Below are positions 1-41,885 of a stretch of 41,885 nucleotides of DNA, piece after piece. Both the position numbers and the translations under genes were made by a program. Positions within the stretch are counted from its first letter, which is position 1. Every line of letters begins with the position of its first letter. Location: assembly GCA_022705845.1 (NCBI GenBank), contig JAKJDQ010000002.1:1-41885 (forward strand), written 5' to 3'. The notes beneath the pieces were generated by a model that saw nothing but the letters and a program-made list of their open reading frames with translations, was not told the DNA's origin and searched no databases. This stretch comes from Patescibacteria group bacterium (GTDB lineage Bacteria > Patescibacteriota > Patescibacteriia > Patescibacteriales > Patescibacteriaceae).

Positions 1-138
1 AGCTTTTGGTGGTCATTGCCATCATTGCTATACTATCTACCTTATCCGTGGTAGCACTCAATAGCGCTAGAGCTAAAGCGCGTGATGCCCGCCGCCTGTC
101 TGATATTAAGCAGATTAGGACAGCGCTGGATATGTATT
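1..138 (+). repeat. Direct repeat, copy 1: pilin N-terminal module
   Basis: Bases 1-138 match 444-581 with five mismatches by eye (about 96%). Three of the five differences are silent: C/T at 41 and G/A at 108 and 117. Two change a residue: A to V near base 84, and D to E near base 130. Identity collapses after the end of the charged helix. This fits either a recent tandem duplication with a diverging C-terminus or gene conversion limited to the assembly helix. Confidence 0.85.
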
Positions 139-395
139 ATGATTCTAGCTCAACGTATCCAGCTGCTTGTTCCGCATTAGGTTCTAGCACTGGTTGTCTT
201 TGTCTTACCTCTGTTGGGTGGGTCTCGTCATCAGTATCAGATTGTACCGGCACTATTTTTATGCAAAAAGTGCCCAAAGATCCAGGTAGTTATTCTTATA
301 ATTATGCGGTGGGGGGTAATGGCGCTACTTATACAATTACCTATACATTAGAGAATGGCGGCGCAAAGACAGCAACGCCAAACTCTATGGAATAA
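1..395 (+). CDS. Type IV major pilin, 5'-truncated by the window edge
   Basis: The frame is open from base 3, and its start lies left of the window. The first visible residues, LLVVIAIIAILSTLSVVAL, are the hydrophobic N-terminal helix of a type IV pilin or pseudopilin, just after the cleavage motif (GFTLVE in the next gene). A charged helix KARDARRLSDIKQIRTALDMYY follows, then a short globular C-terminal region ending NSME. By family knowledge, prepilin peptidase cleaves such proteins and they assemble into a surface pilus. The first 138 bases match the downstream pilin at about 96% identity, while the C-terminal part differs. It ends in TAA, 23 bases before the next gene. Family call is secure; the role as major pilin is inferred from the duplication and small size. 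Confidence 0.9.
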   Translation, partial: LLVVIAIIAILSTLSVVALNSARAKARDARRLSDIKQIRTALDMYYDSSSTYPAACSALGSSTGCLCLTSVGWVSSSVSDCTGTIFMQKVPKDPGSYSYNYAVGGNGATYTITYTLENGGAKTATPNSME

Positions 396-418
396 TTTAA
401 AATAATAAATATTGAGTC

Positions 419-841
419 ATGAAAAGGGGTTTTACTTTGGTTGAGCTTTTGGTGGTCATTGCCATCATTGCTATACTATCTACTTTATCCGTGGTAGCAC
501 TCAATAGCGCTAGAGTTAAAGCGCGTGATGCCCGCCGCCTATCTGATATTAAACAGATTAGGACAGCGCTGGAAATGTATTTTGATAGCAATATGGCATA
601 TCCGGACCCTACTGCATCTACTACGATTGGCACTGGTAGTTATGCTTGTTTAACTAGCAATGGGTGGAAGGATAATACTTGTGCTGGTGGGGGTACTATT
701 TTTATGCAAAAGGTGCCTGGCGATCCTCAGAGTCCTCGGGTGTACCAATATGCTAAGGTAGACGCTACGCATTATCGGATATCTTATTATTCTGAAAGTG
801 GTTCAGCCACCAAGACAGCCACTGAGTCTAGCATGGAATAA
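419..841 (+). CDS. Type IV major pilin
   Basis: This 140-aa prepilin opens with a 4-residue leader MKRG, then FTLVELLVVIAIIAILS. It has the Gly at -1, Phe at +1 and Glu at +5 needed for prepilin peptidase processing. The basic helix KARDARRLSDIKQIRTALEMY is shared with the upstream pilin. The variable C-terminal domain has two cysteines (CLTSNGW...CAGGG) that could form the usual pilin disulfide. The ATG at 419 is the only start that keeps a short class III leader. There is no clear Shine-Dalgarno motif upstream. A hairpin with a T-run follows at 872-905, so the two pilins probably form a unit separate from the prepilin peptidase operon. Confidence 0.93.
   Translation: MKRGFTLVELLVVIAIIAILSTLSVVALNSARVKARDARRLSDIKQIRTALEMYFDSNMAYPDPTASTTIGTGSYACLTSNGWKDNTCAGGGTIFMQKVPGDPQSPRVYQYAKVDATHYRISYYSESGSATKTATESSME
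444..581 (+). repeat. Direct repeat, copy 2: pilin N-terminal module
   Basis: Partner of the repeat at 1-138, offset by 443 bases. It encodes the pilin polymerisation helix and the start of the conserved charged region. The following 250 bases are not recognisably repeated. Confidence 0.85.
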
Positions 842-871
842 GTTAGGAAAAATAATTATATTGTTTTCCAT

Positions 872-905
872 AAATAGGGACCGGCTAAGGGCGGCCTCTA
901 TTTTT
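872..905 (+). terminator. Rho-independent terminator after the pilin pair
   Basis: AAATAGGGACCG pairs with CGGCCTCTATTT across an 8-base loop, with one mismatch and one G-T pair, and runs into TTTTT at 901-905. It lies about 30 bases after the second pilin stop and separates the pilin pair from the prepilin peptidase gene. Confidence 0.65.
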
Positions 906-974
906 GTATTATTTGTGATTTATTGGTTGTAGTTGTTCCAGTACTTAATTATTGCTATAATAGTGGCAGTGAAT

Positions 975-1793
975 ATGGGATTATTAATTATTGGTATAAT
1001 TTTTAGTTTTTTATTAGGCTCAGCTCTGGGTAGTTTTGTGCATTGCTGGGCTCATCGTTTATATAGCGGGGAGGGTTTCCGTCGTCATTCTTATTGTCCG
1101 CAATGTGGCCAACTTCTAGCTTGGTATAATAATATTCCTATTTTTAGTTATCTAAGGTTAAAAGGTAAATGTGCCTCATGTCATAAAAAAATTCCCCAGG
1201 ATTATTTTTGGAGTGAATTATTGGCTGGCGGCTTATTGGTTATTGCTTTTCTGGCAGCTTGGTGCCATCTGGGTGGAGAGGAGGGGATATGGGTGGCTAT
1301 TACTAGTATCAAGGGGTGGCTGGTAGCTTTGCAGGCTATTATTGGTTTAGTTATTTTAATGTTGGTTTTCTGGACTGATTATTGGTGGCTTGCAATATTT
1401 ACTGGGCCACTGTTAATAGGTGGGGTTATTGTTGGTCTACTAAAGTGGTTGACAGGCGAGTCGTTGGTGAATATGGTTCTGGGGGGGCTGATTGGTGGTT
1501 TATTTTTTGCTTTACAGTTTTGGGCCTCTAAGGGTCGATGGATTGGTGAAGGAGATATTTATTTAGGAATATTTTTAGGCATTTGGCTCGGCTGGCCGTT
1601 CATTATTTTAGCTATTTTTGGGGCCTATATTTTTGGGGCCATCATTGGTTTATTATTAATTGCTATGGGACATAAGGCCTGGACATCTAAATTACCCCTG
1701 GGGGTATTTTTAGCGCCTAGTGGCTGGCTGTGTTTTTTATGGGGGCAACAAGCCATGGAAGCCTATCTTCGTTTAATAGGTGTAGCTAATTAA
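975..1793 (+). CDS. pilD: Prepilin peptidase / N-methyltransferase (PilD, A24 family)
   Basis: This polytopic membrane aspartic protease removes the leader of type IV prepilins and N-methylates the new terminus. The N-terminal domain GSALGSFVHCWAHRL is followed by the two CXXC zinc pairs (CPQC, CASC) of bifunctional PilD proteins. The catalytic aspartates are visible as FWTDYW and as the GEGD motif (about residues 135 and 194 from this start). About seven hydrophobic segments fill the rest. An upstream in-frame TTG at 933 would add 14 hydrophobic residues; I prefer the ATG at 975 because it gives a normal-length first helix. The next gene starts 4 bases downstream, so it heads the pilus-assembly operon. 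Its substrates are encoded on both sides. Confidence 0.92.
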   Translation: MGLLIIGIIFSFLLGSALGSFVHCWAHRLYSGEGFRRHSYCPQCGQLLAWYNNIPIFSYLRLKGKCASCHKKIPQDYFWSELLAGGLLVIAFLAAWCHLGGEEGIWVAITSIKGWLVALQAIIGLVILMLVFWTDYWWLAIFTGPLLIGGVIVGLLKWLTGESLVNMVLGGLIGGLFFALQFWASKGRWIGEGDIYLGIFLGIWLGWPFIILAIFGAYIFGAIIGLLLIAMGHKAWTSKLPLGVFLAPSGWLCFLWGQQAMEAYLRLIGVAN

Positions 1794-1797
1794 ATAG

Positions 1798-3117
1798 ATG
1801 AAATTTCTTAAAAGGACTACAATTATTCTAATTATCGTGGGGGTAGAATTTTTGTTTGGTTATAAACTGACAGCTTTAGCTGGCGAGGAAGATAATTTAT
1901 TTGGTTGGGCCTGGAATTCACAGGCGGGCTGGATTAGTTTTAATAATTGTGTTTATGATGGGCCTTGTGAGGGGTATGATTATGGTGTTAAGTTAGATGA
2001 AGATGACTATACTTTATCTGGCTATGCTTGGAGTGATAACGTGGGCTGGATTAAGTTTGATAACACCGGGTTAGAAGGTTATAGCTATCCAGCAGGAGGA
2101 TTTCCTCAACATGGTGCAAAGCTTGATTTGGATAATAGAATATTTAGTGGTTGGGCCCAAATTTTATCTTTAGGTGACGATGGTTGGGTGAAATTGGCTA
2201 AAGATAGCCACGACAGCGGGCCAAATTATAATGTTTCTTTAGAGCTAGATGGTAAATTACGTGGCTGGGCCTGGAACAATATGCTCGGCTGGATATCTTT
2301 TAATTCGGCGGATTGGACAGGCAACACTATTGTTTATTATGTCACTGGTCGAGCGCCATTTGTACCTAGCAATGTAACAGTGACCCCAGATAGTTTATCC
2401 GGTTGTGATACTTTAAATATTAATTGGCAGCCGAGTTTATATGCTAATACATATTGGATTTATCGGGCAGCAAGTTCGTCATTTACACCAACTACCAGCA
2501 ATTTAGTGGCTAGCACCACTAATACTAATTTTAGCAACAATGGATTAAGTCTAAATACTGACTATTATTATCATATTGGAGCTAGTAATTTTTTTGGTAC
2601 AGTATATACACCCGCCAGTAGTCATGGCCGCACTAGAGCAATTTGCGGAGTTCAAGTTATTGCCGGCCAGGGTAGTTGCTTAAGTGGTGACCCTTCCATT
2701 ATTAAACTGAATTGGCAGGCGCCCCACTTAGCCCCAGGTGTTACTATCGATCATTATATAATTACACGCTGTCAAGTAACAGAGAGCGAGGATTGTTTGA
2801 GGGTTTTAGATTCACACTTTATTAATATAGCTACTACTAGTGATTGCTATTTGGTGGAGCCAAGCGATTATGATAACCCTCCACCTTCAGTTGGGGCGAC
2901 ATCTACTCTTCATTGTATAGGTAACGACTGTCATTGCTGGGAAACTTTTAGAGGTGAGGAAGTAGATAAACAGTATGTTTATAAAATTATGGCGGTGGAC
3001 AATAATGGTCAGGGCGGCGATGAAACTGATCCCGATGCTTTAATTCAAATTTTTCCTTGTGCCCGACAAAAGAGTTGGTATTGGGAAGAACAAAACCCGG
3101 CCATGTCTAGCCCATAA
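1798..3117 (+). CDS. Secreted protein with W-rich repeats and FN3-like domains, in the pilus operon
   Basis: This 439-aa protein has a Sec-type signal peptide (KRTT then hydrophobic residues, likely cut near TALA-GEE). Four repeats of the pattern GWAWN..xGWISF lie at about residues 36-48, 75-87, 118-132 and 156-168; the third is altered (SGWAQ...DDGWVKL). Two fibronectin type III-like regions follow, at about 187-280 and 290-410, with several cysteines in the second. No enzyme motif is seen. It starts 4 bases after pilD and ends 3 bases before a pseudopilin, so it is almost certainly co-transcribed with pilus genes. A pilus-associated or surface adhesin role is inferred from location and domain type; I know of no specific function. 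Confidence 0.75.
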   Translation: MKFLKRTTIILIIVGVEFLFGYKLTALAGEEDNLFGWAWNSQAGWISFNNCVYDGPCEGYDYGVKLDEDDYTLSGYAWSDNVGWIKFDNTGLEGYSYPAGGFPQHGAKLDLDNRIFSGWAQILSLGDDGWVKLAKDSHDSGPNYNVSLELDGKLRGWAWNNMLGWISFNSADWTGNTIVYYVTGRAPFVPSNVTVTPDSLSGCDTLNINWQPSLYANTYWIYRAASSSFTPTTSNLVASTTNTNFSNNGLSLNTDYYYHIGASNFFGTVYTPASSHGRTRAICGVQVIAGQGSCLSGDPSIIKLNWQAPHLAPGVTIDHYIITRCQVTESEDCLRVLDSHFINIATTSDCYLVEPSDYDNPPPSVGATSTLHCIGNDCHCWETFRGEEVDKQYVYKIMAVDNNGQGGDETDPDALIQIFPCARQKSWYWEEQNPAMSSP

Positions 3118-3120
3118 AAT

Positions 3121-3693
3121 ATGACAATATTTAGCAGAAAAAAATATATTGTTCCAGCTTTTACTTTAGTAGAATTGTTAGTGGTTGTTGGTATTTTTGT
3201 TTTTATAGCATTAGCTACGGTAGCAAATTATCAATCTAATAATCGGCAATCTCAATTAACGATGGCTACCCAGGAATTGGCTACTAATATAAAATTAGCT
3301 CAAAGTTATACTTTAGGTTCTCAAGAATTTGAGAGCCCTTCTGACCCTAGTCACGCCGGGGAGATACCGGCTGGTGGCTGGGGCATCCATTTGTCAAAGG
3401 ATAGCCCCACTATCTATCAGATTGTAGCTGATTTTAATGATAATCACGTTTGGGATAGTGATTCTGATGGATTATTTAAGACAATCACTTTACCAGAGAA
3501 GATAAGTATAGACGACATTTTATATAATTCATCATCTGTTAATGATTTAGATATTTTTTTTCAGCCGCCTGACCCTAAAACTTTTTTAAATGGTAACCGA
3601 AACGGCAATGTCACGCTAACTCTTTATGATGACGTCTTAGCTACTACTAGTGAGGTGACAGTAAACTTTTTTGGTTTAGTAGAAATTAATTAA
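3121..3693 (+). CDS. Minor pseudopilin, GspH/FimT-like
   Basis: The 190-aa prepilin has an N-terminal segment PAFTLVELLVVVGIFVFIALATV and an 11-residue basic leader. The -1 residue is Ala rather than the usual Gly. Phe +1 and Glu +5 are present. The helix NRQSQLTMATQELATNIKLAQSYTLG resembles the N-terminal helix of GspH/FimT pseudopilins, followed by a beta-rich C-terminal region. It lies 3 bases after the FN3-like gene and 7 bases before the next pseudopilin, as expected for a minor-pilin priming cluster. Family call is good; the exact subunit equivalence is inferred. Confidence 0.85.
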   Translation: MTIFSRKKYIVPAFTLVELLVVVGIFVFIALATVANYQSNNRQSQLTMATQELATNIKLAQSYTLGSQEFESPSDPSHAGEIPAGGWGIHLSKDSPTIYQIVADFNDNHVWDSDSDGLFKTITLPEKISIDDILYNSSSVNDLDIFFQPPDPKTFLNGNRNGNVTLTLYDDVLATTSEVTVNFFGLVEIN

Positions 3694-3700
3694 CTACAAA

Positions 3701-4204
3701 ATGCCACGACAATTTTCTACAGCGCCAGCCTTTTCTTTAATTGAGTTGCTTGTATCCATGGCCATTATAGGTATTGGGCTTTTAGGTATTTCCTCTCTAG
3801 CAGCTCAGAATATACGGGTACAATATTTTAATCGTAATAGCCTAATTTCGGCTCAATTAGCTCAGGAAGGCTTGGAATTAGCGCGGAATTTGCGTGATAA
3901 TGATTGGAAATCGTCAAGTCCTATTACTTCTAGCTCATCTTTGGAGGGTCTTTATAATGATTTATTTACTATTGATTACTTAGGCCATATTAATACTTAT
4001 TCTGTTCCTCAGAGTGTGCCTCTCTTAAATATTGACAGTGATGGTTTTTATAGCTATAACCCCGGGACACCAACGCCCTTTAAGAGATATATAACTAGCC
4101 AATGTCAAGATAATTATTGTCTATTGAGTTGTGTGGTTACTTGGCAGGCCGAGGGACAATCGGGGAGTTATGAGGTAAATAGTTATCTATATGCCTGGCA
4201 TTAG
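3701..4204 (+). CDS. pilV: Minor pilin, PilV-like
   Basis: This 167-aa prepilin reads PAFSLIELLVSMAIIGIGLLGISSLAAQNI after a short leader, again with Ala at -1. The segment QYFNRNSLISAQLAQEGLELARNLRDNDW is typical of PilV-like minor pilins (family knowledge). Three cysteines sit near the C-terminus. Its last 14 bases overlap the next pseudopilin, which indicates translational coupling. The PilV assignment rests on the N-terminal pattern and gene order (H-, V-, W-, X-like). Confidence 0.8.
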   Translation: MPRQFSTAPAFSLIELLVSMAIIGIGLLGISSLAAQNIRVQYFNRNSLISAQLAQEGLELARNLRDNDWKSSSPITSSSSLEGLYNDLFTIDYLGHINTYSVPQSVPLLNIDSDGFYSYNPGTPTPFKRYITSQCQDNYCLLSCVVTWQAEGQSGSYEVNSYLYAWH

Positions 4205-4752
4205 GTATACCAAATTGTCTGGTTTTACTTTAGTAGAGGCAATGGTGACAGTGGCTATTTTTGCTATTTTGATGGTTAGCGCTACTGATATCTTTTTGTC
4301 TATTGTAAGGTCGCAGCGTAACACTTTGTCTTCTAAAAATGCTCAGGAAGCAGTTAATTATGCTCTTGAAGTTATGTCTAAAGAGCTGCGGATGGCTAAA
4401 GTAGATGATGGATATTGCGGAGCAGCTCAAAAAGTGTATGCTGTCTTTGATAAAAATGGTCAGCCAGTTGATAGTGGAAATGGTTCCACCATTAAATTTC
4501 GCAATTATGAAGATGAGTGTGTAGTTTATGAATTAGACAATTCCAATGGCCGCTTAAAGGTAACTCGTAATGGTTCTTGGGCCTATATGACGCCAGTTAA
4601 TATTACTATTAATAATCTTAGCTTTTATGTTCAATATAGTGATATACAAAGTGAACAGCCTTTGGTTACGGTTCGTTTTATTCTAAGTTATTTTAATAGT
4701 GAAACTGGACAACAAACTATGCAGGTTCAAACTTCTATTTCTTCTAGATCTT

Positions 4753-4778
<26 letters not shown>
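4191..4778 (+). CDS. Minor pseudopilin, PilW/GspJ-like
   Basis: A 195-aa prepilin with the canonical SGFTLVEAMVTVAIFAILM segment (Gly -1, Glu +5). The second helix, AQEAVNYALEVMSKELRMAKV, is the pattern seen in PilW/GspJ-type minor subunits. A beta-rich domain follows, ending EFGG. It overlaps the preceding gene by 14 bases and the next by 26, in different frames. No Shine-Dalgarno motif is needed if it is coupled to the upstream gene. Confidence 0.83.
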
Positions 4779-7537
<2,759 letters not shown>

Positions 7538-7541
7538 TTTT

Positions 7542-7856
7542 ATGGATAAAGAGATTATAAAAAAATTAGCTCAGCTAGCTAAACTGAAAGTTGATGATAG
7601 TGAAGTAGAAATTTATGATCATCAGTTGTCAGATGTTTTGCACCACTTAGATAGTTTATCCGGAGCGATAGACTTTATAAATGGGCATGGCATTAAAGAT
7701 GATGAGGGCCGGGAGGCTAATACCAACAAGGTTATTCATTCTTCTTTGGCCAATGATGAAGTAGAAAATTGGCCGGAGGAAGAAATAGCTATGAGTCTTA
7801 TTAGGGCGCATCAGAATGATGATGGATTTATTATTGTTCCAGCAATAAAATCATAG
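7542..7856 (+). CDS. gatC: Asp-tRNA(Asn)/Glu-tRNA(Gln) amidotransferase subunit C
   Basis: GatC is the small subunit that wraps GatA in the GatCAB complex. The complex converts mischarged Glu-tRNA(Gln) or Asp-tRNA(Asn) to the amide form. The 104-aa product opens MDKEIIKKLAQLAKLKVDDSE and continues with the helix YDHQLSDVLHHLDSLS, the typical GatC fold. The C-terminal part is more divergent. It lies 4 bases after ligA and 6 bases before gatA, so all three probably share a transcript. gatB is not in the window. Confidence 0.92.
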   Translation: MDKEIIKKLAQLAKLKVDDSEVEIYDHQLSDVLHHLDSLSGAIDFINGHGIKDDEGREANTNKVIHSSLANDEVENWPEEEIAMSLIRAHQNDDGFIIVPAIKS

Positions 7857-7862
7857 GCACTT

Positions 7863-9320
7863 ATGAATTTACAGAGCTTAACATTAACTCAGGCTAGAGA
7901 TTTGTTAGATAATCGGCGGTTAACCAGTCGGCAGCTGACTGATTATTATTTGCAACGTCTAGAAAAATATGATTCATATATTAATTCTAGCCTGTTAATA
8001 GATTATGAGGGAGCTTCTCGAGCAGCAGATTTAGCTGATCATCGGTTAGCTCATGGAGAGGGAGGAGGGGTATTGGGTATACCTTATATAATCAAAGATA
8101 ACATTTTAACTAAAGGTTTAAAAACCACAGCTGGTTCTAAAATGTTGGCCAACTATGTTGCTCCTTATGATGCCACGGTAGTTAGCCGTTTGAAACAAGC
8201 CGGGGCGGTTTTATTAGCCAAGGCTAATTTAGATGAGTTTGCTTTGGGGTCGTCCACTGAAAATAGCGCCTTTGGACCAACCCATAATCCTTATAATTTG
8301 TCTATGGTGCCAGGGGGGTCTTCTGGTGGTTCAGCCGCAGCCTTGGCTGCTGATTTTTGTACTTTTTCTTTAGGTAGCGATACTGGCGGTTCAGTACGGC
8401 ATCCAGCTTCTTTGTGTGGGGTGGTTGGCTATAGGCCAAGTTATGGCGCCATATCGCGACATGGTCTAGTGGCTATGTCTAGCTCCCTTGACGCTATTGG
8501 TGTTTTAGCCCGTTCTGCCGTTGATGTTGCCACTGTTATGGCAATAATTGCCGGCCCAGATAAATATGATGCCACAGCCTCATTAGTGTTAGAAGCACCT
8601 GCCAAGGTTAATCCAATAATTAATTGGTCCAAGATTAAGATTGGCTGGCCGGCTGAATATTTTAGCTCTGGCCTTAATAGCGAGGTAGCAGAGCATTTAA
8701 TAAATATAAAAAATATTCTGTCGGATAAGGGGGCGACAATTGTACCTGTTAATTTACCCCTTACTTCATATGGAGTGTCGGCCTATGCTGTAATTAATAT
8801 GGCTGAAGTAAGTTCTAATTTAGCGCGTTTTGATGGATTGCGCTATGGTCATTGGGTGGGCGGTAGTAATTTATTGGAAACTTATTTAAATAATCGAAAA
8901 GATGGCTTTGGCGCGGAAGTTAAACGTCGCCTTATGCTAGGCACTTATTTTTTAAGCGCTGGAGAAGGGGAGTCGTACTATAAACAAGCGCAAACCGTTA
9001 AGACGATAATTGCCCGGGAATTCAAGGAAGTTTTTACCCAGGTGGATTATCTTCTTACTCCTGCTACGCCTACGGTTGCTTTTCCCCTTGGCGTCAAAGT
9101 CAATGATCCCTTGAGTCTTTACTTAGAAGATAGTCTCCTTACCCCGGCCTCTTTGGCTCATTTGCCAGCAGTGGCTATACCTATTGGCTGGAACTTAGCC
9201 GGTTTGCCAATTGGCGGCCAGCTTATTGGAAAAAGAGGTGAGGATTATAATATGTTAATGGTAGCTCAGGCGATACAAGATGTAATAAATATTACTCCGC
9301 AATTATTGCCGTGGGAATAA
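7863..9320 (+). CDS. gatA: Asp-tRNA(Asn)/Glu-tRNA(Gln) amidotransferase subunit A
   Basis: GatA is the amidase that releases ammonia from glutamine for tRNA-dependent amide formation. The 485-aa protein carries the amidase-signature triad: Lys 78 in PYIIKDN, the cis-Ser in MVPGGSSGGSAAA (Ser 153) and the nucleophile in GSDTGGSVRHPA (Ser 177). The C-terminal motifs LPAVAIPIGW and GLPIGGQLIG are also intact. Length is normal for GatA. It follows gatC by 6 bases. Stop is TAA, and an AT-rich 30-base spacer precedes the next gene. Confidence 0.96.
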   Translation: MNLQSLTLTQARDLLDNRRLTSRQLTDYYLQRLEKYDSYINSSLLIDYEGASRAADLADHRLAHGEGGGVLGIPYIIKDNILTKGLKTTAGSKMLANYVAPYDATVVSRLKQAGAVLLAKANLDEFALGSSTENSAFGPTHNPYNLSMVPGGSSGGSAAALAADFCTFSLGSDTGGSVRHPASLCGVVGYRPSYGAISRHGLVAMSSSLDAIGVLARSAVDVATVMAIIAGPDKYDATASLVLEAPAKVNPIINWSKIKIGWPAEYFSSGLNSEVAEHLINIKNILSDKGATIVPVNLPLTSYGVSAYAVINMAEVSSNLARFDGLRYGHWVGGSNLLETYLNNRKDGFGAEVKRRLMLGTYFLSAGEGESYYKQAQTVKTIIAREFKEVFTQVDYLLTPATPTVAFPLGVKVNDPLSLYLEDSLLTPASLAHLPAVAIPIGWNLAGLPIGGQLIGKRGEDYNMLMVAQAIQDVINITPQLLPWE

Positions 9321-9350
9321 AATAATTAAATAAAAATTTAAATTATACTT

Positions 9351-10139
9351 ATGAAGAAAAAAACATCACCTCGACGGTTTACTGATGAATTTTTGTGGGC
9401 TATTATAGCGGTGGTTCTATTGGCCTTCATTGGTTTATGGATCTACCAAAAAACTATGAATAAACCACAAGCCATTACTCCGGCCACCTCAACTCAAGAT
9501 CAAACTGCAATAGCCGAAGAATTAAAAATAGCTAATCAGGAGGCTTTGGAAAAAATTACTTTGACGTTATCTGAAGTTCCGCCTATTAATGATGCTGACC
9601 ATTTGTTGGGTCCATTAGAAGCTCCGGCTCAGTTAATTATTTATACTGATTTTACTGATCCGTTAGCTGCTCAGTTTGTGCCTATTATTAAAGAACTAAA
9701 AAGTCAGTTTGGTGATGACCTAGTAGTGGTCTGGCGTCAGCATCCATTAGTCAATAATCTTTTTTCTAATGACGCCGCGATAGCTATTGAATGCGCGGCC
9801 AAACAAGATAAATTGTTTGACTATGCAGAACAGATTGCTTTGCTGTCGGCTCAAGAGCAAATTTTACCAGAATGGTCGGAGTTGGCCAGCGAGCTTGGTC
9901 TTAAGGTTGATGATTTTAATAATTGTTTGACGAAGCCAGAGGTTCAGGCTACAATTGATCAGTGGTCTGCTGAGGCGGAGGCGTTAGGCGCTATTGGAGT
10001 GCCTAGTAGTTTTTTAAATAAAAAACTGTTAAGCGGGGTTTATCCGCTAGAGGATTTTACGGACAGTGATGGCCAAGTAAAAAGCGGATTAGTAGTGTTA
10101 GTGCAAGAGGCCATAAAGGCTAATCAGGCAGCGGATTAG
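9351..10139 (+). CDS. Membrane-anchored DsbA-like thioredoxin-fold protein without CXXC
   Basis: The 262-aa protein has a cytoplasmic basic N-terminus, one transmembrane helix (about 14-31), a linker, then a thioredoxin-like domain of the DsbA/Thioredoxin_4 type (about 86-255). The strand IIYTDFTDPLAAQF aligns with the family pattern xxYSDFxCPxCxxF, but both redox cysteines are replaced (Asp 103, Ala 106). The cis-Pro loop GAIGVPSSF (Pro 218) and two structural cysteines (148, 192) remain. By family knowledge the domain makes or shuffles disulfides outside the membrane; here that chemistry is not expected, so a chaperone or binding role is more likely. It may still be in the ligA-gatCA transcript. 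Confidence 0.82.
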   Translation: MKKKTSPRRFTDEFLWAIIAVVLLAFIGLWIYQKTMNKPQAITPATSTQDQTAIAEELKIANQEALEKITLTLSEVPPINDADHLLGPLEAPAQLIIYTDFTDPLAAQFVPIIKELKSQFGDDLVVVWRQHPLVNNLFSNDAAIAIECAAKQDKLFDYAEQIALLSAQEQILPEWSELASELGLKVDDFNNCLTKPEVQATIDQWSAEAEALGAIGVPSSFLNKKLLSGVYPLEDFTDSDGQVKSGLVVLVQEAIKANQAAD

Positions 10140-10160
10140 TAGATTATAAGGAGGGGAGAG

Positions 10161-10245
10161 GGAAGGATCGCATAGTGGTCGAGTGCGCTCGCTTGGAAAG
10201 CGAGTAGGCCCACAAGCCTCCGGGGTTCGAATCCCCGTCCTTCCG
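10161..10245 (+). tRNA. tRNA-Ser (GGA)
   Basis: GGAAGGA pairs with TCCTTCC as the acceptor stem. The anticodon stem CTCGC/GCGAG encloses TTGGAAA, giving anticodon GGA, which reads UCC and UCU. The long variable arm (TAGGCCCACAAGCCT region) is the class II feature expected of Ser tRNAs. The T arm is CGGGGTTCGAATCCCCG. The discriminator is G, and CCA is not encoded. It is followed by accessory genes, so its 3' end could be an insertion site, but I find no flanking repeat of it. Confidence 0.95.
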
Positions 10246-10271
10246 CATCCTCGTGTTGGCACGATGATCTT

Positions 10272-10300
10272 AAAAACAGAGCTTATTTAAGTCTTGTTTT
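10272..10300 (+). terminator. Possible terminator after tRNA-Ser
   Basis: AAAACAGAGCTTA can pair with TAAGTCTTGTTTT (several G-T pairs, one A-C mismatch), ending in a T-run. It lies 27 bases downstream of tRNA-Ser. The stem is weak and AT-rich, so this is tentative. Confidence 0.35.
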
Positions 10301-10426
10301 CAAAAATTTTATTTCAGAATATATTTTTTATATATATGGTTTTAATCAAAAAATTATTAATTAAACTGGCACAATATCTAAAAACTAGATATAATATATA
10401 ATATTCCTAAATTTAACTTATTTAAT

Positions 10427-10606
10427 ATGTCTCCAAAAAAAATAAGTCCAGATAAAATTGATCAAATAAAGACTATTTATAGCCAAGCACTTGTTGATAT
10501 TCGTAAAATTAAAAAAGAAAGAGATGAAAAAATTAAAGAAATATTAAAAAGTATTGATACTAATCAAATAACTAATATTCTTAAAGATATTAGAGGGACA
10601 AAATAA
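10427..10606 (+). CDS. Small charged helical protein, unrecognised
   Basis: This short ORF has 59 codons: ATG at 10427, TAA at 10604-10606. It begins MSPKKISPDKIDQIKTIYS and is rich in Lys, Ile, Asp and Glu, with a predicted helix VDIRKIKKERDEKIKEILKSI. There is a TATAAT at 10390-10395 about 30 bases upstream, but no good -35 box. It ends 11 bases before the 594-aa coiled-coil gene and shares that gene's A-rich sense strand, unlike the T-rich sense strand of the core genes. That supports a two-gene accessory unit. Function unknown; coding status is inferred from start, composition and spacing. Confidence 0.5.
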   Translation: MSPKKISPDKIDQIKTIYSQALVDIRKIKKERDEKIKEILKSIDTNQITNILKDIRGTK

Positions 10607-10617
10607 TTACTAAAAAT

Positions 10618-12402
10618 ATGGACCAAGAAAAAATCACGCAAGAATCACCCTTAGAAAAGGCCAAAAGACTACTAGCCGAAAAAGAATCTAAAGATAAAGA
10701 AAAAAACGAGGCTGAGGCTCAAAAAGAGCCTGAAAATCAGGCTAAAGAACAAACATTAGAAGAGCTTAATAGCTTAAAACAAGAGTTGGAAAGACAATTA
10801 AATGAAATGAATTTTAATGTGGAGATCTCTAGAAACGAAGCTCATGAAACTAGAGATGCTATGCGAGGGGGTGGTCTTGATCAGAGTCTGGACTATAAAG
10901 AAGAATATAGCGCCATTATTTCTGAGGCAGCCGACAATTTAAATAGCTTAAGGCAAGAAAAGAATAGAATAAAAGCAGAGTTGGAGGTGGTTAATTTCAA
11001 TATCGAAAACTTTGATATCAACAAAAATATCGCCGAAGCCAAAAAGGATGTTCAAGCAGAAATTGCCACTGTTGAACAAGAGAGTGTTGAGGCCATAAAC
11101 CAAGTTAAAGATTATCCTGGCTCTAATGTGCAAGATCTTGAAGCCGCACAAAAGATAACCGTTGATTCTAGCCAAAGAATTGATCAAATTATAGAAAACT
11201 CTGATCAAGCTGTTGACAATATAGTAACCGAAGATGTTTCAGGTGAACAAAAAGTTGAAAAATATGAAGGTCCGATTAAAGAATTAGAGCTACAATACCG
11301 CGATATCCAAAACAAAAAAAAGCCCAAAAATGATCAGTACAATCAGCTAATGAGTCAATGGACAAAACTTTCTTTAGAAAAAAATTCAGCCGAGGCGCAT
11401 GGTGATGAAAAAAAAGCACTTGAGCTTAAAGGAGCTATGGCAACAATTAGTGAAAAAAAGGAAAAAATTTACTTGGGTGAAAAAAAATTCGAACAATTAA
11501 AACAGCACCAGGATAAATTCAAAGAACTTGATGGTCAATTAACAGCAGTGTTAGCAGAAATAAGATCTCTTAAAGAATCAAAAGAACAGGGAGAAATGTC
11601 TGCTGAGCAATATCAAAACCAGATAGAACCATTAATAGCCAAACAAAACTATTTGTACGAACAAATAACTAAAAATAATAACGAGGCTGATAAAATAAAA
11701 AATGACAAAGAATTTGGAAAAGAAGAAGAATCTTTAGAATATCTTGATGGTCAAGAAGAACAATTAATTAATGCTGCCAAAAAAGAACTTGGCTATGATG
11801 AGTCAGTTCAAGAAATAGCAACAAAAAAACTTGGCCCCCTGGGTGCCTATGATGCCCACATATTGATGTTAAATAATTATCTAGGATTAAATTTACCAGT
11901 CTTTTCTCAAGATTTTAAAACAAGAAAGCTCAATAAGAATGAAGGTTGGGATAGCCCTATTATGGGTACACACGAAATAATTAATGATAATTCGCCCGAA
12001 GGAAATAAAAATAGAGATATTTTGGGCGCAAAACAAGAGTCTGTTTATAATGACTACTTAGAAAAAACGAAAAAACTAGCAGGCCTACCAGAAGAATCTA
12101 AGAAAAAACTTATAAAATTAGTTAAAGAAGATAATTCTTTATTGACTAGCGCCCTAAGTACTGAATGTTTTGATTCTTTTGATGGCCTTGACATAGACGG
12201 TGCTATCAATCACATCTTTACTGCTTATTCTAATTCCGATAAACAATGTAAACCTCTTGATGTTAAAAATCGGGAAGTCAGAATTGGTGATAAAACAGTT
12301 GATCAAGATACCCTTAGAAATAGCGCTCACTATCACTCCAAAAAAATGATGTTTATATTCACTGCCTTTAAAATTGCCCAAGACAATGGGTTGATTGGCT
12401 AA
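10618..12402 (+). CDS. Large coiled-coil protein, unrecognised
   Basis: The 594-aa protein has no signal peptide or membrane helix. Residues 1-400 are almost entirely charged heptad-like helix (for example EELNSLKQELERQLNEM and LKQHQDKFKELDGQLTAVLAEI), pointing to long coiled coils. The C-terminal 190 residues look globular (LGPLGAYDAHILMLNNYLGL; STECFDSFDGLDIDGAINHIF), but I do not recognise the fold. The sense strand is A-rich, with codon use unlike the neighbouring core genes, and the gene follows tRNA-Ser, so it may be acquired. It could be a scaffold or filament-forming protein; this is a guess from shape only. Confidence 0.7.
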   Translation: MDQEKITQESPLEKAKRLLAEKESKDKEKNEAEAQKEPENQAKEQTLEELNSLKQELERQLNEMNFNVEISRNEAHETRDAMRGGGLDQSLDYKEEYSAIISEAADNLNSLRQEKNRIKAELEVVNFNIENFDINKNIAEAKKDVQAEIATVEQESVEAINQVKDYPGSNVQDLEAAQKITVDSSQRIDQIIENSDQAVDNIVTEDVSGEQKVEKYEGPIKELELQYRDIQNKKKPKNDQYNQLMSQWTKLSLEKNSAEAHGDEKKALELKGAMATISEKKEKIYLGEKKFEQLKQHQDKFKELDGQLTAVLAEIRSLKESKEQGEMSAEQYQNQIEPLIAKQNYLYEQITKNNNEADKIKNDKEFGKEEESLEYLDGQEEQLINAAKKELGYDESVQEIATKKLGPLGAYDAHILMLNNYLGLNLPVFSQDFKTRKLNKNEGWDSPIMGTHEIINDNSPEGNKNRDILGAKQESVYNDYLEKTKKLAGLPEESKKKLIKLVKEDNSLLTSALSTECFDSFDGLDIDGAINHIFTAYSNSDKQCKPLDVKNREVRIGDKTVDQDTLRNSAHYHSKKMMFIFTAFKIAQDNGLIG

Positions 12403-12442
12403 CCACTGAAATCACGGTTCCAGCCCGAGGTAGCCCGCTAGA

Positions 12443-12673
12443 TTATCGAGTTTGAACTACGATCAAATAGGGGGTTTTGGAAAATAAAAAGCCGATTTCC
12501 AGTAGAAGTCGATTTTGTATTATTAAGTTCAAGATGTTGTTTTTGTACGATTTTTTTTTCGCGCGTTCAACCGCCTCCGCTTTGGTGTCGCAAATGGCCG
12601 AGGCCTTTTGATTGCCAATAACCTTAAGTTTCCAATCCTTGCCGTTAGGGCTAACGAATATTTGATGCGTCAT
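12443..12673 (-). pseudogene. DUF2188-like small protein, probably frameshifted at an A9 run
   Basis: The minus-strand ORF starts at 12673 with MTHQIFVSPNGKDWKLKVIG and continues KASAICDTKAEAVERAKKK. That matches the DUF2188 pattern (nucleic-acid-binding-like small proteins: VVPNGxGWxVK...A..HDTKxEAIxxA). After a run of nine A (plus-strand T at 12551-12559) the encoded residues lose the family look. In the neighbouring frame the text becomes KKIVQKQHLEL, closer to the expected helix, and stays open to a TAG at 12438-12440. So either the gene is frameshifted, the homopolymer is a sequencing error, or slippage is used. It is divergent from the Panacea gene across a 137-base promoter region. Confidence 0.5.
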
Positions 12674-12743
12674 ATTGTTTAGATTTTAACCGCTCTTATC
12701 TTATTTATTAAATTGTCTAGATCTGTTAAAATAAACTCGTGGC

Positions 12744-12778
12744 ATTTGTCAAACTTATTAACATATCTATTGACAAAT
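12744..12778. promoter_or_regulatory. Inverted repeat, candidate operator between divergent genes
   Basis: ATTTGTCAA (12744-12752) and TTGACAAAT (12770-12778) form a perfect 9-base inverted repeat with a 17-base spacer. The right arm contains the -35 box of the rightward promoter. The left arm read leftward gives TTGACA, a possible -35 for the DUF2188-like gene. This is what one expects for an operator bound by a dimeric HTH antitoxin. The role is inferred. Confidence 0.6.
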
Positions 12779-12798
12779 AATTTTACAATGATTATACT
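12770..12798 (+). promoter_or_regulatory. Sigma-70 promoter of the Panacea antitoxin-toxin operon
   Basis: TTGACA (12770-12775), a 17-base spacer and TATACT (12793-12798) make a near-consensus promoter. The predicted start of transcription is near 12805, only about 6 bases before the ATG at 12811, so the mRNA would be essentially leaderless. Confidence 0.75.
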
Positions 12799-12810
12799 GG
12801 AAATAACAAT

Positions 12811-13590
12811 ATGCTTGGCAAATTTATTTTAGAACAACGTAAAAAGCACAATTTAACGCAGGATTTTTTAGCGTCTAAAATTGGCGTTTCGCGTCCTACC
12901 TATATTCAAATAGAGCAGGGCGAGCGTGACCTAACCATAACCGAAGCAAAAATATTATCGGATATTTTTGGTATTGTTTTTGATGATTTTGTTCAGGGCA
13001 AGGACACTGCTGCTAAGGTAGAAATTAAAAAGAGCATTAAAAAAATAAGAGAAGAAAAGCAAGAAATGAGAATAAGCGTTCCGCAAAAAAATCTAGAAAA
13101 ATTTAAGGAGGTTCTACTTTATGTTTTATCTGAAGTCGGTGGCAAGCCGAATGTTGGCGAAGCAGTAATCTATAAATTGCTTTATTTTATTGATTTTGAT
13201 TTTTACGAAAAATTTGAGGAGCAATTAGTTGGTGCGACATATATTAAAAATCACTATGGGCCTACGCCGGTTGAGTTTAAAACTATTGTCGATGATATGA
13301 TTAAAAATGGCGAAGTTGTGAAAGTTGAAGGAAAATATTTTAATTATCTACAAAGAAAATATCTGCCAATTCGCGAACCAGACTTAACTAAATTAAAAGA
13401 CGCACGCGAATTGCGTCATATCGACGAAGTATTAGCCAGATTGGGCGATAAAAATGCCAAAGAATTAAGTGAATACTCTCACGAGGATACTCCTTGGCTC
13501 GTCGCAAAAGAAAATCAGCCGCTTGATTACGAGGCCGTGTTCTACCGCACTCCTAAAACTTCCGTGAGAAACTATGACGAGCAAGATTAA
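12811..13590 (+). CDS. XRE-family HTH fused to a Panacea (DUF4065) domain: antitoxin
   Basis: The 259-aa protein has an N-terminal XRE helix-turn-helix (about residues 3-58: EQRKKHNLTQDFLASKIGVS and TYIQIEQGERD). A charged linker follows, then a DUF4065/Panacea domain (about 95-245) with the typical KLLYFIDFDFYEKF...LVGATYIKNHYGPTPVEF pattern. Panacea domains are known antitoxins paired with many unrelated toxins (established for the family). The HTH would give autoregulation at the inverted repeat upstream. Its last 17 bases overlap the toxin-like gene, a classic toxin-antitoxin arrangement with the antitoxin first. Confidence 0.88.
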   Translation: MLGKFILEQRKKHNLTQDFLASKIGVSRPTYIQIEQGERDLTITEAKILSDIFGIVFDDFVQGKDTAAKVEIKKSIKKIREEKQEMRISVPQKNLEKFKEVLLYVLSEVGGKPNVGEAVIYKLLYFIDFDFYEKFEEQLVGATYIKNHYGPTPVEFKTIVDDMIKNGEVVKVEGKYFNYLQRKYLPIREPDLTKLKDARELRHIDEVLARLGDKNAKELSEYSHEDTPWLVAKENQPLDYEAVFYRTPKTSVRNYDEQD

Positions 13591-13957
13591 TTATGGCGAA
13601 ACGCCTGAATTTCAAAAAGACTTCAAAAAATTGCTCAAAAAGTTCAAATCACTTGAAGATGATTTTGAGTTAGCAAAAGTTGCGGCGATTGAACTTTTTC
13701 ATATACAAAAAGTAAACAATTTAAGCACTTTTCCTGTTCAAGGTCTTTGCACGGAAAAAATACAAATTTGTAAAATTAAAAAATTTGCCTGCAAAGCGTT
13801 AAAGGGGCGAGGTTCAAAAAGCGGAATACGAGTTATTTATGCTTTTCATTGCGAAAATTATAAGGTAGATTTTATTGAGATATATTTTAAGGGTGAGAAA
13901 GAAAACGAAGACAGGGATAGAATTAGGGAGTATTTAAAACATTATTTAACCGAGTGA
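13574..13957 (+). CDS. RelE/HigB-like toxin partner of the Panacea antitoxin
   Basis: The 127-aa basic protein overlaps the antitoxin by 17 bases in another frame. It has an N-terminal helical hairpin (TPEFQKDFKKLLKKFKSLEDDF) and a beta-rich core with GSKSGIRVIYAFHCENYKVDFIEIYFKGEKENED, as in RelE/ParE-fold toxins. By family knowledge these either cut mRNA on the ribosome or inhibit gyrase; the sequence does not decide which. It ends in TGA, one of only two clear TGA stops in this window, in keeping with foreign origin. The toxin call rests on fold pattern plus operon structure. Confidence 0.72.
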   Translation: MTSKINYGETPEFQKDFKKLLKKFKSLEDDFELAKVAAIELFHIQKVNNLSTFPVQGLCTEKIQICKIKKFACKALKGRGSKSGIRVIYAFHCENYKVDFIEIYFKGEKENEDRDRIREYLKHYLTE

Positions 13958-14433
13958 TCTACATCATCTTTACCTTTAACCGACTTTGGTTTGGGAGCTT
14001 CAAACCATGCCGGTGAACTGTATAATAAGTTCTTAATTGCTGTATATTTTTATCAATAATCGCGAAGTTAACCGTTTTTATCGATTCAAACTTCGGGACA
14101 TCGCTCCTGCTATTTATCTATAGCCATTTTAGACTCATTAGTGCCAAAATCAATATTTGTGGCAGGTTATTTTTGGCGGATTATCGTTGCTAAAACAGAT
14201 GAATATACAGATCTTAAACTGAAAATGGAGTACCAAATTTCTCTATATAAAGACAATGTTATTAATTATCAAGGGGTATCTGCCATAAATAGCACTGCTG
14301 GTTTTTAGTAGTTATTAATTTTCCTATTTTCTTAGAATTCTGTTTTTTTATGTTTTGATGCTGGATAAAGGTTTATGGTCTTGTAATTTTATAATTTCTG
14401 GCTATAATCTAAGATAGATTTTAATAATTTTTT
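13958..14433. other. 475-base gap with one short open frame
   Basis: No convincing gene. A plus-strand frame is open through to TAG at 14306-14308 and could start at GTG 14141, giving 55 residues that include SIFVAGYFWRIIVAKTDEYT. It lacks an ATG and a Shine-Dalgarno motif, and I do not recognise it, so it may be a gene remnant. The only clear signal is the promoter at 14381-14408 for the next gene. No tRNA or repeat is seen. Confidence 0.4.
14381..14408 (+). promoter_or_regulatory. Sigma-70 promoter
   Basis: TTGTAA (14381-14386), a 16-base spacer and TATAAT (14403-14408), 25 bases before the ATG of the 116-aa gene. It probably drives both that gene and the 1028-aa gene. Confidence 0.6.
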
Positions 14434-14784
14434 ATGTCTATGCAATCTAAAGTATCATTGGAAAAAGAAATTATAGCGGGCTGGGGTCGTAAGCTAGGAT
14501 TTTTAATTGATGCTTTAAACATTACCCAATCAGCCAAAGATTTACTAGTAGAAATAGTTTCCATGATGGAGCCGGAAGAAATGATTAAGTTGGCGGCTGT
14601 ATTGGAAGAAAAACTAGCCTCAGAACAGTCAGCTATCTTAGAAATAGAATTACAAAATAAGTTGGATGCTATGGCGATGAAATACGCCGCTGAAGCGGAG
14701 GCAATTGATCAAAATAGCTTGAATGAAATCAGGGAATTAATAAAGGAAAAAGCGTTAAGTGATATTCGTCAGACTATAAAATAA
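14434..14784 (+). CDS. Small helical protein, unrecognised
   Basis: The 116-aa product is all-helical in appearance: SLEKEIIAGWGRKLGFLIDAL, then a heptad-like stretch MMEPEEMIKLAAVLEEKLASEQ and a charged C-terminal helix. There is no membrane segment or known motif. It ends 4 bases before the 1028-aa gene, with a good promoter upstream, so the two form an operon. Function unknown; it could be a partner or regulator of the large protein. Confidence 0.75.
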   Translation: MSMQSKVSLEKEIIAGWGRKLGFLIDALNITQSAKDLLVEIVSMMEPEEMIKLAAVLEEKLASEQSAILEIELQNKLDAMAMKYAAEAEAIDQNSLNEIRELIKEKALSDIRQTIK

Positions 14785-14788
14785 TTTT

Positions 14789-17700
14789 ATGAGCAATAAC
14801 TTTGAAAATAGCCAGTCAGCGTCACAGCAGCTAGGTATGCCCGAGCCACTTAAATTAGATAGTAATATTATCAACGGAGAAGGTGGGGCTGATGTTGATG
14901 AGGCGCTTATGGCCCAACAGAAAGAGGATGCTTTAAAAGATATATTTTTACAAAAAGAGATTGAGGTTAAGGCCAGACAAGACAATGGGGAAAGTCCATC
15001 AAATTATACAAAATATAAATTAGCAATTTTTGATCAGTTATTAAAAAATAAGTCGGTTGATTTTCCTAGGGTGGTTCGTCAATTGCGAGGCCCAAATAAT
15101 CCTGATACTTTTGATCTGGGCTCTTGTTATAGTGCTTTTGAAACGGTTAGATTTTATTCTAATAATGCTCAGGAATTACATGATGGCTATCAGATAAAAA
15201 ATTCTATGGAATTATCTGATGATCCAGCTCAATATGTTGAACAGGTTAGTCAACTTTTTGATAAAATTAGTACACAAAAACAGGCAATGATGCAACGTAA
15301 TAATCAGTTGGGCATACCAAGCTCTAAATATGATTATTATCGTTTAGCTATTTTAGAGAATCTCTTTAAAAATAATAGGGTAGAAATGTCTCGTCTAGGT
15401 CGGGAGCTACAGGAGGAAGAGGGCGATGATTTCGACCCAGAAGCTTTTCAGGACGCTTATTTAATATTAGACAGAGAAAATAAACTTAAAACTCAACAAG
15501 TGCAGAAGCAGAATGAAGAAAAAGAAGAAGTATTAGAAAAACAACCGACAGAACCTGTCTCTCCTGAAATACCGGCTGAGTTAAATAATGCCATAATTTC
15601 AGAAATTCCCGAAGAGCCAAATAATAAATATCCGGATAAAAAAATAAAAGCTAAAATTATTGGCGCTGCTGTTTATAAAACCATTGCTTCTATTGTTGGT
15701 CTTAAATCAGTTGTTGATTGGTTGGGGGCTGGTTTAGGTTCTTTGGGTTTAAAAATTGGCCAGCGGACCGATGTTTATAAATATTTTGATCAAAAGAAAG
15801 AGACAGCCCAAGATCGAGGTGACATTAATAATGCTCTAGAAAAATTGATTGAAGCTGCAGCTGCTCGGCATGATTTTAAACAGGCTATTTATCAAGATGA
15901 AAGGTATATAAAATTAGTAGCCGAGACTAATCAGTTGCTAGAAGGTTATAAACAAACTGAAGATGTTGAAGCTAGGGCAATTTTGGCTGACAAGATGAAG
16001 CAAAATCAGGAGGAAAAAAAGAAAATAGCTCAAGAATATGCGATGGTGGCCAATCAGGCTGAAAAGGATCAGGAATTAAAGAATTTAGCTATTGAATATA
16101 ATAATTTAATTGATAATGCCCGTTCAACTGCTTATTATGATTTACCGGTTCAGCAACGTCAGCAAATTGACGCTAATTGGGACCATCTGTCAGAGGCTGA
16201 GCGCAGCCTTTATACTCTGCCGGAAGCAGATAAACGAACCATGAAGATTCGACTGGGGCAAGTGCTAATTAATAATTTAGAAAAAAATGATGCCCTGGCT
16301 GATCAACGTCGTAGGTCGGCTCAAGATATTTTGCGTGATTATGTCCATGGCAAGGTGGAGGCCTCGGCCTTAATTAAAGATAGTCTTAATACTGCCCTCA
16401 CTCTTACTGGAGCTGGAGCCTTGCGTGGTTTTACTTATTGGACAATGGCGATGGTGGAACGTTCTAAGTCTAAAAATCGTGAATTTAGAAAAGAATATTC
16501 TTGGAATCAGGTAGGTGAAAAAATTTCTAGTAGCCGGCGGCTGTTTGATTTATTTGTCACTTCCATGAAAGAGACTTATTACGGTTTAAGCGGGCGTAGA
16601 TTTGTTCAGAAATATACTGTTGACAAACAAGGCAAATTAAAACGATACTCCGACAAAATTCAAATGAAAGGATTACCAGCGACAGCACTAAGAGCTCAGT
16701 CTTTAGGTGAAATTACTCGTTTATTTGGTATTGGCACTCAGACTATGGCGGCTATTGTTACTGAGGGGATGAGTCTGCAAGGATCATTGGAAAATATAGC
16801 TGACACGTTTAAGGGTGATGCTCTTGGAAATATGGCTAATAATTGGTATCAAAACTTTCGCATTGATCAACGAATAGCTAAATCATTAAAAATTCTGCAA
16901 GATAAGGGAGATCACGGGGGTGGACAGATGGTAACTGAAAAAACAACGGCAGTTGGTACAACCCCGGAAAAACCAGATACTCAAGATATTGACCTTAAAC
17001 ATCTAGAAAATTTAGATACTATAAAGATTGCCCAGTTAGCTGAGCAGGGCCATCGGGTTGTTAAGGGTGGATCAGTGTCAGAAGCCTTGGGACGGTCGGT
17101 TAGCGGTCGGGAGGATATGCTGCTTATTACTTTTAATAACAAGGGTGAGCCTATTATTTATGATGGTTATAATCCTAATGTTATTGCCCCGGACGCTAGA
17201 GTACTTGATTATGGCGGCCGTTTAGTAGCGATCGATAATGATTCTAGCCACCTTCATTTTTATGAGCAACATTATTTTGATGATTTATCTAAACAAATTG
17301 ATATAAATTTAAAACAAGAAAATATTGGCGAACAAGTTGTGTTGAGTACTCTGGCACCTCAAGGACCGAAGATCGAAGAAGTCGTATCTGATTCAACCAT
17401 CGTTCATAATATGCCAGATAGCGCTAGTCTTGGTAAATATTCTGATCATCCATATTTTAATTTAACCACTAAGGGGAAAATTGATTATGATGATTTAGTG
17501 CATGGCAATAGTGATCTTTATCGCCAATTTGTTATGTTTAATCGGCCTGGCGGAGCTTGGAGTACTAATGCCGGCCAAGATTTGCTTAGCGATATTGACC
17601 GTATTTATCATAATGAAGACTTGTCGGTGGCTGATAGAATAAAGATACTGGAAGGAATTAAAGAGGTGATGGTTAAACCTGATTTAGTGAGTCATGTTAA

Positions 17701-17875
17701 TGATTCTGAGACTAAAGATCTCCTTAGCAGAACATACCAGCATTATGCTGATTCTATTGATCATTCTATTGAATTATTAAAACATCCCGACGGTCAACCA
17801 ATACCCGAAGAGTGGAATGGCGGGTTAGATGAATTTATTAAGTGGCGTGATGCTCATCGGCCGACTGGTAATTAA
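14789..17875 (+). CDS. Large (1028 aa) multi-domain protein with an internal N-terminal duplication, unrecognised
   Basis: Residues about 49-128 and 157-232 are two copies of one helical module. In the first, SNYTKYKLAIFDQLLKNKSV leads to VVRQLRG; in the second, SSKYDYYRLAILENLFKNNRV leads to LGRELQE. A charged linker (about 233-285) follows, then a weakly hydrophobic region (AAVYKTIASIVGLKSVVDWLGA), a coiled-coil stretch, a second hydrophobic segment (LNTALTLTGAGALRGFTYWT) and a mixed C-terminal part. No catalytic motif is recognised and no signal peptide is seen. It may associate with the membrane through the two hydrophobic stretches. It lies 4 bases after the 116-aa gene and is followed by a terminator. 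Function unknown. Confidence 0.8.
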   Translation: MSNNFENSQSASQQLGMPEPLKLDSNIINGEGGADVDEALMAQQKEDALKDIFLQKEIEVKARQDNGESPSNYTKYKLAIFDQLLKNKSVDFPRVVRQLRGPNNPDTFDLGSCYSAFETVRFYSNNAQELHDGYQIKNSMELSDDPAQYVEQVSQLFDKISTQKQAMMQRNNQLGIPSSKYDYYRLAILENLFKNNRVEMSRLGRELQEEEGDDFDPEAFQDAYLILDRENKLKTQQVQKQNEEKEEVLEKQPTEPVSPEIPAELNNAIISEIPEEPNNKYPDKKIKAKIIGAAVYKTIASIVGLKSVVDWLGAGLGSLGLKIGQRTDVYKYFDQKKETAQDRGDINNALEKLIEAAAARHDFKQAIYQDERYIKLVAETNQLLEGYKQTEDVEARAILADKMKQNQEEKKKIAQEYAMVANQAEKDQELKNLAIEYNNLIDNARSTAYYDLPVQQRQQIDANWDHLSEAERSLYTLPEADKRTMKIRLGQVLINNLEKNDALADQRRRSAQDILRDYVHGKVEASALIKDSLNTALTLTGAGALRGFTYWTMAMVERSKSKNREFRKEYSWNQVGEKISSSRRLFDLFVTSMKETYYGLSGRRFVQKYTVDKQGKLKRYSDKIQMKGLPATALRAQSLGEITRLFGIGTQTMAAIVTEGMSLQGSLENIADTFKGDALGNMANNWYQNFRIDQRIAKSLKILQDKGDHGGGQMVTEKTTAVGTTPEKPDTQDIDLKHLENLDTIKIAQLAEQGHRVVKGGSVSEALGRSVSGREDMLLITFNNKGEPIIYDGYNPNVIAPDARVLDYGGRLVAIDNDSSHLHFYEQHYFDDLSKQIDINLKQENIGEQVVLSTLAPQGPKIEEVVSDSTIVHNMPDSASLGKYSDHPYFNLTTKGKIDYDDLVHGNSDLYRQFVMFNRPGGAWSTNAGQDLLSDIDRIYHNEDLSVADRIKILEGIKEVMVKPDLVSHVNDSETKDLLSRTYQHYADSIDHSIELLKHPDGQPIPEEWNGGLDEFIKWRDAHRPTGN

Positions 17876-17921
17876 CTAGATGTGTTGGCCTTATGGCCAT
17901 AACCGTACAACTAGTTTTTTT
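17875..17921 (+). terminator. Terminator-like hairpin after the 1028-aa gene
   Basis: ACTAG at 17875-17879 (touching the stop codon) pairs with CTAGT at 17911-17915, with an inner GGCC/GGCC stem, and is followed by a run of T to 17921. The middle of the stem is imperfect. Confidence 0.5.
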
Positions 17922-17924
17922 GGC

Positions 17925-17953
17925 TTGAAAAATAGATTTAGTTGTTGTATATT
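17925..17953 (+). promoter_or_regulatory. Promoter of tRNA-Arg
   Basis: TTGAAA (17925-17930), 17-base spacer, TATATT (17948-17953). The predicted start is near 17960, just before the tRNA. The same transcript probably continues into the 100-aa gene, dnaG and rpoD. Confidence 0.6.
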
Positions 17954-17963
17954 GCCTTATATC

Positions 17964-18035
17964 GCCCCTATAGTTTAATGGATAAAACATAAGCTTCCGG
18001 AGCTTGCGATGGGGGTTCGATTCCCTCTAGGGGCG
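17964..18035 (+). tRNA. tRNA-Arg (CCG)
   Basis: Acceptor GCCCCTA/TAGGGGC, D stem GTTT/AAAC, and an anticodon stem TAAGC/GCTTG around TTCCGGA, giving CCG for the codon CGG. T arm GGGGGTTCGATTCCCTC. Discriminator G, no encoded CCA. The next coding start is only 3 bases after its 3' end. Confidence 0.93.
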
Positions 18036-18038
18036 CTT

Positions 18039-18341
18039 ATGAAAATTAGACTCACGGCTAATAATTTACCGATGACTATTCCGCAATTAATGCGTCAGGC
18101 AGGTTATGTTTATCTGCCTGGCCGTGGTGGTGATGACAGTTATATTAGAGTTATGGGACGTTCGCCTTATCCTAGATTTCATGTTTATATTCAGGAGAGG
18201 GACAACCAGCTGATTATTAATTTACATTTAGATCAAAAACAGCCGGGCTACGGCGTATCGACCCGCCATAACGGAGAATATGAGGGGCCGGTAGTGGAGA
18301 CCGAAGCACGGCGTTTAATACAATTAATTTCTCATGCCTAA
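18039..18341 (+). CDS. Small protein upstream of dnaG, unrecognised
   Basis: Starting at ATG 18039 (MKIRLTANNLPMTIPQLMRQ) the product is 100 aa. An upstream in-frame ATG at 18009 lies inside the tRNA and is rejected. The sequence is a compact alpha/beta pattern: GYVYLPGRGGDDSYIRVMGR, then FHVYIQERDNQLIINLHLDQ and a C-terminal helix ETEARRLIQLIS. It overlaps dnaG by 8 bases, so it is translationally coupled to primase. The start is 3 bases from the tRNA-Arg end; tRNA processing would leave an almost leaderless mRNA. I recognise no named family. Confidence 0.75.
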   Translation: MKIRLTANNLPMTIPQLMRQAGYVYLPGRGGDDSYIRVMGRSPYPRFHVYIQERDNQLIINLHLDQKQPGYGVSTRHNGEYEGPVVETEARRLIQLISHA

Positions 18342-20163
18342 TCCTAGTGATGACATTAAAGCCCGGCTAAATATTGTTGATGTAATCGGGGAATATATAA
18401 AGCTCCAGCCAGCGGGCAGTAATTTTAAGGCCAAGTGTCCATTTCACCAAGAAAAGACGCCATCTTTGATGGTGTCGCCGGATAAACAAATTTGGCATTG
18501 TTTTGGTTGCGGCCGAGGTGGAGATATTTTTGCTTTTATCATGGAAATGGAAGGATTAGGTTTTCCTGAGGCTTTGCGATTATTGGCCTCTAAGGCGGGA
18601 GTAGAATTAAAAAATTATCAAGGGCAAGATAATTCGCGACGTAATCGTTTATTAGATCTTCTAGGAGCAGCAGCGACTTTTTATCATGAGCAGTTATTAA
18701 AAGATAATCCTTTAGCTAAATCAGCCCATCATTATTTAACAGCGGAGCGAGGTTTGTCACCGGACATAATTAATGAGTGGCAATTAGGCTGGTCGCCTAA
18801 TGAGTGGCAGTCTCTAGAACAATCCATGAAACGTTTAGGCTATACCAATAATGAAATGTTGCTCGCTGGTCTTATTAATCAAACATCTGAAGGGCAACGA
18901 TTTTATGACCGTTTTCGGGGACGGATTATGTTTCCCTGGCATGATGTCAGTGGCAATATTATAGGATTTTCAGCTCGTATTTTGCCTCAGCTAGATGATG
19001 GTCAGGCCGGTAAATATATTAATAGCCCACAAACTATGCTTTATGATAAAAGCCGCCATATTTTTGGTTTATGGTTAGCTAGGGGCGCTATTAAAGAAGC
19101 GCAAGAGGCGGTTATTGTTGAGGGTCAAATGGACTGTCTTACGGCACATCAATATGGTTTTAAAAATGTAGTCGCCACTTCCGGCACCGCCCTGACCGAA
19201 GAGCACTTAAAATTATTAAAACGTTATACTAGTAATATAGTTTTAGCTTTTGATATGGATCAGGCGGGCGTGCTGGCGGCCGATAGGGCTATTGCCCTTG
19301 GCGGTCAGGCCAATCTTAATATTAGAGTGCTTCATCTGCCAAACGGTAAAGATCCAGATGAATTTATTCGGCACCATGCTACCGACTGGCCAGAGGTAGT
19401 AAGCCAGGCTCGGTCCATTATGGATTATTATTATGAGCTTTTAAAGCCTCGGCTTTTAAGTGAGAAGATAGAAGAACGCAAGACAGCTACGGCTCGTTTT
19501 TTAAAGATGATTAGCCAATTAGCTAGTGTTGTGGAGCGTGATTATTGGTTAAAAGAATTAGCTAAAACTTTGCACTTGGAAGTGCAGTTATTATATGATG
19601 ATTTAGCTAAACTGGAAAAACCCCAGAGTCCATTGGCCAGCGATGCCCCAATGAATTCCATGTCACAAATTAAACCGGCGGATTTACTTTTGGCCTGGCT
19701 GATTAAATTTCCTAATCTGCTTGAGAGTTTAAACGAAGAGTTGGAACCTGATTTTTTTAGCGACCCTCGGGCTGGTCAATTTTACAAAAATCTAATTGTT
19801 TATTATAATAAAAATCGACAAATTGACGGCCAGACCATTGATTATCCAGAATTTATTAGTTGGCTGAAGGCTAATGCCGGGGAGCTGAGCAACCAGCTCA
19901 TAGCCTATATTGATAGTCTTTTTCTTTTAGTAGATAAAGATTTAGCCGAAGCCACTCTAGAGGAATCACTCGGCGAAATATCTAGGCTAGCTAAAGTTAT
20001 AAAACGGGCTTTTTGGCAGCAGCGGTTAGCCATTATTAGCCATAAGATAGCTGAGTTAGAAAAGAGTCGAGAGTTAAGCGAGCAAAAGAGAGATTTAGAA
20101 ATTAATATGCTGTTAGGCGAGGCCGAAGATTTAAGTCAAAAATTAAGAGCTTTAGATAATTAA
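18334..20163 (+). CDS. dnaG: DNA primase DnaG
   Basis: DnaG makes the RNA primers for chromosome replication. The 609-aa protein starts with the zinc-binding domain (CPFH at 35-38 and CFGC at 56-59). Next are the RNA polymerase domain and the TOPRIM core, with Glu 263 in VIVEGQMD and Asp 307/Asp 309 in AFDMDQAG. The C-terminal helical region is where the helicase would bind. Length and order are normal. It overlaps the preceding small gene by 8 bases and precedes rpoD by 4, the dnaG-rpoD arrangement of the macromolecular synthesis operon. Confidence 0.97.
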
Positions 20164-20167
20164 TTAC

Positions 20168-21439
20168 ATGAGTGCTAAAAAACAAGTAGCCAAAGCCTCT
20201 TCTAATATTGAGGAGATTATCAAACATCAGACGGCTGATTTTAGTCCATCTAGTTTAAAGTTGTCTTCTAAAAAAAATAGTAAGAGTCGTGTTTCTAAGC
20301 GGGCGGATCAACATTTTAAAAAAGACAAGCCAGCTTTGCCGCCTACCGATAAAGAGATTCAAGCCTTAATTAACCGAGTAAAGCCGCGTGGTTTTGTGAC
20401 AGAAACTGAATTGCTGTATCTTTTTCCCAAGCTGGAAGATTATGTTTATGATTATGAGTTGTTGCTTGAAGAATTGCAGAAGCATAGTATCAAAGTTATA
20501 GAGACGGGGGGAGGGTATTTACAGATTGGCCAGGAAAAGGCGAAGCAGGAAGAAAAAAACCGTTCCATTTTGGGAGACATTAAAGATATAAAAAAATTTG
20601 ACATCTCTGAACTGTCAGCCGATTCAGTGCAGATGTATTTAAAAGAAATTGGCCGAGTGCCTCTTTTAACAACGGAAGAGGAGATTGAATTAGCTAAACG
20701 CAAAGATAAGGGAGATAGAGAGGCGGAGCGCCGTCTTATTGAGGCTAATCTTAGATTGGTAGTCTCTATTGCTAAAAAGTTCAGCGGCACGCGAGGGCTT
20801 AATTTACTAGATTTAATTCAGGAGGGAAATATTGGATTGTTTCGGGCAGTAGAAAAATTTGAATACCGCAAGGGCTATAAATTTTCCACTTATGCCACCT
20901 GGTGGATTCGTCAGGCTATTACCCGCTCGCTGGCTGACCAATCGCGGACTATCCGCATCCCAGTCCATATGGTAGAGACTATTAATAAGTTTCAACAAGT
21001 GCAACGTCAATTAACCCAGGATTTGGGGCGTGAACCATTGCCGGAAGATATTGCCGCCGAGATGGGAGAGGATATAGATAAAATTCGCCATATTATTAAA
21101 ATATCGCAAGATACTATTTCTTTAGAGACTTCGGTCGGTGATGAAGATGATGATTCCACGCTAGAGGACTTTATTGAAGATGTAAAAAATATGACCCCTG
21201 ACCGGGTAGCGGCCCTGGAACTCTTAAAAGATTATGTGCAGGAAGTGATTGCCACTTTAACACCTCGAGAACAGAAAATCCTAGAAATGCGTTTTGGTTT
21301 AGGTGATGGGGTGTCTCATACCTTAGAAGAAGTGGGGCAGGAGTTTGAAGTAACGCGGGAACGTATTAGGCAAATTGAAGCTAAAGCTCTGGAAAAAATT
21401 AAAAAACAAGGGGCAATTAAAAAATTACAAGACTTTTAA
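20168..21439 (+). CDS. rpoD: RNA polymerase primary sigma factor (sigma-70)
   Basis: The 423-aa protein has a lysine-rich N-terminal extension, then region 1.2 ([21 protein letters not shown]). Region 2 follows ([33 protein letters not shown] and the DNA-melting segment [20 protein letters not shown]). Region 3 includes [12 protein letters not shown]. Region 4 has the -35-binding [26 protein letters not shown]. This is the housekeeping sigma factor, and the near-consensus -35/-10 boxes in the window fit its expected specificity. It is 4 bases after dnaG and in the same operon. The short sequence between regions 1.2 and 2 is compact, as in small-genome bacteria. Confidence 0.97.
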
Positions 21440-21444
21440 TTTAT

Positions 21445-21472
21445 TTGACAAGCCTTTGGTCTTTGCTATAAT
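21445..21472 (+). promoter_or_regulatory. Strong promoter of tRNA-Asn
   Basis: Consensus TTGACA (21445-21450), 16-base spacer and consensus TATAAT (21467-21472), with a TGC extended -10. Predicted start near 21479, five bases before the tRNA. Confidence 0.85.
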
Positions 21473-21483
21473 AGCAACATTAT

Positions 21484-21558
21484 TCCCGGGTAGCGCAGCG
21501 GTAGCGCAGTTGGCTGTTAACCAATTGGTCGTGGGTTCGAATCCCACCCCGGGAGCCA
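21484..21558 (+). tRNA. tRNA-Asn (GTT), with CCA at the 3' end
   Basis: Acceptor TCCCGGG/CCCGGGA. The D arm is GCGC..GGTA..GCGC. The anticodon stem GTTGG/CCAAT encloses CTGTTAA, giving GTT for AAC and AAU. T arm GTGGGTTCGAATCCCAC. Discriminator G at 21555, followed by CCA at 21556-21558. The other two tRNAs here lack CCA, so this CCA may come from the element that recombined into the 3' end. It is the left attachment site of the island. Confidence 0.95.
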
Positions 21559-21651
21559 GCGTGTACAAACAGAGGTTGAAACCTCCGTTTGTGTTTTATT
21601 TATCGGCGTTTCTGTTGGTTCTAACCCTTGATATTCAGCCTCTAATGCAGG
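21553..21651 (+). repeat. Island left boundary: 99-bp direct repeat, copy A (att-like)
   Basis: Starts GAGCCAGC at the last bases of tRNA-Asn and ends at TCTAATGCAGG. It matches 29083-29181 at 89 of 99 positions by eye. It encodes, on the minus strand, a recombinase C-terminal tail, and contains a stem-loop at 21565-21592. Confidence 0.85.
21565..21592 (+). terminator. Stem-loop after tRNA-Asn, probable terminator
   Basis: ACAAACAGAGGT pairs with ACCTCCGTTTGT around TGAA, with a single A-C mismatch, followed by GTTTT. It sits 7 bases past the tRNA CCA. The copy at 29095-29122 keeps the stem despite base changes. Confidence 0.7.
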
Positions 21652-21916
21652 GTAGTTATTTTTGATTGGAACGAGCCATTCATTTGGTTCAATATAGAGC
21701 TTTCCGTCTTTAATCATCGGCGTTTTTCCGAGAGCTAGTAAAATTTCTTTTTTCAATTCTAACCCTGCTTTGCCCATATTATTGGCCTTTATAAAAGCAG
21801 TTCGTGTATAGGTAGCAAAAGTAAAAGTTTTCTCAGTCAGCTCAAGCCATTTTTCAGCTCTTGTTTCGGTGAGCTGGTGTATCAATAATCCAATCTAATC
21901 TGTGTTTGGCAGTCTT

Positions 21917-21942
21917 GATGGCCTTTTATAGCCATCTTTTTT
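21917..21942 (+). terminator. Strong rho-independent terminator
   Basis: GATGGC and GCCATC form a perfect 6-bp stem around CTTTTATA, followed by TTTTTT (21937-21942). It would stop rightward read-through from rpoD/tRNA-Asn before the restriction operon. Confidence 0.75.
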
Positions 21943-22096
21943 GTTTACCTGTTCACTATTCTTTGCCAATATTTAGTTAATGAGACCTATTTATGCCCCC
22001 CATTCATTCTTTGGATACTTGTGAATATTATCGTATGTAGTTGGTTATATCTCATCAATGATTATTATAAGAGTATCATGACAAAATTCGCCACTT

Positions 22097-22125
22097 TTGA
22101 CAACGAATTTCATAAGCGATAAAAT
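22097..22125 (+). promoter_or_regulatory. Promoter of the restriction-modification operon
   Basis: TTGACA (22097-22102), 17-base spacer, TAAAAT (22120-22125). Predicted start near 22132, leaving about a 27-base leader before the HTH gene at 22159. The surrounding 21943-22158 shows no gene. Confidence 0.75.
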
Positions 22126-22158
22126 GTAAGCATAACCCTATAAACAGATACATCTTTT

Positions 22159-22359
22159 ATGAATACTAAGATAGATAAACTTTTTACCATTGAGGAAACC
22201 GCCAAAATTTTGAGAGTTAGTAGTCGTTCAGTGAATCGATATATTGAGTCAGGCAAGCTTAAAGCATCAAAGATTGGCAGTTGGCGAATTACTGAGCTTG
22301 ATTTGCAAAAATTTTTAGAAGATACTAGTAATTTGGTCGTTAAAAATAAAAAGAAATAA
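22159..22359 (+). CDS. Excisionase/MerR-type HTH protein
   Basis: The 66-aa protein has one winged-HTH domain of the excisionase (HTH_17) type: LFTIEETAKILRVSSRSVNRYIESGKLKASKIG, then WRITELDLQKFLED. It is the first gene of the restriction operon, 6 bases before the methylase. It could be the excision factor of the island or a controller of the restriction genes, like C-proteins, though it is not of the usual C-protein fold. The sequence alone does not separate these. Confidence 0.85.
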   Translation: MNTKIDKLFTIEETAKILRVSSRSVNRYIESGKLKASKIGSWRITELDLQKFLEDTSNLVVKNKKK

Positions 22360-22365
22360 TTTTTT

Positions 22366-23322
22366 ATGACCACAAAACAAGCCATACAAACAATACAGAG
22401 AACGTTTGACATTAATCACATATTTGCATATAGAGTTTTTTCGTTAGCTGATAAATCAAATTTGCTTGACGATTCAGCTCGAATTATTGCTGAGAAGCCG
22501 AAGCCATTCCTTAAGTGGGTTGGTGGTAAACGTCAATTGTTAGAGCAGTTTAGACTGACAAAACTTTATCCACCGGAATTCTTTGATCCAACAAGAAACA
22601 GTTATTTTGAACCATTTGTTGGTGGTGGTGCTGTTTTTTTTGACTTACTCCCAGAGAGAGGATATTTATCAGACCTAAATAGAGAGTTGGTTATTACTTA
22701 TAATGTTATCAAAAATAATGTTGATGAGTTGATTCGTTCTCTTAAAGAACACAAGAACGATAAAGAATATTTTTTGAAAGTGAGATCTCAAGACACGAAT
22801 AAATTAAGCGACATCGCAATCGCTTCAAGATTTATTTATCTGAATCGAACTTGCTTCAATGGCCTTTATCGTGTTAACAGTCAAGGCAAATTTAATGTGC
22901 CATTTGGTAAATATTCAAATCCACAAATTTGTGACGAACAAAACCTTAGGAATGTTTCAAATGCTTTAAGCGGTGTGGAAATCAAACATCAGGACTACAA
23001 AGAGGTTCTTAAAAAGGCAAAGAAAGGAGATTATATATATTTTGACCCGCCATATTATCCGGTTAGCAAAACCGCTTCATTTACATCTTATACTTCTGAG
23101 TCCTTCTTAGATAAGGAACAGATTGAATTAAGAGATGTTTTTGTTGAATTACATAATAGGGGATGTTTCGTTATGCTGTCTAATTCTGATACACCATTTA
23201 TTAATAAAATTTACTCCGGTATAAATGGCGTACGAATCACCAAAGTTTATGCTGGCCGAGCCATAAACTCTAAAGGGTCGGGTCGTGGTAAGATAACGGA
23301 GGTTTTAGTCACTAACTATTGA
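22366..23322 (+). CDS. dpnM: Dam/DpnM-type adenine-N6 DNA methyltransferase (D12 class)
   Basis: The protein methylates adenine, by family most likely in GATC. The 318-aa product has the D12-class motifs in order: FLKWVGGKRQLL (48-59), FEPFVGGGAVFFDL (81-94, AdoMet binding), LNRTCFNGLYRVN and the catalytic DPPY at 227-230. There is an extra N-terminal stretch of about 45 residues compared with typical Dam (MTTKQAIQTIQRTFDINHIF). Six bases after the HTH gene and four before the endonuclease. The stop is TGA, rare in this window. GATC specificity is inferred from the DpnII-type neighbour. GATC sites are common in the window, so the host must be methylated if the enzyme cuts. Confidence 0.93.
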   Translation: MTTKQAIQTIQRTFDINHIFAYRVFSLADKSNLLDDSARIIAEKPKPFLKWVGGKRQLLEQFRLTKLYPPEFFDPTRNSYFEPFVGGGAVFFDLLPERGYLSDLNRELVITYNVIKNNVDELIRSLKEHKNDKEYFLKVRSQDTNKLSDIAIASRFIYLNRTCFNGLYRVNSQGKFNVPFGKYSNPQICDEQNLRNVSNALSGVEIKHQDYKEVLKKAKKGDYIYFDPPYYPVSKTASFTSYTSESFLDKEQIELRDVFVELHNRGCFVMLSNSDTPFINKIYSGINGVRITKVYAGRAINSKGSGRGKITEVLVTNY

Positions 23323-23326
23323 AAAT

Positions 23327-24184
23327 ATGAAAAAAGATTTTAATACATTAATAACTACATTCAAGAGCTCAATTAAAACTTGGGATTATTTTGTAAATTG
23401 GAAAAAAGTTTTTGCGAATAGCTCGGATTTAGAAATTGCTTTAAACAAACTAAATTATCTACTTGGTAAAGAAAATTTAAAGGAAGAATTCAAAAAGTTA
23501 TACAAAACCAACCCCGATATTGTTGAGGCCTTGCCTGTGCTATTGGCTGTTAGAGAAAATACACTGGAAGTTTTTGATAAGGTTACCAAAAATTCTGAGT
23601 TTTTTGATTTTTCTGGGAGAGACCAAAACCCAGACAAATATTTTAAGTTTTTAGAAAAATCCGGACTTATTCAATTATTTAAAAAAGACAAAATCAAAAA
23701 TTTGGTTGATTATGTTATAGGTGTTGAAGTTGGTTTAGACAGTAATGGTCGAAAGAATCGTGGAGGAACTTTGATGGAGGAGATTGTCGGTGCTTTTATA
23801 TCGGAATTTTGTAAAAGCAATGGTTATGAGTGTTTAGCGCAAGCCCGAGCTACGAGCATTAAAAGTAAATGGGGTGTTGATATTAAAGTAGACAAATCGG
23901 AAAGAAGTTTTGATTTTGCTGTTTATAATACAGAGAATAAAAAGATAAAACTTTTTGAAACTAATTTTTATAATGGTGGAGGGTCAAAACTAAAAGCGGT
24001 TTGCGGTGAGTTTAAGAGTCTTTATGATGAGCTAAAAAAACAAAATATTGATTTTATTTGGATTACAGATGGTTTAGGGTGGCATACTGCCCAGAGGCCA
24101 CTGGAAGAAACATATAATCATAATAAGTATATCTTTAATCTAAACATGCTTGAAGCCGGCATATTGAACGAGCTTAAATGGTAA
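23327..24184 (+). CDS. dpnB: DpnII/MboI-type type II restriction endonuclease
   Basis: The 285-aa protein is close to the length of R.DpnII, which cuts unmethylated GATC. Family landmarks are visible: RKNRGGTLMEEIVGAFI (142-158), the catalytic-region segment SFDFAVYN (Asp 196) followed by KIKLFETNFYNGGGSKL (206-222), and IDFIWITDGLGW near the C-terminus. It lies between two methylases with 4- and 6-base gaps, so all are co-transcribed. The endonuclease call is strong from motif and context; GATC cutting is by family. Confidence 0.92.
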   Translation: MKKDFNTLITTFKSSIKTWDYFVNWKKVFANSSDLEIALNKLNYLLGKENLKEEFKKLYKTNPDIVEALPVLLAVRENTLEVFDKVTKNSEFFDFSGRDQNPDKYFKFLEKSGLIQLFKKDKIKNLVDYVIGVEVGLDSNGRKNRGGTLMEEIVGAFISEFCKSNGYECLAQARATSIKSKWGVDIKVDKSERSFDFAVYNTENKKIKLFETNFYNGGGSKLKAVCGEFKSLYDELKKQNIDFIWITDGLGWHTAQRPLEETYNHNKYIFNLNMLEAGILNELKW

Positions 24185-24190
24185 AATATT

Positions 24191-24955
24191 ATGGTGCAGA
24201 AAAAAGCTACAGAACTCAAATTACACCCAGACGAGTTTGAGCTTGAATGTACGACAGTATGGGCTTTCCGCCGTAGAGGTAATTGGGCAACACACACTTC
24301 TAATTGGAGGGGTAATTGGTCGCCAGAGGTTGTTCGTAATCTTATCCTCCGATACTCAAAGGAGGGTGATATTTTACTTGATTCAATGATCGGCGGAGGC
24401 ACTACTGCTATTGAAGCTAAAATTTTAAACAGAAATATTATTTATTCTGATGTGAATCAGCAAGCATTGGACCGCACAAAGAAAGCTCTTGAATTTGAGG
24501 TGAATAATAAGGCTTGGCAAAGGGGTTTTAAGTGGGACTCCCGCCATTTAGAAAAAATAAAAGATAACTCCATTGATTTTGTCCTCACGCATCCTCCTTA
24601 TGTAGATATTATTAAATACAGCAAAGGGAAACTTGTAGACGATCTTTCAAATATTCATGATATTGAGGCTTTCTGTAATGAAATGGAGAAAGTAGCCAAA
24701 GAATTTTATCGGGTATTAAAACCGGGTAAATTTTGTGCAATTTTGATGGGAGATACAAGAAGAAATAAGATGTATCAACCCCTTGCTTATAAAGTTATGG
24801 ACCGATTTTTGAAATCCGGGCTACTTCTCAAGGAAGATATTATAAAGTGTCAGTTTAATTGTAAGGCTACTAGTTTTTGGGTCGAAAAATCTAAAGCATC
24901 CAATTTCTTGCTAATAATGCACGAACATCTTTTTGTGTTTCAGAAAGTGCAATAA
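24191..24955 (+). CDS. Second amino-methyltransferase of the restriction operon
   Basis: The 254-aa protein has an AdoMet motif (LLDSMIGGGTTAIEA, about 62-76) before a catalytic motif VLTHPPYVDIIKYS (about 131-144). The THPPY replaces D/NPPY. The N-terminal NWATHTSNWRGNWSPEVVRNLIL looks like motif X. The order X-I-IV is that of gamma-class N6-adenine or N4-cytosine methyltransferases. Classical DpnII systems also have two methylases (DpnM and DpnA), and this is in the DpnA role by position, though its motif order should be checked against DpnA (beta class). It starts 6 bases after the endonuclease and ends 14 before the 1166-aa gene. Confidence 0.82.
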   Translation: MVQKKATELKLHPDEFELECTTVWAFRRRGNWATHTSNWRGNWSPEVVRNLILRYSKEGDILLDSMIGGGTTAIEAKILNRNIIYSDVNQQALDRTKKALEFEVNNKAWQRGFKWDSRHLEKIKDNSIDFVLTHPPYVDIIKYSKGKLVDDLSNIHDIEAFCNEMEKVAKEFYRVLKPGKFCAILMGDTRRNKMYQPLAYKVMDRFLKSGLLLKEDIIKCQFNCKATSFWVEKSKASNFLLIMHEHLFVFQKVQ

Positions 24956-24969
24956 GGATTATATTAATT

Positions 24970-27900
24970 ATGGAAAATGATGGCTTAAAAATCGAAATTG
25001 ATAAACCGTTTAAGCTCGAACCAAATCAAGAGCGGATTTGTAATTATTTAGATCACTTAAACGAAAAAGGGGGAATATGCTCTGATGGAGTTTTGCCATC
25101 GGATTTGATAAGGGGTGCACTGGCGGCTGTTCGTAATGCCGAATCAAATCCGGATTGGATGGCACAATCAGCTCATTCATACCGTGAAGTCTTTTATTGG
25201 TTAGGAGGAACTAAAAATGGAGCTGTAAACAATTCCCAAACGAAGAAAGAAAAAATCGGAAGTGTTTTACAGGTTTTACATGAGCAGAAAAAGGCTTATG
25301 AAATTGCCAACATCCTATATAAAACACATTTAGCATTTACAAAGATTAGCCATCATTTTGCAGAAAAGAAAAGCAGAGAAGATACAATAAAAATTTTTAA
25401 AGAGCTTAATATAAATGTTGATGAGAAAACTTTTCCCAGTGCTCGTGATTATAATAATCTGATCTTGGTGTTTGAAAATACATTAAAAGCATCGTCTCCC
25501 GATCCGCTAAAAATCCACGAAAAAATTGATTCGTTTATAAAAGAAAATAATAATGATGCCTCTTACCTTCGTTTGTTATTCTCTTTAACTTATGACGCTA
25601 AGAGATATTTTTTTTCTCAAGCTAACGATGCTTACATTGATTGGCTATGGCAGAATAATTTTCTTGATGAAATCAAAAACAAATCTGAAGATCTTACATG
25701 CATATCTTATAACTTGCCTGAACTTGATTATTTAACTCGGATGGCTGAAAAGAATCCGACAAAAGTTACTGACATTATGCTTAACAAGAGCACGGCCACC
25801 AGAGAAGACAATTTAAATCCAGAAGTCGTCAATAGATTTTTGCGGATTATAACAGCCCTACCTGCGGAACAGATTAAGTTAATAACTTCCAAAATTCGTG
25901 ACGAGAGATGGGTCTATGCTATGCGAGCTTTCCGTAAGAGTGGATATGAGTTTGATAGGATTGTAAAGAAATTGGTTGAAGCAAAAGAAAGTGATGCGAT
26001 TTTGGAATTAGCCCAAGCTATTCTTATTGTTAAGAGTAAGGCCGAATTATCAGAGAATAAAACTGGCTTTAGCATGGATGACCCATTCTATGTCAGTGAT
26101 CTTGATGCGTCAGGAATTTTTGAGGCTTTAGCTAACATATCAGATTCTTACAAGGAAAAAGCTCTCCAGATTACTACTGGCATATTAGCCGAGATAGTTA
26201 AGTTGGCAGAACCGGATGAAGCAGGGGTGTTTGATTATACTGATTTATTTACCCTATATGATGTCGATATGTTTACGCTTGAGATCGAAGATAAACGAAG
26301 CTATTCTTATCAGAAAGATATAATAAACCTTACGGCAACAATTAAAAAGTTAATTGAGTCAACTTTTGGTAAAAAATGCACCAATATCGATGAGGCAAGA
26401 AGAATGTTTGGATATATAGATAGCATACCCTCGTGTCATTCAGTGTGGCGATTGAGGCTTTTTGCATTAGCACAGTGTCCGGAGACATTTAAAAATGAAC
26501 TTAGAGACGCTTTCTTCAAACTTTTTTCAGTTGCAAATTATTACGAAATTGAGGGTGGAACGGAATATAAAAAAGCTCTCAAGATTGCCTTTCCTTTTCT
26601 GTCTGACACTGACCGACATGAGTACGTAAAAAATGTTATTTCTTATTTCTTTCAAAAAGCACAAAAAGATCCAGATAAGGCTGGGATAAAACGTACTGGG
26701 CGGGAGATTCTATCATCTATACCCCAAGATCTACTGACTGAGAATGAAAAAGTTGATTGCGAAAAATTTTTTGGTAATAGACCAGATCCAAAATACGAAC
26801 CAGAACCACTCGTAAAAATGGGAAGAGCTGGATTTGTTAACCACAGATCACCCGTAAATCTGGACGATTTTACAATTGATCAAATAATTGAGAATTTAAA
26901 ATCAAATTGGACACCAGAGAAACTCAATGAACAGTTTAAAAATGATGACTTCTTAAATCCTAGAGATGTCGAGGGTCTTGGCGATGCCATCAAGGAAAAT
27001 GTAAAAAAGAGAACTAATGAATATCTCAATAAAATTAATTTATTTTTTGAGCGAAATTTGATCCATTCTAGCTATGTATATTCTCTTCTTAGGGGTATTG
27101 AAGAAATGCTTCGCAATAAACAAACCCTAGGTATCTCTCAAATTACACAGTTACTTGAATTTTTTAAAAAGATTGAAGATAGTGGAAAGGATAAGGCATT
27201 TAGACGAAAGGCAGATAACTCATGGCTGGCCGATTGGATAGACGTTCATAAAGTAGCAACTGATATTTTACTTTTTATTTTGGAAGACAAAGAAAAACGT
27301 GAAGAGATATTCAAGCAACATCGAGAATTACTAAAAAATCTGATCTCCTATCTTTTTACTATTAAAGATAGCCCGACAAAAGAATACGAAAAACCCGAAT
27401 ATGGTGAACTTTATCATATAGCGATTAATTCTGTTCGTGGTCGTGCCTATGAAGCATTTGTTGTATTTACTGAAGGTGATGGTAAAAATTTGGCCGATGA
27501 TGTAAAAACATTATATAAACAGGTATTGAAGGACGACTCTTTGGCAGTCCGTTTTGTTGTTGGACGTTATTTAGCTTCTTTCTATTTTCGTGATAAGGAT
27601 TTTATTACAGGACTTTTGCCAGAGATATTTCCGAAAGACGAAATCGACAAAAAAGATATTTACCTTGCCAGCTGGGAAGGTTATCTTTCTAATACTCTTT
27701 ACGACCAACTCTTTGTTGCTTTAAGTGGGTACTATGAACACGCAATAAACCTAGATCCTCAAATTTATACAGAAAGAAAATATTCAAAAGATTTAGATGA
27801 GTCTTTGGCGATTCATATCGCACTTGCATTTGCACATCTTGGGTTAGAATTTGACAATCAATTATTTATTAAATTTTGGAGCACTCCGAACATAAAAAGG

Positions 27901-28470
27901 CATCAAGAGTTTGTATCTTTTATTGGTAGAAGTTGTTTAACTAGAGACCAGGCTGGAGATAAATGGTTAGAAGATAATAAGGTTAGCAAAGACAAACTAA
28001 TTAAGTTTTGGGGCTGGGCGTTAGAAAATATATCAGAGCCTGAAGTTTTGGCCGGGTTTGGCTTTTGGATAAATCCAGACAAGGAAGTCTTAGACGAGCA
28101 AGTTGTAATTGAAAAAATCGCCTTAACTCTTAAAAAATCAAATGGCAATCTAGATTGGGATTATGGATTGATGAAACGCTTGCCGATATTCGCTAATAAA
28201 AATGGCCACCGGACCCTGGAAATAATTTCTAATTTTTTACTAGACTCAAATGGCAATCTAAATCCGAATCGTCGAGTACCTATGTTTAGTTTAGATAATG
28301 AAATCAAACAATCTCTTGAAGTTATTTATAATAATGGCGATGATTCTGAGAAGCAAAAAGTTACATATCTAATTAATTCATTGATTGATAAGGGCAGTAA
28401 TATGTTTTGGTGTTTGGAGGATGTGATTAATGGACATCAAGCAGAAAATCAAGAACAAAGGAGATGCTAA
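24970..28470 (+). CDS. 1166-aa helical protein of unknown function, last gene of the restriction operon
   Basis: The largest gene in the window. It is almost entirely alpha-helical in appearance, cytoplasmic, with no signal peptide or membrane helix. I see no Walker A motif, nuclease motif or methylase motif. The N-terminal region (about 40-80: LIRGALAAVRNAESNPDWMA, then HSYREVFYWLGG) looks like a separate module. The C-terminal half has repeated helical pairs, for example INSVRGRAYEAFVVF, DDSLAVRFVVGRYLASFYF and a YLSNTLYDQLF segment. These resemble, from memory only, the helical scaffold ends of large phage-defence proteins. It starts 14 bases after the methylase with no promoter between, so it is part of the defence operon. 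Candidate defence effector, sensor or restriction partner; not proven. Confidence 0.85.
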   Translation: MENDGLKIEIDKPFKLEPNQERICNYLDHLNEKGGICSDGVLPSDLIRGALAAVRNAESNPDWMAQSAHSYREVFYWLGGTKNGAVNNSQTKKEKIGSVLQVLHEQKKAYEIANILYKTHLAFTKISHHFAEKKSREDTIKIFKELNINVDEKTFPSARDYNNLILVFENTLKASSPDPLKIHEKIDSFIKENNNDASYLRLLFSLTYDAKRYFFSQANDAYIDWLWQNNFLDEIKNKSEDLTCISYNLPELDYLTRMAEKNPTKVTDIMLNKSTATREDNLNPEVVNRFLRIITALPAEQIKLITSKIRDERWVYAMRAFRKSGYEFDRIVKKLVEAKESDAILELAQAILIVKSKAELSENKTGFSMDDPFYVSDLDASGIFEALANISDSYKEKALQITTGILAEIVKLAEPDEAGVFDYTDLFTLYDVDMFTLEIEDKRSYSYQKDIINLTATIKKLIESTFGKKCTNIDEARRMFGYIDSIPSCHSVWRLRLFALAQCPETFKNELRDAFFKLFSVANYYEIEGGTEYKKALKIAFPFLSDTDRHEYVKNVISYFFQKAQKDPDKAGIKRTGREILSSIPQDLLTENEKVDCEKFFGNRPDPKYEPEPLVKMGRAGFVNHRSPVNLDDFTIDQIIENLKSNWTPEKLNEQFKNDDFLNPRDVEGLGDAIKENVKKRTNEYLNKINLFFERNLIHSSYVYSLLRGIEEMLRNKQTLGISQITQLLEFFKKIEDSGKDKAFRRKADNSWLADWIDVHKVATDILLFILEDKEKREEIFKQHRELLKNLISYLFTIKDSPTKEYEKPEYGELYHIAINSVRGRAYEAFVVFTEGDGKNLADDVKTLYKQVLKDDSLAVRFVVGRYLASFYFRDKDFITGLLPEIFPKDEIDKKDIYLASWEGYLSNTLYDQLFVALSGYYEHAINLDPQIYTERKYSKDLDESLAIHIALAFAHLGLEFDNQLFIKFWSTPNIKRHQEFVSFIGRSCLTRDQAGDKWLEDNKVSKDKLIKFWGWALENISEPEVLAGFGFWINPDKEVLDEQVVIEKIALTLKKSNGNLDWDYGLMKRLPIFANKNGHRTLEIISNFLLDSNGNLNPNRRVPMFSLDNEIKQSLEVIYNNGDDSEKQKVTYLINSLIDKGSNMFWCLEDVINGHQAENQEQRRC

Positions 28471-28485
28471 TGCGGTATAAAACTA

Positions 28486-28609
28486 GTTATTTAAAATCTC
28501 AAGCCCTTGCATTTCCTTTTGAGCCTGTTCCATGTCCTCGAACATCTTGAGATAGATTGCCCGAGTTTTCGATTATCCTCAGCAAACCTGATATCGTCAT
28601 CGTCCATAA
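28486..28609 (-). pseudogene. Short frameshifted ORF inside the island
   Basis: On the minus strand, ATG at 28609 starts MDDDDIRFAEDNRKL. The natural continuation lies in the next frame, RAIYLKMFEDMEQAQKEMQG then LEILN and a stop near 28486. Both halves look like real protein (acidic start, amphipathic helix), so a one-base shift near 28565 probably broke a 40-aa gene. It overlaps the end of the ORF at 28597-28833. Unrecognised. Confidence 0.35.
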
Positions 28610-28833
28610 AGCTGGTCAGCGAAATCTAAGCACCGGCGAAAATTCGGATATGATTCTTTATTGCTTGTTTTTATCTTGGCTTTAGGTTCCGGAAGTGAGA
28701 AAAGCGGATTAAATGATCCATGTCGATGTGGCATTCTTATGTTTTCAGCAGTTCTGAGGACCGTCCCAATGACATCTTCTCCATAGTAAGCAACAACATA
28801 CGCTTGCCCGGGAAACAAGCCCAGCGGAGTCAT
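28597..28833 (-). CDS. Small ORF inside the island, unrecognised
   Basis: A 78-codon minus-strand frame, starting MTPLGLFPGQAYVVAYYGED and ending DFADQLYGR. The composition is protein-like (FPGQAYVVAYYGEDVIGTV, ESYPNFRRCLDFADQL), and its stop overlaps the next short frame by 13 bases, as in an operon. The opposite strand has a longer frame (28720-29109) with less protein-like text. It may be a remnant of the element's own genes, or a fragment with its start lost. No function is proposed. Confidence 0.35.
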   Translation of the reverse strand: MTPLGLFPGQAYVVAYYGEDVIGTVLRTAENIRMPHRHGSFNPLFSLPEPKAKIKTSNKESYPNFRRCLDFADQLYGR

Positions 28834-29082
28834 ATTTGTTTAACTTTTGGAAAATTAAGCAAATCGTCCCAAACCTTTAAAATTTGTCAAACCGGTGGCT
28901 ATGGTCGCAAGGGGTCTCAATATCTACTTCAGACACAAAGCTCGCCACAGGGGCAACTAGCTGGTAATTTTTTGGTTATAAATTCTCTTACTTGGCCAAG
29001 AGTTCTTTTGTTTGATCCAAAACCACCGTCGGATATTTATGTTTTTGACATAGTCCAAATGTCGAAAGTCGTTAAGAAGGGC

Positions 29083-29181
29083 GAGCCAGCATGTACGAAC
29101 AGGGGTTGAAGCCTCTGTTCGTGTTTTATTTATTGGCATTTTTGTTGGTTCTAACCCTTGATATTTAGCCTCTAATGCAGG
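29083..29181 (+). repeat. Island right boundary: 99-bp direct repeat, copy B (att-like)
   Basis: Matches 21553-21651 at 89 of 99 positions, from GAGCCAGC to TCTAATGCAGG. On the minus strand it encodes a second recombinase C-terminal tail, ending the same way in PINKTRTEASTPVRTC before leaving the repeat. The hairpin at 29095-29122 keeps pairing through compensatory changes. No tRNA lies beside this copy. Confidence 0.85.
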
Positions 29182-29228
29182 AGCAATAACTTGTTCAAAA
29201 GAGGACTAGTGAGACTAAAAACGATTTT

Positions 29229-29466
29229 TTAACCTAGCCATATGGTTCGCCCAGCGGTTTTTTCTTCTAAAAAAATTCCAACTATGCTCCAAGACCCGTC
29301 AAAATAATCCTGGCAGAATATGGTTATTTCTGTTAAGATTGGATAAGGGTTTTTTTTATTACTTTTATGGACAAAAACTATATAATGATAAAGTGCGCCA
29401 GCGGTATAGTAAAGATTAGAGTCAGCTAGCGTACTTAAATTATTGTATCTAAGTGTATGAACTTTC
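29229..29466 (-). pseudogene. Start-less minus-strand frame, possible gene remnant
   Basis: The minus strand is open from just after a TAG near 29469 to TAA at 29229-29231. It reads protein-like text such as NLYYTAGALYHYIVFVHKSN, ITIFCQDYFDGSWSIVGIFL and EEKTAGRTIWLG. There is no ATG, and the first bases overlap the next plus-strand gene. I do not recognise it. Given the decay in this region it may be the tail of a lost gene; a chance open frame cannot be excluded. Confidence 0.3.
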
Positions 29467-30494
29467 TAAATTTAACCAAATTACATATTGGTGATAAAGT
29501 GGCGATTGTCTCGCCTTCTTTTGCCGCTCCAGGAAAATGGCCTCATTTATATAATCTAGCCCTTCAGAGGGTCCGAGACGTTTTCGGCTTAGAGCCCGTA
29601 GAGTTTTCTGCCACATCAAAGATAGGAGCTTCCGCGGAAGAAAGATCAAAAGATTTGATTGACAGTTTTAATTGAAGTGACATAAAAGCAGTAATTGCCT
29701 CACTTGGGGGAGACGATCAAATAACATACATTAAGGATCTACCCCCAGAGCCATTCATAAATAATCCAAAACCATTCTTCGGTTTTAGTGATAATACACA
29801 TTTTGCAAATTTTCTTTGGTTAAACGGGATTCCATCTTTTTATGGAGCCTCTCTGTTTACTCAATTTGGTATGCAAAAAAGAATGGATGAATATACTGTT
29901 AAATATTTAAAATATGCGCTATTTAATAGTGGCGAATTTGAGCTAAGACCAAGCAATATTTACAACGATATTGGATTGCCCTGGGATAATGTTTCCACGT
30001 TGGATCAAGCGCGGATATATGAAAAAAATGAGGGGTGGTATTGGAATGGCGATAATGATACAGAAGGGGTCACCTGGGGTGGGTGCCTGGAGTCAATTGA
30101 TGAATTGCTTAGACACGGAGTATCAATACCCACACTTGATGAATTTAAAAATATAGTTCTTTTTACCGAGACCTCTGAAGAAATCCCATCAAGCGATTAT
30201 GTGGCAAGAGTTTACCGAGCGCTTGGAGAGCGGGGCATTCTTAAAAAGGTGAGAGGCGTCCTTGTTGGTCGACCAAAAGCCTGGGAATTTGATAAACAAA
30301 AATCATCAGAAGAAAAGGCGAAATATAAAAAAGAACAACGAGATACAACTTTAGCAATTATAAGAAAATACAATCCTACTGTTCCAGTTATTCAAAATAT
30401 AGATTTTGGGCATACTGACCCTCAGATATGTCTTCCATATGGCGGGAAGGTCAGAATAGTTTCTTCCGAGAAGAGAATTTTTGCTGAGTTTTAG
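29457..30494 (+). pseudogene. LD-carboxypeptidase/MccF-like (S66) gene with an in-frame TGA
   Basis: S66 peptidases cut L,D bonds in peptidoglycan peptides or destroy microcin C-like nucleotide antibiotics. The frame is 346 codons, full length, interrupted only by TGA at 29673-29675 (codon 73). Upstream it reads IGDKVAIVSPSFAAPGKWPH; downstream KAVIASLGGDDQI follows directly. All catalytic residues lie after the stop: Ser 111 in GFSDNT, Glu 212 in WGGCLES and His 319 in FGHTDP. The rest is uncorrupted, so the lesion is recent, a sequencing error or a recoded codon. The text GDDQIT and the segment around the Glu favour the MccF-like branch. Confidence 0.85.
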
Positions 30495-30894
30495 AAAATG
30501 TCCAAGCCCATATATCTAATGTTCATGCCAAAAGTAAGAATTAATTTAGTTTATTTCATCCGTTATGTGACTAACCACCTAGAGCTAGAGTTAAAGAAAT
30601 TGCTAGATAGCCATTTTCATGGGTCAGTGGTGGCCCTATTTAAACAAAAATTGTGGCTGGAAGATTGACTAGATCAGAAGATCCAGTAGACCATGTTTAA
30701 TGGCGGTCATATTGAAGAAGGCGAAATTTTGTGAGAGACTCTTGTCAGAGAAATCGGCCGAAGAATTTTAGGCCGCCGAGTGGATGAATTTAGCTGAAGT
30801 CCGAGAGCAGGCAATTAATATTGAAATGCTTTCGGCGTTAGATTTTATAGAAAAAACTATTTCTGACCAACTTTATTTTAAATTGATTTATAAT
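30495..30894 (+). pseudogene. Wrecked NUDIX gene
   Basis: The stretch has no intact ORF but holds pieces of a NUDIX hydrolase in more than one frame. FNGGHIEEGEIL and ETLVREIGRR (interrupted by TGA) match the NUDIX box start around 30700-30760. Past another frame change, MNLAEVREQAINIEMLSALD with FIEKTISDQL (30784-30870) is a typical NUDIX C-terminal end. Several TGA/TAG stops and at least one shift are present, so it is dead. The 172-codon frame that appears to start at 30784 is this tail running into the intact NUDIX gene. Confidence 0.6.
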
Positions 30895-31302
30895 ATGTCC
30901 AAAATAATTATTGCGGCCGGGCCGGTTATTGTGGAGGGTGATAAAGTTTTGTTGGTTAAACATGGTAAGGATAATTTTTGGAAATTCTGTGGCGGCAAGG
31001 CCGAAGACCATGAAACCGACTTGAAGGCTGTTGCCATTAGGGAAGCCAAAGAAGAAATGGGTCTGCAGATAGAGATATCTGCGGATGCTCCTTATTTCTT
31101 TTATACTGAAAAAGAAGTTGATGGAGTTAATGTTAGTGTTATATTAGTTCATTTTTTGGCCCGCAGAAATGGTGAAATAATTCCCGGTCAAGACATTGGG
31201 GATTGGCGCTGGCTTGACATCAGTGATTTAGATGAAAACAATTTAGCTCCGAATATTAAGCCGACTTTAATGTATTTTGGTTTTTATTCAAATAAAGAGT
31301 AA
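30895..31302 (+). CDS. NUDIX hydrolase
   Basis: NUDIX enzymes split nucleoside diphosphates linked to another group, for example damaged dNTPs. From ATG 30895 (MSKIIIAAGPVIVEGDKVLL) the protein is 135 aa, the usual size. The NUDIX box is GGKAEDHETDLKAVAIREAK followed by EEMGL, the normal pattern but with one extra residue between the first Glu and REAKEE. An in-frame ATG at 30784 would add 37 residues that belong to the broken neighbour; I reject it. It is the only gene between 29200 and 32000 that looks intact. Substrate unknown. Confidence 0.85.
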   Translation: MSKIIIAAGPVIVEGDKVLLVKHGKDNFWKFCGGKAEDHETDLKAVAIREAKEEMGLQIEISADAPYFFYTEKEVDGVNVSVILVHFLARRNGEIIPGQDIGDWRWLDISDLDENNLAPNIKPTLMYFGFYSNKE

Positions 31303-31313
31303 TAGTATATTAT

Positions 31314-31987
31314 ATGCCTTTAATTGTCGGACATCGAGGAGCGGCTGGTTATGCGCCGGAAAATACGCTGGCCTCATTTAAGTTGGCTATTGACATCGGC
31401 TGCGACCGAACCGAATTGGATGTTCGGCTTACCAAGGATAAGCAATTGGTCGTTATTCATGATAAAGAAGTATCCCGATTGACTGATGGCACTGGACTGG
31501 TTAGTGATTAATAGAACTGCGGAGACTAAAGTGTGTTGGTGGCGGGTACATACCAACCCTGCAAGATGTTGTCGATATTTGTCGGGGCCGGATTAGTTTG
31601 CAGATTGAATTAAAAGCTATTGGTACGCCCGAATTAGTTAGCGAATTAATTGCCCGCAATGGTGTTGAAGATCAGGTGGTTATCACTTCTTTTCAACCCA
31701 GCTTATTGGCGGAAATAAAGGAGCTCAATCCTAAACTGCCAGTTGGTTTGTTGTTTTGGACTGATGAAACAATGGCTGATATTTGGCATTTGGCTGAAAA
31801 CATCCCTCTGGATTTTTTGGCACCATATGCTGAAATAATAACTGAAGAATTTGTTAAACAGGGACATAGTTTAGGCAAGACAGTCTATGCTTATCAGGTT
31901 AATAATAAAGAGTTGGGCGATAAGTTAACAGTAATGGGAGTTGACGAGATTGGCACTGACTTCCCTAAATTATTTAGCATTACTTAA
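31314..31987 (+). pseudogene. Glycerophosphodiester phosphodiesterase, frameshifted
   Basis: GDPD enzymes hydrolyse glycerophosphodiesters from lipid turnover. The N-terminal part has GHRGAAGYAPENTLASF, ELDVRLTKDKQLVVIHD and DGTG, with the catalytic His-Arg, Glu, Asp and His. It hits stops at 31509-31514. The sequence resumes two frames over as ELRRLKCVGGGYIPTLQDVV, then SLQIELKAIGTPELV, and runs to a normal C-terminal end at 31987 (VDEIGTDFPKL). A small net deletion near 31510 explains both parts. The later piece has no own start. Nonfunctional unless the shift is an error. Confidence 0.8.
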
Positions 31988-32223
31988 TGAATCACGAGCT
32001 GTCTTTTTGGAATCTGGTAGTCCAGTCAGTTTCTGATTATCTTAACTGTCGCTGTTTTCCAAGAAAGATAAAAATACTATAAAACAGTGACCATGAGGCT
32101 TGGTTAGGTACTTGTCCAAAATAAGGCGAACTGATACAATCTAAGATAGAAATTGTGAAGACATTTCTACATCTCTATTGGTTAGTATAACTGAGTTAGA
32201 GAAGATTTTTTTATTAAACTTAC

Positions 32224-33963
32224 ATGACAAAGCTCTTAAAATATCTTACTCCATATATCTGGCCCCTGCTTTTGCTAGCTCTTTTAATATATTGTCAGGC
32301 TTCGGCCACCTTGGCTTTGCCGGACTATATGGCCAGAATCATAAACCAGGGCATACTCGGTCAAAATACCGGCGTAATTTTTCATAACGGCTTAATTATG
32401 ATTCTCATTGCTATTGGCGGTGGTTTAGCCACGGTGGGAGTGGGTTATTTATCCTCCCGTATTGGTACGGGATTTGCTCGAGATTTGCGCACCATGATTT
32501 TTACCAAGATAGAAGATTTTTCTCTAGTTGAGTTTAATAAATTTTCCACTGCTTCGCTTATTACTCGCAGTACTAATGATGTCCAGCAGATCCAGATGGT
32601 TTTTATAATGATTTGCCGTATTGCTTTACTGGCTCCTTTAATGGGGATACTGTCGACTTTTAAGGCTTATCATTTAGCGCCGTCAATGACCTGGATTATG
32701 GCGGTAGCAGTAGTGGCTTTAATTGCCATAGTAATAGTGCTTTTCCAGATAGTTGTTCCTAAGTTTACTAAACTGCAAAAATTAGTAGATAAATTAAATT
32801 TAGTTACCCGAGAAATTCTTACTGGCTTAAGGGTTATTAAGGCTTTTGGCAAAGAAGACTACGAAAGTCAGAAATTTGATAAAGTTAATCAAGATTTAAC
32901 ACGGCTTCATCTTTTGGTTAACCGCTTAATGGTTATTATTCAACCAGTCATGATGCTTATTATGAATTTTATGATGATTGCTATTGTTTGGCTGGGGGCG
33001 CATCATATTGGGGCTGGTGATTTGCAGGTTGGCAGTATGTTGGCTTTCTTACAATATTCCATGCAGGCAGTATCGGCCTTTTTAATGATTTCTATTGTTT
33101 TTATTAGTCTGCCTCGTGCTGCTGTTTCGGCTAATAGGATTGCTGAAGTACTGGAAACTGAAATTCAAATTAAAGATCCAACTAATCCAGTGAGGGCTCA
33201 TAGACGGGGTGGCAAGGTAGAATTTAAAAATGTTACCTTTACTTATCCGGGAGCCGCTGAGCCTGTTCTTCATAATATTTCTTTTGTGGCTTTGCCTGGC
33301 GAAACAACAGCTTTTGTCGGCAGTACGGGCAGCGGTAAATCAACTATTATTAACCTTATTCCTCGTTTTTATGAGGTGACCGAGGGACAAGTTTTAGTTG
33401 ATGATGTAGATGTGCGGGCAATGAGACAAAAAGATTTGCGGGCGCGAATTGGTTATGTATCGCAAAAAGCTATGCTTTTTTCTGGTACTATTAGAGATAA
33501 TATCACTTACGGCAATCCTAATGCTACCCAGGAAGAGATTTTTCGGGCTGCCGCTACGGCCCAAGCTTTAGAATTTATTAAAGAATTAGAGGGAAAATTC
33601 GATAGCTCGATTGCTCAGGCTGGCACTAATTTTTCTGGCGGTCAGAAACAACGTTTAGCTATTGCCCGGGCTTTAGCCAAGAACCCTGAACTTTATCTTT
33701 TTGATGACAGTTTTTCGGCCCTGGATTTTCAGACCGATAAAGCCTTAAGGAATGCATTAAAAGAAGAAGCTCAAGGCAAGACTGTTTTAATTGTTACCCA
33801 GCGTATTGCGACTATTATGAATGCTGACAAAATTGTAGTAATAGACAAAGGAGAGATAGTGGGGCAGGGGACTCATGAAACTTTACTCAAGACCTGTAAG
33901 GTTTATCAAGAAATTGCGGCTTCACAGCTTGCCCCGGAAGAATTAGCTCGAGTTCTGAGATAA
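32224..33963 (+). CDS. ABC exporter half-transporter with degenerate ATP site
   Basis: A 579-aa membrane-ATPase fusion: six predicted helices (about 1-300) and an ATP-binding domain. Walker A GSTGSGKST (366-374), Q-loop YVSQKAM and signature FSGGQKQRLAIARAL (Ser 471) are present. The Walker B catalytic Glu is Asp (LFDD, Asp 495), and the switch His is Gln (VTQRI, Gln 526). That is the signature of the inactive-site subunit of heterodimeric exporters of the TM287/288 or BmrCD type. It lies 5 bases before the partner. Substrate is unknown; drugs, lipids or peptides are possible by family. Confidence 0.9.
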   Translation: MTKLLKYLTPYIWPLLLLALLIYCQASATLALPDYMARIINQGILGQNTGVIFHNGLIMILIAIGGGLATVGVGYLSSRIGTGFARDLRTMIFTKIEDFSLVEFNKFSTASLITRSTNDVQQIQMVFIMICRIALLAPLMGILSTFKAYHLAPSMTWIMAVAVVALIAIVIVLFQIVVPKFTKLQKLVDKLNLVTREILTGLRVIKAFGKEDYESQKFDKVNQDLTRLHLLVNRLMVIIQPVMMLIMNFMMIAIVWLGAHHIGAGDLQVGSMLAFLQYSMQAVSAFLMISIVFISLPRAAVSANRIAEVLETEIQIKDPTNPVRAHRRGGKVEFKNVTFTYPGAAEPVLHNISFVALPGETTAFVGSTGSGKSTIINLIPRFYEVTEGQVLVDDVDVRAMRQKDLRARIGYVSQKAMLFSGTIRDNITYGNPNATQEEIFRAAATAQALEFIKELEGKFDSSIAQAGTNFSGGQKQRLAIARALAKNPELYLFDDSFSALDFQTDKALRNALKEEAQGKTVLIVTQRIATIMNADKIVVIDKGEIVGQGTHETLLKTCKVYQEIAASQLAPEELARVLR

Positions 33964-33968
33964 TTATT

Positions 33969-35852
33969 ATGTCTAAAGATAAAGAAAAATTAAATAATCC
34001 TACTACTTTTACTTTACCTCCCAGAGGACCACGGATCGGTGGTTTAGGTTTAGGTCGTCGGCATGGCGGAGGAATGCGGGGTCTGGTGGAAAAACCCAAG
34101 GATTTTAAGGGTACCATGCGCAAGCTTATAAAATATCTAAAGCCTTACTACGTCTCCATTATTGTGGTTCTAATTTTAGCCATGGCCAGTACTGTTTTTA
34201 CTATTATTAGCCCTAAGATATTGGGCGATATTACTAATGAAATTGTTGTTGGTATTAAGAATATAACCCAGGGGGGTATTGATTTTTCCGCTATTCTTCA
34301 CTTAATAACAATTTTGGTTGGTCTTTATTTGATTGGCGCCTTATGTAGCTATCTCCAGGGTTGGATTATGACGGGGATTACCCAAAAAGTTACTTATAAT
34401 CTAAGAAAAAGTATTGCTTTAAAAATTAATCGGCTGCCGTTACGCTATTTTGATACCCAAAGCCATGGAGATATCTTAAGCCGGGTAACCAATGATGTTG
34501 ATACCGTTAGCCATAGTTTTAATCAGAGTTTAACGCAAGTGGTGACCGCTGTGACTACTATTGTCGGTATTCTCATAATGATGATTATTCTTAGCTGGCA
34601 GTTGACCTTAGTCGCCGTGATTATTTTGCCGCTTGGCTTTTTATTGGCGCGATTTATTATTAAAAAATCACAAAAGTATTTTTTTAATCATCAAGTATCA
34701 TTAGGGGAAATTAATGGTCATGTAGAAGAAATGTTTTCTGGTCATACTATTGTTAAAGCTTTTAATGGGGAGCAGAAATCCATCAGCACTTTTCGTAAAA
34801 TTAATAATGAACTTTATAATAACGCCTGGAAGTCTCAATTTTTTTCTGGTCTTCTACATCCCATAATGAATTTTTTGGATAATGCTGGATTTGTTGCCGT
34901 GTCGGTGCTCGGCGGATGGTTCGCTATTCGCGGCAAAATGACTATTGGTAGTATTCAGGCTTTTATTCAATACCTTAACCAATTTAATCGTCCTATTATT
35001 CAGACGGCTAGCATTGCTAATGTTTTTCAATCTACGGCCGCAGCCGCCGAAAGAGTCTTTGAATTTTTAGAAGAAGAGGAGGAACTTCCAGATCCGGCTC
35101 AACCCAAAGAGCTTAAGACAGTAAAAGGTGCTGTTGATTTTGTGAATGTGGTGTTTGGCTATACTCCCGAAAAGATAATTATTAATAATTTCAGTGCCAG
35201 TATTAAACCAGGGCAAAAAATAGCGATTGTCGGACCAACTGGTGCCGGCAAAACTACTATGGTTAATTTGTTAATGCGTTTTTATGAGGTTGATAGTGGT
35301 GCTATTAAAATTGACGGTGTAGATATTAGAGATTTAAGGAGGTCAGATTTAAGAAAACTTTTTGGGATGGTACTTCAGGATACTTGGCTTTTTAGCGGCA
35401 CGATTGAAGAAAATATTGCTTATGGAAAAGACAATGTTTCTCACGAAGAAGTAGTTAAAGCGGCGCAAGCAGCTTATGCTGACCACTTTATTCATACTTT
35501 GCCTGGAGATTACCAGATGGAGATTAGCGAGGAAGCAGATAACATTTCTCAAGGCGAGAAACAACTTTTAACTATAGCGCGGGCTATTTTAGCTAATGCC
35601 CCCATGCTTATTTTAGATGAAGCTACCAGCTCAGTGGATACCCGTACTGAAGCTTTGATTCAGGCGGCCATGGATAAAATGATGGAAGGCCGGACTAGCT
35701 TTATTATTGCTCATCGGCTGTCAACTATTCGCAATGCTGATTTAATTTTAGTGATGCGTGATGGCCACATTGTGGAGCAGGGGACACATAAACAATTGTT
35801 GGCCCAGAATGGATTTTATGCTTCTTTGTATAATAGTCAATTTGTGGTGTAG
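33969..35852 (+). CDS. ABC exporter half-transporter with the active ATP site
   Basis: The 627-aa partner has a Gly/Arg-rich cytoplasmic N-terminal extension (RGPRIGGLGLGRRHGGG), then six membrane helices and an ATPase domain. Walker A GPTGAGKTT (422-430), Walker B LILDEATS with Glu 551 and switch His 582 (IAHRLST) are all canonical. The signature motif is altered (ISQGE, Ser 527) and would complete the partner's degenerate site. So the dimer should have one working and one impaired ATP site, as in the TM287/TM288 family. The gene is 5 bases after its partner and ends in TAG. Confidence 0.91.
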   Translation: MSKDKEKLNNPTTFTLPPRGPRIGGLGLGRRHGGGMRGLVEKPKDFKGTMRKLIKYLKPYYVSIIVVLILAMASTVFTIISPKILGDITNEIVVGIKNITQGGIDFSAILHLITILVGLYLIGALCSYLQGWIMTGITQKVTYNLRKSIALKINRLPLRYFDTQSHGDILSRVTNDVDTVSHSFNQSLTQVVTAVTTIVGILIMMIILSWQLTLVAVIILPLGFLLARFIIKKSQKYFFNHQVSLGEINGHVEEMFSGHTIVKAFNGEQKSISTFRKINNELYNNAWKSQFFSGLLHPIMNFLDNAGFVAVSVLGGWFAIRGKMTIGSIQAFIQYLNQFNRPIIQTASIANVFQSTAAAAERVFEFLEEEEELPDPAQPKELKTVKGAVDFVNVVFGYTPEKIIINNFSASIKPGQKIAIVGPTGAGKTTMVNLLMRFYEVDSGAIKIDGVDIRDLRRSDLRKLFGMVLQDTWLFSGTIEENIAYGKDNVSHEEVVKAAQAAYADHFIHTLPGDYQMEISEEADNISQGEKQLLTIARAILANAPMLILDEATSSVDTRTEALIQAAMDKMMEGRTSFIIAHRLSTIRNADLILVMRDGHIVEQGTHKQLLAQNGFYASLYNSQFVV

Positions 35853-35915
35853 CCATTTATAGCGTTGTGTGGTTATTAGTGATTATAAAGTGGCACTAAT
35901 TGACTGCCCATTTAT

Positions 35916-36437
35916 CTATTGATATTTTTCTGTGGTAAAACGGTAGAGAACGATTTTTTCTTGGGATAGATTAATGCCGGCCTTTTGGCAGGCAATTATA
36001 ATTTGTTTTTCTACAGTATCTACTCCTGCAAGGTCAGGTAAAAGAAGACCAGTTTTGAGGCGGTCAGGAGTGGAGACAATCACTCCATATTTTTTAGGGT
36101 TTAAATCCGAAATATCTAGGATTTGTTCTGGTTGACCTAAAATGGAAACAGTATAGGTAAGATTGGGCAGTTCACTTTTTTGGATAGGCATAAAACGATA
36201 ATCTTCAGTAGCGGCGGCTATAGCGTTATAAATAGTTTCTTCGGCTATATTATTTCTTACTGGCAGATAGGTGCCAATACAGCCTCGAAGTTCTTGGTCT
36301 TTTTCCTCAATAGTAACAAAGACACCTGCTCTTTTTTTAAGGAAAGTAGAAGGGAAGTTTTTAGGGGGCTTAATAATTTTTTTGGTCGTGATATATGTTT
36401 CGACCGCTTGTTTTGCTAAATTGGCTAAAGGAGTCAT
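35916..36437 (-). CDS. amrA: AmmeMemoRadiSam system protein A (AMMECR1 domain)
   Basis: The 173-aa protein carries the AMMECR1 domain with its hallmark ELRGCIGTYLP near residues 48-58. It then reads YRFMPIQKSELPNLTYTVSIL and GVDTVEKQIIIACQKAGI, all conserved family text. AMMECR1, MEMO and a radical SAM enzyme form a conserved trio whose exact reaction is not settled as far as I know. This is the last gene of a minus-strand operon: radical SAM, MEMO, AMMECR1. The 19-base gap before it is a TAA repeat with no Shine-Dalgarno motif. Confidence 0.92.
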   Translation of the reverse strand: MTPLANLAKQAVETYITTKKIIKPPKNFPSTFLKKRAGVFVTIEEKDQELRGCIGTYLPVRNNIAEETIYNAIAAATEDYRFMPIQKSELPNLTYTVSILGQPEQILDISDLNPKKYGVIVSTPDRLKTGLLLPDLAGVDTVEKQIIIACQKAGINLSQEKIVLYRFTTEKYQ

Positions 36438-36459
36438 ATGGTTATTATTATTATTATTA
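36438..36459 (-). repeat. TAA trinucleotide run between amrB and amrA
   Basis: The minus strand reads six TAA in a row, starting at the amrB stop codon, immediately before the amrA start. It gives tandem stops and no ribosome-binding site. Confidence 0.7.
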
Positions 36460-37131
36460 TTTTATTTTAATATTAGCGACTAAATAACCAACACCAAACG
36501 GGCCCTCATAAGATAAAATTTCTGGCTGGTAGTTTAGTCCGGCAGCCTCAAGAATTCCTAAGATAAAAGAAAATGATCTAAGACCACATTCACCAGCCTC
36601 AGGATAAAGTTCATCTAACTGTAAAATAGTGGCAAGGTCTTTGTTCTTTAGAGCTTCAGCCAAGGTTTGATCATATTTGGGGCCATCAGGATGAAAACCA
36701 TAGGGCCCATCTATTTTAAGACAATGTGACATATCACCACTGCCTACTAAAGCAATATTTAGGGAGCAATTTTTTAGCAGGTTACTATATAATGCCTGTC
36801 CCCACCAATAATGTTGTCGTGGCGAATCCAGAGTAGTTATAATGGGATAAATGATTGATTTGCGAGTTATGTCTATTATAATTTCGTCCGGGGTTTGGTA
36901 ATCCGCCACTTTAAAGGAGGCAGGCGGATCTAAAAAATAAAGGGGGACATTAATACCCCAGTCAGTATGAGGTGAGGAGATAATAATTATCTCAGGCTTA
37001 GCTTTTTTTAGACTAGCGCCTAAAGATTCCAAACTATCTATTGTATCTCTTACCTGTTCTCGATCTTCCGAGCTGCCGACTTCTGGGAGGAAGATAGGGG
37101 CGTGAGGGGATAGACAAGCAAAAGTAATCAT
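36457..37131 (-). CDS. amrB: AmmeMemoRadiSam system protein B (MEMO/LigB-like)
   Basis: The 224-aa protein is of the extradiol-dioxygenase-like (LigB/MEMO) fold. Candidate metal ligands are His in CLSPHAPIFLP (10), His in IISSPHTDWG and His in GSGDMSHCL. The C-terminal AGECGLRSFSFILGILEAAGLN and EGPFGVGYLV also fit the family. It sits 5 bases after the radical SAM gene. In DODA-type members the site binds iron, while in MEMO it may bind copper or iron; the sequence does not decide. It ends with a run of TAA codons. Confidence 0.9.
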   Translation of the reverse strand: MITFACLSPHAPIFLPEVGSSEDREQVRDTIDSLESLGASLKKAKPEIIIISSPHTDWGINVPLYFLDPPASFKVADYQTPDEIIIDITRKSIIYPIITTLDSPRQHYWWGQALYSNLLKNCSLNIALVGSGDMSHCLKIDGPYGFHPDGPKYDQTLAEALKNKDLATILQLDELYPEAGECGLRSFSFILGILEAAGLNYQPEILSYEGPFGVGYLVANIKIK

Positions 37132-37136
37132 ATGAT

Positions 37137-38153
37137 TTAGTTAATGATATGTAAATTATAATGACAATTTGGACAATGTCCATTAACATCTTTTCTGGTA
37201 ATATAGTAGCCTTGTCGCCCAATAACTAATGTGCCACATTTAGGACAATAAGTATTTTCATGCTTTTCCCCCAAGACATTGCCAATATAGACATAGTGTA
37301 AACCAGCTTGTCGTCCCAGATGGTAAGCTTTTTCTAAGGTTTCTACTGGCGTATCTTCAATATGCTGGAGTTTCCAGGAAATTGTCCCAGAAAATTGAGA
37401 GATATGCCACGGGGTGTTGCGGCCTAATTTTTGGGCAATAAATTGAGCTATGCCTTTTAGAGATTCTTCATCATCATTAAGTCCAGGAATAACCAGGGTA
37501 GTTATCTCCAGCCAAATTTTTTTCTTTTTAATAGCTATTAAGTTATTTAAAATTGGCTCTAGGGTAGCGCTGCAGTTTTTACGATAAAACGCTAAGCTAA
37601 ATCCTTTTAAGTCAATATTAGTAGCATCTAAATAGGGTGAAATTAATTCCAGCGCTTCTGGAGACATATAACCATTACTAACCCAGATATTTTTTAAGCC
37701 TTTTTTTCTGGCAATTTTCATAGTATCTAGGGCATATTCCAGAAAGACCGTCGGTTCAGTATAAGTATAAGAGATAGAGGGTATATTATTTTTTAGGGCA
37801 ATTTCTACTATTTCCTCGGGAGTAATATTAGTACCCCAATCTGTTTGGGGCATTAAATGTCCAGCTTGAGAAATTGACCAGTTTTGACAGGAGAGACACT
37901 TAAAATTGCACCCCACTGCGGCTAGAGATAAAGATAGCGAGCCCGGCAGGAAGTGAAATAGCGGTTTTTTTTCGATAGGGTCAATATTTAGAGCTATTAT
38001 TTGCCCAAAATTTAAAGAATATAGTCGGCCGTCAATATTTTGTCGAACACCACAAATACCTTTTTGCCCTGGTTCTAAATGGCAATAATGGTGACAATTT
38101 AGGCAGCGGACATGGTGATCTTTTAATTGTTTATAAAGATAGGCCTCTTTCAT
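37137..38153 (-). CDS. amrS: AmmeMemoRadiSam system radical SAM enzyme
   Basis: Starting at the ATG at 38153 the protein is 338 aa. The radical SAM cluster motif is GCNFKCLSCQNW (Cys 82, 86, 89). A cysteine/histidine-rich N-terminus (CLNCHHYC...GICGVRQ) and a C-terminal zinc ribbon (CPKC...CPNC) are typical of this family. SISYTYTEPTVFLEYALD is the usual next motif. An ATG 9 bases upstream (38162) is possible, but a TATAAT at 38166-38161 overlaps it, putting transcription start at about 38153. So the internal ATG with a leaderless mRNA is preferred. It heads the amr operon. Confidence 0.93.
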   Translation of the reverse strand: MKEAYLYKQLKDHHVRCLNCHHYCHLEPGQKGICGVRQNIDGRLYSLNFGQIIALNIDPIEKKPLFHFLPGSLSLSLAAVGCNFKCLSCQNWSISQAGHLMPQTDWGTNITPEEIVEIALKNNIPSISYTYTEPTVFLEYALDTMKIARKKGLKNIWVSNGYMSPEALELISPYLDATNIDLKGFSLAFYRKNCSATLEPILNNLIAIKKKKIWLEITTLVIPGLNDDEESLKGIAQFIAQKLGRNTPWHISQFSGTISWKLQHIEDTPVETLEKAYHLGRQAGLHYVYIGNVLGEKHENTYCPKCGTLVIGRQGYYITRKDVNGHCPNCHYNLHIIN

Positions 38154-38160
38154 TAAGAAC

Positions 38161-38166
38161 ATTATA
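38161..38166 (-). promoter_or_regulatory. -10 box of the amr operon (minus strand)
   Basis: Minus-strand TATAAT overlaps the upstream ATG candidate. Transcription would begin at or within a base or two of the ATG at 38153. The -35 is weak (about TTTCAA). It is divergent from the next promoter. Confidence 0.55.
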
Positions 38167-38200
38167 CGATAATTAGAGTAATTTTGAAAGATTAATTAAG

Positions 38201-38229
38201 TTGAAAAAATGATATAGTGGTTATATAAT
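38201..38229 (+). promoter_or_regulatory. Promoter of the DJ-1-like gene
   Basis: TTGAAA (38201-38206), 17-base spacer, TATAAT (38224-38229). Predicted start near 38236, 29 bases before the ATG at 38265. No strong Shine-Dalgarno motif. Confidence 0.7.
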
Positions 38230-38264
38230 GTTAATAGAATTATTAATAATATAAAGAAAAAAAT

Positions 38265-38927
38265 ATGAACAAAACATTTATTGTTATAGTAGTTATTCTT
38301 GTAGTGCTTGGTCTTTATTTTTATTTAGGACCAAAGAGCAAGAAGAATAAAAATCAATCTATTGTCTCCGTAACTGATCAGCCAAATTCAGTGAGTATCT
38401 CTAATAAAAAGGTGGTAATGGTGGTGGCTTCTGAGAATTTTCGTGATGAAGAGTATTTTGAGCCTAAAGCTATTTTAGAGGAGCGGGGAGTTATAGTTAA
38501 AACCGCTTCTAATAAGGCTGGGGTGGCACGGGGAGTGGGTGGCCGAGAAGTAACCGTTGATTTATTAGTCACTGATGTTAATCCAGCTGATTTTGACGCG
38601 GTTATTTTTATTGGCGGATCTGGTAGTTTAGAACATTTAGATAATGATAATTCGTACCAATTAGTACAATCTACTTTAGGCCAAAAGAAGATTCTGGCTG
38701 CTATTTGTGTTTCACCGGTTATTGTGGCTAAGGCTGGCGTACTTAAAGACAAAGAGGCTACAGTTTGGTCTAGCCCCGAAGATAGAAGTGCTGTTCAGAT
38801 TCTCGAAGAAAGCGGTGCGAAATATGTAGATAAGCCAGTCGTGGTGGACGGCCAAATTATTACTGCTAATGGTCCAGCCGCAGCCCAGGAGTTTGGTCAA
38901 AAAATTGCTGAATTGCTTGGATTATAA
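38265..38927 (+). CDS. Membrane-anchored DJ-1/PfpI family protein
   Basis: The 220-aa protein has one N-terminal hydrophobic anchor (about 5-21) and a linker, then a DJ-1/PfpI domain. KKVVMVVASENFRDEEYFEP gives the conserved Glu region, FDAVIFIGGSGSLEHL the beta/alpha core, and ILAAICVSPVIVAKAGVL the nucleophile elbow with Cys 148. The usual AICHGP is AICVSP, so the His next to Cys is missing. By family it could be a protease, glyoxalase-like or redox-sensing protein; the missing His argues against PfpI-type proteolysis. Topology places the domain outside or on the inner face of the membrane. It stands alone, divergent from amrS. Confidence 0.87.
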   Translation: MNKTFIVIVVILVVLGLYFYLGPKSKKNKNQSIVSVTDQPNSVSISNKKVVMVVASENFRDEEYFEPKAILEERGVIVKTASNKAGVARGVGGREVTVDLLVTDVNPADFDAVIFIGGSGSLEHLDNDNSYQLVQSTLGQKKILAAICVSPVIVAKAGVLKDKEATVWSSPEDRSAVQILEESGAKYVDKPVVVDGQIITANGPAAAQEFGQKIAELLGL

Positions 38928-38976
38928 TAAAGATATTTTTTAAGTTTTTTGTTAGTAACCCAACAACAATTTTTAT

Positions 38977-40263
38977 TTAATGCCAGACAAACCAGATAAA
39001 GAGATAGCTAGAAATAATTGCCGCTAAAGTAAAAGGGAGACTATATTTTATAAATTCTCTAAAGGAAACATGATAACCCTCCCTCTTTAAGATATTAAGG
39101 GCGGTAATGTTAGTAGAGGCGCCAACGGGAGTAATATTACCACCCAGGGTAGCGCCAGAGAGTAGTCCAAAATAAAAAAGATAGGGGCTTACACCTAGTT
39201 GCATAGTTAGGGCATTAATAACCGGCAACATTGTGGCCACATAGGGGATATTGTCAACGAAAGCAGAAACTAGGACTGAGCCCCAGACAATAATAGAATA
39301 AAGCAGAAAAATGTTATTTTGGCCAGCCCCGGCTATGAGATTAGCAATATCGTTGATTAAACCTACTTTAATTACGGCGCCGATAATAATAAAAATAAAA
39401 GATAAAAGGATCAATGTTTCCCAGTTGAGATTTTTAATAATTTTTTTGGGAGACCAACTGTGTTTTGTTGTTAATTCTCTTAAAATTCCTAAAAGGAAAA
39501 AGCCAGAACAAATGAAGCCATTAGTGAGAGCTGGTTTTTCTTTTATAAACGATACGCCGATTAAAGAGATAATCATTAAAAGAAGAAGTATGGTAGGCAA
39601 GAAGTCGGTGACTTTGGTGTGCTCTATGCTATGAATGGGCTGTTTGTTTTTTCTAAATAAATAGAAAGTTACCAAAGCAGCCATAATAGCTCCAATTTCT
39701 ACGGCAAAAAATATTCCCGGTTTATGATTTAGAAAGAAAAATTGTAAAAAATTAAGATTAGCATAATTACCGAGCATGATGGAAGTAGGGTCGCCAATTA
39801 AAGTAGCCGCTCCTTGCAGATTGGAGGAAATGGCAATAATAATAAGTAAGGGAACGGGGGAAGTTTTTAGCTTTTTAGCCATTGATAAAGCTATAGGCGC
39901 AACTATTAATAAGGTGGAAACATTTTCTAAGAAAGCGCTAATGCCTCCAGCTAAAATAGATAACAGAACAACGGCCCATCTGAAATTAGGCGCTTTGTCA
40001 ATAACTTTTTCTCCGAGAAGAGCAGGCATTTTAGATTCAGAAAAAAATATTACTAGCCCGCTGGTTCCTAAAATCATAAGTAAAACATTCCAATCAATGG
40101 CGGTTATAATTTCCGGGAGATTAATGATTTGCAAGATGATAAGCAGGCCAGCTCCAACGCCAGCGTATAAGAGGCGTTTTTTGGGTAAAAATATTAAGCC
40201 GCAATAAGTTGAGACAAAAATAATCAGAGTAATTATTTTGGGGCTGACCAGGGCTGGAAACAT
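38977..40263 (-). CDS. ArsB/NhaD/SLC13-type ion transporter
   Basis: The 428-aa polytopic protein has about 11-12 hydrophobic segments and the paired signature loops of the ion transporter superfamily: SNLQGAATLIGDPTSIMLG in the first half and SGATLGGNITPVGASTNITA in the second. The N-terminal text ALVSPKIITLIIFVSTYCGL and the loop LENVSTLLIVAPIALSMAKK fit ArsB/NhaD-type antiporters or anion permeases. Substrate is not readable; arsenite, citrate/dicarboxylate and Na+/H+ are all family options. It has no neighbouring ars genes. It stands alone on the minus strand; 40264-40500 holds no gene that I see. Confidence 0.85.
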   Translation of the reverse strand: MFPALVSPKIITLIIFVSTYCGLIFLPKKRLLYAGVGAGLLIILQIINLPEIITAIDWNVLLMILGTSGLVIFFSESKMPALLGEKVIDKAPNFRWAVVLLSILAGGISAFLENVSTLLIVAPIALSMAKKLKTSPVPLLIIIAISSNLQGAATLIGDPTSIMLGNYANLNFLQFFFLNHKPGIFFAVEIGAIMAALVTFYLFRKNKQPIHSIEHTKVTDFLPTILLLLMIISLIGVSFIKEKPALTNGFICSGFFLLGILRELTTKHSWSPKKIIKNLNWETLILLSFIFIIIGAVIKVGLINDIANLIAGAGQNNIFLLYSIIVWGSVLVSAFVDNIPYVATMLPVINALTMQLGVSPYLFYFGLLSGATLGGNITPVGASTNITALNILKREGYHVSFREFIKYSLPFTLAAIISSYLFIWFVWH

Positions 40264-40500
40264 AATATTTATTTTTTATTACATCATCATAAAAGATAGG
40301 GCGATGGTGGTCAATCTTAAAATATAGCATCATGTTGATGCTAGAATAATTTATTAATCATAAGGTATTTGTCAGTTAACTGTTAAGGTAGTTGGACATT
40401 GATTCCTATGACGACTTTTTATATCAGTTGTTATGGCAATAAAAGTCAGCTACAACAAATTTGGAAGTAGGTGAGGTGGCATCTATACTTATTGAGCTAG

Positions 40501-41885
40501 CTAATCTTTTATGCAGCGAACAGAAAAGCCATAAGAATCAAGCATGCCTGGCATTGTGCTATAGTCAGTGCCGTCCGGAATTACTGTAATTTCGATATTA
40601 TTATCACTAGTAATTAAAGATAAAGTATGGGTAGTGGAGACATTATTGGATGGGCTTCCTTCGGTTGATGACCAGAAGAAGGTATATTGTCGATTATGCT
40701 TAAATTCATCACTACCGTAACTAGCGTACGGCTCCCTATATCCAGCCCCGCGAGCTGAAAAGCCAGAATTATTAGTAATTCCAATATTATCATCCCAATA
40801 ATCAATGCCAGCAGCCTTTAAGTCATTGGCGTTGTCGGAGCCAATATAGTTTCTTAAAGTCATAAATTCTTGTATGCTGGGCACATGCCAGCCAGCAGGG
40901 CATAAAGCATGATTAGGATCATTATTTTCTACAGCCTTTCTATTATATAAAGCTCCGTAAACATCTTTATAATTATTTGCATCATTATCATACCAGGCAT
41001 AGCCATCGGGCGAATCATTGTTCCAATCTTCGTTATTTGTTATATTATTAATGAACGTACCATCTCTATATTTCGTAGTCTTTAGATTTTCTTTCAACCA
41101 GCATTGATTGCCGATTTCTACGGTTTCATAAGAGTTACCATCTGCATCAACAACGAAGTTAGTGCCACAGACGAAAGGATTGTATATAAAATTAGCGGTA
41201 ACAGATATATTGGCGGTAACATTAGTGTCTTGCCTTTGGGGGGTAGTGAGATTATCAGACCATTTATCAAAAATATAATCTAATGATGGAACAGCCGTTA
41301 CTGCTGTTCCGCTTTGTCCATGAGGCACTGTTTGCTGAGAATCGCCAAAGATCCTTCCTCCTTCGCTATTATTTACTTGATAGTCTAAAGTATAAGAAGC
41401 ATCAGACCAGATAGCATAAAGAGTAATGTCAGTGGTTTGATTATAAATGGTGGTATCGCTATAAGTGGTGCCTGAGCCATTAGCCATTGTGTTCCAGCCT
41501 ACAAAATTGAATCCTGTTTTGCTGGGAATGGGAAGGGGGCCAACTTGAGCATTATAAGTTACAATTTTAGTGGTTGGACTAACCGTTCCGCCCTGGGGAT
41601 TAAAAGTAATAGTATAGCTTTCTGGAGCAAATTCTGCTGTTAATGATATATTGTGAGTAACATTAGTCTCGTGTCGAGGGTTATTGGTGGCATTGTTAGA
41701 CCATTTTACAAAAGTATAATTAGTGTCTGCAACGGCAGTTACATCAAGTCCGTCACCCCCTCGGCAGACTGATTGAGTGGTTGATCCGGCTATTGAGCCA
41801 TGGGGACCAGCACTATAATTAATAGTGAAAGTGGACATACATGGATCACTGATAATTATGGCACACGTTTGGGTCGTTGAATTAT
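40501..41885 (-). CDS. Surface protein with InlB-type repeats and a FISUMP domain, 5'-partial
   Basis: The frame is open to the window edge (a methionine at 41838 is probably internal, because the upstream codons read on as protein with no stop and no signal peptide follows it). Three Listeria-Bacteroides/InlB-like beta repeats follow, at about 3-72, 73-147 and 148-216 counted from 41838, for example YTITFNPQGGTVSPT, GFNFVGWNTMANGSGTTY and TLYAIW. The C-terminal 225 residues are a Fib_succ_major (FISUMP) domain, with DADGNSYETVEIGNQCWLKE, NLKTTKYRDG, CPAGWHVPS and FWSSTE. It is a secreted or cell-wall adhesin-like protein by domain type. The N-terminal part and any signal lie beyond the window. 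Confidence 0.88.
   Translation of the reverse strand, partial: NSTTQTCAIIISDPCMSTFTINYSAGPHGSIAGSTTQSVCRGGDGLDVTAVADTNYTFVKWSNNATNNPRHETNVTHNISLTAEFAPESYTITFNPQGGTVSPTTKIVTYNAQVGPLPIPSKTGFNFVGWNTMANGSGTTYSDTTIYNQTTDITLYAIWSDASYTLDYQVNNSEGGRIFGDSQQTVPHGQSGTAVTAVPSLDYIFDKWSDNLTTPQRQDTNVTANISVTANFIYNPFVCGTNFVVDADGNSYETVEIGNQCWLKENLKTTKYRDGTFINNITNNEDWNNDSPDGYAWYDNDANNYKDVYGALYNRKAVENNDPNHALCPAGWHVPSIQEFMTLRNYIGSDNANDLKAAGIDYWDDNIGITNNSGFSARGAGYREPYASYGSDEFKHNRQYTFFWSSTEGSPSNNVSTTHTLSLITSDNNIEITVIPDGTDYSTMPGMLDSYGFSVRCIKD

Follow-up and report, generated by a model that had tools for sequence, protein, structure and literature searches.

A probable recent nonsense mutation in an accessory MccF-type S66 peptidase gene of a Patescibacteria genome

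The window (the whole stretch of 41,885 nucleotides that was analysed) carries an MccF-type S66 peptidase gene whose reading frame is interrupted by one in-frame TGA, and the reading that we regard as very probable is that a recent nonsense mutation silences an accessory gene that had probably come in by horizontal transfer before this lineage and that of the sister genome parted. On this reading the broken gene needs no change of genetic code. One TGA within the frame of a Patescibacteria gene does not amount to evidence for UGA-glycine recoding; that question is quickly decided by looking at the genome of a sister, at the frameshift site of prfB and at the tRNAs. The case stands as a small example of accessory-gene turnover in a reduced genome; a search for literature combining Patescibacteria pseudogenes, nonsense mutation and genome reduction returned none.

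The interrupted frame and its family

The features of the gene are as follows.

29457..30494, + strand: MccF-type S66 peptidase gene, interrupted, a pseudogene as assembled (frame, domains, intact 97% identical copy in the sister genome G001)
29673..29675, + strand: in-frame TGA, codon 73 (CGC, Arg, in the sister; Asn, Asp or Ser in 28 others)
29457..29675, + strand: stub of 72 residues if UGA terminates, without a catalytic residue (ORF, 72 aa)
29871..30494, + strand: second open frame, starting from codon 139, the next in-frame start, past Ser111 (ORF, 207 aa)

Frame 1 of 29457-30494 runs for 345 codons to a final TAG, and the TGA at codon 73 is its single internal stop. With the frame read through (TGA as G), Pfam Peptidase_S66 (PF02016) matches residues 15-130 (E 1.5e-17, 64.3 bits against a cut-off of 25) and Peptidase_S66C (PF17676) matches residues 203-334 (E 4.2e-21, 76.2 bits against a cut-off of 23.7). 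Judged from the sequence, chance does not produce two neighbouring domains of one family in their proper order within a single frame of such length. An alignment of 12 sequences, the window's own copy included, shows Ser111, Asp112, Glu238, Glu241 and His319 to be invariant; we take Ser111, Glu238 and His319 to be the Ser-Glu-His catalytic triad. The frame, the Pfam matches and the alignment thus bear out what the earlier note had described, a full-length S66 peptidase with one TGA at codon 73 and its Ser, Glu and His kept. It is the only gene of this genome that matches PF02016.

A PDB search with a profile of 12 relatives, again including the window's copy, matched 27 distinct sequences at E ≤1e-4, and the best matches were chains of the MccC/MccF family, with E-values of 1.3e-84 for 5f9m and 8.3e-35 for MccF 3tla. 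The MccF-type S66 chains (5f9m, 5f1y, 4e94 and 3tla, named MccC family protein or MccF) have both S66 domains and the residues corresponding to Ser111, Glu238 and His319, as in the window, whose frame differs from theirs in being broken by the TGA at codon 73. LdcA, the LD-carboxypeptidase or muramoyltetrapeptide carboxypeptidase, belongs to the same superfamily. However, the LD-carboxypeptidase family NF008424 of NCBIfam gave a weak match (E 4.6e-11, 42.3 bits), far under its cut-off of 378, and the LD-carboxypeptidase chains in the PDB search scored much below the MccC/MccF chains (5z01, E 1.7e-10). By these profile scores the window's peptidase is nearer to MccF than to LD-carboxypeptidase and is assigned to the MccF type. 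The intact protein was presumably a serine peptidase of the MccF kind, with peptidyl-adenylates or cell-wall peptides as its predicted substrates.

The sister copy and the origin of the stop

The sister genome G001, of the same genus and taken as Candidatus Falkowbacteria UBA1359, has a stop-free copy of the peptidase gene with 97% protein identity, in which codon 73 is CGC (Arg). Sister sequence matches the ABC transporter region directly downstream of the peptidase (32139-35616, 97% DNA identity) as well as 21552-22032 upstream, in the same neighbour order, and therefore the gene lies at the same place in both genomes. In 28 further homologues the residue in the codon-73 column is Asn (14), Asp (12) or Ser (2). 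The set consisted of 30 loci, namely the sister (L053), 27 compared loci and two that were left out with the site uncovered (L081 and L082); adding L006 to the 27 gives the 28 further homologues, and L007-L014 lay outside the comparison. Glycine, which the earlier note had thought to suit the local text, occurs in this column in none of the 29 homologues, the sister's Arg included, nor do any of the 29 have a TGA at the site. One of the 28, the S66 homologue in a Saccharibacteria record (L078:3502-4518), carries an in-frame stop at another position, a TAA at codon 86.

The gene is sparsely distributed. At E ≤1e-30 it is matched in 13 of 379 genomes of the phylum (its own and the sister included), and among the 15 matched places in those 13 genomes an internal stop is found in one only, the TGA of the window's copy. 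In genome G413 the S66 homologue is present as two adjacent pieces (G413:C6:213-1225), along with an unbroken copy on contig C15. Among 61 relatives, nine (the window's own genome included) match at E ≤0.001; within the genus, G001 has a match and the one remaining genome, G002, has none; the family contributes ten more genomes, and of these only G011 matches, weakly and in part. This patchy distribution suggests that the gene was gained horizontally before the split from the sister.

The window and sister copies differ in 20 codons, comprising codon 73, 11 silent and 8 replacement differences. Over 223 silent and 812 replacement sites this corresponds to about 0.049 and 0.010, respectively, a ratio of about 0.2 that is drawn from few events. 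Since this ratio is low, constraint has probably acted on the gene during most of the period after the two lineages parted, and the stop at codon 73 is probably recent. The two nearest outgroups (L054 and L055) were compared at the 8 replacement sites: they agree with the sister at 183, 231 and 315 and with the window only at 149, and the remaining four sites match neither, which would be too few for relaxed selection to show. No second lesion was found in the peptidase frame across 29457-30494.

The TGA is two bases apart from the sister's CGC. The simplest path would start from a common ancestor with an intact, horizontally gained gene in which codon 73 was Arg CGA; one C-to-T transition in the window's lineage would then have produced TGA, and the CGC of the sister would be a silent third-base difference from the putative ancestral codon. 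RF2 would terminate translation at codon 73 and leave a stub of 72 residues that lacks the catalytic ones. Past it, the first in-frame ATG, GTG or TTG is codon 139 (29871), which lies beyond Ser111, so that neither fragment would be an active enzyme, and the MccF-type peptidase activity is predicted to be lost unless the UGA is read through. Two points can be held against a nonsense mutation: a path of one step presupposes a CGA ancestor that has not been seen, and the lack of a second lesion together with the constrained substitutions is what a single base-calling error or readthrough would also give.

The first of these two alternatives, an assembly or sequencing error or else a minority strain variant in the metagenome-assembled contig, with the gene intact in most of the population, seems to us unlikely. 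The genome is a draft of 49 contigs, and the undamaged and constrained remainder of the frame would fit such an origin. However, a single miscall would not account for the two-base difference from the sister unless the true codon were CGA or another one-step neighbour, and the genes next to the peptidase are decayed too.

We consider it less likely still that the stop is leaky, in the sense that near-cognate decoding of UGA yields a little full-length peptidase and the gene is still under selection. If true, this would account for a frame that is otherwise undamaged and constrained, the substitution ratio and the lack of a further lesion both being in its favour. An A follows the UGA in the window, and this context favours UGA readthrough in E. 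coli. UGA readthrough by forms of tRNA-Trp is documented in E. coli in PMC13092985. Nevertheless the constraint can be older than the mutation, and with a sense codon in the sister and in all 28 other homologues there is no conserved recoding signal. A recent nonsense mutation is thus the reading that we retain.

UGA as a stop codon in this genome

The gene for RF2, prfB, is present with 417.5 bits against a cut-off of 370 (L002, G000:C6:12934-13956, minus strand; the sister's prfB is L124). The 5′ part of the gene is in a different frame, with GGGAGATGT CTT TGA C at its end, and the frameshift site (GGGAG...CTT TGA C) is common to the window's genome and the sister. The sequence CTT TGA C is the classical programmed frameshift site, at which RF2 senses UGA. 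An internal TAG in prfB, at first sight an oddity, was set aside as it sits in the out-of-frame stretch directly before the programmed frameshift.

With ARAGORN, none of the 38 tRNAs found in the window's genome had the anticodon UCA. These 38 are without a Trp or a Tyr tRNA, the draft (570,569 bases, 49 contigs) missing some, and the sister was therefore checked too: none of its 46 tRNAs (5 contigs, listed as 99% complete) has the anticodon UCA, and its Trp tRNA has CCA. The rpoB gene is open over 1182 residues with no internal stop. Among 31 selected ORFs of the window, the stop codon is TAA for 23, TAG for 6 and TGA for 2, and the methylase gene at 22366-23322, which ends in TGA, has its last residue at position 271 of the 272 positions of the profile, with a gap of four bases before the next gene. 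Given prfB and its frameshift site, the lack of a UCA tRNA in both sets, the open rpoB and the TGA-ended methylase, UGA is a working stop in this organism.

A code in which UGA means glycine is described for Gracilibacteria and Absconditabacteria in PMC8629427, which also reads two Gracilibacteria genomes that have RF2 but no tRNA-UCA as support for a UGA stop. The likeness to our case lies in an in-frame TGA in an otherwise open Patescibacteria gene, whereas the window's genome has RF2, no tRNA-UCA found, homologues that are not Gly and one TGA only. That UGA is read as glycine, here or in the donor of the gene, therefore has next to no probability and we reject it: such codes exist and TGA is one base from GGA, but the gene was already in place in the sister with Arg, the column is free of Gly, the TGA is confined to the window's copy among the 15 homologous places in 13 of 379 phylum genomes, and prfB with its UGA site is present while tRNA-UCA was found in neither genome.

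The earlier note had doubted local recoding and had proposed checks on prfB and tRNA-UCA, and here its doubt was justified, the former being present with the UGA frameshift site and the latter absent from both tRNA sets. Between the two sources that it offered for the TGA, a fresh mutation agrees with the sense codon of the sister, whereas transfer from a UGA-glycine organism does not hold up against the sister's Arg at the same place and homologues with neither TGA nor Gly there. No TGA occurs anywhere in the matched frame of the other homologues of the phylum (15 places in 13 of 379 genomes, the window's copy included), and the homologues compared point to no such donor: all 29 have a sense codon, and neither Gracilibacteria nor Absconditabacteria appears in the 30 record titles, several of which are no finer than 'bacterium'.

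The surroundings of the gene

The features around the peptidase gene are the following.

21484-21558: tRNA-Asn gene
30498..30815, + strand: multi-stop relic ORF (three TGA, one TAG), its sister counterpart degenerate too (frame, sister comparison)
30898..31302, + strand: gene for a Nudix hydrolase, apparently intact (nothing corresponding in the 10 kb of the sister compared)
31314..31987, + strand: frameshifted GDPD gene, with the N-terminal part at 31314-31511 and the C-terminal part at about 31550-31987

The two GDPD parts lie in different frames and cover positions 1-59 and 128-243 of a profile of 244. With a multi-stop relic and a frameshifted GDPD gene beside it, the neighbourhood of the peptidase, as far as its reading frames tell, is decaying too. 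The relic at 30498-30815, in which a Nudix-like motif was seen by eye, was considered as a second recoded gene and discarded, as it reaches no family at cut-off and its sister copy is degenerate with indels; translated with TGA as G and TAG as Q, its best Pfam match is VapB-like (E 0.016, 15.7 bits against 27) and NCBIfam gives none. The stretch with the Nudix and GDPD genes (30895-32138) has no blastn match within the 10 kb of the sister compared.

Upstream of the peptidase, a direct repeat of 99 bases occurs at 21553-21651, beside the tRNA-Asn gene, and at 29083-29181, the two copies agreeing at 89 of 99 bases; in the 10 kb of the sister compared the repeat occurs once. Restriction genes sit between the tRNA-Asn gene and the second repeat copy, and the whole of 21484-29181 resembles an island that has integrated at a tRNA gene, although no integrase was identified in it. 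The surroundings of the peptidase suggest a stretch where genes have been both gained and lost. The restriction-modification genes are of the DpnII type, with an HTH gene at 22159, a D12 methylase at 22366, a DpnII endonuclease at 23327 and a second methylase at 24191. Beside them, 24970-28470 encodes a protein of 1166 residues with no PADLOC match, for which the best Pfam match is PPP5 (E 0.049, under the cut-off).
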